A stretch of DNA of 64,000 nucleotides from Botryosphaeria dothidea (lineage: Eukaryota > Ascomycota > Dothideomycetes > Botryosphaeriales > Botryosphaeriaceae), in contig WWBZ02000016.1 in assembly GCA_011503125.2 (NCBI GenBank), forward strand, positions 3,100,001 through 3,164,000. The letters are read 5' to 3'. Below are positions 1 through 64,000 of this stretch, piece by piece; the first letter of the stretch is position 1; every line of letters begins with the position of its first letter. Position numbers and translations under genes: made by a program. The notes under the pieces were generated by a model that was not told the origin of the DNA, ran no database searches, and worked only from the letters and a program-made list of their open reading frames with translations.

Positions 1-372
1 GTAAGGCTGTCAAGAGAATCGACGAGGTTGAGAGGGGCGTGTTGTCAGAAAAAAAAAAAAACCAGTTGAATGTGAGCTAGTGACAGGAATAGATAGAGAA
101 CGCGATGCCTTGTCCCAAGTGATCTGAGCGTCTTGTTTCTATTTGAGCTGTACTGAGAACCATAAGCGCGCAGGCAGCTACACGAGCTGGTGACAAAAGT
201 GCAATGACGCACGGCAAGGGCAAGCGAGCCAGCAGGATGGGGGCCAATTCATCGACGAATCGGAGCGCATCCAAGATCCGCGCGAGAATAGACTTTGTGA
301 ATCATCAATTCGTCTCGTTTTTTTTTTTTACAGAAGCGCTCACAACCTTTTCCTCTCGGTTCCTTGTCCATC
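1..372. other. Intergenic, no gene seen
   Basis: No convincing coding sequence. Short poly-A and poly-T runs lie at 50-60 and 319-329. This is the 3' side of the GH43 gene, and any gene further left lies outside the window. Confidence 0.5.
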
Positions 373-1667
373 TCACGCAGCCGGCTCACCCGCCGGCCCC
401 ACCAACACCTCTCCCAACGGGCTCGCAACACCGAAATCCGGCGAGCCGTCCTCCTTCCAGCTCACCCTGTCGACGCTCGTGTACCTGTTGCCGTCGCACG
501 CGCCGTTCGCGTTGGCCGTGGCGTGGTACACGTTCCAGATCTCGGTGCCGTCGGGCGAGGTGAAGAAGGCGTTGTGCGCGGTGCCGAGGTTGCCGTTGGC
601 CGACGAGAAGACCGGGCCTGACTTGGTCCAGGAGTCGCGGACCAGCGGATCGGCGCCGTCGGCGAGGGTGAGGAGCCCGAGCTGGTAGGACGTCGTCCAG
701 CAGTAGGAGGCGGAGAAGACGATGTAGTAGGTCCCGCTGCTGGGGCTTTGGAGGAGGTAGGGGCCTTCGTTGACGGGGGCGCCGACGGTCTCCCTGGTGA
801 GGGGGTTAGTTTGGGTGTGGAGGATAAGGAGGATTGGAGAGGAAGGATATGGTGGAGAGGGAGGTTGCTGGGGAGGCTTACCAGTCCTCGGTCGGCTCGG
901 AGATGAGAACGGTGGAACCGAGGGAAGTTGGCGAGGTCATGGACGCGATGCAAAGGGATTGGATGTCGGTGCCGTCGAAGCAAGACCAGGTGAAGTAGCG
1001 CTGGTCGTTGATGGTGGCGACGCTGCCGTCAATGCCCCAAGTAGAGGTAAGAGTCGCGACCCAAGCATAGTCGTCATCCCAAGGGTGAGCTCCACCTTCA
1101 AGGACCTGAGGGCGCTGTCCGTCAAGGTTCTCTGCGGTGCCTGCAGAGTAGTAGATGTACCAAGTGCCGTCGAGCTCGTGGAGTTCTGCAGTAACATAAG
1201 TTTTTGTTTTTAACAGAGAATAATGCTAGGATAACAAATTGACTGCCCGCGTGATCATTGATAAGATGGCAGAGATTGAGGGGAATTATCCATGTCCCAA
1301 AGAAAACAGGAAGTACAAGTGGAACCCCGCTTGATTCGAGAAATAGATTAAAGAAAGAGGTTGAGAAGACTCTAAAGTCTACGAGGAAAAAAGTCCACAT
1401 ACCGGGAGCCCAAACACTGCAGCACCTAGATGGGTCCTCATCAACCCACACCGTCTTCCCCTCTCCCGTCTTCAATCCCTCAATAGTCGTGGCCCTGGTG
1501 AGCTGGACATCCGTCCATGTCGTCGTCATCAGATAGTAGTAGCCATCATACCACACAATCTGGGGGTCACTCCCGTTGGTTTCGCGGAGCGGATTCGAGT
1601 AGTTCGCGGCGGCCGCCAACTGGGTCAATGCCGCAAGAGATGCAGCAAACAAGCCGGAGAAGAGCAT
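373..1667 (-). CDS. Secreted GH43 family glycoside hydrolase (arabinofuranosidase/xylosidase-like)
   Basis: Three exons, 1667-1403, 1185-882 and 793-373, encode about 329 residues. Introns are GTATGT...CAG and GTAAGC...CAG, and the frame is kept throughout. The product starts with a signal peptide (hydrophobic to about residue 21, ending AAAA). The GH43 five-bladed propeller follows: an early SDPQIVWYDGYYYLM motif holds the family's catalytic Asp, then SVWAPELHELDGTWYIYYSA and a late GTEIWNVYHA. GH43 enzymes remove arabinose or xylose from plant hemicellulose or pectin side chains outside the cell. The exact substrate cannot be read here; an exo-acting alpha-L-arabinofuranosidase is my preference. 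A TATAAAG box lies about 110 nt upstream. The gene looks intact. The family call is firm, the specificity is inference. Confidence 0.88.
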
Positions 1668-1777
1668 TTTGGATCAAAGAAGAGAGGACCAGGATTGTGA
1701 AACAGGCGCAGTGACAAGCAGAAGGAGGCTCGACAACTGATGAGGTACCTGATCCAGGAACAGGGAAGCCGAGAGCG

Positions 1778-1784
1778 CTTTATA
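1778..1784 (-). promoter_or_regulatory. TATA box of the GH43 gene
   Basis: TATAAAG on the minus strand, about 110 nt upstream of the GH43 start codon at 1667. This is a plausible distance for a fungal promoter with a short leader. Confidence 0.45.
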
Positions 1785-1790
1785 GGAACG

Positions 1791-2753
1791 CCATCCACCT
1801 GCCATCCCGCCGGCTTGTCTACCCGCCAGCAAGCGCTTACTCTTACGTCCGCCATCCCGCCCGCCGTGGGCAGCCAGCCAAGTGCAGTATACCACATCCA
1901 CCTGCCCAACTGCGCAAGTTTCCAAGAAAGCGGAGTACATGGACCAAAACGGCGGGATCACGCGACAGCAGGCCTTTGCATGGTACCACAGAGGGCGCGT
2001 GTTCGGAGCGTCGGACGCGAGCTATATTGCAACCATATGGGATTAAGGGCCTTGGCCGGGCCGAAGCGAGAAGATTGGAGAAAAAATGTGGGTTGCAGTG
2101 CCCCGCGTTTTTGGTTCTTTCTCGCGTACTCGGTGGCTGCTCCGGTGGGTGTTGTGGATCTGGCGCCGTCTAACCCCGGCGGATTGCTTGGCTGGGGGAG
2201 GTTGGCGCGTTTGTGTAGGCGGGGCGGCTGCCGAAGGCCCAAGGTCTCGTGGCGGAAATACCGCGTGATGACCGGTGGAGTTATTGAAATGCCGGGGCAG
2301 CGAATGCCGAAATATGGTGGACTCGCGCCACAGCGAGTCGGCGTCTGGGATGAGGCTCAAGACTCTTCGGCCAAGCTCGATACCTGAAGGGCGCTTGCGG
2401 GTGGCGGCGGTGGGCGACAAAACGTGATGTCAGCGGCTGCGGGGACGCTGTTTGAGGGAAATAAGTTGTTTGCAAGCATGGGGATGAATGGCGGTGTGGA
2501 GTATTCGTATTCAGATCGAATTCTTGCGACAGGGGCTGTTTGTGCTTACTTCAAGATTCAGCAACAGCAGAGTAGAACCCGTATCAATAGACATTTTACT
2601 CAACTTTGAAGCACCCAGCCAAGTGTACTGTACATGAACCACGAAGGACATTTGAAAATCGAACAGACAGGTAATTTTAGCTTCTTTAGGTTGACTGATC
2701 CGTCGAAAGGATGATAGGGTGTAGGGATGGCTGCCACGGAACTCATGGTTTCA
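1791..2753. other. Intergenic, no gene seen
   Basis: Several open frames overlap here on both strands, but none shows a recognisable domain, fungal codon pattern or splice structure. It holds the GH43 upstream region and the 3' flank of the phospholipase relic. Confidence 0.4.
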
Positions 2754-3390
2754 TTATCCCCGTGAGCGCTTGCTATGGTCGGTGTCGCATTCCTCAGAGA
2801 AGACATTCCCAAATGCTCTGACACCATCATAATACGCTTGCTTCAACCACCCACATATCGGCCGAACAAACCAGTTCTTCTCCGCACATATATCCTCCAA
2901 GTCATGCGAGAATGCCTGTCTATCCTCTGCCGCATGTCGGGGCTCAGAGCACACAAGGTGGAGAAACCTGCGTAACCAAAATCATGGCGCACACAGGCGT
3001 TGTAAAACGAAACCCCGAATGGTTTGTCTGGCGCCAAGGTGCATCCATCTGAGCTCCAGAGCCAGTCACTGATACACGAGAGGTTTTTGGCGTGATAGTA
3101 TGCAATGAATTCGTCGAGGGTGACTTCGAAGGTGAGATGATTGACCCAATAGCTTTTTATCGCACGAACTTGTCGGCGCAGCAGTCGTAGTAGGGCTAGA
3201 TAGGATAACCAGAGTTGCCGTAGGCGTAGCGATACTGGTGTTCGACGCCGTTGCATTCCACGCGGTAGTGTGATTCAAGTCGATTGTGCTGAAAACGTGG
3301 GTAGCCGCCGAGGGAATGGCTGCTCCTGAAACGGAGGCCGAGAGCACGGCAACGCCGATGATGACCAGGTATGGGCGCCAAAAATGTCAT
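2754..3390 (-). pseudogene. Broken secreted phospholipase A2 (fungal/prokaryotic type)
   Basis: Three minus-strand frames together give a fungal secreted PLA2: a hydrophobic signal peptide, a Thr-rich N-terminal part, and the catalytic region with CTLAPDKPFG followed by NACVRHDFGY, which holds the His-Asp pair of this family. A C-terminal part contains further cysteines and YYDGVRAFG. The pieces lie in different frames. Breaks fall near 3370 (inside the signal peptide), 3154-3158 (a run of five T on the plus strand) and 2911. No GT-AG intron fits these positions. PLA2 hydrolyses the sn-2 ester of phospholipids. As sequenced the gene cannot make a full enzyme. It is either a relic or a victim of homopolymer sequencing errors. 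Confidence 0.75.
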
Positions 3391-4615
3391 GGTTTTAGCC
3401 TGCCGAAGGATGTTAGGGAAAGTCAACCCTGGTGCTTGCCATGGTATGTGTACGTACAGTTGCTATTTGGGATGACAAGATCAGTAACTCGTTGCTTAAT
3501 GGACCGATACAGACTTTGAGTGGACTGAATCGTTAAGAGAAAGACAGCTAGCTCGATGGTCTGCACTACTGAAAGTAGTCGCCCGTTTGCGCAGCTGATC
3601 CTTGGTCGTGCGTCTTGGCAGGGAGGTTCTTTTTGCTGAGCTTGGTACGACTCTTTTTCTAAGCTGTCCCTTTGATCCAAGCGTGGTTATGTAAAGTACC
3701 GCGAACTACTTTTATGGCTTCACTGCGGGTACCACCGTAGTTGCACGAACGAAGTACTAGCTCAAGATACCCTTGGAAACCTGTACCGACGTTCCGTGGG
3801 GAGTGCTCCAGCGCTCCGGAAATGTGAAAGAGGCAAACTCCGCTAAGGAATGAGCGACTGGAAAAAGAAGAGAGGAGGCGCATGCGATCTCGAAAGGAAA
3901 GAAAGAACGAGGGTAGACTCTCAAGCTTTGTGGTCGGCCTGATCAATACACGGGCTGAGGCGGTATATATAGCAATATACGGCACAAACATCCGAGCCGG
4001 CGGACACGGAGCAGGCCGTTGGAAGCGACTGAGAAAAGAAATCGCAGGCAGACAAATCTCATTTGTTTCATACTGACTCGAAGTCAGCGACTTCCATTTC
4101 CCGTGCAGAGGAACGAGGGCTGAATCGAGCTTCAGGAGCACTCCAAACATTTTCACCGAGCTCGGCAGATCACGTCTAGCCTGAGATTTCCCACTCCTCC
4201 ACGTTGCATTGCGGCAATCAGGAGCCCATTGACATGCAACCACTCAGAGAACGTGTTGGCAAAAGCTTCCGTGAAGTTGAGCAGTGCACGCTTCCTGTTC
4301 AACCAAGTAGCGATTAAAAGTTTACACGGACGAATCCTCAAGCTGCCGCTTCTTGAAACGACCCCAGGCCCTACCGGACAGTCTGTGCGGGGGCTCCACA
4401 AGCGGTCATCCGGTGTGATAACACGACTGGTTCGGCAGCGCGGAGAATAAATCCAAGTGCGTTTCTGTCCGAGATGTTGGGATGATTGCCTTCCAAAATC
4501 AACTCCAAAAGCGAGGGCAAATTCCGAAGAGGCCACCGCTGAGCGGGAGCAATGGATGACGAAGCTCGTATTGGTTGATGGTTAGGAGCTCGCTTGCAAG
4601 CGGGAAGCCCCGCAG
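3391..4615. other. Intergenic, no gene seen
   Basis: About 1.2 kb without a supported gene. An open frame on the minus strand (3659-4243) has no domain, signal or splice structure. AT-rich patches such as TATATAGCAATATAC near 3964 look like ordinary spacer. Confidence 0.4.
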
Positions 4616-5140
4616 CTATAAGCGATCCCTGATGGGCTTCCAGTAGATGTCGCTTTCTTCCATGACGATTTTGTCAAGACCAGGCAATGGGCCCAAAATT
4701 TGGATGTCCTTCTGGCTGCCGTCGAGGATGTCGCGGCAATGCCACTTCATGGTGAAGTTTTCGGGATTTCCTTTGCCGGTCAGGTCAGCAAGCTGGTCGT
4801 TGGTGGCAGCGTAAACAATGCGTCCGATATTGGCCCAGTAAATGGTGCTTGTGCACATTGCACATGGCTCCCAGGTGCTGTACAGAGTGCATTTCCACAG
4901 GAATTCCTGACTGTAGTGCAGAGCAGCAAGGCGGGCGAGACCGGACTCGGCGTGATCGACATGACTGAGCGAGCAGTGAGTGAGAAGTACAGTGTCGCCG
5001 TCCGGGCCCACGAGAGCGCCAGCAAAAGGGCGTTTGCCCTGGGTCATGGCAAGGCGCTGGACCTTGAGACAGGCCTCAACGCCGGCGGCCTGCTGGTCTG
5101 GAGTGGGGAGTGGGGCTCTGGGAGGAAAGACGGTCGACAT
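4616..5140 (-). CDS. Zn-dependent nucleoside/nucleobase deaminase (CMP/dCMP deaminase fold)
   Basis: Single exon, 174 residues. The two zinc-site motifs of the cytidine/deoxycytidylate deaminase superfamily are present: HAE within VDHAESGLARLA (zinc His and proton-shuttling Glu, near residues 62-65) and PCAMC within TWEPCAMC (two zinc Cys, near 92-95). PFAGALV upstream is also typical. Length and arrangement fit the guanine deaminase/TadA-like group of small cytosolic deaminases, which remove an amino group from a free base or nucleoside. The substrate is not visible; purine or cytosine salvage is likely. It is transcribed divergently from VPS18 across a spacer of about 435 nt. The gene appears intact. 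Confidence 0.85.
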   Translation of the reverse strand: MSTVFPPRAPLPTPDQQAAGVEACLKVQRLAMTQGKRPFAGALVGPDGDTVLLTHCSLSHVDHAESGLARLAALHYSQEFLWKCTLYSTWEPCAMCTSTIYWANIGRIVYAATNDQLADLTGKGNPENFTMKWHCRDILDGSQKDIQILGPLPGLDKIVMEESDIYWKPIRDRL

Positions 5141-5576
5141 GGCGATAGACTGTTCAGGGACGAAGATAGGCTGATGTATGTGTGCTCAGGATGCGCGGGA
5201 GCGGGCTTTATGTGAAGGGCGTCGGAGAGGTCCGCTATCGCGCATCCCACTCTTCGGGCAGGGTGCGGAGCATCTCAACTTGTTGCCGCGACACTGCAGG
5301 CCATGTCATGTGCCAGATGGGCCGGTTGCGATAAGCGGGAGCAGGTGAGTGAAGCAGCGAGTTGGTGAGGAGCGGATGGTTGGGCGAGGACAGAGACCTC
5401 GGCGGAGGGCGGGGCCCGTGCGCGGTGCATCACGTCTGACGCAGCTCCGTCCAGCTCGAGTGAAGCTCCAACGCCTGCCTCCACACGCCAGCAATACTGA
5501 CACCGCGCGGCAATGCCCGTCTCCTCCGCTGCCCGAGCATGATACTGGACGTCGCGCCGTGATCCACCCTCCCGCC
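5141..5576. promoter_or_regulatory. Divergent promoter region between deaminase and VPS18
   Basis: A 436-nt spacer between the start codons of two divergently transcribed genes, so it must hold both promoters. No clear TATA box; it is GC-rich, as is usual for housekeeping genes. Confidence 0.4.
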
Positions 5577-8500
5577 ATGGCCTTCGAATCCTCCAGCGGC
5601 TATGTCGCGTCCAGCAGCCTACACGACCTCACCGATGCCTCGCTACCCATCTTCAACGTCGAGCTGGTCAACCTCAAATTCGACCGCCCTTTCAGGACTT
5701 CGTCGCCGCCGAGGTCGCCAACAATGTCCTAATCCTCGCCTTCGAGACCGGCCGCATCTTGCGCTCGACCTCGACAGCCCTGAGGACATTGACGGTTTTG
5801 CCAACCTCGCCCCACACTCATCCCCCCACCACCATGCTTACCGCTTGCAGATGTCGACCTGCCCAAGAGACCCTCGGAAGTCGGTGTCATTCGTCGCATG
5901 TTCCTCGACCCGACTGCCTCCCATTTGATCATCACCACAACCCTCGCCGAAAATTACTACCTGCACACCCAGAGCCGCCAGCCCAAGGCTCTGTCGAGGT
6001 TGAAGGGCGTGCCCATTGGAGAGCGTTTCATGGAATCCCTCCGAGCCCACCGCTTCCCACTCGCGAAATCCTCATTGGCGCTTCCGACGGCACCGTCTAC
6101 GAAGTATATGTCGAGCCCTCCGCCGAATTCTACCGCCGGCGAAGAAAGATACCTGAAGTCTGTCTACAAGGCAGATGGGCCTGTCGTGGGCCTGTGGACC
6201 GATGCCATCCCGGGCAGGCCAGGACATACGGCGAGTGCTGATCGCTTACCCCGTCGGACCTGCAGCATTTTGTGGGAAGAGTTGGCAGGCACGGTCGTGA
6301 AGGTAGTGGTTCCATCTACGCTCGCCTTTTTGAATCCGAGGTTCCAACTTTCCTATGAGCGAATGGTGGTTCTCGACCTGGTCCTTCGATGCTTGCTGTG
6401 TCTCCAGATACCCCAGGAGGTTGCCGCCTCGACAGCCACTGAGAACGAGCGAGCTTTCGCATGGGTGAATTCCCACGGCGTGGTTCATGGGAAGCTGCTG
6501 ACCAATGCCGACTCATCCAACCTTGGAAACATGGTTATTCAAGGCTCCAAAATGCTTCCGAGGTCTAAGATTCCACCGAGTCAGACAGCTGGTGGTCGTC
6601 CAAAAGCCATCCAGGAGCCCGCTAGCTCAATGATCCTTAGCCACTGGCATGTCATTCAGCTTGTCGACGGACGAGTTGTCTGTGCTAATAGGCTTGATGA
6701 TACTGTTGCGTATGATCAGGCCGTCCTTGAGCCGGGAGAAGACTCACTAGGCCTAGTCGCAGACCAGAAGAAGAGCACTTTCTGGTTATTCACCAAGCAG
6801 GAGGTCTTTGAAATCAGTGTCTACGATGAAAGCCGCGACGTATGGAAGATCCTCCTCAGTCAGCAGCAATTTGATGCGGCTTCCCAGTTTGCAAAAACAC
6901 CGTCCCAAAAAGATGCTGTTGCTACCGCCTCTGGGGACTATCTCGTCAAAAAGGGCCAGTTTTTGGAGGCTGCCACTGTGTATGGGAGAAGCACAAAACC
7001 TTTTGAGCAGGTCGCTCTTACCTTCATTGATCACGGCGAGCAAGATGCATTGAGGAAATACCTGACTACCAAACTCTCTACCATCAAGAAATCTGCCACT
7101 ATGCAGCGGATTCTTGTTGCGACTTGGCTGGTCGAGATTTTCATATCCAAACTGAATGCATTGGATGATACTATCGGGACAAAGGCAGAGTTGTCCGAAG
7201 GAATGAATGCTCGCGACACCGAAGATCAATTGTCACTCACCCGTCGAGAGTTCCAGGAGTTCGTGACGAAGCACAAGGCCGACCTTGACCGAAAGACGGT
7301 CTATGAGATTATCAGCAGTCACGGACGGGAGGAAGAACTTCTGTTCTTCGCGACAGTTGTTAATGATTACAACTACGTGCTGGCGTACTGGATCCAAAGA
7401 GAGCGATGGGCCGAATCCTTGGACGTGCTGAAGAAGCAAACAGACCCTGAGATCTTCTACAAATATAGTTCCGTCTTGATGGCCAACGTGTCTATTGAAC
7501 TCGTCGAAATCCTCATGAGGCAAGCAAATCTTGAAGCGAGAAAACTCATCCCGGCCCTCCTCAACTATAACAAGATCACCCAAGGCCCTCTCTCACAGGT
7601 TTGTTCACATGGTCTTGATTCGGCCATGAGCATGAGACTAACGTAGAGTGCAGAATCAAGCTGTTCGCTATCTCTTGTTTGAGATCAATCAGCATCACTC
7701 CGCCGACGCGGCCGTACACAACACATTAATCTCGATTTACGCATCGCATCCGTCCCGTGACGAGTTGGCACTTCTTCAGTATCTCGAAGCGCAGTCGTAC
7801 GCCCAGGAACAGAACTATGACGCCGATTTTGCACTCCGCCTCTGCATTCAACACAAGCGAGTCCAGAGCTGCGTCCATATCTACAGTTCCATGTCGCAAT
7901 ACGTCCAAGCCGTCGAGCTCGCCTTGAAATACGACGAGGTCGACCTCGCCAGCTCCGTCGCCGACCGCCCCGAGGCCAATCCAGCTCTCCGTAAGAAGCT
8001 CTGGCTCGCCGTCGCCAAGAAGGTCATCTCCCAAAGCACCGGCATCAAGCCCGCGATCGAGTTCCTGCGCCGTTCGGACCTGCTCCGCATCGAAGACCTG
8101 ATTCCGTTCTTTCCAGATTTCGTCGTCATCGACGACTTCAAGGAGGAGATTTGCGCCGCGCTCGAGGAGTACAGCCGGCAGATCGACGCGCTGAAGAAGG
8201 AAATGGACGAGAGCACCGAGACCGCCAAGCACATCAAGGAGGACATCAAGCAGCTCGAGTCTCGCTACGCCATCGTCGAACCCGGCGAGAAGTGCCATAT
8301 TTGTCGCTTACCTCTGCTGGCTAAACAGTTTTTCGTGTTTCCCTGCCAGCACGCGTTCCATTCGGAGTGTCTGGGCAAGAAGGTCGTGGAGCAGGCGGGC
8401 AGGAGCAAGGCGAATCGCATCAGTAAGCTGCAGATGGAGGTGAGCAAGGGATTGAGTACGGGTGCAAGTCGGGAGAGGGCGGCTAGGGAGTTGGATGAAT

Positions 8501-8656
8501 TGGTTGCTGCGGCTTGGTAAGTGCATGCTGTGAAAAGCTGTGGTGTTGAGTTTGGCTAACATTTTTATTTTGCAGTGTTCTGTGCAGTGAGTTGGCTGTC
8601 AAGCAGATCGATGAGCCGTTCGTGCCGATGAACGAACCTAATGAATGGGCGCTGTA
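5577..8656 (+). CDS. VPS18: Vps18/Pep3, HOPS and CORVET core subunit (5' third frame-broken in this sequence)
   Basis: The C-terminal two thirds (about 6440-8656) read cleanly across introns 7599-7653 and 8517-8575. They give the alpha-solenoid/clathrin-repeat region, a coiled coil near ALEEYSRQIDALKKEMD, and a C-terminal RING-like finger (CHICRLPLL, FPCQHAFHSEC, CVLC). This layout is that of Vps18/Pep3, which tethers membranes for vacuole and endosome fusion. The N-terminal propeller is recognisable (FVAAEVANNVLIL, GVIRRMFLDPTASHLI, LIGASDGTVYEVYVEP) with an intron at 5795-5850. However, it jumps frame near 5690, 5762, 6018, 6058, 6136, 6221, 6245 and 6436, and a stop lies in the expected frame near 6355. 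The call is firm. Whether the breaks are biological is open. Confidence 0.85.
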
Positions 8657-9033
8657 AGGTCTACGGAAGATTGAAATGCAGTGGTATTGGCAGGCGGTTT
8701 GTATTTACGAAAGAATGTGCAGAAAGATACCCTTTTAGAACATTAACAGCGCTGCTTGTGCTGCATTCTCATGGGTTTTGAATAGCCGTGTTTTGTCTCC
8801 GATGGCACAACTGGTCGATACCATATCCCATTCGTTTGACCCGAAAAAGGGGCAACACCATGTAATTGAAATGAGAACTTTGTATGATCTCTCTAATTAT
8901 ATTCGACAGATTTAGAAGATTCCAATTCGCTATTCCCAAGTCTGATCTGAAAGCGGACGCCAGTGGAAAAGCAGGACCGGAAGGAAAAGGAATATAGAGA
9001 ACACATCCACGGACGAGGGGCTAAAATTAAGTC
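8657..9033. other. 3' spacer between convergent genes
   Basis: Non-coding spacer between the end of VPS18 and the end of the Gag-like gene on the other strand. It contains AT-rich stretches such as CTCTCTAATTATATTCG near 8890, suitable as 3' untranslated DNA. Confidence 0.4.
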
Positions 9034-11649
9034 CTACAGCGACAAAGACGATCTCCTGAGCGTCTTCTCGCCCTTCTTCTTCTTCTTCTTCTTCCTTTCC
9101 TTCCCCATATCCTTACCTTCCTCCTCTACTGCCTCTTCCCTCCGCCTCTTCTTACTTTTCTTCTTTTTCTTCTCCTTCTTCCTCTCCTTCCCTCCATCCC
9201 GATCCCCACCATTCCCCTTATCCCTTTCCCCACCCCCTCCCTTCCTCTCCAACGCAAACCCCACACTCGGCCCCTTCGTCCACGGCACGCTCCTCAACCG
9301 CCCGCTCCCCGCATCCCTCACCACGCTCGGGCTCCACGGGCACCGGCACTCCGTCGCATGCCCGCCCTTCTTGCACCGGTAGCAGCAGCTGCGCGCCAGC
9401 GACGGCGGCGAGCTCGTCCGGTGGTACTCGCGGTCGAAGACCTCGTTCGCTTCAGCTGCGGTCTTGCGTTTGCGCAGTTCGCTGTTCGTCGACACAGGGC
9501 GCGGAGAGGACGGCAGCGCCGCCGATGACTCGGACGCTTTTTTCGTCTTTTGGTGCGAGGCTTTCTTCTTTGGGGCGCGGTGGTCTGGCTTTCTGGTGCC
9601 GCGGGCCCGCTGCACGGCGGCCGAGGTGGCTTCGACGTCGGAGTAGGGGCTGTCGGGGTCGGGGGAGGTTGCGCGGGGGGTGGGGGTGGTTAGGGCGGTG
9701 CGGGTTGGTGGTTCTGGGGATGGGGATGCTGGGGCGGGATTGATGCGGGTCGAGGGTCCTGGGGTTGGCGATGAACGGGCTGAGACTGAGGAGACGACGG
9801 ATGTTCGTCGAGGGGTTGGTGTAGTGCCTAGGGTTTTTGCTACGCGCGCTGGGGCGATAGGTGTTGATTGCGGCTGATGGTCCCTGTTGGAGGACGGTGG
9901 TGGGGGCAGAGTGGCCGGTGGTGCTATGGGTGTCTCCTGGACCTTCTCTGCAGGCGTCTTCTGCTTGCTGGTGCGGTCTGGGGTTGTAGGGTGCTTCGCA
10001 ATGGTTTCAAGGAATTCGACCGCCTCATCTTCGTCTGATGAGTATGCATCGGAGTACTCGTCGGGTGTATCCTTGACCTGCAAGACCACCCTCGGAGAAC
10101 TGCCTTGTGCTAACTCTTCTTCCTGAACTTCCTTCTCATCCTCGTCTTCCTCTTCTTCTTCGCTATCCTTTATTTCTAGAACTCTCCTTGGATGCGCATA
10201 TTCCTCCACTTGTTGCTCTTCTTCCTCTTCTTGTTCTTCCTCTGGTTCGAGTTCTTCCTCGCTAGCCTGTTCTTCTTGATCTTTATCATAGGGCTCATCG
10301 TTCGACTCAACTGATTCTTGAATATCCTGAAGCTCCTCCGACTCCAGTTCAGGCGTCTCGGCTTTGGCAGCTCTCAACCTCTGCTCTGCAGCCTCGGCTC
10401 TCCTTCTCCTTTCTTCGCCAAAACTCACCCTTTCAAACCGCCTCGCAGACTCTCGGGCCTCGTCGTCCACCGGCCTCCCCACCCCAACGCCCTCCAGCCT
10501 CTCCAACTCCTCCCTCACAACCTCATCCTTCTCCCTCTGCTCCGCCGCCTCCCTCAACCTCCTCTCCTCCTCGACGATGCACTCCCGCACCTCCGCAAAC
10601 CCCACCCCGCCCTCCTCCCACAGCATCGGCCCATGCACCTCCTCCAGCTCCCGCACCCTCCCCGCGTACTCCGGCTCCAGGTTCTTGAGGAACTGCATCT
10701 TGAGCAGGAACTCGGGCAGCGCGAAGCCGAGCTTGTGCAGGCGATGCGCGATGGTCTGCAGCTGGTTGGCGAAGGTGGCGGCGTCGTGGCCCAGGCTGGC
10801 GAGCGTCGCCTCGTGGAACTTGTGCATCAGGAACCACACCTTGCCGGCGTTGCTGCCGAAGAGTTCGCTCGGCGGCGTCGCGGCGGACGAGGTCGGGGGG
10901 AGCGCGTCGGCGGAGGAGAAGGGGGTAGACGACGCCCACGACGACGAGGGCGCGACGGAGGTGTGCTTGGCGCGGATGTGGTCCCACAGCTCGGAGGCGG
11001 GCATGTGGAGGGTGTCGTCGAGGAGGGTGGGGGTGGATAGGGGGAACGTCGTGGTATAGGCCCAGCGGATGAGCTCGACGGTCTTGTAGTCGGCGTTGCG
11101 GTAGAAGAGCGTCGCGCTGTGCACGCTGTGCGAGCCGTCGACGAACTTCCACATGTTGTGCTGGACGAGGGCGTTGCGGACGACGGTGGCCCAGCGGTGG
11201 TAGGCGGCTGCCTCGTCGGGGAGGGCAACGTTCGGGTCGGCGGACGCCTCGATGAATCGCCTCGCGGAGGTGGAGTTGGTCTGGCAGCATGGCGGGGCTC
11301 TGACGGCGTTGGGGGTTCCCCTCTTGCTCTTTGGTGTGGGCGTGGGTGAGGATTCATAGGCTGCGGGGAGCTGGGAAGATGGTGGTGGCGTGCTCTCCAA
11401 TTTGATCTCCTGTCCATCAAGGCCGATCCCCCAAGGTACATTGAGAGACTTGAACGATATGTTCCTCTGATTATGAACTGGTGTATTATGTCCAGACCCT
11501 AGAAATTCCGACGTCGGAGGAGTTGAATCAATTCTCGGGGAGGAAAGGAGGGACCGGCCGAAGAATGACGATCCCGGAGTGGAGAATACATCATCATCTG
11601 GGGTAATCGACTTCGTGGACAGCCTCTCGCGCCTCTGCGAGGACTCCAT
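9034..11649 (-). CDS. Ty1/copia Gag-like protein with zinc-knuckle-like motif, no polymerase
   Basis: An uninterrupted 871-residue frame. Residues about 145-370 match the copia Gag/UBN2 pattern: a tryptophan-anchored start (YHRWATVVRNALVQHNMWKF), then SELWDHI, KVWFLMHKFHEATLASLG and LLKMQFLKNLEPEY. A long acidic Glu-rich stretch follows (about 420-530), then a Ser/Pro/Thr-rich linker. A Cys/His cluster CYRCKKGGHATECRC near residue 760 resembles a retroviral zinc knuckle with altered spacing. The C-terminus is strongly basic (long Lys/Arg runs), suggesting nucleic-acid binding or nuclear entry. No protease, integrase or reverse transcriptase lies nearby and I see no LTRs. It is either a domesticated gag or a gag remnant kept open. 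A second such gene lies 0.9 kb upstream on the same strand. Confidence 0.65.
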   Translation of the reverse strand: MESSQRRERLSTKSITPDDDVFSTPGSSFFGRSLLSSPRIDSTPPTSEFLGSGHNTPVHNQRNISFKSLNVPWGIGLDGQEIKLESTPPPSSQLPAAYESSPTPTPKSKRGTPNAVRAPPCCQTNSTSARRFIEASADPNVALPDEAAAYHRWATVVRNALVQHNMWKFVDGSHSVHSATLFYRNADYKTVELIRWAYTTTFPLSTPTLLDDTLHMPASELWDHIRAKHTSVAPSSSWASSTPFSSADALPPTSSAATPPSELFGSNAGKVWFLMHKFHEATLASLGHDAATFANQLQTIAHRLHKLGFALPEFLLKMQFLKNLEPEYAGRVRELEEVHGPMLWEEGGVGFAEVRECIVEEERRLREAAEQREKDEVVREELERLEGVGVGRPVDDEARESARRFERVSFGEERRRRAEAAEQRLRAAKAETPELESEELQDIQESVESNDEPYDKDQEEQASEEELEPEEEQEEEEEQQVEEYAHPRRVLEIKDSEEEEEDEDEKEVQEEELAQGSSPRVVLQVKDTPDEYSDAYSSDEDEAVEFLETIAKHPTTPDRTSKQKTPAEKVQETPIAPPATLPPPPSSNRDHQPQSTPIAPARVAKTLGTTPTPRRTSVVSSVSARSSPTPGPSTRINPAPASPSPEPPTRTALTTPTPRATSPDPDSPYSDVEATSAAVQRARGTRKPDHRAPKKKASHQKTKKASESSAALPSSPRPVSTNSELRKRKTAAEANEVFDREYHRTSSPPSLARSCCYRCKKGGHATECRCPWSPSVVRDAGSGRLRSVPWTKGPSVGFALERKGGGGERDKGNGGDRDGGKERKKEKKKKKSKKRRREEAVEEEGKDMGKERKKKKKKKGEKTLRRSSLSL

Positions 11650-12561
11650 CTTCGCTCAATGCTATTATGCGAAGTCAGTACTTAGTAGAGCATCAGGAAC
11701 AAATATCACGCACATAATACATAAAGTCCTGGCCAATTGTAGCCTTCACAGTACGCATGTGGTGAAACAACAAAAGTAAACTGGAAGATAAGACTTGATT
11801 GTGTCTGAGTAATTAAGAATATGGTGAAGTATAACTCAAAATTGTTCAGACTGATGCAGTGGTGATGTGCTGATTATAATTGTTGGGAGAAGACCTTTCG
11901 CTTCTCCTCTCCACATGGGAGTGACAGGCGATTAAAACTGCTCCAGCCATCCTCAATTAACAAGCAGGGCTCTTATGCCGTGACCGATCCATCACATTTC
12001 AGCGGTCCTGTGCATGCTGTCGCTATCTCTGCGAAACGCCTGCCCCGGGGTCCCTTGCAATCCGATTATTACTCTGCCGCTTCACGGTCGGACAAATGCG
12101 ATATGTTGAGAAAACTTTCGAGCTTAAAAGCAACGTGGAGAAGGGTACGGTGATGTCCCGGGGCATCATAGATTTGTGTGCTACCAATGGGGAGCATCCC
12201 ATTGGCTGAAGGGGTGATCGGCCGTTGCTGTGCAACGTGCACGCAAGGGGTCTTGCAGCGACCCTGGATTCATAGCGGCTGAATCGCCGGGATGGGCGGT
12301 TGTGAATGGCCCGTGGTTGATGGGATTCATGATATCCGCGGCTTCCGAGGAGGCGGGAATGCGGCTCTGCGTGGGAATGCTCCGAGGCGACAAGCCGATG
12401 CAAGCTGTGAGTGCGGTACGACGTGGCTGCAGGTCGATCATCCGTTTTGTCTCATGGAGATCCACGGTGCCTGCAGTAGTTGACCGGGCAATCAGACCAC
12501 ATTCGACGGAATGTGGCGGAGAGGTTGGGGAAAATAGGAGTTGCGGATCCGTGGGTACGCG
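11650..12561. other. Spacer between two Gag-like genes
   Basis: About 0.9 kb between the two Gag-like genes, both on the minus strand. No LTR-like TG...CA direct repeat and no primer-binding-site-like sequence was seen by eye. The 11650-11900 part is AT-rich and probably holds the promoter of the 871-residue gene. Confidence 0.4.
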
Positions 12562-13464
12562 TCATGTTTCGGTTTTGACTCTTTTCGCTTGTCGGCATTG
12601 CTGTTTATCCAGCCTCCTCTTTTCATGCCATCCCGTCGACGGCAGAGGTAAGGTAGGCTGGGTCGTTGCGCATCGCATGCCAAACGCAGCCACGGGCTCG
12701 TCGGGGATAAGATCTACGCATCGAACGCAGCTGAGCTTTGCTTTTGCAGTCTCAGCATCGCGCTCAATCTGGGCGGTGCGGACGGCGGCAGCGGCGACGG
12801 CACGTTTGAGGGTTTCTTCGCAGGCGGCAACCTTGCGCTGCAGGGCGCCAAAGTCCATGCACTGGCCGGGCTTTTTGTCGAAATCTTCGCTGAGCGTGTA
12901 CAGGAACCAGGCATTCATCTCCAGCGTGGCCTTCGCGTAGGCCTCGTGGAGCTCGCGCAGGTCCTTGTTGATCTGCATGAGCTCGCGCGCGAAAGGACGG
13001 GCCCCGCTGACGCAGGCGGCCATGGTGACGCTGTTCCAGCGACGCAGCAGGCCCGAGTAGTTCACCTCGCCCAGCCAGCCGTGGGCGGCCTTGAGGAAGC
13101 GCCACAGTTTGGCGGCAGTGTTGATCTTGGCCTCTCCGTCCTCGAACAGCACCGAGCCACGAATGTTGTCGGCACAGGAGCTCTCGATGATCTCCTGGGC
13201 CTGCGCATCGCCATGGCGCCACCACTCGGTGCGGTCGAGATGGTCCCAGGTGCCGTCAACGAAGCCCCAGAAGCCGCCCTCGGCAAGCGCATTCTCGACT
13301 TGGCGGGCCCAGGAGTCGTAGGCCTCGGGGCCGTCCAGCTTGGGGACGCGCTCGAGCAGGTGGTAGGAGACGTCGGATCGCAGGCTGACGGCGAGAGGGT
13401 CGTTCGGAGGCAGCGAGCAAGCATACCGCAGGGCAAGGGGAGCGGCAGGGCTCGGCTCCATCAT
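12562..13464 (-). CDS. Second Ty1/copia Gag-like protein
   Basis: An intact single exon of 300 residues. It shows the copia Gag/UBN2 fold more clearly than its neighbour: PEAYDSWARQVENALAEGGF, WGFVDGTW, AAKLWRFLKAAHGWLGEV, RRWNSVTMA, and a late LYTLSEDFD corresponding to the LLxxLPxxY region. A helical Ala-rich stretch and a short basic tail (KRRLDKQQ, QAKRVKTET) follow. Two C-x2-C-like cysteines appear near residue 245, but there is no CCHC knuckle. No pol domain or LTR is attached. The open frame of GC-rich sequence, without the decay usual for old transposons in this phylum, argues for either recent insertion or host use. Confidence 0.65.
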   Translation of the reverse strand: MMEPSPAAPLALRYACSLPPNDPLAVSLRSDVSYHLLERVPKLDGPEAYDSWARQVENALAEGGFWGFVDGTWDHLDRTEWWRHGDAQAQEIIESSCADNIRGSVLFEDGEAKINTAAKLWRFLKAAHGWLGEVNYSGLLRRWNSVTMAACVSGARPFARELMQINKDLRELHEAYAKATLEMNAWFLYTLSEDFDKKPGQCMDFGALQRKVAACEETLKRAVAAAAVRTAQIERDAETAKAKLSCVRCVDLIPDEPVAAFGMRCATTQPTLPLPSTGWHEKRRLDKQQCRQAKRVKTET

Positions 13465-14082
13465 GGCCGGTTAGGGCCGCATGCAGCGGTCGAGGGACGG
13501 TGGTGAGCTGGGGCTCGGACGGGGCGCGTTGGTGGTTGGCGGCGCGGGATCGCTGAGATCGGCGGTACCGTGGTGGAGTAGGGACCGGGCGCGGCAAGAG
13601 TTGAAGAAGGTGTCTTGCGGCTCAGCGCTTAGCAGGAGTGGTGAGCGCGGCGCGGGCGAAGGCAGGTGTTAGACAGGCAGCGGTGCCAAGGTCTGTGTAA
13701 CTCGGAGGCGATCGTTGGAGCGGACGATGCTGTTCAAGTGGGCGCTGCTGCGGCGTGGAAGAGGCGAGAGGCCGAGGGCCTGGACTCTGGCCGCCAGCGC
13801 GGCAGCTTTCCCGGGCCAGGCGCGCGTCCGCTAATAAATGCAATAAATGCAATACATGCTGCGCAGGCCAGCCAACCGCGGGGCGGCGGGTCATCAGCAC
13901 AGCCGGCCTGCCGCGGTCGAGACTCTGCGATCTGCCCTTCTGGCACCACAGCCCGCCGCCCTCCTGCTCGCCGTCCCGTGCCCTCCAGCGGCTCGACCAA
14001 TCGCGCCTCCACGCCCGCCCTGTGGTCTCCTCGCAAGCCGCCAGCCGAGCCCGCACCACCACGCCGTTGCCTGCGCACCGCC
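13465..14082. other. GC-rich divergent spacer
   Basis: About 0.6 kb of GC-rich DNA between the start of the Gag-like gene (minus) and the start of the MYND gene (plus). Many overlapping open frames are expected from base composition alone. A short direct repeat, AATAAATGCAATAAATGCAA, occurs near 13833-13852. Confidence 0.4.
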
Positions 14083-17000
14083 ATGTTCTTCCCAGCCTAC
14101 GTCGATCTTGCGGGCGCCTTTTTCTACCCGCTGGATCTGGCGCATCACCTGCCCCCCGACCTGCCCGCGAACGCGCTCTGTCTGGGGTGTGCTCTTCACA
14201 GCCTACTGCGAGGCCGGCCGCTCCAGCCGTCCGATCGATGTCACGAGCTGGCGCCGTCATTGGTAGGCCCACTCCCCCCGGTTTTGTGGATTTTGCATTT
14301 CAAGGCCCAACACACTGACGGAGATAGCCCGTAACATCCTCCTGTTCTCCCTGATCCTAGAGGACCGCCATGGAGCCTCTACTACCACCAGTTCCTGGAC
14401 GCTCGTGGTTTCGACCTGCTGCAGCTGCACGCCAAGAGGCGGACTGAAACCTCTGCCTGCCTGGAGGAATGGCACCAGAGCCCCTATGGCAAGCCTCTCC
14501 GTATTTGCGACTCCGTGACTCTTGCGAAGGTTCGCGAGGTCTGGACGTCGTACGCTACTGCCTCTTCCGGCCAGTCCAAGGCAGAGTTCGAGCGAGCTAG
14601 GCAGGCGAAGGAGGCTCGCGGCGGCAACGCCTCTGTCATTACCGCCGCCCGCTCCGCGCCGCCGTTTACCTTGGATGCCTCTGCATTGTTTCAACAGTAC
14701 TGGGACACTGGCACTACCGATGCTTCTGATGCTGCCCCCATCGCTAACCCCATGTCCTCTCGCCAGATGGACAACCTTAGCCTCCATTATGGCACCGACC
14801 CCATTCTTGGCTTCCATCTAGCGACTGCATGTGCGCCTCTAGTGGATTCGTCTCCACTGAACCCAACCCAGACGGATGTCCACGGTCTCAAGCCCGCAGT
14901 CAAGGCCTCCCGTCAGCAGTTCGAGGCTTGGTGTAGTGCCTTTCGATCGCGGTCTCGGCAACTCACTCTACGTTTCTTTGTCGGAGAAGCTCTGACCCTC
15001 TGCCATGCGCTGCAACAAAATCTCACCGCCGCTGACGACGCTGCCCACTGGTATCGCGCTCCATACCGGCCGGACCCACTGATTCTGGACAGCCATGACT
15101 GCACATCAGCCCAGGCCCCTCTGACCTTCAACGTTGTTGACACATCTAATCTCATCGATCACTTCGGCTCCATCAACCTGCTCGTGGCTGCCGCACCCCT
15201 GCTCGATAATGGCTTAGCCGCTAATCTTGTCACGGAATCCCTCCTTCGCCGCTATGACTCTAACCAGCCGCCGATGGATTGTCTACTATGCGGCAACTTT
15301 AACGCACTATCGATTGTCTTGGGTCTATTTCCGGTGCAGCATGGGACGAACACATCATCGACCTCACCACTATACGAGTCCATCCTCACCGTATTCTCGA
15401 GCGACTTCGGAAAAGACACGGCCACACAGCTTCACAGCAGGTTGACTTGGAAAAATCATATCCCCGCGGACACGCTTGGCAACGTGATTCTGCACTGCAG
15501 TGAAGAAGACTTGGCTCGGCTTCTCTATCAAACGTATCTGACTATGTTCGAGGGAGAAGACTCCAATGTGCTCACGGCCAAACGCAACGCGCGGCACGTG
15601 CGGAACATCTCCATGCCTTACTATACCCGCGCAAGTTACGTAGCTTTCCTTCGATTTGTTAAGGCCAGGGTCGAATCGGATTGGAGCAAGGTCTTCGCTA
15701 TGCTTTTGAATTTCATTGATAACGATACTAACCTTATGCTTGGCCGAAACTTCCTACAAGAGCTACGGGTCCAGATGCATCTCTTTGGTGTGTCAGCCGG
15801 CTTGATCCCGGACGTATCCTTGGACGAACGGGCCAGAACACATCGGGAGGCGGCGCAGCTAGAGCCCCCTGCCAAACCTTGTAAGTGTAACGTTGAAAGT
15901 CCCACGGTCAAAGCTCCGTGTCTTCAGCGAGGTTCCCCGAGAACAGCTCGGAACTCCACCTCTGAACTGTCACGTCGTCACGCCAACCGAACAGTCAACC
16001 TTTGCGGCAATTCACCTGACGTTCGGAACCGAGAAATGCTCCGGAGTAAGGAATACAGGAAGTTTCACGCTGGATATTCAGCAGGATAGCCGTGGCTGGA
16101 ATGGTGACTCGGCTCTCTGGATATCCTTCCTTGCCCCCACAGCCTTGTTGCTGGTTGAGCCACAAAATGCTTCGGTTCAATGCACTCTTCAGCCCACGCC
16201 GTACACAATCAAGAGCTTTGGCTCAAGGCTGGATGAGGATTTGATCCTTTTCGAGTCGTCTCTTGGAGATTCGGACCATTTCTTCATCACAAGATGTCGC
16301 TTAAACATGGTCGCGCCACCTTCAGTGTTGCCTGAACTCGGTTTTGGTCGGTATGGAGATGTCTCAGAGCAGAACGAAGTTCATGTGAATGTGTCTGCAA
16401 ATTTCGAGGCCGGCACCACTCAGCTTTCCAACTTGACCGGGCGCCTGGATCTGATTTCAGATGATCTGAAAGCCGAACTCAGCAGCGGCGCCGTCGTGGA
16501 TACCATTCAGGTCTCCGCATGCATTATCGCGGTGAAGATTGGAACCTACCAGGCACGATTTGACATCCACTATCCTGTTCCCGTTCTCAAGTCACAGAAC
16601 AAAATCCGGGTAGCACGCAAGTCCTCCTACATTGAAGAGATTGTCCCAGCAGCCTCCCCATCAATGAAGCATTACTTCCCTGACTTCATCCATCCCAGTT
16701 TTCCCGACTCTACCAGTCCCGTAATCTGGAACGCGCCTCACCTCCCCCTCTCTCGACTTCCGGTCATCGACACCACCTGCCGACCATGACAAACAGTGGC
16801 TGGCCAGGCATCTCACCTCGATGTGGTCCGTCCGGGAACGGCAGCTCCGCGAGTCCTCTCTCGGCTCCACTCCAAACAACCCGGAAGTCCGCATCGCCCT
16901 GAAAGACTCGGTCCTCACCATCCTCTCACACTTCGCCCGCGCTGCCACAACCACCATCACCCCCCTCTTCGCCCTCGCCAACCCGGCCGGCGGCGGCGTG

Positions 17001-17679
17001 CACATCCTGATCCTAGCCAGCGCCCTCCGCCTCGATCTCTCCCACCAGAGGGTCGTCCTCGACGCCGCGTGCGTCCCGCTCACGCCGCAGATGGTCCTGG
17101 CCGCCGCCCAGGTCCTCCAGCGCCTGCAGAGCCATCCCCGCCACCCCCTCTGCCAGGTCGACGTCGACGCCCGCGAGCTCCGCGCCTGGAAGGCGCTGCT
17201 GCCGGTCCTGGCGGAGCGGGCGAGGACGTGGTCGCATGGGGCTGACTGCGCGTACAACAGCAGCGGCATCCCGGTCTCGCTCGAGGACGGGACCAGCCCG
17301 CTGTGTGCGTGCGGCGCGGTCGTTTTCCCCGAGGGTTTCTTCAGGGAGGGCGACTTGGAGGAGTGTTTTGAGGGGCTGAGGGGGTGGGGCGGTGCGTGTG
17401 GCTGTGGCGCCGATTTTTTCGAGTCCGACTGCAGAGGTGCAGGATGATGGACTTGGTGGTGGGCTTGGTGGTGGAGCGTTGGGTGGAGGTTCTGTAGGAG
17501 CAGTTAAGCGGACAGGTGGGTGCGGCGTTTGCGGGAAGGCGGAGAAGGTGAGTGGAGGCGAGTTGCTGAGGTGTTCGAGGTGCAAGAAGGTAAGGTATTG
17601 CTCGCCTGAGTGTCAGAAGAGGGACTGGAAGAGGCATAAGGTAGGTTGCGTTGCTGCTGCTGCTGCTTCGGAGGGATGA
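14083..17679 (+). CDS. DUF4470 plus MYND-finger protein, frame-broken in this sequence
   Basis: The N-terminus shows FFYPLDLAHHLPPDLP, LCLGC, LFTAYCEAGR and ARNILLFSLILEDR, the pattern of the DUF4470 domain found in large fungal proteins with a C-terminal MYND finger. The middle continues with EEWHQSPYGKPLRICDS. The C-terminus has the finger CGVCGK, LRCSRCKKVRYCSPECQ, DWKRHKVGC. MYND fingers bind proline-rich partners; the molecular role of DUF4470 proteins is poorly known. An intron is likely at 14263-14329. The frame changes near 14188, 14240, 14370, around 15880-15930, 16780-16795 and 17385-17400. The conserved part after LGC appears shortened by several residues. A consensus intron near 15882 alone does not restore the frame. 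The gene is either decaying or badly sequenced. Confidence 0.7.
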
Positions 17680-20600
17680 GCGTGTGAGAAAGGTAGGTGT
17701 AAGGGCGTGCATGTTCTGTACGTATGTGCTGTAGGGCTCGTGGGGGCGTTTCTCGTCCTATGGGTAGCTTTTTGAGTGCTCCGTTGGACCCATAGGTAAA
17801 AAGACCGTGAGAACGAGGGTACAGAGGTGTGCTGCCGCCGATGGTTGGCGCCAAATGCGAAATTCTCACCAACAGGCCGGAAAGAGTTCTAATCAAGGAC
17901 TATCATAGGGAATGGAAGTATTCATCCGGATGTAAGTGTAGTTAGTCATTCAGGACACTTGTGTCCGGGTGAATGCTTCTACTCCCTGGATTACAAGCAA
18001 TTGCGACAGGCGGTAAGGGACGCCGTCCAGGAGGCGGTAGATTTCACGGTGCTCGGGTGGAAGTAACGCTAATAAGAGGAGGCATGAACTCCTACGACTC
18101 GAAGTCGGGGACTCAAGTTGCACAGCGGGTACTCTGTGCCCGGACACCTAAATCGGAAATACAGCAACCAGAGAGACGGTCCGTTCAAGATCTTGGACAT
18201 GGTGGGAAAGCCGTCCTACAGGGTGCAACCTGCTAGCCGCACACGCCGAGCCTGAGGAGCAATGAATGTATCGCGACCGTTTTCACTTGCTACGGGCTGT
18301 TGCTACATCGAAAGGCACATTGTGTACCGGTATTATTATGAGACAGCCATATTATCAAATACAGCATTTACGCAAACGTATGAGACACCAGTGTAAACAT
18401 GCTCTGATATCGGTTTCAAAGGTGCTTACTTCAGTAAGTGCAAAGACTGCAGACGTCGCCTCTGTTTGAAATCCGTCTAGATCGACATTTTGCTGTGCTG
18501 CTGCTGCTGCGACGACCCGTCATCCCGCGGCGAACACAACTACATATACAACTTGAATTCTAAGCCATCTTTAGAAAGAAACAGTGATTTCCTTCCTCGA
18601 CCTCCCACGCATGGTGAAAGTATCAACGAAAAAAGTGAAGGAAACGTGGGATTCGGCCCACCAGAGATTGTTTTGCCACTTCCAACACGCTCAACCCCAA
18701 ACGGCAGCGCTCATCGCAACTACAGGCTTGACGCACAAAGGCAGGTCGCTGAGCTGGACGCGGTCGTCGTCAGATGAAGAGTGGTCGGCAGCAAGGCAAA
18801 GGGCGGAAAGGCGTTGCAGTACACCAATTCCCAAAGAGATATAAAAAATTCTTATTTATCTTCTCCGTCTTAAACAGCTGAAACTCCAAAGGAGGCACCA
18901 GGCAGAACGGCGCCCCGAAACTAACAAGAAACATCAGCAACAGTAACAGCAAAGTCCCGAAGGCAAGCCCCGGTAGGACCTGCGCGGCGGTTTCTCTGCT
19001 CTTACTGTTGCCGATGGTTCTTGTTGGATGAAGGGCTACCGTCAGCCCATCCTGCCGATGAGACCAGGCCTCTGGCCCGAAGAGAGTAGAAAGACCACGC
19101 CCCTTGCGCAAGGCAAGGCGCGGAGCGAGGGCTCTATTTGTTTTTGATGGTCCGTTGCATGCAGCTATGAAGCTGAACTGTGCGCGAGACGGCCAGACTC
19201 GAGCGGGAGACTTGGATCATCCTGTCGCTCATGGTTGTCCGGAGAGTAGACGGTGCGTAACGAGGCTGCAATTGCCAGCGTTCCTTACGACGCGCCTGGA
19301 AAAGAGTAGTCTCTCAAAGGAGATTGGTAACCTTGTTTCTTTCGAAAGCAAAAGGTTGTTTTGAAGTGATCCCTGGGTCGAGCACTACACATCGTAGCGG
19401 ACCGCCGGGATTGGAGAAAAAATTGCTGAACGGTATCCTAGGGTCGAGCACTCACCCCAAGACGTGTAGAAAATGCTTCTTGGACGGGAGTGGACCTATG
19501 CCGGGAGATCAGGCTGGCCAGGTTTTGCGATTCGCCGCTGTTTGACAGTCGCCTCATGTCTTTCGGGCGGTTTTCTGTCACGGACTCTGCTTACTGCACT
19601 GCTGTTTGCACCGTATTTCTTTGCCTCAACATGTGCTGTTGGGCTCAACTTGCCGCAAGGGCTATCTTTGCCACAAAGGGTGGACTTTTTTTTTTTTTGC
19701 CTCAAAGGCCGATTCTTTTGCCTCGCGGTCATTTCTGCCTGAGGTCTTGACTTTTGCCTCCCTAAGGGCATCCATCTTCCGAGCTTGCACCATGAACTAG
19801 TCGATCGGTTGCTTTGCATCTCGCATGTACACTCACCGCACCACCATCTCGGCAGCCGGGAGACTGACAGCTTCTGCATGTCCTTCACATTGAGTTTCTC
19901 GTCTTGCTCGTGGTCACTCATGGCAGCCTTTCTGGCATGGTTTTTCACTGAGCTCTCGACTGACTCGTGGTCCCTCGTGACAGCAACAACCGCCTCAAAT
20001 GGGCGTCTCTGGATTGATTGAACCTCGTAGGTAACAGTATTCTTTGCCGAGCAAGCGGTGATATTCCACGCCATCTTGCCGTTCATTCGCCCTCAACGCA
20101 TCCGTTTGCGATGGCCACTAATCAGACACTGTCGCGGGATTGTGTTTCTGGCTATTGTCAGAACGGGCCTTGCCTCGCGTCCCAGGTCTCTCACGCCCTC
20201 ACTGATTTCCCTCTGTAGGTCTGCCACGGGATTGCACCTCAACCTCATTCTGAAAGGCGTCTTGTGCGTCCTCACTGGTCCCCTCAAGGTCTCTCGTAGA
20301 GTCACGTATCGACCGCAGCATGAGCAAGACTTTCGTCCAGTGCTTCATGTAGTGGCTGATGCCAATGTTGAGCTTTCCAACGTGCGGCTCCGCCAAGCGG
20401 ACCGGGTCTTGAGCTTCGTTTGCTCTCCAAAGCCAAAGCCAGCAGGGTGGACTTAGGTCGCGGTCGGCTGGACCGAGCGGGACTCCAAAGGCGATGTCCT
20501 ATCGCGCTATAGGCAGTAGCATATGTCGGCATGTGTTGCGTCTGCAGACTGGTGTCTGAGAGCGAGCAGGCTTCTCTGTCCAAAGCGGCGAGGAGAAAGA

Positions 20601-22226
20601 CGAACCCCTTGACCGCGATGGATGCAGAGAAAGCTAGAAACCGAAGTATCGCAAGAGTGCCTTGGATACGACGGGCCAAGTGTTCGGGTTGTCCATGTTG
20701 TGCAAAACCGAAGGCGGCGGAAGTGATGGTAAGGAAGACACGGTGTCGGTGGCCGAACGGTCGCTGGGTAACACGTCGCAGGTGACGACCGGTCAGAGTC
20801 CCGTGAACAGGCGCGCAGTCGTGCTGGGGGAGAATCCCATATCAAGCTCTCAGGATGCCGCGAACAAGGAAGGGTGGCATTTCTGCCGGGGGTGAGCACG
20901 GGGGTGTGCTGGAGAGGGAAAGGAAGAGAGGGGGGAGCGGAGGAGCTTAAAAAGGAGCGCCCGAATGACTCTGAGCCCGTGCGGCGCTAGCGGGCCTCGT
21001 CTGGATAACCAATAAGAAAATTTCACGTGAGAAGCTAACGCGTTTCTGCCTTTGGGTCGCAACGCGCTGCCCCGTGCTCTGCCCTGCTGACTCCCTCCCC
21101 TCGTTCCTTGCTCCAGGACACCAGTCACCAAGCCAAAGGTCTCACCGTGCGGTCTCGTTGTGACCGGTTCAGCACATCTTATACCACGTCTATCACTCAC
21201 ATAGGCCGGCTAGCCGAGGCTGATGTCAAACACGTAATATCGGGACGGTCGCCCGTCAGTCTCAGGACGCCTCCTCCACCACAACTTCATTCTACTATCC
21301 ACCGCCCAACTTCTCCACATTTTCCTATCCTCCACTCAGCTTCACCGGTCTAGAAACGCTATAGCCACTGTCTCTCAGCCTAGAACAAAATTGCCTGATG
21401 TCTTGGTTCAAGAGCGCTTATATCGTTGATCACCAGCTACTTCTGTGTACTGTACCCCACCGCCTCGGAAAGTGCCTACGGATTGCACCGCCATGTCGAG
21501 GCACATCTCCCGCAGCTGCAGATGACCTAGTGTGTGACTGCCGGTGGAAACGCAATGTCGCACCGACAACCGACCAACTGCCGGCAACTGTGGCTGTCCA
21601 CTAGCAGAACCTCTTTCCCAGGTACAGCCGGATCCGGCGTTCCACGTGCTAGCCGTTGCGAGAAGATTGGTAATGGCTCCCACCTCGCCTATCTGCCTTT
21701 GCTTGTTGCGGCGACTCACTGTGGTTTTATCTCGTGGCCAATCGATCTTCGCTCATTTCCAGCTTCCTGTTCCGGGTGCGTTCTGCGCCCCATCCGAACC
21801 CTGGTTCACATTATCAAAATGGCATCCACTCCGTCTGGGTCCTGCAGGGCTGAAAACTCTGGCACTCGTCGATCTGCCGTGCCGACCAGCCAGGTGTTCT
21901 GGCCGGGTCCCTCCGTCCTGCCGGATTTTGCTTCCTGGCAATCTTGCCGCCACCACACCCGCTCGGCCTTGCCTCCCACGGCTACTGCTGTCATGACGAA
22001 TTCTTCCTCGCACCGGATGTATCCCCACATGAGGAAGAGTGTCCAAGATAGCTTCCCGCTGCCCCTTCGTCCACTTTCTGAAACGATTGACCACGGCTGT
22101 AGTGAACATTCCTTATATCCACTCTCGTACACTTCTTCTGGCCACCACCCTTTACATCGCATTATTTGACCCCGCACGAGCCACAAAATGTCGGAAGCGT
22201 GAGCTGTTTTCACGTTTCTCCCTACA
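17680..22226. other. Gene-poor 4.5-kb region
   Basis: Apart from the foldback element at 17907-17987, I find no gene that can be supported. Open frames at 19496-20086, 20302-20899 and 21534-22169 lack domains, splice structure and fungal codon pattern. A near-repeat of the phrase CTGGGTCGAGCACT occurs at about 19373 and 19436. Poly-T (19686-19699) and CTG runs (18491-18512) are simple repeats. The last few hundred bases probably include the promoter of the seven-helix protein. Confidence 0.4.
17907..17987. mobile_element. Foldback/MITE-like element, copy 1
   Basis: An inverted repeat with 33-nt arms at 17907-17939 and 17955-17987 around a 15-nt loop. The arms start AGGGAATGGAAGTATTCATC and differ at about six places, mostly transitions. 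The arm sequence is clearly related to the palindrome at 54241-54328. It lies just beyond the 3' end of the MYND gene. No target-site duplication could be fixed by eye. Confidence 0.6.
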
Positions 22227-24122
22227 ATGTCTGACCAGGTGCCTCGCGAGGTGCTCGGCCTCGTAGTCTTCGTCAACTTGATCAGCTTTCTGGCTGTTTT
22301 CCTCGGACTTCTCCTGGTTTTCATGCTATGGCGGCATGGCGAGGGCCTGAGTTGTACGTTCCACCTTCTTGTGTTTATTTACCTCCGTGCCTCAAGATAT
22401 TGACACGCCTCAAGATATCCTCATGCTGAGCGTCGGAACTACGCTGGGCGCTGTTCAAGGAGTGATCACCCACCTCGACTATACGGTAAACTGGAGAAAA
22501 ATACAAATCACGAGATACGAGCAGTCTCAGAAACCATACTACGATGAGACTGCAATGTTCGGAAAGGCCGATACCGGATGGCGTTCGGTCCTTAGTTGGA
22601 TCGGTGAGCTGCTCTTACATCCACGCAATGTCGCTTTTGAGGCTGACACATGGTGCAAGCTATCTACCTCTACAACGTGGATTCGCTTCTTGTCTTGTTC
22701 TGGTGAGTATCATTGCCCTGATCAAGGATGCCTTATCCATGTTTAATCCCGGAGCTAATTCAATTCTGGCAGGGCAATCACTCTCTTCATCGGGACTTGG
22801 AATATCCGCATGAAATCGGCGCGAAAGGATAGCATGGCCATCGCATTCAAGGTGATGGCAGTATTGCTCCCAGCGATCATGGTGTCCGTTTGTCAAATCA
22901 AAGCGCTACGGCGGTACCCCTACATCTACCTGGTAGTCGTAAATATCATCAGTAAGATGCCTTCACCAATATAAACCAACTCCTCTAACCAGATACAGTG
23001 ACCATCTCCATGATCCTTGGGTTTGTACTCGTGCTTGCAATCTTGTATAAGTACTTGATGTCTCGCAACATCTTCAAGAGGTTCTTGGATCACCCCACCT
23101 CTTCAGTCGACCCGTCCAGTTTGGGTACCGTCACAAGTGTCACTGCAGGAGGACGGAGTGGAACGCGCAGGACGGTGACAGACAAATGGCTCATCATCCG
23201 CTTCAGTATAATCATGGTCATATTGATGTAAGTGGATCTCTCAAAGCCTACAGCTTCATCTTGCTGATCACACATGCACAGTATCTTCGAAGTGGCACTC
23301 ATCGTCTACGAACTCGTCAATTTCCACCGCAGTCGCGAAGCCAAATCATCCCGTACGACATCCAAAGGACCTAATTTCAGTATCGAACAGGCAAAGGTCG
23401 ATCTTTTCCAGTACATTCCCGGTGTCGTTCCTAGCATCGTGGCTTTCTGTATCTTCGGCACAACCGCTGCTTTTCGGAAGGAATACGTGGATTTCATAAA
23501 GGCATGTTGCTGCTGCTGCTTGCGCTCGCGGCGCAACTCATCTATGTGGAGAATAGATCAGCGAAGGTCATACGGACGCCAGATATCGGTGGACGTAGAA
23601 GCTTACAGGCGCAAAGGATCCCTTCCCAAGGACGGAAAGCCCGGCATCGCGGTCGAAGTCAAGACCGAGATATCCTTGTCGCCTATATCGAGCGTCAAAC
23701 CTCCTCCCACGTCACGCCGAGTCTCATTTGGTGGAACATCCATGCTCTCTAAAGAGGATCTGTCTATGAATCAGACCAGGTTGCCTGCCTCCCCGCTGTC
23801 ATTATCACGATCTCCTTCGTACCGGTCATCTTCGAAAATCACCGGTCCTCTCTCACCCACGAACAAACCGAGAAGCCATTCTTTCAAGTCACGGACGTGG
23901 AATGTATCGACAGATAAAGCCTTACCAGCAATACCTGCACAAACAGTGCATCCTCCCGCGGTCCCACTCCACCCCGCTTCGCCGGTTCACAACACCTCTA
24001 CGCAAGGGGCCAGTTGGCTTTCCGCAGGCTCCAAGCCTTCGTCGGCACGCGCAAGCTCCGAATACAATCTTTTACAATCATCTTCTACTGAGCAGGTTCA
24101 TTCGTTACCCAATTGGTCATGA
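22227..24122 (+). CDS. Seven-helix membrane protein, GPCR-like, with long cytoplasmic tail
   Basis: Six exons, 22227-22353, 22397-22603, 22660-22702, 22773-22951, 22993-23227 and 23282-24122, join in frame to about 543 residues. Seven hydrophobic helices are visible: LGLVVFVNLISFLAVFLGLL, ILMLSVGTTLGAVQGVI, IYLYNVDSLLVLFWAITLFI, AFKVMAVLLPAIMV, ISMILGFVLVLAILY, IIRFSIIMVILIIFEVALIV and VPSIVAFCIFGTTAAF. The N-terminus is short and the tail of about 250 residues is rich in Ser, Pro and basic residues. A run of five Cys follows helix 7 (ACCCCCLRSRR), like the palmitoylated helix 8 of receptors. I do not recognise the family. The topology suggests a receptor, but this is inference. Intron 1 has two possible acceptors 18 nt apart, both in frame. 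Confidence 0.7.
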
Positions 24123-24622
24123 TGCGTAGCAGTTTAAGCTTCTTTGGGGGTTTACATTTCCAAAAATGCAGGTTCCAAAGGCGGGACCATGCTTTGCATT
24201 CATTGTTGGGGCGTTTGAAGGCATACCCGGTTTCTGTTCTCATGCAATTTCATTTTCCTTCGTTCATGCAAATTGATATCATTTTCGGCTCTGATGAGTG
24301 TTCCTATTCTACGTGTACCTTTGCGCTTGCTGTTGCAGTGCTCCTGAGCGTCAACTTTGCGTGCTGCAATTACCGCACCCAGACTATCACGGACTTTACC
24401 TCAAACTTAAACAGTCACTTCAATCAAGATGCGCCGGCATCAGGTTGAAGGACAAAGCCAGCAGACTTTTAATGGAATTATGGAAGCGAATCATGGATCT
24501 TAAGGCTGAGAAGCTGTCCAGCTTTGCATTGATACTTGCGCTTTATCTTGTAATCAATGATTTTTCATTTGTTTCTTTTGAAAGCTCTTTGGACAAACAT
24601 ATATGCGGCAGAATTGATACAT
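24123..24622. other. Convergent 3' spacer
   Basis: About 0.5 kb, AT-rich, between the 3' ends of the seven-helix gene and the P450. No gene seen. Confidence 0.4.
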
Positions 24623-26321
24623 TCACTGAGCGTCGTGAGGTACGAATTCGATCCAGCAAGTGTGTTCCTACAAATGTTTAGCATATCAATGCACGATAGT
24701 GAAATGTTACTTACATCCGTCTTTGGCAAAGCATCATCCCCAAAGACCTCAAACCTTGAAGTGATCCCTGGCGAGATATCCTCGAATCCTGGCTTTATCC
24801 TTGTCGAGTACTTCCTGTATATCGACGGTACAAGAGCCATCTCCGCCAAAGCCAAACTTGAGTCTCCATCAGCATCACTCTTCACAATCATTAGGGGTAT
24901 GAAAGGGAAAAGACTCACTGCATCCCAATGCACATCCTCCCGCCGCTCGAAAACGGCCAATACCACTTCTTCATCTCCGCCAACGTCTTCTCATCCCCCC
25001 TCAACCACCTCTCGGGATCCCACCTCTCCGGCTCCGCAAACACGTCCCCATTCCTATGCAGCGAAAACGGCGCCATCGCGCAAACCGTGCCCCCGGGAAT
25101 CACGTACCCGTCCACCACCACATCCACCAAACAAGTGCGCGGCTCCGACGCCGGCAGCGGCGCAAACAGCCTCAACGTCTCGCGCACCACCGCCTCCAAA
25201 AACGCCATCCGATCGCCCGCCTCGACGCTCACCGCGCCCCGCGCCGTCACCGCGCCCTCGCCCAGCGCCCTGCACTCCTCGACGAGCTTCCTCTGCACGC
25301 CCGCGTTCTCCGGCCGCGACAGCGCCCACACGAGGAACATCAGCGTGTCGCTCGTCGTGTCGATGCCCGCGAGCAGGTGGTCCGCGCACTCGCTGGCGAC
25401 GTCCAGGTCCCCGAGCCCACCGCCGCCGCCGGCGGCGGGCCCCTCCCGCACCTCCCACAGCCGCGCGACGATCGACCCCTTGGCGGCGCCGCGGGCCGCC
25501 GCGGCCGCCGCGGCGTACGCCCGCATGGCGCGCAGCGCGTGCGCGCGGATGCCGGTGTAGGTGGCCGGGCGGCGCATGGGCAGGAGCGGGGCGACGAGCC
25601 GGCCGATGACGACGCCGGTCTGCGCGTAGAGCCACCTGGTCAGGGCGGGCAGGTGCACGGCGAACCAGGTGAGGCGGCGGCGGGCGGGGTCGAGGATGTC
25701 GTCGAGGAGGGCGCGGTGGGCGGGCGTGCCGCGGAGGCAGGTGGTCGCGCCGAAGGCCGGGGTGCCGTAGAGGAAGGCGGTGATGGCGTCGAGGGAGTAG
25801 TGGTGGAGGGCGGTGAAGATCTCCATGGGGGTGGTGGCGGAGGGCGAGAGGAGGGCGAGGAAGTCGTGGATTTTGGATTCGACCATGGCGGCGACGGGCC
25901 CGCGGATGATGGCGGACTTGGAGTAGGCGTGGGCGAGGAGCTTCTTGCGGGCGGCGTGCTCAGCGGTGCCGTGGAAGGTGAAGAGGTTCTGCTTGCCGTA
26001 GACGTCGAACATGCGGTAGAAGGTGGTGCGCTCGAAGCCGCTACCGGCGCCGTAGATGGTGCGGAGGGCGGAGTGGGAGTTGAAGTGGACTTCGTTGGGG
26101 CCGATGCGGACGACGGGGCCGTAGAGGGCGTGGAGAGCGTGGATGGTGCGGGTGCGGCGCCCCGTCAAGTCTTCCCAGGCAAGGCGCCATTTTGTCAATG
26201 CAAAGGCTTTGGGGCCCGGAATGCGGCTCAATGGGCTGAGGAAGAGAGGATGGATGATGAAATAGTGGATTAAGGCAATGGAAGCTGTGGCAACGGCCAA
26301 TGTACTCAGTGTGGAAGACAT
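24623..26321 (-). CDS. Cytochrome P450 monooxygenase
   Basis: Exons 26321-24919, 24856-24715 and 24667-24623 (GTGAGT and GTAAGT donors) join in frame to about 529 residues. An N-terminal membrane anchor is followed by the proline hinge SRIPGPKAFALTKW. The I-helix oxygen-activation motif is AGIDTTSDT, the K-helix motif ETLRLF (ExxR), and the heme-binding loop FSSGGRMCIGMH with the Cys ligand. The last 17 residues sit on a tiny third exon. It resembles fungal secondary-metabolism and detoxification P450s anchored in the ER and dependent on NADPH-P450 reductase. The substrate is unknown. Exon 1 is very GC-rich in its second half (about 25100-25800). It lies next to a permease, but no PKS or NRPS core gene is present in the window. 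Confidence 0.9.
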
Positions 26322-26740
26322 GGTGGCATCTGCGGAGTGCTCGGAGAGAGGGCCTCAATTGGAAGAGTTGAGTAGATATGGAGTTGTTTGACCCCGCTTG
26401 CGTGCTGTCGGAGGGTCCTCCATCGTGGTCATGTTCAGATAAGATAGGCGTCCGCCCGCCGCGCCGGGCCGCTCCTAGTCCGCTTTCTGTAGCAAGCGTT
26501 GCCAGCCTGATCACGTCATCTGTCTTCTGCTCGTATTCCTAGCCTACTGAATGGCTGTATGGCCGTCGTCTTCTCTTCTGCTCCTTGGCCGCTTATACCT
26601 TCCCGATACTGCTAGCCCAAGGGCAAGGGCGGAGGTCATGAAAGAATTGACCTCACGATGGACAGGCAGGACATGTGCATCAAGTGAAGTTTTCAAAGTA
26701 GTCATATGATATCGTTGAGTCAATGAATACCCTCAACCGA
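26322..26740. promoter_or_regulatory. P450 upstream region
   Basis: About 0.4 kb between the P450 start and the 3' end of the permease. No further gene is seen, and no clear TATA box. Confidence 0.35.
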
Positions 26741-28606
26741 TCACTTCTTCTCATTCCTGCCATTGAACACTCTATCCAGCAGACCCTCGACTTTCCCTTT
26801 TGGATTTGGCACAAACATCCTCTCATACTCCTCAATCTCTGTCACCAGACCTCCAACGCTGAGATCTGCCGTTCCAGGCCTAACATACGTCGTCCTCTTG
26901 AAAACCTTCCACAGCACAAAAGCCAGCGGAAAAGCGGCCAGGAAGGTATAGTCCAAGAAAAAATACATCAGATCCCACCCCCCCGCAACGAACAAGTCAT
27001 ATCCCAGCAACAGCAACATAAGCGCGGTCCCACACATCGCGACATACGACGTATACGGCTGAAACTTCCCCTGATACGGCAGCGACCTGCGATCGACGCC
27101 TTGCCGTTCGAGCGCGGCGAAGAAGTGGCGGTATGTCAGCGCGACGGAGAAGTAGTTCAACAGCTGGCACGCGGTGATCAGGTCGACGAGCCAGTTGAGC
27201 ACCTTGGCGCTCGAGTTGGCCGTCTGCAGGAACGCGAGCAGGCAGAACGCCAGGCCCGCGGCGACGCTCCACACGGGCACGCCGGACGCGAGCGTCTTGG
27301 CGAAGAAGCGCGGCGCCGTGCCGTGGAGGGCCATGCCGTGCAGCGTGCGTGTCGCCGCGAAGAGGATGCCGTTGCCGGAGCTGAGCACCGAGGTCATGAT
27401 CAGCGCGTTGACCAGATGCGGCAGGCCGGAGATGCGGAGGCGGTTCATGGCGATGACGTAGGGAGAGGCGGCGCCGGTGCCGCTGCCTGATTGTTCGCCG
27501 GACAGGACGGCCGCGAGGGTGGGGTCGTTGTAGGGGATGACGATGCCCATGCCCAGTGCGGAGCTGCAGAAGAAGAGCAAGATGCGCCAGACGAAGGAGC
27601 GGAAGGCTTTCGGGAGGACGCGGCGAGGGGACTGGGTCTCGCCTGCTACCATGGAGATGTATTCGGGGCCGCAGATTGAGAAGGTTGCTTGAACGATGCA
27701 TGACAGCACACCGAGAAATCGGCCGGTTGATCCAGGAACGAGATGCTCGACAAAGGCTCCCTGCATGGTTTAGCTGCAAAGTACGCATCGTGTTGGGGAA
27801 CTTCGATAACATACCGGGTCTTTCCAATACCGAAAGCCGTACCTGTCATTCACTGGATTGCCTCCCAACATTGTCACAAAAGTAAAGGCAAGCAGCATGA
27901 CAATCAGAAACACCTTGAATATCGAGAGGTAAAACTCGGCAACGCCGAAATACCGGACAGAGATGGTGTTTAACAGCCTACGTCAAGGTCAGTCCAAGAA
28001 AAGTAAGGAAAGTCTTCATGTGTGAAGGACTCACGCGTAGATAACCATCACAATCACAATGACTGCCTCAACTGGCACTTTATCTGTCCAGAACCCTAGC
28101 AAGATATTGAATGCAACGATCTCAAACGGAACCAAAAGCGCCATATTCAGGAAGAAGTTCCAGGACATCGCGAAATTGAGGGCGTCGTCTACCCAATATC
28201 CGCCGAGTCGGATGAATGGCGAAGGGATGGGAGCATAGCAAATCATTTCAGCTGTCACTCCATCAGCAGACAGATCTCAGAAGCCTCGCACTGACAATAT
28301 GGGCTTACCAAAACACTCATTCACACATAGCATCACCGCGCCCCATATCAAGAACCCCAGAAGCAACCCAGCCGGCCCTCCCTTCGGCAACGCCGATCCC
28401 ATCTGCACGTACAGGCTGGTTCCGATGGCACCGCCAATGGCGAACAGTTGCACTTCTTTTGATCGGAGTTTGCGGTGCAGATGTTGGGAGCCGGCCGAAA
28501 CGAGCTGCGTGTCTCCGATCTCCACATCGCTGTTGGTGCTGGGTGGCAGCTCCCTGGGAGGTGATATTTTGGCGTCAAAAGACGCCTTTTCAGGAATCGA
28601 TGTCAT
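26741..28606 (-). CDS. Amino-acid permease (APC superfamily, fungal AAT type)
   Basis: Four exons, 28606-28309, 28251-28035, 27977-27815 and 27760-26741, give 565 residues. The cytosolic N-terminus is followed by RKLRSKEVQLFAIGGAIGTS, a signature of yeast-type amino-acid permeases. About twelve membrane segments follow, with FGVAEFYLSIFKV, VQATFSICGPEYISMVAGE and GNGILFAATRTLHGMAL. Such proteins drive proton-coupled uptake of amino acids across the plasma membrane. Specificity cannot be read. Introns are short (55-57 nt) and canonical. Together with the RidA-like enzyme and CYP504 nearby it may supply an amino-acid or aromatic catabolic route, but that is inference. Confidence 0.9.
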
Positions 28607-29045
28607 TCGAGATTTGAGAGTATGCGGGCGTTGCTGGCTTAGGGTATCTGATCTTTACAGCCGATGTTGAAAGAGCTGGGAATACAAACATGGATGGAGT
28701 GGCAAGGTCAGCCAGAATCGTGAGAAGCTATAGATAAAAGTTTGAAAGTCACTGATATCTCTTGTAAGCCTGATTGTGCCTTGCAGCTTCTTATCGACAT
28801 GCTGTGCCCTTGCCGAGTCTGCCATCACGTGTTTGGTGTCAAGTGGATGGCGGACTGAGGCTGATGGTGCAGCAGTGGGGGTGGCGTGTCGGTCGGTTGT
28901 CGGGCGCCAGTCCGACAACCGCATTGCGGAGAGACCGTTCGGTGTGGCTTGTGGCTCACCATGAGATAATATTAAACCAGAAAAGAGTAATGTGAGAGTA
29001 TGCTGCACTTTACGTCCCCTGAACTCGTGGCAACCCTGATTCACG
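28607..29045. promoter_or_regulatory. Divergent promoter of permease and RidA-like gene
   Basis: A 439-nt spacer between divergent start codons, so it should hold both promoters. Shared regulation is possible but not shown. Confidence 0.4.
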
Positions 29046-29537
29046 ATGTCTGACATCACACCAATCCTCTCCGACAAAGCTTGCGCCTACCCTGCTGGCC
29101 TATTTCGTACGCAAACATGATACCTTGATAGCTTCATCAAACACACGCTGACAGACAAAGACCACGCCAAGGTGTTCAACGGAGTAGTATACACAACAGG
29201 CCAGATCGGAGCTGATGTCGTCGGCAACCTCGTCAGCAAGGACATCAAGCCTCAAACCGAGCAAGTGCTGAAGAACCTCTCTGCAATTCTTGAAGCAGCA
29301 GGTAGCTCGTTGGACCGGGTCATCAAAGTCAACATATACATGGTTGACCAAACGGAATATGCGGGCATGAATGAGGTGTATAAGGAGGTGAGAACACCGC
29401 ACCCCGGCCGACATCTACATTAACCTCACAGTATGTAGATTATGCCTGATCCAAAGCCTCCAAGAGCTTGCGTGTTCGTCAAAGGCTTGCCTGCTGGCGC
29501 GAGCGTAGAGATGGAAATAGTGGCCGCAGTGAAATGA
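29046..29537 (+). CDS. RidA/YjgF/YER057c-family enamine/imine deaminase
   Basis: Exons 29046-29106, 29161-29387 and 29439-29537 encode about 128 residues, the usual size for RidA. The core shows VFNGVVYTTGQIG, IKPQTEQVLKNLSAILEAAG, SSLDRVIKVNIYMVD and near the end PPRACVFVKGLPAGASVEME, where the Arg is the conserved substrate-binding residue. RidA proteins hydrolyse reactive enamines and imines released by pyridoxal-phosphate enzymes during amino-acid breakdown. The intron-1 acceptor has a second AG 6 nt upstream. The intron-2 acceptor must be the later AG at 29437-29438, since the AG at 29430-29431 leads to a stop. The 3' end is only about 75 nt from the end of the Zn2Cys6 gene. Confidence 0.85.
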
Positions 29538-29613
29538 GAATTAAACTTTTCATATGGTATCATGGCTGTACAAACTTCAAATACACTCCATTTAGCATTG
29601 AGCCGGGACGGTA

Positions 29614-31947
29614 TCAGGTTTCGAAAGTGCCTCCCAGAAAATTCATGAACTCTTCATCAAGATCCATGTCTGCCGTTTCACCAGTCCCAATGCCCACTGC
29701 CATGAACTGTGCGGCAGCATCTCCGTACGGTGTTGTTGTTGCCGCCAGGCGGAAGTCCCTAGGTAACCCGCTGTCTGACATGGTCGACGTGGCATTTTGA
29801 GAATCACCCACTGCGCTGTTTGCGCCTGGAGAGTAGCCTGCAGCAGCCACCCGATGCTGAAGTTCGTCGAAAGACGAGTTTCCGGTCGTAAATGAGGGAA
29901 ATGAAATTTCATCCATCCTGAACGCGTCAGGTGTCAATCTAGAAACCCCAGAAGACACACCAGCGACAGGAGGGTTGAGCTGGAGCGGACTAGATTGATC
30001 AAGCGTGGAAGCAGATGCACTTTCGGGGCTCATGTGAGACTGCAATCTCTGGGAAACGTCATGAACGATGTCGCGACATTTCAGAGCGGTGGGAAATTTT
30101 TGAGCAAAGTTCCCGAGGACACTGCTGGCTCTTTCCAAATCATTGAGAGCATCCGATCTTTGGAGATAGGCTGACAGGGCCTCGGGCTGGGCCGTGATGG
30201 AGTAGATGAGTGTCAAGGTTACAGTGAAAACGTTGAAAAGGTTGAGCCAATTAAATGCGTATCGTTGGTCGTGGTGCATGGTTTCAATTTGTCTGATTGC
30301 CATTGCAGATGCTTCCGCAATCAAGTGGACTTTTTCCAAGGTAAGAACAGGACACAGTGGTGACGGCCTGTAGAGCATGATTAAGTGTGTATAGTAGTTA
30401 AGATCGTACCAAGCTGTGCTTGTGTGGGGAACTTGAAGAATTCGCGCTTGCGGTAGTGGAAAAGGCATTGTGCGACGCCACTCAACAAGCTTTGCGTGCA
30501 GTCCATTGAGTATCTCGTCCCGATCAGCAGGAGGGAGATGTCGGTTCTTGTTCGAATAGACTTGCTCGAATACTTCACCAGCGATTCTCCTCAGGGCAAG
30601 TAAGTGCAGCGGTACGGCCATTTCAGAGGCCTTGAGTTGAGGCTGAGGCAGAATCCTGTCTGGGAGGATGTTCTCATCATCCACTTCAGTAAAGAAGCCA
30701 ATTTCGATGTCATCATCGCGGATACCAAATGGTCGGCCGAGGCTGATCGAAACAACCCTGTCCATCATGTACAAGCTCCAGAACAGTCTTTTCCTGTATT
30801 CTTGCACGTCAAGGGGTAATTGCCGTGTTACGTCGTTCGGAGCAGTGTGCAGCCCCATGCCCACGGCCAATCTGATGGCGGAACCCACAAGGTACCACGT
30901 GTTGGAGCCAACGCGGTTGAAGAATGAGTAGGAGACCTGTAATAGCAGAGCATCTAATGCAGCCATGTTGCCGTGCGACAAGGCGGCGTAGAAGTAGACC
31001 ATGGCGTTCTTGAAGAACTGAGCAGATTCGGATTCTGACCCATCAGGAACGATGGCCGACCACGTCGTGGAACCAATGGCAAAGACCATCCACAAAGTGT
31101 AGAGCCATGGCGCAGAAGTTTCCAGGCCATGGTTTGCATCGGAGTACATTTTCTTCAAGCAGTCCATGAACCAAATCTTCCTGACAAACGGGTAGAGGGT
31201 ATGGCTGTGAGACCAGTAGTACTCAGCCAGGCGGAATGCCTGGTCCTTTGGCGGCAGGGATGCCGGATACTGGAGAGCCGAAGATTCGCTATCGGGTCCA
31301 TTGGCCGTGGTAACTACCAATGGTTCACTGTCCGAATCACAGTCTTGCTGAGCCACTTCGAAGCTGAAAGGGTACTGATCTGGCTTCAAGCGTCGCAACA
31401 CAGCCTGGGTCAGACGCGCAAAAGACACGCCAGAAGACGAGCCCAAATATCTGTCTGCAGTGGCCTCGAGTGACAGTTGTTTCAACTCGGAAGCAAGTTG
31501 GTCGCCGCGGTCATCCCTTGCACTCGTTCTGGACCCTTGACCGACAGCGCTGGAAGAATCCGTTCCCTTATCGGACTGAGCAGCTACCGACCATCTGCGG
31601 CCACGATCTATCACTTCCGGAGGAGTGTGTTCTATGGGAGCTGAGACGGAAGGGTTCGGGCTGGTGGAAGAAGGATCACGAAGTTGGGCTTCTAGCTGGG
31701 CGACGCGTTTCTCAAGGCCGCGGACATAACTGGAAGAGGACAGGGTTAGCGCTGAAAGTCGAGAGTGAATGGCGTTGACTCACGAAATATAGAACAGGCC
31801 GGTCTCTTCCTGTTGCTCCTCAAAGCTGCACTGGACGCCTGAGTGTTCGCAAGCATGGCATCGGGGGAGGGTCCTGGAGCACTTTTTCTTGCGATTGTAG
31901 CAACGTCTACACGCTTGATTGGAGCGGGCGGGCGCAGAGGTGATCAT
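29614..31947 (-). CDS. Zn2Cys6 transcription factor with fungal-specific middle domain
   Basis: Exons 31947-31784 and 31729-29614 give about 759 residues. The zinc cluster near residues 13-41 is CRRCYNRKKKC followed by CHACEHSGVQC (spacing C-2-C-6-C-6-C-2-C-6-C). A short heptad-rich linker, RGLEKRVAQLEAQL, provides dimerisation. The fungal_trans middle region contains WSHSHTLYPFVRKIWF, RLAVGMGLHTAP and RKRLFWSLYMMDRVVSISLG. The C-terminus is a Ser/Thr-rich likely activation region. It is transcribed divergently from the CYP504-type gene across 583 nt, which makes that gene a likely target. Members of this class usually bind CGG half-sites as dimers. The only intron falls just after the zinc cluster. 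Confidence 0.92.
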
Positions 31948-32530
31948 GGTGGGCGTCTTGTACGCATCGCGACGTCGGCACTTGGCCGGGAGAGGACAGC
32001 AGTGGTGGGCGCGACCGGCATGGTGGAGTTGTGAGGGTGCATGCGAGTGATTGGAAATGCCTTATCGCAATTGGCAGGGAGCTTTGATAACGCGACTACC
32101 TCCTCAAGACCCTTCAAACTTGTTCATCCTCGCAGCCAGCTTGCACCGACAAGTTATTTTCCTGGGCATGTTGAAAGTGCAGCCGCCAGCAATTTGACGC
32201 GCGCTGGAATGCATGCTCTGACCTGAGCTCACACCATCGCTCGTCTTCCGTGCCTAACTTTGCAGCAATCATCTCCGCATCGGCTGCGCTACTTCCCCCG
32301 CTTTTCAACACCACCGCGCCGCCTTATCTCCATGTCACGTGCATCACATCCCGTTGTCGGCCCTGCCGACACACCTTGTCGGCTTGTCCTTATTCGGGTG
32401 TGAGCGAGCGGCCGTGAGAGTCCGCACCCGCTCGTCGGTCCCGCCGTTGAGGATGCTCTTTATAGAGCCGCATTGCGACCGCCTGGTTGAGCTTGGCCGA
32501 TACTGACGCATCCGCATACCATTTGCGAGC
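31948..32530. promoter_or_regulatory. Divergent promoter of Zn2Cys6 regulator and CYP504-type gene
   Basis: 583 nt between the two start codons. It contains the palindrome at 32355-32371, a further TTGTCGG half-site at 32377-32383 and more CGG/CCG triplets near 32400-32450. CTTTATAGAG near 32458 is a weak TATA candidate, about 70 nt before the CYP504 start. Confidence 0.5.
32355..32371. promoter_or_regulatory. Candidate Zn2Cys6 operator, CGG-N5-CCG palindrome
   Basis: TGTCGGCCCTGCCGACA is a perfect inverted repeat of TGTCGG with a 5-nt centre. It gives the everted or inverted CGG triplets that Zn2Cys6 dimers recognise. It lies about 160 nt upstream of the CYP504-type start codon and about 410 nt from the regulator's start. 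A third TTGTCGG half-site follows 6 nt later. Confidence 0.5.
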
Positions 32531-34357
32531 ATGGCTCTATCTGCTCTTGACGTCAGCGCTACTGGGGCCGTGCTGCCCCACCATTATCTCTATCTCGTTG
32601 CCGTCTTCGTCGCCGCCTACGCTCTGTACAAGGTACCATGAATATGTCCGTCCTGGCTGCGTACATGCTGACACATCCATCAGTTTGCGACCTACACCGA
32701 TATCCCGTACATTAAGGGCATTCCCGAGATTCCCGGTGCGATTCCTATTGCCGGCCACCTTTTCAAGCTTGGCGAAGACCATGCGACGACATGCGAAAAG
32801 TGGTGGAGGGAGTATGAATCCCATTCTCTCAGTAAAATACTCTACTGACGGCGCACAGGTACGGCTGGTCCGTTTTCCAGGTTCGTCTTGGCAACACTCG
32901 TGCCGTTGTCTTCAACTCGTTTGAAGACTGTCGAAATGTTCTCGTAAAGCACCAGTCGGCCGTCATTGACCGCCCGAAGCTTTACACCTTCCACGGCGTC
33001 ATCTCCTCTACCCAAGGCTTTACTATTGGATCATCTCCGTGGGATGACAGCTGCAAGAACAAACGCAAGGCTGCTGGCACCGCTCTCAGCCGACCTGCCT
33101 TGAGGAACTACTATCCCATGTTTGACCTGGAGAGTTTCTGCATAGTTCGGGATATGCAGAAGGACAGCAAAGCTGGCGAATTCGAGATCAGTGTTCGTCC
33201 GTACATCCAGCGGTACGCCCTGAACACTACCTTGACACTGTGCTATGGCATCCGGATGGACGAGGTCTATGACACTCTGCTACGCGAAATCCTTCACGTC
33301 GGCTCGGCCATCTCTCTCCTGCGCAGTGCTTCGGAAAATTACCAGGATTACATTCCGACCTTGAGGTACTTGCCTAATAACGAGAAAAACAAGAGGTCGA
33401 AAGAGCTCAGAGCCAGGAGAGACGCCTATCTTAACCATCTCCTGGACAAGGTCCGCGAGATGATCAAGAACGGCACAGACAAGCCTTGTATTTCTGCGGC
33501 CATCCTGAAGGACCAGGAGACAAAGTTGACTGGTGTCGAGGTCAGTTCCATCTGTCTCTCACTTGTTTCCGGTGGCTTCGAGACAATCCCTGGCACTTTG
33601 ACTTCCTGCATTGGGTCGCTTGCCACGCCAGAGGGTCAGCTCTTCCAGGAGCGTGCCTACGCAGATATCAAGAGACACTGCCCCAATATCAATGATGCTT
33701 GGGAGAATAGCTACCAGGAAGAGAAGGTTCCCTACCTTCGCGCTTTGATTCAGGAGGCTGGCCGATACTATACTGTCAGTGCCATGAGTCTTCCGCGAAA
33801 GACCGTGACAGAGGTGAACTGGAACGGCGCTATCATCCCTCCGAAGACGATGATCCTCATCAATGCTCAAGCTGGAAACCATGGTAAGAATTATCACAAA
33901 CTTCTATCTGTGGAGGCAGTGCTAACCTTCTGTAGATACCGATCACTTCGGCCCAAGCGGCAACAAGTTTGACCCCGAGCGCTGGCTCGAGCCCATCACC
34001 GCAGAAAACGACATGGGTCCTTTCGTGGAAAAGCCCCTCCACGGTGCAGCTCATCTCTCTTTCGGCGCCGGTGCTCGTGCTTGTTCCGGCCAGTACATCG
34101 CCGTCCGTCTGTTGTATTCCTCCTTGATACGCATCATCTCATCTTACCGCATTGTTGCGAGCGAGTCTGAGCCTCCGAATACGGATTACGTGGACTACAA
34201 CCAGTTCAAGACGGCTCTTGTCGCTATTCCGAGAGACTTTAAAGTCAAGCTTGTCCCCAGGGACCGAGGCATGACGGAAGAGTGTCTTGCAGCGGCGTAC
34301 GACCGTACGAAGCAACACTACAAGGAGGATGTGAAAGGGTTTGAGGGGTATGATTGA
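32531..34357 (+). CDS. CYP504-type P450, likely phenylacetate or hydroxyphenylacetate hydroxylase
   Basis: Exons 32531-32632, 32684-32811, 32859-33883 and 33936-34357 give about 558 residues. After a membrane anchor come IKGIPEIPGAIPIAGHLF, KWWREYGWSVFQVRLGNTRA and STQGFTIGSSPWDDSCKNKR, a block typical of fungal CYP504. The I-helix region is SLVSGGFETIPG, the K-helix ALIQEAGRYY (ExxR), and the heme loop FGAGARACSG. CYP504 enzymes hydroxylate phenylacetate at the 2-position (PhacA) or 3-hydroxyphenylacetate at the 6-position (PhacB), feeding homogentisate into central metabolism. The family call rests on sequence feel without a search, and which of the two reactions applies is unknown. It is divergent from the Zn2Cys6 regulator. 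Confidence 0.85.
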
Positions 34358-35014
34358 AGTATTGAGTACGTAATGTACATACACCAACGCATAAATAGTG
34401 TCAGCATGACAGTCACGGTAAAGCATGAGTAACGAGCCAAATTATACATACAGGTAGTTACGTCCTCCGTTGACAATGTTTTAATTCAAAGACGCGCAGA
34501 TGATAATTCAAATTGGACCTCGCGGTCGAGTCTGACAGAATCGCCAATAAAGAGCAAGAGGCGCGCGGTTGGGATTGGGTACCCATTTCAGGGAATGTTT
34601 ACTAGACTCGTCAGGACTCTCCCTGCAAGATAGGTCTGTTCTTTGCCGCTGTTGAACCTGGAAAGCCAAGATGGGGCAGCCAGAACCAGCTACCCGCACT
34701 GTTATGTATCGGAAAGAGATCTCAGAAATATCAAGACCACGGCAGAAATTTCACGTTAGTCTGGCATGACCTTTGAGGACCGGAAACATGAGCACGACGA
34801 GAAGAGACGAAGTCGAGCAAGTAGAAAAGCGAACAACCCTTTCGCCAAGGATTCGGTTCCTTCCATCCCACCTTCCCGATCGAGGCGTTTCATCAGGCAA
34901 CAAGCTTCTACGAGCTCGAGCTCCAGAGTCGCTCTCTGCACTATAAGGCGACGAACATCGACATACAATTCCCTTTGCTCTGAGATAGAACCCCCGTACT
35001 GCGCGACCGCCACC
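34358..35014. other. Intergenic, no gene seen
   Basis: About 650 nt between CYP504 and the acetyltransferase. The acetyltransferase frame is open upstream of its start to 34766, but the preferred start at 35015 has an ACC context (CCACCATGAG), so the upstream part is taken as leader. Confidence 0.4.
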
Positions 35015-35742
35015 ATGAGTCTCACAGTCAGCCCGATGGAGGAAGCCGACTTCCCCGTGATGACGCAACTGTTCCACAAGGCATACTACTCCACCACGGG
35101 AGTAAGCGCGCTCCTCTACCACACCCCTCCATCCCAGGCATCTCTCGACAAGATCACCCAAGTGCGCCTACGCGCCTTCCACGAAGACTCGAACGCGCAT
35201 TTCATCAAGGCTACTGACTCGGAGACGGGCGAGATCATCGCCTGCGCCAGGTGGGACATCTACAAACACGCCCGCAGCGATGACGACGTTGAACGCAGCG
35301 CCGCCTTCACCGACGATGATTTGATCCCAGAGTTCAACGTAGATGTGCATGCTGCGCTGTTCGGCCCTCTCCGCCGTGCGCACAAGGATGTCATGGGAAC
35401 TCGTCCACACGCATATCTCGTCGGGTTGGTCACCGATCCGGATCATGGTCGTAGGGGTGCAGGGGGTCTGCTGGTGCAGTGGGGATTGGACCAAGCCGAC
35501 GAGCTCGGCTTGGATACGTATCTCGATGCCTCGCCCATGGGCAAGGGCCTCTATGAGAAGAATGGCTTCGAGACTGTCAAAGACATTCCGTTTGATCTGG
35601 TCCAGTTCGGCGGTGAAGGCGCCATCTCGCATACGGTGAGTACGCGCTTGACAAGCCCAGACTCCGTGCTTTCACTGACGGATGATGGCAGTGCATGTTT
35701 CGGAGGCCAGGACCTTCAAAGAGAAAGATCGTCGCGGCCTAG
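35015..35742 (+). CDS. GNAT-family N-acetyltransferase
   Basis: Exons 35015-35635 and 35692-35742 (GTGAGT...GGCAG) encode 223 residues. The GNAT fold is seen in PMEEADFPVMTQLFHKAYY at the start, a central sheet EIIACARWDIY, the acetyl-CoA loop YLVGLVTDPDHGRRGAGGLL (R-x-x-G-x-G/A form), and DTYLDASPMGKGLYEKNGF. Fungal relatives are small cytosolic acetyltransferases of mostly unknown substrate. The second exon codes only the last 16 residues. The start at 35015 is preferred over upstream in-frame ATGs because of its context and because the domain begins there. Confidence 0.85.
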
Positions 35743-36563
35743 AGCTGGCAGAACTTGGAGTGACATATCGGCATGTCATCAATCGCATCAGTTTGTGCGT
35801 CGAGAACATGAGCATCTTCGCGGCTTTCGCATGAGAACTCGTTTCATCCTTTCCTCGCTATTGAGAAATATTTTAGATGAGTTTTGCGCAATCCACCCTC
35901 CTATTCCAATGTCCAAAGCATGCCGCGAGCTCGTGTTCATTCTTTTCCGCACCCAAGTCCTTGTCCTTGGTGACCCTGCTACACAAAGCACGTGGTGCGG
36001 GGACACAGGCGATGCGGCGCAATATTCCTTCGAGCAGTGGGACCCCAATACTCCCCGGCCATCTCGTAGATGAAGGTTATTGTGGAAAATACGGGGTGCA
36101 GAACCGTTGATCCCTGGACATTCTCCTCTTCCACTAGTCACAACCCTGATCTACTAGACTGTTGAGCATCTGAAGATGAGTTCAATACCCCCCGCCAGCC
36201 CCTCTCAGTTTAGTCAGGTACCAATCCGATCCATACCGCACTCTATTATAGCCTGACCTCATTTTTAGCATTTTTCACGATGCCACTCTTTCTCGCAAGC
36301 CGCCTTGGCTATCTCCCACCGCTGAAGCCTGCCTATATGCTAATTGTTTTACTCAATCACAAGTAGCAAAACTTGTGACCTTCACCATTAGTCTCAGATA
36401 TAGGCCAAAAACTAATCTTCAACATGTCCACGTTCCGAACGAGTCAACAAGGGATCACGAGTCCCTTGGTCCCTGGCGTCCCTTCTCATCCACGTGGAAG
36501 AACACAACCAAAGAATTCAACCAGCTCAAGCATACCGCCCCAATCTTCTGTAGTGCCAGCCTC
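35743..36563. other. Intergenic, no gene seen
   Basis: About 0.8 kb with the 3' flank of the acetyltransferase and upstream DNA of the HsbA-like gene. The reading frame of the HsbA-like gene is open well upstream of its start, but without a plausible protein. Confidence 0.4.
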
Positions 36564-36570
36564 TATAAAG
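36564..36570 (+). promoter_or_regulatory. TATA box of the HsbA-like gene
   Basis: TATAAAG in CCTCTATAAAGCC, about 95 nt upstream of the start codon at 36664. A C/A-rich leader follows, as is common for strongly expressed fungal secreted proteins. Confidence 0.5.
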
Positions 36571-36663
36571 CCGCACTCGACCCATCGAAACAGAGTCCCC
36601 ATCACCACAGTATCAAGACAAGTGACACCACCAACGCGAACGAATCTCCTTCCACGACCCACC

Positions 36664-37239
36664 ATGAAGGCCTCGTCCATCCTCGTCCTCCTCCCCGCCG
36701 TCCTCCTCCCCACCGGCGCCGCCGCCGCCGCCGCCACCTCCACGCCCGCCGCCGACCTCGTCCCGCGCGACGCTCCCCACATCAGCAACCTGCTCGGCAC
36801 CATCGCGCCGCGGCTGAGCGCGTTCAACATGACGCTCAACAGCTTCGGCGCGAAGCCGAGCCTCTTCAACGCGCTGTCGGTGCAGGCGGCGTCGGGCCAG
36901 ATCCTCGACGCGCTGCACAACGTGGCCAGCGCGGCCAACGAGACGGACGCGCTCAACGGCGCCGGCTCCGCGCAGCTCGTCGAGGACGTCGAGCACCTGC
37001 GCCCGCACGTCGTCTCCGCGCTCGACAACGTCGTCGCCAAGAAGCCCGCGTTCGACGGCCTGCTGCTCAGCGCGCTCAACGGCGTCGTCGAGAAGGGCCT
37101 GCAGGACATGAAGCGCGGGCTGGCGCTCTTCTCCGAGGCCATCGCGATGAGGATGATGCCCCAGTTTGTGCCGCAGATGGAGCATGAGGTGGAGGAGATT
37201 ACGTGTGTATTTGACAAGACTCTTGCGGTTTATGCTTGA
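36664..37239 (+). CDS. Secreted HsbA-like (hydrophobic surface-binding / cell-wall) protein
   Basis: A single exon of 191 residues. It begins MKASSILVLLPAVLLPTG, a signal peptide cleaved near residues 20-30. The rest is an amphipathic alpha-helical domain: APHISNLLGTIAPRLSAFN, MTLNSFGAKPSLFNAL and ILDALHNVASAANETDALNG. This layout fits the HsbA/cell-wall galactomannoprotein family, secreted helical proteins that coat hydrophobic surfaces. Two possible N-glycosylation sites are NMT and NET. Third codon positions are almost all G or C, suggesting high expression. It has no conserved Cys pairs, so it is not a hydrophobin. Confidence 0.7.
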   Translation: MKASSILVLLPAVLLPTGAAAAAATSTPAADLVPRDAPHISNLLGTIAPRLSAFNMTLNSFGAKPSLFNALSVQAASGQILDALHNVASAANETDALNGAGSAQLVEDVEHLRPHVVSALDNVVAKKPAFDGLLLSALNGVVEKGLQDMKRGLALFSEAIAMRMMPQFVPQMEHEVEEITCVFDKTLAVYA

Positions 37240-37595
37240 GCGGTTTGGATCGCCGGGGAGGTTTGCCTTGCAATTGTTTGGGGGGGGGATATCGGTGGGA
37301 GCACATGGTGCTGGGTCGAAGAGGCCGGCGGTGGAAGGGCTGAGTGAAATCAGTGGTCTATGTCATGGGGAGTTTACATAGTGGTAGTGATGTAGCGAAT
37401 CCAGGATTCAAGAGACGTGCAAAACGCATTGCTTTTTTGCTGTGCAAAACTGATACCCTTGAAGCTATCATGTAGAGCAGTGCGGTCACTTTTTCTTCAT
37501 CGCTCAACAACCCAAGCTTTCAGACACGCACAAGAACCCGCCACAACGCAATGCAAGCACTGCAAGAGCACAAAAAGATAAAAAGAATGAAGGCG
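37240..37595. other. Spacer with tRNA 3' flank
   Basis: Convergent spacer between the HsbA-like gene and the tRNA-Val gene. It includes the tRNA's T-run terminator (separate entry). No other gene. Confidence 0.4.
37580..37584 (-). terminator. RNA polymerase III terminator of tRNA-Val
   Basis: Five T on the minus strand, 11 nt beyond the tRNA 3' end, with a second T5 run a few bases further at 37572-37576. This is the normal Pol III stop signal and supports the tRNA gene being transcribed as a unit. Confidence 0.7.
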
Positions 37596-37756
37596 TAGTC
37601 CCACCGGGGATCGAACCCGGGACCTTTCGCGCTTCTACAATATCTTCCGAAGAACGGTTGATGGTTGTGAAGCGAACGCTGCGAGGCGGATTAGAATGCG
37701 TTCGGATGAACTCGAGGTGTTGTGTTTACTCACTCATACCACTAGACCATAGGACT
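37596..37756 (-). tRNA. tRNA-Val (anticodon CAC) with two introns, one spliceosomal-looking
   Basis: On the minus strand the acceptor stem AGTCCTA (37756-37750) pairs fully with TGGGACT, then discriminator A at 37596. The A box TGGTCTAGTGG, the B box GGTTCGATCCC and the T stem CCGGG/CCCGG are intact. Anticodon stem TTCGC pairs with GCGAA, loop TTCACA plus C, anticodon CAC. A 34-nt intron sits at the normal 37/38 place. A further 55-nt insertion (37733-37679) separates positions 24 and 25. Removing it brings back GTC/GAC pairing in the D stem and a 72-nt tRNA. The insertion begins GTGAGT, holds TTCTAAT about 14 nt before its end and ends GCAG, exactly like the mRNA introns in this window. A standard tRNA model would probably miss or mis-score this gene. 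Confidence 0.8.
37679..37733 (-). other. 55-nt GT-AG intron-like insertion in the D arm of tRNA-Val
   Basis: It starts GTGAGTAAAC, contains CATTCTAATCC (branch-point-like) and ends CCTCGCAG. It lies between tRNA positions 24 and 25, where canonical nuclear tRNA introns do not occur. Its excision is needed for the 10-25 base pair (G-C). Confidence 0.7.
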
Positions 37757-38308
37757 GGTTGCTGAAAGGCAATTTGCCACTTGGTTTTATGTATTGTAAA
37801 AAAAGTTGTGCGTGGGAGGGGGCTTTTCGCTGAGTGAGAAATCTCGGTTGTATGCGGGGCTGTGGGGTGCGCGGCCGAGAATCGGAGCAGCTCCCTTGCT
37901 GCAGCTGGTGCCGTCTTACAACCCGGTTGATTCCACGTTCATTCCCTAGTATTTGTGGACCAATGAATTGATGGCCAGAGCTATCAGGTTTGGAATGACT
38001 GCCTCCTGGTAGATATGCAACCTTTGTATCCTTGGAGTTTCATCCAATGGGAGAACAGCATCTTGTAAATTTCACCTGGGTATCCACGCAATTGCCATTG
38101 TCGAAGTATATGGGGTTTTGTTCAACTGAGGCAGGCTAAAATTGTGTATAGTTTCGGTTACTAAAGCAGAAATATAGATGTATGTATAATCCAACATGGA
38201 TGTATCTCATCCCGTGTAGCATCTAGAAACGTCTATTCATCCACCCCAACTCCCTTGGAATGCAGAATTATCGGCGTCATGCGTCTTTACAACAGCAAGC
38301 CCTCACAT
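37757..38308. other. Intergenic, no gene seen
   Basis: About 0.55 kb between the tRNA 5' end and the 3' end of the GPI-protein gene. It becomes AT-rich after 38090. Nothing recognisable. Confidence 0.4.
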
Positions 38309-39215
38309 CTACAGAGCCAGGGCCGCAGCAAGCACACCAACAACACCAGCAATCGGCACCGCAAACTGCGCCGCCGCACCACCAGTCGAAGTCGCCGACG
38401 CAGCAGAGCCCGAAGCGCTGCCACTCTTGGACGCGGTCGCTGCCGTGACGTTAGTCTGGTTCCACTTGTTGCGACGGGAAGAGCCAATCAACGCTGCAGC
38501 ATGAATGAGGCAGGGCGAAAAAAAAAACAGATAGAGAAAGGGGATTAGGTTTATTACTCACCGGTAGAAGAGGCGGAGCCCGTGGTGGAAGCACCGGCGC
38601 TCGTCCGCGAGCCTGACTGCGCGTTGCTGCTGCTGCCGCCCGTCTCGGAGGCGGAGGAGGAAGAGCCGGTCGCGCTGGCCTGGCTGCCGGAGGCGCTGGC
38701 GCCGGCGCCGGCGGTGGCGCTCAACTTGTCGAAGCCGGCGGTGATGAGCAGGGAGCCCCAGGAGAGGTCGGTGCCGGTGACCTTGGGATTCATGTCAGTA
38801 TTCGTTTCGTGCTGCACAAAGGAGCAGCTCAACACACGGTTGCGGTGGAGACGCCGGGGAAGTTGGCCTCGGAGCCGCCGGCGCTCTCGACGCAGACGGC
38901 CTGGGTGGTGCCCTCGACGGCGCAGCTGACGCTGTCGGAGAAGTCGGCCGTGTAGCCGCTGGCGGCGGTGTCGTCGGTGTACTGGAACTCGAAGATCGAA
39001 GGGCCGGCGGTGACGGTAAAGCCGGTATAGAGCCCGCAGTCACCGTTGTCAATGTCGGTCTGGGCGCATCCGATGGAGTAGGTGACGGCGTTGGAGTCGG
39101 CGCCAATGACTGAAGCTAGGGGGACATTGTCGAATCCGAGGTTAAGAAACTGGGTGGTGATGGTGCTCTGGGCCACGGCGCCGGCGGCGAAGACGATGGG
39201 AAGTGCCTGGTACAT
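38309..39215 (-). CDS. Secreted Ser/Ala-rich GPI-anchored cell-wall protein
   Basis: Exons 39215-38838, 38781-38562 and 38493-38309 encode 260 residues. The signal peptide is MYQALPIVFAAGAVAQS. An ordered N-terminal domain with six or so Cys (SIGCAQTDIDNGDCGLY, SVSCAVEGTTQAVCVE) precedes a Ser/Gly/Ala/Thr-rich stalk. The last 20 residues, AVPIAGVVGVLAAALAL, form a hydrophobic GPI-attachment signal behind small residues. Such proteins end up on the plasma membrane or wall. Function beyond surface display is unknown. Intron 1 has a weak donor GTGTGT but is required for the frame. The middle of the gene is strongly GC-rich. Confidence 0.8.
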
Positions 39216-40099
39216 GGTGTATTATTGGTCGGTTGGAACGAGCGTATGCAGAAAAGAGCGACTGGAGATTATCGACTGGTCAGACGTCACGGGCTTTGGA
39301 AGGAGAGACAGACAGCGCGGCGACAGGAAAGAAAAGGCGCGGCGAGGAACAGCAATGCAGTGGCATCTTATTGCTGGCGGCGGCGCCGGTTGCATGATCC
39401 GCTTGAATCTCCATTGAATCCTTCGCGGCACGGCCATTGGGCGCCACAAGGCAGCAGGAAGGCGCATTGACCACAGCTTTCTGGTGGCGGTTGATGGCTA
39501 GACTGCTCAAATGAGGATTCTGGTGGCGCTGGAAGAGGCAAGCTTGGCAGGGGGGAGAGGCGCTAGTTCTGCCGGCTTAACACGCACAAGCTTCTCTACG
39601 CGAAATTCCTTCGCTGCGGCGTGCATCTCTTCCTCTCCAGACTGCCGTGCCGCAAGCAGTGACGGCCATCCCGAGTCAGCCTCACCGGCCCGCGTCCATT
39701 TCGCAGCATGATATGTTGATCGATATACACTGCTTCGCGCGGCGGCGCTTGCTGTACAGCTGTGATTCGCCTCGTGTGGCCCCCAACCTGCTCAAGCAAT
39801 GTAAATCTTGAAGCTGCCATGAGATTACACCGGCCGGACTTTGGCCTCGTCTGAGACGCAAGACTCCGTGCCTCGGCCCGCACCTCGCCTACAGGTACCC
39901 ATCCGGTTAGCTGGAGGCTGAAAGGTTGTCCAAAGGAACTTACAACATTGGGGAGTGATATTCTTAAACAAGCAACATTATCATCGTTTCATAACCCAAA
40001 GCGCCTCTATTCATTATTTCGTGAAGAAAACTCTGCACTTCTTCTGAACGTAAACCCATCGATCCCTCTCTCAAACGCCATATCCCAACCCTCTCTCAA
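39216..40099. other. Intergenic, no gene seen
   Basis: About 0.9 kb holding the GPI gene's upstream DNA and the 3' flank of the MFS gene. Open frames near 39222-39510 are not convincing. Confidence 0.4.
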
Positions 40100-42027
40100 T
40101 CACGTCGTGTACCTAAAGTGCGGGTTCTGCAAATCCGTAACGTCGTTCTCGCCCATCTCGCGTCCCATGCGCTCCTGCTCCTCCGCGCTGACGCCCGTCT
40201 CGGCCGCGATGCGGTCCCTCTTCTTGTTCTGCCAGACGTAGTAGATGCGCCACGCGCAGATGAGCACGAACTCGGCGCCCAGCGCGACCGACGCGCCGAT
40301 GGTGCCCGGGATGTATCGCGGCGCGTCCGCCGACTTGAAGATCTGCGAGCCGCACATGTTGCCGACGCAGTAGCCCAGGAAGGTGACCGACGAGATGATG
40401 GTCTTCTTGGTGCGGCCGGCCACGTTGGACGGGACTGTTGGCGGGGTAAGTCTGTGTTGTGGTTTGGCAAGGACAGCAAGGGGAGATGTGGGGAGGACTT
40501 ACTCAGAGTCCAGGCCAGGAAGAGTGAAAGCACAAAAGGCACGGTCATCAGGTACATGCCCCACTTGATCCACCTGTTCTCATGCGTGTTGGGCAGGAGC
40601 GCCATTGCAAGCATGCCGATGAACGGCGGGATGGTTGCCGATGCCATGATGTACATGCGTCTGTTCGCAACCTTCCTCGTGTAGATTCCGACGATCAGGA
40701 AGATGATGAGAGACACGACTGCAATAACACAAATCAGTTCTCGAGCTCTCCGTTGGTCAAGAGGGGGCCGCCTACCGGAACGCGGAATTTCAATGAGGAG
40801 GACCTGGAGTTCCGTGAAGCCAAAAGACTTGTACATGATGCTTCCGAAAGTGGTGAGAGCGCTAAAATGAGGTACCCAGTCAGACATTTATCCGGTTTCA
40901 GTGCCGAATCGAAGTAGAGAACAAACTCACCCGTTCGGGACGGAAGACAGGAAGGCATTGATCATGCTGAACCAGAGTTGAGGATCCCTGAAAGCTTCTC
41001 CGACTTGTGGCCACGCCCACTTAACACCGGTAACGTCACGTCCGGCTTTGTTCTTGAGGATACGAGCAGCCCTGAATTTCCATCCGTTAGCATCTCCTTG
41101 CATCTCCCAGTTGATGGAGTTTCTCGCAAGACTTACGCCATACGCTTCTCCTCCTTGGTCATCCACTTAACCTCCTTCGGGCTTCCGAGTAGCACAAAGC
41201 AAATGAGCGCAAGCACGATAGTCGACGAGCCCAAGAAAAGCGAAATGCAGCGCCAAGGAGCGAGACCGCCATATTTCTCCGCATGGGAGCCAATACCGTA
41301 CATAACCAGGCTGGAAATAATACCAAACCCAGCATTGGCCGACTGCCAGAACAGAGCGCGCGAGGAGTGCTCCTCTCGCCTGTACCACGAACCGACAACG
41401 AGGACGAAGCCCGGGGAGATGGTGCATTCGAAGAAACCCTGGAGCGCTCTGATGGCCATGAGCTGGGACCAATTCTTCGCGGCCGCGATGGAGATGACGC
41501 AGATGCCTGGTCACGTCAGTCACAAGGAATCCGATTGGTTGGAAAGAAGGTTGGATGGAGCCACACGCACCCCAGCAAAGCATATATATGCTCAAGGATC
41601 GGCCAAGCGCCCAACGCTGCAGGAGGAAGTTGGACGGGAACTCTCCGCAGAGGTAGGCGATGTAGAAGATGGTCGTCAACCACGAGTACTGCTGGCCGAC
41701 CAGCCCGGTGTCCTCGTGCAGGCCGAAGATGGCCTGCGTGCCGAGCGACGTCTTGTCCGTCTGCTGGATGCCGTAGCAGAACCACATGAGCGGCAGCAGG
41801 TACCTGTCGATCTTGCGCAGCAGCTTCTTGTACTGCTCGTCCGTGTAGTCCGACTCGCGGATCACGTCGCCGTCCTGCTCGACGGCCACGACCTCGACGT
41901 CGTCGGCAGAGGCGGCCTTCTTCTCGTCCATGATCTTCTCGTCGCTGCTGCGGGACTTGGTCAGCGAGGCCCGCACATCGGTGGTCGCTTGGGCCACGAT
42001 GTGGGAGGGGTCGATGGTCGAGGTCAT
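40100..42027 (-). CDS. MFS transporter, anion:cation symporter (allantoate/vitamin permease-like) family
   Basis: Six exons, 42027-41571, 41506-41137, 41071-40931, 40861-40776, 40718-40503 and 40434-40100, join in frame to 534 residues. The N-terminal cytosolic part is followed by RKIDRYLLPLMWFCYGIQQT DKTSLG, the opening of ACS-type (Dal5/Tna1-like) transporters. Later come YLCGEFPSNFLLQRW, MAIRALQGFFECTISPGFVL, GSWYRREEHSSRALFWQSAN and the last helices SVTFLGYCVGNMCGSQIF. These proteins import organic anions such as allantoate, nicotinate or pantothenate with protons. The substrate here is unknown. Exon 4 is only 86 nt. A TATTTAAAG box lies about 100 nt upstream. Confidence 0.9.
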
Positions 42028-42123
42028 CTTCCCGGTTGCGAAAGATCAGAAACTAGAAAGCAACAGAAAGCGGGGGCCAATTGACAGCAGCTCTACAGTG
42101 ATCAGCATGTCCGGCCGGCGTCT

Positions 42124-42132
42124 CTTTAAATA
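42124..42132 (-). promoter_or_regulatory. TATA-like box of the MFS gene
   Basis: TATTTAAAG on the minus strand, about 100 nt upstream of the start codon at 42027. Confidence 0.4.
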
Positions 42133-43102
42133 CAACCCGCGCAGAACGCACGTCTTCGCAGATGTCCGGTTGACAATCCCGAATACATCGGCAGATAGGT
42201 TGCATCTGGGCTATCGACCATCCTTGGCGGGCAAGATAGGTTGGATATTCTTATCAGAAATGCTACCTTGGCGAACATTTGCCGATGCCCACCACAGTGC
42301 CGCACAAAAGGCGAGAGACGTGCCGGGGACGCGTATTCGAAGTGCAAGGGTCGCCACCGGCCGTCGAGAAAGAGAAGAAGAGAGATAACGGATGCCTTGG
42401 CGAGCTTACGATTCTTGCCTGGTGCTGGTTAGCAAAAGTGGGAGGCGGCGAAAGCTGGGGTCAAACGGTTTAAGCGGCCGGGCCTAAGCCATCTTGGCAA
42501 TTCGACCCCCTGTCGCAGCCTATAGTGGAGCTTTCTCCCTTGATAGCCGTCCGCCTAGAAAATACCCGCGCCAAATTGTGGAGGCTTTGGCGACCGATGC
42601 TTGCAGGAGCTTATCATGCTTGGGCAATCTCTTTCGTGCTTGTACTCGACGTGCGCTTTTCTTCGCTTCTAAAATGCTTTTCGCTTAATGCCCAGAGTCA
42701 ATAGAAACATGCCGTGGTCCTGCTCTTTTATTTTATTTTCTCATGCCATTCGTATGTTTGCGGTTTCTAGAAGAACCGAGTACCTAAAGCCCCATTGTTG
42801 ACCGAGAAATTAAACATTCGTCCGAGAAACGTACCTCATGTATCAGTGATCAGCGAATCACCAGGACAGACGCTTTCAGTCATACTCAGCAGTCGGAGAT
42901 GCTGGATATCCTCAGGGGGGAAAAGTAGTTAATTCAAATGAGGAGTCAGTCAAAGAAGATAAAATACACTTGTCCGGTGCAGAGATACCAAAGGCTGCAC
43001 TGCCAGGAAGTTTGTTCGCCACAGAATCCCCGGTCACCAGTCCTGAGCAGTCCCGATTGAAAAGAATACGCAAAAATCACCTAGCTGCCTTCTCTTTCAG
43101 CC
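42133..43102. other. Intergenic, no gene seen
   Basis: About 1 kb with MFS upstream DNA and the 3' flank of the LysM gene. No supported coding sequence. Confidence 0.4.
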
Positions 43103-44057
43103 TTAATATCCACCACTCCCAGGCCCGCTACTCCCATGTACCGTGGCGTATGCGGTAGCGCTCTTCGTCCAGTTCCCTGTCCCCTCAGTCCCCGGATACC
43201 CTGGGAAAACACCGCACCGACTCGGCAGCGTGATGATCTGACCCGGCTCCAACTCGTTGGGATCAGCCTGCGGATTGAGGGCCAAAATCTGGCCGGCAGA
43301 GCTTCCATACTCTTTGGCCAGGTCGAGGAAGATGTCGCCCTGTTTGATGGCGTAGGGACTGATCTGGCAGAGCGTGCCTTCGCACACGGGGATGTTGACG
43401 ATCTGGCCGACCTCGATCTGGTCTGGGTTGGGGATGTTCTGGCGGTTCGCCTGGATGATGGAGTCGAGAGTGATGTTGAAGAGGAACGAGTAGGAGGACA
43501 GCGTGTCTCCTTTCTTGACGATGATGAAGCCGGGGCCACCGGGAATGCAGGTCGCGGTCGGGGTGGTCTTCGGCCCGAGGCAGGAAGTGTTGTCGGGTAA
43601 GCATACCTGCGGTGGAATGACGAGTGTATCACCCGTCACCTATGAGGTGTTTTTGTTAGTAACTTTCCACCGCTGTGAGAAGATAAAAGACGTGACTTAC
43701 AATATAATCAGGATTGTTTAAATTGTTAGCCTCAAATATGTCACAGATGCCACGGTCAAATTGTTCAGCAATCTTCGTAAGGGTGTCCCCTTTTTGGATG
43801 ACCTGCCAACATCTATATTAACTTCTGTGTTCTCCAGTGCGAAGAAGGGGCCCACGGACATATTGCTGGGTAGATGTGTCGAGGGTGATGGTGCCGTTGC
43901 AAACTGTTGACATGATTAGGAAAGTCTGAAGAGGCATTGCCGTAGAGCACTCACGCTGTCGAGGCTTCAACAGGGGACCAGGAGCTGGCGGAATCCCAGC
44001 AGCCGCAGCTGGGCCTATGAGAGCTGCGGCCGCAGCGAACATGGAGTCAAAACGCAT
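43103..44057 (-). CDS. Secreted protein with three LysM domains
   Basis: Exons 44057-43955, 43903-43860, 43802-43701 and 43639-43103 encode 261 residues. The signal peptide is MRFDSMFAAAAALIGPAAAA. Three LysM motifs are seen. The first, VIQKGDTLTKIAEQF, spans the exon 3-4 junction. The second is IIVKKGDTLSSYSFLFNITL with IPNPDQIEVGQIVNIP. The third is YAIKQGDIFLDLAKEYGS with DPNELEPGQIITLPS. Cysteines flank the modules (CDIFEANN, CLPDNTSC, CEGTLC). LysM binds chitin or related N-acetylglucosamine polymers. Secreted fungal LysM proteins without an enzyme domain often shield or hide cell-wall chitin in plant-associated fungi. That role here is inference. Intron 2 uses a weak donor (GTCCGT). Confidence 0.88.
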
Positions 44058-45220
44058 CGTCAAGAAATTTTGCCGTTCTTTTTCTTAAAGGAGTGTGGTG
44101 ATAAAACGCAAAGAAACCCGTCAAAAGAATGACAGCTAAAGAAATTGGGGAATGCGGCCAGTTTAATAAATACGCAGAGTCCACGGAAGCATACTACATG
44201 AAGTCATCAACGCGTTAAGGCACCGGATGGGTGCGGATGAGAGCCACGGAACTGGTGACAATATGCCGCGAGCATCTCGAATGGGGTAATTGCAAAAGCA
44301 AAGTATGCTGGTCTATTTTTGGTCGAGTTACCTGGCAGTGTACTAGTCAGTCTCCCACATTGAAGTCAGTTTAGGATTTTCCCCGGAACTTCGGAAGCTT
44401 AACATGTCAATGTCCAATATGCGGAGGAAGTCAAACTGCCGGGATAGAGTCGATGACGATACCTTCTTTCGATTACCTGACGTTCATGATCGAGCTTCTT
44501 CTGGCAGGAAGGTACAAAAGGTTATGATCCTCCGTGGTGATGAGTTTTGCGCGTACATTATAGTGGTTAAGCGTGATGGAACATTCAGAGTGAAGTTTCC
44601 CATACAATAGAACATTAGTATTGAGACATACTGACAGGGAATAAAGACCAGAAAGAAGCTCGTAATGCAGTGCGATCGAATTCGGGCTGAAAATTGGAGC
44701 ACGCGGGAGCATAGCACCGAAGAGACTCCGCATAACAGAAGCCTCAGATGGAGATTGATTAAAGCAGAGATGAAGCGCATGTCGGTCAGAACTCCAGACG
44801 CAGAGCTGAAACTGGTCGGCGGTACTTCATATTACGCAATACGCAGCAGGGCGATTGCGAATGCCTTCGCTCGTGGCATATTGGTTCTTGGGCTACGCGG
44901 GACGAGTCGAAGGTGCTTGTTGCCTAGACCGAGCAAGAAGTGGCGCCCCAATATCCTGCTCTTGACTTCCAGCTCAATTGCCGACACCATCTCAATTCGT
45001 GAAGGCGTCGTCTGCGAGCAAGGAGTATTGTTGTACAAAAGGCGGGAGGGCGGATGCACTCTCGGAGGGGGTGGCGATTGATTGCCCCACCGCGGCATGC
45101 CGATCGAAGGCCCCAGCTCCTGGAGGCACGCCGGAGCAAAACAGACGGGTGTGGAGTCATCTACCCACAATACTGCCAGAGCAAGACGAAGGCAAAAAGA
45201 GACGATTCCTCGGTTTGATG
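44058..45220. other. Intergenic, no gene seen
   Basis: About 1.2 kb between the LysM gene and tRNA-Ser. No gene supported on either strand. Confidence 0.4.
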
Positions 45221-45332
45221 CGACACCTGTGAGATTCGAACTCACGCTCCCGAAGGAACTGGCTAATCGGCTTCCTCCACTGGGAGGTGAGAGTATAGCA
45301 GGCCAGCGCGTTAACCACTCCGCCAAAGTGCC
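45221..45332 (-). tRNA. tRNA-Ser (anticodon GCT) with one canonical intron
   Basis: On the minus strand the acceptor GGCACTT pairs with AGGTGTC (with G-T pairs), discriminator G. D stem GCG/CGC, anticodon stem CTGGC/GCCAG with loop C-T-GCT-A. An intron of about 31 nt follows position 37. A long variable arm (TTCC-TTCG-GGA) marks class II, and T stem GTGAG/CTCAC encloses TTCGAAT. All parts are standard, in contrast to the tRNA-Val gene at 37.6 kb. Confidence 0.9.
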
Positions 45333-47758
45333 TATACAAAGTGCACTTCGAAGATGAATAATCCCCGGAGTCTTCGATGGAGGGAAGGGTCGCCAGTAAA
45401 GGCTATATCGAGTGAACCTCACTTGAAGGAGGCGTTTGGGGCTGGGGACCCCGTGCAACATGGGCGGATGGTGGAAAGAGGCCAGTTTGTTGGAGGGATG
45501 CGGGGCTACGGGTCCCTGTGGGCTTGGCAGGAACAGAATGCCAATGAATCATGGTTTCTCGAGGACTGTTGTATAGGCTGACGAGACGACAAAGTCCGCA
45601 GCTCGCCGGAGGGTGACAGCAGTGGGCCGGGGTAGGCAGTCCCGCTGGAGAGGAGCTGTAAACCAGTTGGCAGTGCGCGGGGACTCGGGGTTTGATCTTG
45701 TCTTTGCGGTCGCTGAGAGCAGACGATGGACGGATGTTGATGTCGGGTAAGCGTAGCGCGGAAAATTGGAGAAGGCAGGCGCTAAACCCCACTCGCTAGT
45801 TAAAACCATAGACTCTCCTCGCAACCAATCGAAGGCTCACAGGATGAAACGAAGAGGAAGCCGCCTTCTTTGCAGACCCTGCCTCCATCAACTCACGCAA
45901 TTCTGGATTCGAGAGGCCGGCACGACCATCCCGATCAGGGGGAGGACGCGAGATTGACGCAACCGAGCAGCTCTGATGCAGCGTGATAGGCATCACAACC
46001 TTATTTGTTTCAGGAACGACGCATGTGCAAGGATGGACGCCTGATCTCGACCGCAGACCAGATGATGGAGCACCCTCCGACGAAGGAATGCGAGTCAGCA
46101 TGCAAGATGAATCCGCGCTGTCTGCGAATCAGTTGACGACCGAGAGTCAGCTGTCCAGAGACCCGGTTTGCCCAAGACGTGTAGCTCAACTTGGCCAAAC
46201 AGCTGCCGATGTGAAAAGACTCTGTCAATTTCTCGCTCTACCCCGCTTCTCGCCACAGTGTTGCCGTCTCTCTTTGTGAAGCGCGTGCCGTTGAAAACAT
46301 TAGGAATTAGCCTTGGTCCGTGGGCAGGACGATGGCAGCGGCCGGAACAGCGCTCGGGCTCTGTTGACAATATATTCGCCAGCTGATGATTTTTCACGCC
46401 TGCAGGCCTTGAGACACTGAGAAGGGAATCTTCTGCGCCACGGAGAACATCCCGCACTCGACTCGACCTGGTAACACTCGCATTATTCGCTGCTAATTCG
46501 AACAGCCGCACTGACTATCATTTCCGTCCGTCGAGGCGCCCAGAGATAACCGACGCCATATGAGGACCGTTAGTCTTTACCGGTTAGATCAGCACCCTCT
46601 TCCCTGCAGCTTCGCCTGTCAATCATTCTCCCGTCTCCCCGTGCCGATCCTCCGCAAAACACCTTGTATCCGCATCAATGACGCATCTCTGCAAGCGAGG
46701 GTTCAAGACGTTCTATCTCTGTTCTGAGGGCTGGACTGCGCTGACTCTTCAGATCTGCAGTGCAACTTCCACATACTGCCAACGCAACCACTTCCCCACG
46801 ACTTCAAAATGTTACAGAATTGTTGCCACACGGAGCTAAGCCCACGACAACATGGCCGGTCGCGAGTCACTTCACCAGACAAACCTGGACATCTAGGAGG
46901 CGCCGACCGGGAGCTCCACCAATTCCTACACCGAGCAGGCGAAAGTGGGGGGTGGGGGTTTGCATGACAATGAGATACTTGACGATACAGCCACCGCCAC
47001 TACTAGGGACGGCACGCAGTGCCGTCCAAACCATGCCTTCGACAGCCTCAAGGCCACAAGGCCAGTCGTGTAGTATAAACTTAGGAAAGTGCGGGAACAG
47101 GAATAAACCCCAGTGACGCACTCAAAAATTATGTGAACTTGCACGTGCCTTCGCTCGCTATGCATCATTTGCAGATAGAGTAGCAACATTGCGAACATAC
47201 CGTCCCAACTCGCACGCCCCAATCAACAGATCTTGTTTGGCCCCTGGTTTCTCTGTCAAGACAAGACAAATCGCCAACGGTCTCTACAAGGATGAAATCT
47301 TGATGACAGACAATGCAGTCTCCCACATCTGGCGCCTCGGCTCAGGTGTAGGAGCTAATGCAAGGGGAGGGATGTTCCAGGTTCAACATACCTTCAAGTT
47401 CAACGTACGCTAGCTCCTCGGCGTGCGGGTTCATCTTCCCGTTCGGTCACTTCCGAGCAGCCCACGCTGAATGGACTTGCCTCCTCCCAAGCTCATTCGT
47501 CCTGTTTCACAATCATGTGTGCCATAGCGCCATCCACTACGGCTCCATTGAGCGCTTCCGCTGGTGGTCTCTAATTGTAATGCCTGTAGTAAGGTTTGAT
47601 GCAGATTCGTGAAATGGCCTGGCTGAGGAGGAGTCCATGAGATTGGAGAACGGGTACCTCTTGCGAGGTCTTAATAAGGTTGCACCCTCGAGAGTGAAAA
47701 ATAAGTTGTCTGGTGGAGCCCGGCGTTGCCTTTGACCTCACACGCGCCCGTCGCAAAA
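45333..47758. other. Gene-poor 2.4-kb region
   Basis: Open frames here are short and overlap on both strands without recognisable domains. A perfect 9-bp hairpin, GGACGGCAC-GCA-GTGCCGTCC, lies at 47007-47027. The final part should hold the promoter of the rhodopsin-domain gene. Confidence 0.4.
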
Positions 47759-49158
47759 ATGGACGTCGAGCTGGACCGACGCCTGACGCAGAATTTCAGC
47801 CACTCACCCTCGGCCCAGGGGAGACCTCTGTTCATCTTCAATATCATTTCTCTCATCGTCATATGGTTTTCGGTATTTCTGCGCGCGTACGTGCGCTCAC
47901 GCGTTCTTAAATCATGGGGCCCAGATGACTACCTCATGATCGCTACCTTGGTGGGTACATGGCCGAATCGGACTTTACGGTTGATACTGATTTAATGTTA
48001 GCTTTGCTTTTCGTGGATGTCCGGTGGCATGCTGGCTATCGTGTACTGCGGGTTCGGAAAGCATATGACCACAATACCCCCGGACTGGCTGATAGAAGGG
48101 TTTAAGGTAAGATCAGGATTCAATGAGTGGCCTTGAAGAATATATTTGACAGACGACTGATATTGTATGTTGTAAAGGGCTACTTACTTGCTCAACTCGG
48201 ATACATCATGACGGTGCTCTTCATGAAGTTGTCGGTAGCAACCTTCTACCTCCGAATCACGGTCCTCAGGTGGCAGGTTTGGACGGTTTACGTATTGATG
48301 GGGATCAACATCATCTACACAATTGGTTACTTCATCATGATCCTCAACCAGTGTACCCCCGTCTCCTATTTGTGGACGCAATTGGCGGGCGCAAAGGGAC
48401 ACTGTCTGCCCGACAGGGTGATTCTGGGGACCAGCTACACGCACAACACCCTCTCGATTCTGTCGGATTGGATACTGGCGACAATGCCACTTTTCATGCT
48501 GAAAGACTCCAAGTTGAATCGGCGGACGAAGGTGATCGTACTGTTCCTGTTGGGGCTCGGATACTTGTGAGTGGACATTGAGGTCGCGAAAATGTTCTAC
48601 TGACGAAAAGCAGTGCCAGCGTTTCTTCCATCGTGCGAATGCATTCACTCCCTAGTCTGAACAAATCCGATGATTACACATGTGAGTCGATATTGCTCTG
48701 CGGGAGCGGCCGGACACGTGTGTTGGAGACTAATGAGCGGTAAAGACACTGTAATTCCGATTGCGTTCTGGTCTGCGGTCGAGGCTGCAGTGGGGATCCT
48801 AGCGGCGAATCTTGCCACCTATCGTCCGTTGTTCTCGTCTCTGGTCGACACGGTGACAGGGTCGGGCAGCGGGTCTGGTGGGCGGTACAGCTCACGCTTC
48901 GCAGCGTGGTCCCTGGGACGGAGAGGCCGCGAGCACGGATACATCATGAGCGGCCATGGGCACGATCTCAAGTCGCTGAAGACGGAGGCCAGCACGGAGC
49001 CACAGACGACAAACACCGTCTCGGCCGGACTAGAGTTCCCTGGCGTGCGGGGCACAAGCGACGAAGAGCTGGGCATCCTCAAGCAGACAGAGGTCGACGT
49101 GACCGTCCACGAGCAGCGACGATCACGAAGCCGGAAAGCGTCGAGGAGCCGCGGATGA
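47759..49158 (+). CDS. Pth11-like integral membrane protein (fungal rhodopsin domain)
   Basis: Exons 47759-47950, 48002-48106, 48139-48566, 48614-48681 and 48746-49158 join in frame to 401 residues. Seven membrane helices are seen, with SWGPDDYLMIATL after helix 1, GYLLAQLGYIMTVLFMKLSV, a middle FIMILNQCTPVSYLWTQLAG, and IAFWSAVEAAVGILAANLAT before the last helix. This is the pattern of the large Pezizomycotina rhodopsin-domain/Pth11-like family. No CFEM domain is present. The tail is hydrophilic and ends in an RS-rich stretch. Some relatives sense surfaces or nutrients, but most are uncharacterised. The acceptor of exon 3 was chosen as AG at 48137-48138 because the later GACAG breaks the frame. 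Confidence 0.85.
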
Positions 49159-50107
49159 CAGGGCCGGCAGGCGTCAATAGAAGGGTGGCTATTTTCCGTG
49201 CAATCAGCAGCATCGTCGGGGTGCTGACAGCGGCGGGCGAGCCCCTACCCGTGTATATGCAGTTAGCTGGGGGACTAGAGGGGCGATGCCCATACAATAT
49301 TACGGAGAAATTCTTCTGGCGAGCGTTTCACGTTGATGGAGAGAGGAAGGTGCATGGCCAGCTTCGGGGCCCTAGCTTCATCTCCTTCGGCTGTGGGCCC
49401 CGCATTCGGCACGCCACACGCCTCCCTGGCCCGACACGAGATTGAAACCACCACCACTTCACCCCCTCTCTCACCATCACCGCTCCGCTCCGCTCGGAAA
49501 AAATCCGCTCAGCTTTTTCCGAACCGCCCAAGCCCGTTCCATGCCCCCGCCCGTCCGGCAATTGCCCGTTGCAGTGTTTCGTCAGGCGGGCACTAATTCC
49601 ACTTCAGGCACCCTCTCCGCTGTCAATGCCGCCCACGCGGTGCCTGGAAACAATCTGCATCCTCCTGCGTTTGACCAAGATGCCTCCACATGCCAAGCGC
49701 ATCACCAGGCCAAGCTTCTCTTGTGAAGCTTGACAGCGCTGGAGATGCCGTTTTCCGTCTCCTGGGGAACTTCTGTGCCGAGAACCATGCATCATTGTTT
49801 CCTGTACATCGCGTGGTGTCACTTCGGCGCCTCTAACCCGCCACACGGGTGTTCGCCATTCATGCCATGTGTCAGTCTGGTGCCGCCGCCATCCTCCGGG
49901 AGTCCTAGGCCCGGCTCCCATCTCGCTAAGAGTGGTGGAAACACAGTCAAGCTTAGAAACAAGCTGCCGCCCAGCTGCCCAATGCGTCCCCCACCCCGGT
50001 GCAGATCCAATCTTATCCCTCTAGGCCTTTGTATCACGGAACGAGCACGGCGACAGCCTTCTGGCCTGAGAGGCGGGAAGCGCCAGAACTCAGGCCAGAC
50101 GTGCCGG
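49159..50107. other. Intergenic, polygalacturonase upstream region
   Basis: About 0.95 kb with no supported gene. The last 150 nt form the polygalacturonase promoter with a TATA box. Confidence 0.4.
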
Positions 50108-50115
50108 TATATAAG
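50108..50115 (+). promoter_or_regulatory. TATA box of the polygalacturonase gene
   Basis: TATATAAG in CCGGTATATAAGACC, about 125 nt upstream of the start codon at 50241. Confidence 0.6.
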
Positions 50116-50240
50116 ACCATCACCAAGATGCCCAGAAGTCTTGTTTCTTCCCCATCATCACATTCATTCCTTCACTTCCTACGCTCTACAGCATCCTCTC
50201 TTTCCAATCCTTCATTCGTTGAACGAACCAATCTTTCAAA

Positions 50241-51515
50241 ATGGTCAAGGCCTCCACTCTCCTCCTCGGCGCCGGCGCCGCCCTCGCTGCCGCCGCCCCC
50301 ACTGAGCTCGCTGAGCGGGCCTCGTGCACCTTCACCGATGCCGCCTCTGCCATCAAGGGCAAGAGCTCCTGCACCAGCATCGTCCTGAACAACATCGCCG
50401 TCCCTGCCGGTACTACTCTGGATCTCACCAGCCTGAAGGACGGCACCACCGTCACCTTCCAGGGCACCACCTCCTTCGGCTACAAGGAGTGGAGCGGTCC
50501 CCTCATCAGCGTCTCTGGCAGCAACATCAAAGTTGTCGGTGCTTCTGGCCATGTCATTGATGGCAACGGCGCCAAGTGGTGGGACGGCAAGGGCTCCAAC
50601 GGCGGCAAGACCAAGCCCAAGTTCTTCTATGCCCACAGCCTCAAGGGCACGTCCAGCATCAAGGGCCTGAACGTCAAGAACACCCCCGTCCAGGGCTTCA
50701 GCATCAACAGCTCATCTGGGTTGACTTTGGACTCTATCACCATCGACAACTCCGCGGGTGACGTCACGAATGGTGGCCACAACACGGATGCTTTCGGTAA
50801 GCAGCAAACTATCTAATCATGATGCGCAACGCTAACAGCCGAACGGATGTGGGATCGAGCACGGGAATCACAATCTCTAACTCTGTCGTGAAGAATCAGG
50901 ATGACTGCCTTGCTGTCAACTCTGGTAAGTTTTCATCCACCAACAGACACATCATTTCAGAACAACGGCTGACGCGAAGTAAGGCGAAAATATTGTCTTT
51001 TCTGGCAATACTTGTTCAGGCGGTCATGGTATTTCAATCGGCTCCGTCGGTGGCCGTTCTGACAACACAGTGAAGAACGTGAAAGTGTCGAACTGTTCGA
51101 TCAAAGATTCCGATAACGGTATCCGCATCAAGACCGTCTCTGGCGCCACTGGCTCCGTCTCGGGTGTGAGCTACAGCGGTATCACTCTCTCCAACATCGC
51201 CAAGTACGGTATCGTCATTGAGCAGGACTACGAGAACGGCTCCCCCACTGGCACTCCTACCACGGGTGTTCCGATCACGGATCTGACTATCTCAAACGCA
51301 AGTTTACCATTTTCTTTATTCCAGAGGAAATTCAAAGCTAACATCAATGCTTTATACAGGTCAAGGGCAGCGTCGCTTCCAAGGCCACTGACGTCTACAT
51401 CCTCTGCGGTAAGGGCAGCTGCTCCAACTGGAAGTGGTCTGGTGTCTCGATCACTGGCGGTCAGAAGAGCTCCAAGTGCTCCAACATCCCCAGCGGATCT
51501 GGCGCTTCTTGCTAG
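50241..51515 (+). CDS. Endo-polygalacturonase, GH28 (possible defective splice site)
   Basis: Four exons, 50241-50796, 50847-50924, 50984-51297 and 51360-51515, give 367 residues in frame. There is a signal peptide ([20 protein letters not shown]) and a right-handed beta-helix with the GH28 catalytic set: [16 protein letters not shown] (Asp pair), [12 protein letters not shown] (catalytic His) and DNGIRIKT (Arg, Lys binding). It cuts the homogalacturonan of plant pectin. Two splice oddities occur. The exon-2 start that keeps the frame, GAACGG|ATGTGGG, has GG where AG is expected, 8 nt after the branch point GCTAACAG. The nearer AG would give a premature stop. Intron 3 has a GC donor (GCAAGT), a known minor class. 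Confidence 0.85.
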
Positions 51516-52149
51516 ATGCTTTCTCCTGTCAATGGAACAATGAAAAACCTCGCTTGAGTGTGGGGTTGGTGACCGATGGGTAGTTTTGGGAGTTGAGCTG
51601 GAAATTTTGATCATTCTGTATATACTGCACTTTTTACCTCGCTTCTAATTCAGAGCGCTTTTGCTGCTTGCAGCGCATTATCACACATATATCCTCCTGC
51701 ATTGTGAAGTAAATATTTGACGAGCCCCTATTCCACCACCATGCCCACCAACCGGGGAAACCCTCCTGCGCCGCATCAACCCACTACACCAGAACCCCAC
51801 CACCCACAATCCGCAAATTCCCGTTCCATTCCACAACTGACGCGCCGAACGCCACAAAGTATCATGCGCGAGCACGTTCACATCAATGCGAAACTTCCGG
51901 GCCGTCCCATCATCAACCACAAAAAAAACTCAAAATAAAAAACGAAATGCCGCCTTGCCAGCCGCTTGATCCGGCGAACCTTCTCGTGAATACGAAAGGG
52001 CCGAAAGGGCCAAAAGGTCCGACTAAATTTAGGCATGTCCCGCGTGCGCGAAATCAAGCATCTGTGACAAGCTTTCTCGTTTCGGCGTCGATCAAACACG
52101 GAGCTCTGGTTTCTTAAGGGGGTGGCGCGCATCATCTTTGCAGGGGACT
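51516..52149. other. Intergenic, no gene seen
   Basis: About 0.6 kb 3' of the polygalacturonase. A/C-rich and A-rich stretches (51780-51950). No gene. Confidence 0.4.
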
Positions 52150-52310
52150 ATAGGAAGGGGCAGCTGTGCCGAATTCCAGATATTTTTTGCCGTAATTCCG
52201 CGTATCAATGCTTCGACGGTCGGAGTTTTGTGGAATGTTGTGAGCTCGAGGGCATCGCCGAATGAGGCAGGTAAGTGGATGGGAGAAGTGTTTGCCGGTG
52301 CCCCTCATGC
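52150..52310 (+). repeat. Direct repeat, left copy (related to 54240-54410)
   Basis: The stretch GCCGAATGAGGCAGG plus TTGCCGGTGCCCCTC with similar spacing recurs at 54359-54410. ATGCTTCGAC at 52208 matches the right arm of the foldback at 54311. About 65 nt align at roughly 80 percent by eye; the upstream part is more degraded. It lies at the left edge of the Cys-rich gene. Confidence 0.5.
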
Positions 52311-54140
52311 ACGGCCTGCTCGCTCTTCTTTGGCAGAGCACATGGACTTCGCTGCACGAACTGCAAACGCTGCACGAACTGCAAACGAGACTGGCTACGG
52401 GTTCCAATGCTTCCCCTTTCCCAGCAGTGGATACTTGGAGTAATGGTGCACGCCATGCTTCAATTACCAGGAACGATACAGGATGCTGCGTACAGCGTAG
52501 GTGTAGTTTCCTATTACGAACACAGTCATGAGCTACACCTGCCAACATGGGCAACGCCGCTCGCTCAGCTCATACTCTTATTGATCGCAGCCCTTCCTTC
52601 TCTTCTTCCTCATCGTCGTCCTCATCCTCTCTCTCAGTTTCACACTCGTTTCCTTCTACTCTCGCTGCATGCCGTGTCAACTTTAGCCATAGCGAGAAAA
52701 AGTCAGGCTCATGATCGCGCAACGACTTGGATAACAAGACAACCAAGACGTCGACGGCAAGATATACCACCGCCATGGTCTGTAGAGACATCCTCGGCGG
52801 CATCGTATTCGCAGAAATCCACTCCCTCCACTCGGGCACCGCCACGGTCTTCAGAGATATCCCCGGCGGCACCGTCTCCCAAGGACTCGACTATCTCGGC
52901 GGCATCGTATTCGCAGGAGTCCAAGTTTGTGGATTGCATCATGCATTGCGTCCCCTACCCGGCCCAACTCTTGCTCGGATCTCGCACGTATACGGTCGCG
53001 GAAATCGCCAGCCTGCTAAGCGTTGATGTCGTTGCCGGAGGAATCTACGTCAGTGCCGTCCAAGGCATCCAGAAGAGTACGTTTTCCATCAAGCAGGACG
53101 TTTCCGATGGCCTATACACCGGCCAGGCGGATTGTTTTGGCACAAGATGGTACAACTACCAAGGTGTCCTGCTCAGAGGATGCAAGGGTGATAAAAAGCG
53201 TGCCCACATGAATGCGGCGAGCTCGCCACCTGATACTACCGTGGATCTCCGAGCCGTGGTGGTCCTTTCGGCAAGTGTCCGCGCTAGCAGGTCGTCTCAG
53301 TATGAGCTGCGATGCTCCCACTGCAGTGTTGCAAGATACGAAAACGGTTACGGATTTCGTTACTCTCCGCTCGGCAATAGTGCCTACTCGAGCTATTGGT
53401 GTACCCCTTGTTACGGCTACTGGGAGCGATGGAGGATTCCACGACCGGCGACCTTGATCCGCAAGCTCAACACACCGAAGCCTGCATATTGCCGGATGTG
53501 TGGCGTACTAACAGATGAAGTTCGGGAATGGTCCTGGATAGACGGACTCATGTAGGCAACATCTCCATTGGTTTTCTCTGGCGACAGGACGGAGGAAGGC
53601 TCGTGGTCCAAAGTCAGCAACCCAATGTCCCATGTGTAGTCGGCCACCGAAAGTCAAAAGCAATCCGTGGGTCGGAGACGACGAGTACGACTGGATGTGC
53701 AATGCCTGTTACCAAGCCAAGCGCATGGCAGCGAGAAGGATTCCGTCCAAGGCATTAGGGGAATGGGAAGGGAAGAAAGAGACTCCAAAGGGGGACAAGT
53801 GTCGCCGCTGCCGGATGCCAGCAAAGAAGGTTAAGAGATGGTATTGGTTGCAAGATACTCATGGTGGTGTAAAATTTGCCACCACCACATGAGTAAGGCA
53901 TATCCCCGTCGCAAGCCGAAGCGGACATGGCTGCAGATTACCAAGCCCTCGAAATGTCCAGTCTGCAAGAAGGGTGCAGGATCATTTAAGCAATGGCGCT
54001 GGATGGTGGAGGAGAAGCGGTGGGTGTGCGAGAGCTGCGCTAACAAGGATAAAAATCGCAAACCTTTCAAGCCGAAGGACACGACAGCTTGGCGACTTCG
54101 CCGTGCGCCCGCCCAGGGCATAGTCGCTCGAGTTGCTTGA
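52275..54140 (+). pseudogene. Cys-rich gene with tandem CX2C-X20-CX2C fingers, frame-disrupted
   Basis: A 426-residue frame (52275-53555) is followed by two further frames (to 53892 and to 54140). Together they carry a series of finger-like modules: CSHC...WCTPC, CRMC (second half lost), CPMC...MCNAC, CRRC...WWCKIC and CPVC...WVCESC. Later modules have about 20 residues between the Cys pairs and a W-x-W in the loop. Basic linkers such as KRMAARR and KPKRTW join them. This resembles repeated treble-clef zinc fingers; I do not recognise the family. Frame changes fall near 53556-53660 and 53862, and no single intron fits both. An 18-nt tandem duplication at 52351-52386 lies in the N-terminal part, which may not be real coding sequence. 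Direct repeats flank the gene. Confidence 0.45.
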
Positions 54141-54239
54141 TAATGAAAATGCATTAAGAAAAAAAAAGGGTTTCTCATTGATGTGCCGGTGTCGCCGTAG
54201 TGATCTGGGCTTATGGAACACTAGGGAAAAAGGCTCCTG

Positions 54240-54410
54240 CCATGGGGAGTGGAAGCATTCATCCGGACGTGAATGTTATTTTTTTTTCTTAAACATTTAT
54301 GTCCGGACGAATGCTTCGACTCCCCATGAAGTTGTGTTTCTGTAAGTCCGAGAGCATGCCGAATGAGGCAGGTGGGTGGATTGGGGAAATGGTTGCCGGT
54401 GCCCCTCGTT
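54240..54410 (+). repeat. Direct repeat, right copy, containing foldback element
   Basis: It matches 52150-52310 most clearly over GCCGAATGAGGCAGG...TTGCCGGTGCCCCTC. Unlike the left copy it carries a well-preserved palindrome (54241-54328). Confidence 0.5.
54241..54328. mobile_element. Foldback/MITE-like element, copy 2
   Basis: Arms of 37 nt at 54241-54277 and 54292-54328 around a T-rich 14-nt loop. Ends are CATGGGGAGT...ACTCCCCATG. The arms differ at four positions, three of them transitions. The same family as the elements at 17907-17987 and 54915-54998. Confidence 0.7.
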
Positions 54411-54582
54411 TTTGGCAGCGGGCAGTGCGCCCGCATTCCGTCGGCGCGTCCGACAGCGACAGGGATATTGCGGGTGCAACGCCGACCACCAGGCATCGCG
54501 CGGGGTATGAGGATGGCTTTGGGAGGCCGTCGTTCTCTCTCGAGCACCTTCCTGTTTGTCTGCCCTTGTGCTGAAGAGAAGA

Positions 54583-56096
54583 ATGGCTGCTACAATTGGA
54601 AATTTGTTTGACGTCAAGGGCCGCATTGCCCTCGTCACAGGCGGGAGTAATGGAATAGGATTGATGATTGCGAAGGTGTGTAAACTCATTTCTGGCATCT
54701 CTTTCTTTTTTCTCAACTTGCAGTTTCCATTATCGTTTCGCGTCTATCAAGATTATGTTGTGTTTCCTATTGTTCTACCCATCGTTTCGCTCACAGTCTA
54801 TTCCCACAATTCGCCACATCCTTGTCTGAGCACCCAAAAAAGAAAGGGACCAGCCGCGTCAGAGTCCTCTAAGGTGTACTTCGAAGTGTTTCAACCATAA
54901 GACAAACATACATTGGGAGTTGAAATATTCGTCTGGATAGAAGCGTCCTTCCAAACTATATAACGTTCACACGCGAACGAGTCTTAACACTCCGCGGTCA
55001 TGGCATACTGCAGCTTTGAGAACAACTAAGATCAACACCAAAATCATTCAGCGACTACACCTACTGATATCCCTCCCCATAGGGCCTCGTCACCAATGGC
55101 GCCCGCGTAATCATCACCGCCCTCCCCACCGACCCCATCGACAGCGCCGTCTCCGAACTCAACGCCCTCGGCGGCCCCAGCGGCGGAACGGCCGAAGGGT
55201 AGTCACCCCTCCTCATCCCTCCCCCCTTCCATCCACCCCCAGCTAAACCCCTCCCTAGCTTCCCCTCCGACCTCTCCACCAAACCCGCCATCGCCGCGCT
55301 GGCAGCCCACCTGACCGCCACGCTCGCCCTCCCGCACCTCGACATCCTCGTCTCCAACGCCGGCATCCGCCGCGACGCGCGCCAGCCCTGCGACGTGCTG
55401 GCGGCCGACCTGCCCACGCTGCAGGCCAGCCTGTGGTCGCACGCGCACGCGGACTGGGCCGCCACGTTCGCCGTCAACACGACCGCGCACTACTTCCTCG
55501 TCGTGGCGCTGGCGCAGCTGCTGGCGGCGGGGGCGACGCGGGAGGTCGAGGGGGGGTTGAAGGGGAGCGACGTGGGGTGCGGGTGCGTGGTAATTACGAG
55601 TAGCTGCGCGAGCATGCACAACTGCACGAATGTCGATCTGACGAGCTATGCCGCGAGCAAGGCGGCGACGGACCATTTGGTGGCGATACTGGCGGCCAAG
55701 TTTGCGAGGTGGTATGTGAGGGTCAATGGGATTAATCCGGGGTGTGAGTTTCTCCGTTTCTCCGTTTCTCTCGTTGAAGACGAACTCTTGCGGCTTGCGG
55801 ATTGGTTGAGGAGACCGCTGACGTGTGTGCGTAGTCGTTCCGAGCAATATGAACCCGGTGGGTGCCGAGGGGAACATGTTTGCGAACTTGTTCGATAAGG
55901 TGCCGGCGAAGAGGGCTGGGAAACTGGAGGATATCTCTGGGACGGTTCTCTATCTTTGCAGTCAAGCCGGAGTGAGTGAATTTTTTCCTTCGTATCGTTT
56001 TTCAACACGCTGATCATATGTCCGCAGGCATACGTGGATGGACGCTGTCTCTGTGTCGATGGCGGGAGAGTCTTGGTTGCCAATGGACAGGAATAA
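54583..56096 (+). CDS. Short-chain dehydrogenase/reductase (SDR)
   Basis: Exons 54583-54675, 55083-55198, 55259-55743, 55835-55971 and 56028-56096 encode 299 residues. The NAD(P)-binding motif is VTGGSNGIGL (TGxxxGxG), then DILVSNAG (NAG), a catalytic Ser in VVITSSCAS, YAASKAA (YxxxK) and VNGINPG. The C-terminus AYVDGRCLCVDGG fits classical SDRs of the glucose/3-ketoacyl reductase type. The substrate is unknown. Intron 1 is 407 nt, far longer than other introns here, and contains a degenerate copy of the foldback family. Exon 3 is extremely GC-rich. The exon-3 donor GTGAGT at 55744 was chosen to keep the frame. Confidence 0.88.
54915..54998. mobile_element. Foldback/MITE-like element, degenerate copy 3, inside SDR intron 1
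   Basis: GGGAGTTGAAATATTCGTCT at 54915 resembles the arm of the other two copies. A degraded inverted partner ends near CTTAACACTCC at 54985-54995. Because of divergence the borders are approximate. Confidence 0.4.
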
Positions 56097-56259
56097 ATCA
56101 ATGAGTTTATGGAAGGGGTGATGAAGACATTATTGATATATGCTCGAAACAAAGTTCGAGTGCTAAGGGGTATATTCAGCTACAAAGGCTAGATTCCCAA
56201 ACTCCAAGTCTATCATCTGCGCATCCAAAAGAACGTAAAACATCATTACCATTGACTCA

Positions 56260-57740
56260 TTAAGTACGTCCTGCGATTCCATTGACAGCAAGTGCCAATG
56301 CCGCAACCTCAGTAGAAGGGCTTGCAGCGTCTTGGTCAAAGGTTCCGAACAGGTCCATATACAACACATTCGGATAGCTTGACGAGGTGAAGTTACCGAA
56401 AGTCTCAAAGAGTGGCTGATACGCAGTACCCGCGAGCTCAAGGATGGAGTTCATGTCGCCAGGGATAGGAATGCTACCCCAGATGGCATCAACGACACTC
56501 TCCGTCAAGGTCCAAGACAAGAGGAAGAATTCATCGTCTGGCGTCTTGCGGTTGTCGACAAGTTTGGTGAGCTGATCAGACGACATATCATTCAACTCGT
56601 CTGTGTTGGAATACACGTTGTAGAAGGGAAAGTTGGGGGAATTTGCGACTATGCCCTTGGCAAAGTAGTCACCCAAAGTAATACCACTCGGAAGCTCGGC
56701 TACAACAAGTACGCTAGGGCCATCTCCGATGAATTGGTTAAGCGTACGTTGAGAGATGTCTTCTGAAGTAGAGACTCCGGTGGTGTTGAACCGATTGTTC
56801 AGGCTAAGAAGTTGATCGAACAAGTGGTTCCACTGGGCTTGGGACAAGTCGGCGTAATCATTGTCCGTGTCCATGGTATGTGAGATATCGAGGATGATGA
56901 GCTCATCATACTGGGCAGTAAACGAGTTGATGTTGTTGACGATGTCGCTCAGCGATTGTCCGTTTGCTCCTTGCCATCCGACAATGCCAGTGTCGGAATA
57001 ATGGCCTGCGTAGAACTTGCCGGAGCTGATTACCGGTCTGATGTCGAACCAGCGGGACCCGGCGGCCAATTGTTCAGCGATATTAAATTTCTGGGTCAAG
57101 GTATTGGTATCCCTGACAAGGCCGGTATGGGCGTTGAACTCGCTCATACCTGCATCGTGCGAGCCGGGAACGCAAATGTGACGAAGCTTACGATCACCGA
57201 GGATCCCAAGGTTTTGATGCATCCAATCGACGGAGGGGTTGTTTGAGGTAAAGGCATCCTGCTCGCCACCGACGACGAGGTTGACAGCATGGTTATGGTT
57301 CCATCCCAGGCTGATGGTGCTCCCAACGGCATTATTCTGAGTCTCAACAGCAGTCAAGTAGACCTCGAGGTTGAAACCGTCGGTGTTTCTGGCCTGGACT
57401 TGGAAAGTGGCTGAGGTGCCGTCCATGGAATACACAGCCTCGCCACCGTCGTCGCCCTGATCTTTACCGGGATCTTGGTCCCATTCAACGTAGACTGGAA
57501 CAGAGGCGCCTGAAGAGGGTAAGCGGATGGTTGTGGGCACGTGACAGGGGTGGTAAACACCAGAAGCAATGGTGGTGGGGAAGGTCCAGGCCTTCATCTG
57601 GTAGAAGCTCTGACTGCTGAGAGTCCATGGGTAGGGAGTCCCATTTATTAAGTCAATAAGTCCGCCTGGCGACAGTTAGTGTTGGAGAGGTGGGACGGGA
57701 TTAGGGGCAGAGACGGAAGGTGTAACATACCCTCGCCCAT
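56260..57740 (-). CDS. PLC-like phosphodiesterase (PI-PLC X-type TIM barrel)
   Basis: Exons 57740-57731 (only 10 nt, MGE plus one base) and 57665-56260 encode 471 residues. The intron has GTATGT...CTAACTGTCGCCAG. An N-terminal beta-rich domain of about 140 residues precedes the barrel: HICVPGSHDAGMSEF (catalytic His region), AAGSRWFDIRPVISSGKFYA, HYSDTGIVGWQGANGQSL and ELIILDISHTMD. This matches the PLC-like phosphodiesterase superfamily seen in fungi, which cleave phosphodiesters by a His-based mechanism. The start lacks a signal peptide, so the protein is probably intracellular, and the substrate is unknown. The tiny first exon is chosen because it keeps frame and has good splice signals. 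Confidence 0.8.
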
Positions 57741-58785
57741 GATTGATAAAACGACAGACTGCTGCTATTGGGAAGAAGAAGAAGAAGAAGAATTACCCTC
57801 GGCAGGACTAGGAATTAGCGACTGCGAATTAAGCGGTGATGCATTCTGCAGGAGGGGGCAAGGCACGACTTTATGTGGTTTGAGCGCATGGTAGTGAGTG
57901 AGCTCGTGAACTGGTTTCGGAACAGCCCCGCTGGCTCCAACCAGCTTGTGCATGTTGCCTGAGCTCAGCAGCAGGCAAAGTTGAGCGGTTGGGTAGGCAC
58001 AGGGACCAATCAGGCGGGGCACATGCGGCCTCGGGATTGGAACAGGCACTTAGACCAGCTGCTATAGAGAAGGTGGTAAGAGAGCGGCCAATAGGCGGGT
58101 AGGCGGCAAGGCCGGCGGGAGCATTGATCTGCATCAGCAGGCGCTGCATTTCGGCGCGACGGCTGGGGCTGCCAGGCCCGAGAAGAAAAGGTGAGCGGGC
58201 GGCAGGCATGATTGGGCGGCGCGCACCCGCTGCTCGAACATACGAACAAGCCACCATGCCCGCTTTGAGGCGCAGGGAGAGACAGGACACCGCCGCCCAC
58301 GTGGGGCTGCCAGCGCGTGCTGCCTGACCGCTTGCAGGTGCAGCTGTTCAGGTGTCGAGGCAGCCTGACACCATGCTCGTATGCGGCTCGGGCCTGCTTT
58401 AGGTTGATGACGCCCGTGGCTAGGGGCTCCTAGCCCGCCGCCGCCCGCCCAGGGACCGCCCGCCAACGCCACAACGCGTGCAACAACAACCAGCAATCCC
58501 TCCCGCTCTCGTCCACCACCGCATCCAACCATTGCTACCGCCCGCCCTTCCCTGCGCCTGCGCTTCGCCGCGTTCGCCACTAGGGCTTCGGCCCGCCAGT
58601 CTCAAGCGTGACTGCGCTCCGTTCCCGCGTCCGCCTGCTCCCCCGGTATCGCTCCGCGACGCGTCGCCAGCCTCCCGCTTTGCTTTTGCGACACGCCGCC
58701 TCACGCGACAGCGCCGCCCACATTGCACCTTGCCTTCTTTTCGCGTCGCCTCTGCTACACGGCATTGCCTGTGCATCTGTTCGCC
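57741..58785. other. Divergent spacer, PLC-like gene and LRR gene
   Basis: About 1 kb between divergent genes. A GAA triplet run is at 57774-57792. It is GC-rich towards the LRR gene, with no further gene. Confidence 0.4.
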
Positions 58786-60491
58786 ATGTCGCGCTTCTCC
58801 AGCCCGCCGCTTCCGGGCCTCGAGCCCCCGAGCTCACCCCCGCTGCTTCCGACCACCACCTCTCGCAAGAAGCGCGCCCGCTCTCCGTCGTCGTACGAGA
58901 CCAATGAATCCTCCCATCACACCTCCAGCGACCCCTTCGTCTTCTCCAGTGACGATGCTCCCGACGACGTCGAGAACTATAACAGCCCAGTGCGCAAGAA
59001 GAGACAATACACAGGCACATGGTTCGCACACGGGCACAAGCCAAAATCCGCAAGGCCCCAGCCTAAAGCTGAATTTTCCAGGAACCAAGACAGTGGCGTC
59101 TGGCTGCCTAGCGACTCTTCAGATGACTCGCTGATTGAGAAGCTGGCTGCTGCCAGCACCGGCCCACCCCTCTTTGGCCAGGTCGCAAGACCCAGTGAGC
59201 CTGAGCCAACTCCGCTGCCTGCCGTGCGCTCGGTGCGTCTTGCAGAACAACCCTCAGCCGAGCAAAGACTCGCCCAAGAAAAGATACACCATTGCGTGGA
59301 GGAGGGTAATGAGAGGGTCGATCTATCGTGAGCCCCCTTAGGCGCATTGCAGTTCATACAATTCCTAATCGTGATAGGGGAATGCAATTGCGCTCCATTC
59401 CCGACGACCTACTGCCGCAATTGAATCACCTGATTCGCCCTCCGAAGATTGGCCCCGAAGTCCCTTCCGAGGAAGCTTACGAGTCCTTCACCCCATCGCT
59501 TCAATTGTACCTGCCTAGAAACCAGCTGCGCACCCTGCCTGGCGCAATCTGGAATCTTGAGAACCTCGGGGTACTCAGTCTGCGCATCAATAAGCTAACC
59601 GAGATTTCTCCGGCCATTTCCAACCTCAAGAACTTGAAGGAGTTGAATCTGGCTGGAAATAGACTGCGATGGCTGCCTTGGGAACTTCTCCAGCTTGTGC
59701 CGCCAAAGGGGAACTTGACCCGTCTCAGTGTCACGCCAAACCCATTTGTTAAGGGGCTCTGTGCGTATGAAGCATTAGAGTTGCCCACGGACCCCGTGAA
59801 GATGCAGCAGCTGGTGAATGAATTCAAGACGGAGCTGGAGGAGGACGATTTCGAGAGCGTGGATCAGAAGGAGCAATTCCTCTGGTCTTTGAGGCTTCAT
59901 GAGTCAATGCTCCAAAAGATGCGTGAGCACGCCGATATTCCAGAGCTTTCCGAGGACGCATCGACAGCGCCGGTGTCATTCAAGCCGCCGCTCTGGAAGC
60001 AAGAATCCGTCTTCATTGCCTCCACAGCGGTAGCCCGCATGGAGTTCGACGGCCGCCTGCAGTCCGGCTCGCCCCAGCGTCCCTCTTCGACCACCTACGA
60101 AACCACATCTTTCCCCGTCCCCTCCGTCGGCCACTCTCCCGCAGACGACCTTCCTGCTTCTTCCTCCCGCGTCCCTTCTCTCTTCGAGCTCTCCCTCCGC
60201 TCCGCCGCCAAGGCCGTCCCCAACACCGAAATCCTGCGCGACCTGCTCCCCTCCGACACGCCCGCGCCCGTCCTCGACGCCCTCGACGAGGCTTGGCGCG
60301 TCCAGCAGAGCGGCGGCCAGCAGTGCTCCGTCTGCAGGAAGGAGTACATCCTGCCGCGCGCCGAGTGGCTCGAGTACTGGCACTACGTGCCGGACTCGCT
60401 CGTTTGCTCGGCCGACGACGCGTTTTTGCCGTTTTTGAGGAGGGCGTGTAGTCTTGGGTGCGCGGCGGCGGTGCGGGGTGGGGAGATTTGA
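58786..60491 (+). CDS. Leucine-rich-repeat protein with C-terminal Cys motif
   Basis: Exons 58786-59327 and 59378-60491 encode 551 residues. The N-terminal 180 residues are disordered, Ser/Pro-rich and basic (SRKKRARSPSSYE). After the intron come leucine-rich repeats: LQLYLPRNQLRTLPGAIWNL, ENLGVLSLRINKLTEISPAI and NLKELNLAGNRLRWLPWELL. A long linker follows, then a C-terminal Cys module CSVCRKEYILPRAEWLEYWH ... LVCSADD ... CSLGC, perhaps metal-binding. This layout is common in Pezizomycotina genomes, but its role is not known to me. A nuclear location is possible from the basic N-terminus. The intron GTGAGC...GATAG is needed, since the first frame ends in TGA directly after the donor. Confidence 0.85.
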
Positions 60492-61234
60492 TGATGTTGA
60501 CTTGGATTTTTCTTTTCTCCTTAAGGACGGCTTTTGATTGTGATATGGATTTGTAAAGGAGCGGTGTGTAAATCTTTTTAATGCGCAGGCGTTTCGAGGC
60601 GGTGGGACACTGTGTTACGGGGGATTTCCATCTTTGGGTAGCCTGGCGTCGGTGGGTTATTCATTTTGTGTCTGTGACACGCGGGTCGAATATTTTTCGT
60701 TTTATTGCTGCGCCTGGCATATCTGGCTGCATCTCTGGGATATCTTCCGCGAATTCTTCCTGAGAGCTTTCTGTTTGGCCTGGGTGACTGGATGATTTGC
60801 TTGGGTGATGAAAGCTCGGAACGATTCAGGTTCAAGAGGGCAAGCTGTAAATTCTGTGAGCAGTTGACCGTGGTTAGATAGATGTGCATGCAATAGCGGA
60901 TTCAAGTCGAGTCTGCAGCCCCCGAGGACTGACAGAAGGAACCGGAAGCAGATATAAAAGGTTTGATGAAATCGAGAGTGTTTTCATTGCTTTGCAAGAA
61001 TGATCCTCTCGGCCCCCGGTTCGGCGAAGTATTGATTTCATTCGAGATCGATGGTTTGAAAAGAAGGCTTACAGCGCTCCCATCGCGCTACGAGGACCCG
61101 CCCCAGACCCACACGGTATGCTACCTGGCCTCTCCAACCTACAATCATGACATTGAGTACTGGTGCTGGCTTCAGAGGGTTGCCTCCGCTGTCCGGCAGG
61201 GTGAGTGGTTGTATTTGACTCGGCTTCGTTGAGA
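60492..61234. other. Intergenic, no gene seen
   Basis: About 0.75 kb between the convergent LRR gene and the HET relic. A short plus-strand frame (60963-61232) has no support. Confidence 0.4.
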
Positions 61235-62638
61235 TTAGTTGTCCTTTTTGAGCGGTATTCGAGGAAGCGAAATCTCGAAGAATATGCCTGCTGGCCTGTC
61301 ATTGATCTGCTGGACGAATAGCGAACGGATTGCAGGTCCATACCTGGAATGGAACGACTTATCTTCCAAATCTCTGTACAAATTCACGAGTTCTTTCTGA
61401 TCAGATGAGCCGGCCCCGGTTACGGAAGGCGCAAGGACAGAAAATGATACAGTGCTTCTGCTTGACTTGATCAGTAAACCGCGGAAATGGAAATTCTCTG
61501 TCGACGAGCTCCAGGACCAACTTTGTAGGACAATACCATCTTGAACGCCCATCGTAAGATCTTCACCTCGTTCTGCTTCCCACAGAATTACAAGATCAAA
61601 GTCTTTTTCGGGCAGGCCGTATATGCGTTCTTCCAAGTTTCCGTAGATGCGTCGAAAGATACCAGGCAGCGCGTTATAAATGTCTCCTTTGTATTGTGAC
61701 TCCCGTCTTGCATCCTATCTTACACATTCTTTGAATAGGCCAAAAGCGTTTGCGTGGGGTTTGTCTAAATTCATGAGAGAATCAGATTCTGACGAAGAAT
61801 CCCACGGGGTTAGGTAGTTCCCCGTAATTACAGTGCGGGAACATTTGAAAGCACAGTTGCCAGTCCCGTGAAAAGAAGCACTTTGAGAGAGTACTGTCTC
61901 CGGATATCGTCGTCTTGCACGATGTACAAGCGATCTACCCATAGATACGGCATATTTTAGTTTCTCACACACCGTGATGGCATCCAAACCGGTTTTGGGC
62001 AAAACCGGCGAAGTGCAAAGAATCATCTACACTGAACGCCTCGAGGTTTGATCTGGTGGTTCCCACTTAGTCGTCTTGTCTTCTGCCCCAAACATAGCTC
62101 AGAGCGGCAAAAATTGCCTGTTTCGGTGCCCGAATAATGCACTTCCTTCTGATGTCGACCAATTGAAGTTCTCAGGAAAGTCTTCGGTAGTCACTGATCC
62201 ATCGTCTGAGTGATGGTGATTCGAATTGCAATCTTCAAGCCAGGCCCTCACTTTTGACCAGTTTATCTGAGCTCCGGTTACTGAATAGGGTGATGCTGGG
62301 TCTTTACTTGGCTGTCCCTGCGCACGCGCATAACTCAACAACATACGACATGCGGTCTGTCCCTTGGTGTGAAAAAAAAAAAATGCAGTCTTCCGATCCG
62401 TTGCGATTTTCATATGAATATTCGCATCTTTGATAATCATTCCGTCTTGAGCCCGACCATCAAACGTTTCCGTGATCATCCGGCAGAATTGACAAGCGTA
62501 ACGTTGCTTTATATGAGACAAAGGACCGAGGTCGATCATGGGAGCAGCTTCCTGCTCCAGACACACGAGTAAGTGGTGAAGCCGAAGATGCTGGCAGAAA
62601 CTGCAAAGAGAGGCTGAAGCGCGTTGACTCTTCGCCAA
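61235..62638 (-). pseudogene. Decayed HET-domain (heterokaryon incompatibility) gene
   Basis: Three minus-strand frames are needed. The first (62638-62099) has LCSFCQHLRL, a Cys pair near QFCRMITETF and INWSKVRAWLEDCNSNH, the pre-HET segment. The second (about 62026-61715) has LPKTGLDAITVCEKL and, in a shifted frame, YLWVDRLYIVQDDD, a hallmark of the HET domain. The third (61636-61235) holds a QSWSWSSS-like block and a C-terminal remnant. Conserved HET parts between the second and third pieces (such as the GW-L-E-R region) are missing. Poly-A (62370-62381 plus strand) codes an odd run of Phe. HET proteins trigger cell death on non-self recognition. Here only a relic remains. Confidence 0.65.
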
Positions 62639-64000
62639 TGGAATTGTAGACGAGCTGTAGTGACTGCTTTGCCAACGCCCAAATTTGCGGGGAGACTCAC
62701 CGCAAAATCAAGGGCAGCATCGGGCAATCTTCTGGTCGCTGCATTATTTTACACTTTGCCCATCAGGACGATTAAGTTGAGGCTCAACCATGAATCACGT
62801 ATTCCCCACTCGAGGTGGGGGAACGCATGTATGGGGGCCATGATTCTGCGTACGTACATACACTGGTGAGAGAGACGAAAATTCCCCGAGCAATGCCTCT
62901 CGGAAGCGGGCCGAAGCGACATTGTGCTTCAGAGCAGCACGTAAAAGGAAGCTTGTGGACCGGTCGATAAAGACACGCGGTAAGGGGCGGCCCGCAGTTT
63001 TAAATAGGGATGTAGCAAGACTAAGATATTCTCCTGGAAGACTACCAGAAACGAAAAGCGGCGCATGCGGCACAGCAGGGAAAGAAGCGAGAAGCCGATT
63101 GACAGTTCGCTGATCGGGGCTCCCACATGACGCAAGCTTATTAAGGCCGAGATGGAGAGTCGAGAAGCATCCCGTAAGCACTCCAAGACACGCTGCGATT
63201 CAGGAAGTGTACCAAGCTACTGCTCCCACGTGTTCGATAGTCCCCAACGCTCGTGTTGAACGCCTCGTACCGGAGGATATTATTGCGGCATTACGTAGAT
63301 CCCACGTGCCTCTGGCGGACCAGTGACCCGCATCGGATGTTTTCCACGAAGATCCCGGACAATTGTGAGCGTGCTTCTAAGCCCCCACCGCGTGGAACTG
63401 CGGCGCAGAAGAGAAAGATGATACGCGCAAGAAGGATGCGCATGCCTGCTCATCGAGATTCACCTTCTGGCCGGCAAGTAGAGGCCGGCAACGGACGAGG
63501 GCGACGAGGGCGAGAAAGCCGCGTGTGAAGTGCAGGATGACAGAAGAGGCTTGCGCCCCGTCAGGAGACTGTTGTATTATTGCCACGTCCTAGAAGCGGC
63601 TTGCTCGCGACGAAGACGCCACAACCGTGTCGCGGGTGGTGCGACAATATCGCGACTTGCCAGGTACCACCAACACGCCGGCCGGCCGGGCGAACGGCCG
63701 TGGCAGCCACACGGGAAAGACGGTTTGACGGTATTGTGCAACAAGGGAGATGATCCGCATCAGCGTATGCCGTATTTGAACGATGACAAGAGAAATAGTC
63801 GGCTTTTCTTGGCGAGTGGGAACACCAAGACCACCGGCGTGGAAAGACAGATGGAAAAAAAAAAGGGTAGCCGATAGCCTCGCGGCAGACTTTCTCTCTC
63901 CACACAGCATTCCTGTCTCCGCGGATTCGGGGACACGCACGTAATATATTCGGATGTAACCGACCCAGACCGGCAGTCAGGCCGAAACCGGTTCCTTCGA
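62639..64000. other. Intergenic to window end, no gene seen
   Basis: About 1.4 kb without supported genes. A small palindrome TTCCCCAC-TCGA-GGTGGGGGAA lies near 62801. Open frames at 63530-63940 overlap on both strands and look spurious. Confidence 0.4.

Follow-up and report, generated by a model that had tools for sequence, protein, structure and literature searches.

In the textbook view, the spliceosome does not cut tRNAs. The canonical introns of nuclear tRNA genes are located at 37/38, and the yeast tRNA endonuclease is described as cutting only there (PMC4033280). Eukaryotic tRNA genes with an insertion in the D or T arm are described as mostly supposed pseudogenes, nucleomorphs and Cyanidioschyzon apart (PMC4090602). 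Among small structured RNAs, U3, which is transcribed by polymerase III, and U6 are described as the only ones known so far to be often interrupted by introns, and intron-bearing forms of both occur in fungi (PMC5832005). Introner-like elements have been reported in the Dothideomycetes (PMC4457414). At the level of titles and opening lines of abstracts, we found no prior report of spliceosomal introns in tRNA genes in the open-access literature.

Here, we analyzed a 64,000-nt stretch of the Botryosphaeria dothidea genome (the window) and the tRNA genes of the assembly, several of which possess, mostly beside the usual 37/38 intron, inserts that resemble mRNA introns and would be removed by the spliceosome. 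These inserts share with the U6 and U3 introns of fungi their GT-AG ends and fungal branch sites, their location in small structured RNAs, and the coexistence of intron-plus and intron-minus paralogs. They differ in that the hosts are tRNAs, with several isoacceptors affected at once, and in that 11 of the 12 genes also need a second, unrelated splicing machine for the 37/38 intron. Canonical introns are found in the same genes except Ser-AGA, whereas the new inserts lie elsewhere, carry spliceosomal signals, and are without a full bulge-helix-bulge. The ectopic introns of archaea, Cyanidioschyzon, and nucleomorphs likewise occupy the D, anticodon, and T arms, and a gene may have more than one (PMC4090602), but those are tied to the bulge-helix-bulge or very short, whereas the inserts described here are 52 to 61 nt long with GT-AG ends. 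The introner-like elements of fungi were reported from this fungus's own class, but no multicopy intron family was seen here by a search that could miss one.

Anatomy of the tRNA-Val(CAC) gene in the window

The initial annotation proposed a tRNA-Val(CAC) gene with a spliceosome-type insert at 24/25 in addition to a normal 37/38 intron, and both inserts and the limits of the gene were recovered as described (Table 1). Removal of both introns yields a 72-nt tRNA with 7/7 acceptor, 5/5 anticodon-stem, and 5/5 T-stem pairs. The D stem is paired at three of its four positions; excision restores G10-C25, T11-A24, and C12-G23, as had been claimed, and T13/T22 is unpaired. The anticodon loop is TTCACAC and the discriminator base is A. 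The A box, B box, and T-run, all held to be intact by the initial annotation, could be located, and together with the cloverleaf they are as in a functional nuclear tRNA gene.

Table 1. Features of the tRNA-Val(CAC) gene in the window (positions are those of the window)
Feature	Position	Strand	Remark
tRNA-Val(CAC) gene, two introns	37596..37756	-	spliced cloverleaf
Exon 1, tRNA positions 1-24	37734..37756	-	one D-loop base unlike paralog Val-CAC_2 (L011)
mRNA-type intron, 55 nt, at 24/25; GTGAGT 5' site, CGCAG 3' end	37679..37733	-	position shared by L011
Predicted branch-point A within TTCTAAT, followed by 12 intron bases	37691	-	computed position
Exon 2, tRNA positions 25-37, anticodon CAC	37666..37678	-	
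Canonical tRNA intron, 34 nt, at 37/38	37632..37665	-	
Exon 3, tRNA positions 38-73	37596..37631	-	
A box TGGTCTAGTGG, unbroken, 5' of the 55-nt intron	37739..37749	-	
B box GGTTCGATCCC, unbroken	37607..37617	-	
T5 run, likely Pol III terminator, 12 nt downstream of the gene; a second T5 follows	37580..37584	-	computed position

The resemblance to mRNA introns could be assessed within the window, where the Vps18 gene possesses two introns (7599-7653 and 8517-8575) of 55 and 59 nt, with GTTTGT and GTAAGT at their 5′ sites, CTAAC, and GCAG. The stretches joined over both introns read as the predicted Vps18 protein, and a third intron may lie near the gene start. Judged against these two introns, the tRNA and U6 inserts match mRNA introns in length and signals, in agreement with what had been said of the window insert. 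The mean intron length in the B. dothidea LW-Hubei genome is given as 116 nt (PMC7325678).

The gene was missed by the Rfam tRNA model, whose single hit at threshold in the window, at 45221-45332, is a tRNA-Ser(GCT) that has no intron besides an ordinary one at 37/38. ARAGORN with introns allowed made no call on the full tRNA-Val gene and called Val(cac) after the 55-nt insert was removed. When ARAGORN was run on the whole window nothing was called, a blank that was given no weight because the ordinary tRNA-Ser was missed too. In a sliding-deletion control, Val(cac) was still called after the deletion had been moved by -13 to +4 nt, and in other genes shifts of up to 32 nt were tolerated, often with a different anticodon. 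ARAGORN calls on the spliced sequence therefore cannot fix the exact position of an insert, and a fixed cloverleaf score was used instead. Among 73 placements of a 55-nt excision in the window gene, only one has GT..AG ends, and that one gave the single best cloverleaf.

Insert-bearing tRNA genes in the genome

In total, mRNA-type inserts were identified in 13 of the 85 located nuclear tRNA loci, representing 12 distinct genes and an identical copy of the window gene on contig C3. The distinct genes comprise four Ala-AGC, three Leu-CAG, two Val-CAC, and one each of Ala-TGC, Glu-TTC, and Ser-AGA, and they contain 14 inserts at eight positions (just before G18, 19/20, 24/25, 25/26, 30/31, 55/56, 57/58, and 60/61), all different from the canonical 37/38, where the separate 34-nt window intron does sit. 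A 37/38 intron is also present in 11 of the 12, Ser-AGA being the exception. The second Val-CAC gene (Val-CAC_2; L011, C1) possesses an insert at the same 24/25 site as the window gene; its 37/38 intron is diverged, and its T loop is interrupted by a further, third intron (61 nt, GTAAGT..CTGAC..CTAG). All four Ala-AGC genes (L040, L097, L103, and L093) carry an insert at 19/20, with the predicted exon junction TTTAGTGG/TATAATAC, and one has another at 57/58. The inserts are at 25/26 in the three Leu-CAG genes, at 30/31 in one Glu-TTC gene, at 55/56 in the T loop of Ala-TGC, and just before G18 in the D loop of Ser-AGA. About 200 bases downstream of the two-insert Ala-AGC gene (L093) lies a lone tRNA-Ala 3′ part (C36:2124299-2124338).

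The 85 loci, all from one genome and including some assembly duplicates, comprise 45 Rfam hits (one a damaged tRNA-Lys), 37 loci from a purpose-made tRNA finder (40 less 3 on C14), and 3 found by reading (Val-CAC_2, Ala-TGC, and Ser-AGA). Ala-TGC and Ser-AGA are the two tRNA-family matches below the Rfam cut-off; the Ala-AGC, Leu-CAG, and Glu-TTC genes were found by a B-box site search together with the finder. The Rfam model gave 61 hits in all, of which 16 (14 on C14 and 2 on C26) were excluded together with the 3 finder loci on C14 as presumably mitochondrial, judging from their sequence and the 145,619-base length of contig C14. The remaining 45 nuclear hits were sampled for reading from every score group; since no Phe, Tyr, or Asn gene is among those read, the inventory is incomplete. 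Contig C3 matches the window locus over 1301/1301 bases, and C36 and C78 have tRNA genes in common, offset by ∼885.7 kb, which in both cases reflects duplicated contigs or large duplications.

Inserts are carried by 4/4 Ala-AGC, 3/3 Leu-CAG, and 2/2 Val-CAC genes found. A genome search with six genes (18 rows) revealed no insert-free copy of these three isoacceptors, within an incomplete inventory; the intact Val-CAC gene envisaged by the initial annotation was thus not found, and the only other distinct Val-CAC gene found has the same insert. With such an inventory, an insert-free Ala-AGC gene may have gone unseen if its 3′ half is diverged and it contains a 37/38 intron; the search did bring up the lone Ala 3′ part on C36. 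A pattern search for T-loop introns showed no enrichment (82 matches versus 227 for a reversed-pattern control), and none of nine further matches inspected besides the known one passed the T-loop-intron finder. An IMG/VR scan returned 21 loci matching insert-bearing sequences, which were judged by eye, from short contexts, to be non-tRNA; two other IMG/VR scans for such sequences returned no loci.

The 14 tRNA inserts and one in U6 are uniform in their signals. All 15 are 52 to 61 nt long, start with GT at a near-consensus 5′ site, end with AG, and contain CTRAY, with 10 to 14 bases between the branch A and the intron end. The same signal test was passed by 6 of 300,000 shuffles, after its criteria had been relaxed, by one letter at the 5′ site and by 2 nt in the branch range, so as to include the two inserts found last; its narrower first form was passed by 13/13 inserts and 2/200,000 shuffles. 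The fixed cloverleaf score points the same way as in the window gene: the GT..AG excision gave the best or tied-best cloverleaf for all 12 tRNA inserts scored (Ala-TGC and Ser-AGA were outside the scoring), being the sole best for two (both Val 24/25) and tied with one to four placements at most 4 nt away for the other 10. When ARAGORN was given 10 genes with nothing removed, 7 received some call, the expected anticodon being called for only one (Leu-CAG_1), so that 9/10 full genes received no call or a wrong anticodon even with introns allowed. With the mRNA-type inserts removed and the 37/38 intron kept, the expected anticodon was called for 6/10 and a different one for 4/10.

Three U6 hits represent two distinct sequences. 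Two hits (C12:3173622, L113, and C3:1474133, L112) contain one uninterrupted 103-base sequence, and the third (C18:304005, L114) possesses a 58-nt intron, GTAAGC..ATACTAAC..GTGCAG, that is absent from the C12 copy. The sequence AGTTCGACCCC lies downstream of the C12 copy.

Removal, conservation, and origin of the inserts

The anatomy, the signals, the restoration of the cloverleaf, the paralogs with and without an insert, the conservation, and the intron-bearing U6 lead us to conclude that the window gene is very probably a working nuclear tRNA gene interrupted by a U2-type spliceosomal intron, and that the class is spread over several tRNA families. Under this premise, the internal promoter would direct transcription of the gene by Pol III, the spliceosome would excise the 52- to 61-nt GT-AG intron or introns as a lariat, the tRNA body would then be able to fold, and the tRNA endonuclease and ligase would finally take out the 37/38 intron. 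The spliceosome is placed before the endonuclease because an interrupted D or T arm would block the fold that the endonuclease presumably measures. Points against this reading are that the first exons are very short (16 to 30 nt in 11/12 genes) and that the transcript presumably has no cap.

The initial annotation had named two alternatives, a non-functional copy and the tRNA endonuclease acting at a non-canonical site, and the evidence favors the spliceosome over both. That the inserts mark non-functional or decaying copies would agree with the usual view of D- and T-arm insertions in eukaryotes (PMC4090602), and a real tRNA pseudogene does exist in this genome, an intron-free tRNA-Lys copy lacking 7 nt of the T arm (C58:2826308-2826373, L149). 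Nevertheless, the exons of the 12 genes are near perfect. Spliced Glu-TTC is identical in every letter to the exons of an insert-free Glu-TTC gene, an exact empty site, and spliced Ser-AGA matches its insert-free paralog at 78/81 positions, two of the three differences forming one compensated acceptor pair. Exon identity between paralogs is 71/72 for Val, 70/72 to 72/72 for Ala, and 69/81 to 81/81 for Leu, and that of the first inserts is 59 to 70%, compared to an average of 48 to 50% for shuffled versions, so the inserts seem to be distant relatives of one another. Stem changes are compensated across the inserts in three Leu-CAG acceptor pairs and one Ala-AGC_4 T-stem pair as well as in the Ser acceptor pair, and the variable arms differ between the Leu-CAG copies. 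On the other side, one acceptor position of Ala-TGC is unpaired (6/7). A G3-T70 pair, which we take to be the alanine identity element, is kept in 4/4 Ala-AGC genes. A run of at least four T's occurs within 44 nt downstream in 10/10 genes checked. Decay would not preserve splice signals in 15/15 inserts. Dead copies are a very improbable reading, given conserved exons around diverged inserts, compensation, inserts in 9/9 genes found for three isoacceptors, and insert-free paralogs for two others. Cleavage by the tRNA endonuclease, as in archaea, Cyanidioschyzon, and nucleomorphs, is very improbable as well, even though 25/26 and 30/31 are also archaeal intron positions and there are precedents in the multi-intron tRNA genes of nucleomorphs and the non-canonical introns of Cyanidioschyzon (PMC4090602). 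In a geometry that we assume for the bulge-helix-bulge, 14/14 tRNA inserts form only one or two of the four central-helix pairs, so that the full motif is lacking at 24/25 in the window gene as at the other tRNA inserts, and the central pairing of ten first inserts is at no above-chance level relative to shuffles (P = 0.54 to 0.91). The 37/38 introns of the same ten genes form three or four central pairs in seven cases and one or two in three. Endonuclease cleavage would also leave the GT-AG and branch signals unexplained, and a six-frame genome search for the endonuclease catalytic family (PF01974) found two loci.

Two further proposals concern the transcript and the source of the inserts. 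If Pol II made a longer transcript that was spliced as pre-mRNA, with the tRNA cut out later, a cap and the polymerase tail would be at hand for spliceosome recruitment. Both the A and B boxes are nevertheless whole in 8/12 genes, T-runs follow 10/10 genes checked, and U6, usually a Pol III product, has such an intron here too, all of which makes the Pol II route unlikely. It is also quite unlikely that a mobile introner family has recently placed copies of itself in tRNA genes and so given rise to the introns, a question that bears on the origin of the inserts and not on their removal. The introns of Leu-CAG_3 (L077) and Glu-TTC (L095) have their final 17 nt in common (TCTAACAATCTCAACAG), which hints at copying between tRNA genes, and a few cross-family intron pairs score above shuffles, uncorrected for the number of pairs. 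Against such an origin, a genome search in which six genes with their introns served as queries (one Ala, two Leu, two Glu, and one Val) gave no hits outside tRNA loci at E values up to 10 (18 rows); it took in 5/12 intron-bearing genes and skipped very common words, so a high-copy intron family could be missed.

Promoter elements and implications of the proposed spliceosomal removal

If the inserts are spliced as proposed, the spliceosome acts on tRNA precursors, presumably of Pol III, that have first exons of 16 to 30 nt and offer little chance of help from a cap or polymerase tail, and tRNAs, probably including an essential one, can depend on two unrelated splicing machines. The tRNA in question is Ala-AGC, which reads GCU and GCC and is for that reason probably essential. 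It is likely, judging from the genes found, that translation in this fungus depends directly on the spliceosome: every Ala-AGC, Leu-CAG, and Val-CAC gene found would need first the spliceosome and then the endonuclease, and a substitute B box may come with the introns that interrupt it. Spliced genes of this kind would be easily missed or misread, and the Rfam miss of the window gene together with the ARAGORN failure in 9/10 genes suggests that the class may be wider than known.

The A box and B box are both unbroken in the eight genes noted above. The B box is broken by the T-loop inserts of Val-CAC_2, Ala-AGC_4, and Ala-TGC. The expectation that the A box would always precede the inserts proved wrong, as the Ser-AGA insert falls inside the A box and splits it. 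A broken box could weaken these four genes. We conjecture that introns that break the B box bring a substitute. The T-loop intron of Ala-AGC_4 contains the B-box-like motif TGTTCGAATCT (shuffle P = 0.015), and the U6 intron contains CGTTCGATCCC (shuffle P = 0.039); each agrees with 9/11 B-box positions, of which one is free. These values are no more than suggestive, and the P values of the other 13/15 inserts are at least 0.18. The Ala-TGC intron repeats TTCGATCC from the gene's own B box, with P = 0.2 in the consensus test, and the T-loop intron of Val-CAC_2 has no B-box-like motif (P = 0.998).

Downstream of each of the four Ala-AGC genes, at a distance of 6 to 7 nt and ahead of the T-run, lies a T-arm-like hairpin that consists of CTGG, 7 nt, and CCAG or CCGG and contains GGTTNNANYCC. 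In L093, whose own B box is broken, the downstream copy is a perfect B box, GGTTCAATTCC. The hairpin is possibly an external B box. A dispersed repeat, GGTTCGAATCCGGGTGGGGACTGTTGCTTTTT, also has a B-box-like start; it is present on many contigs (for example at C1:12703, C3:9722, and C8:9805), with some copies near contig ends, and is perhaps a tRNA-related retroelement.
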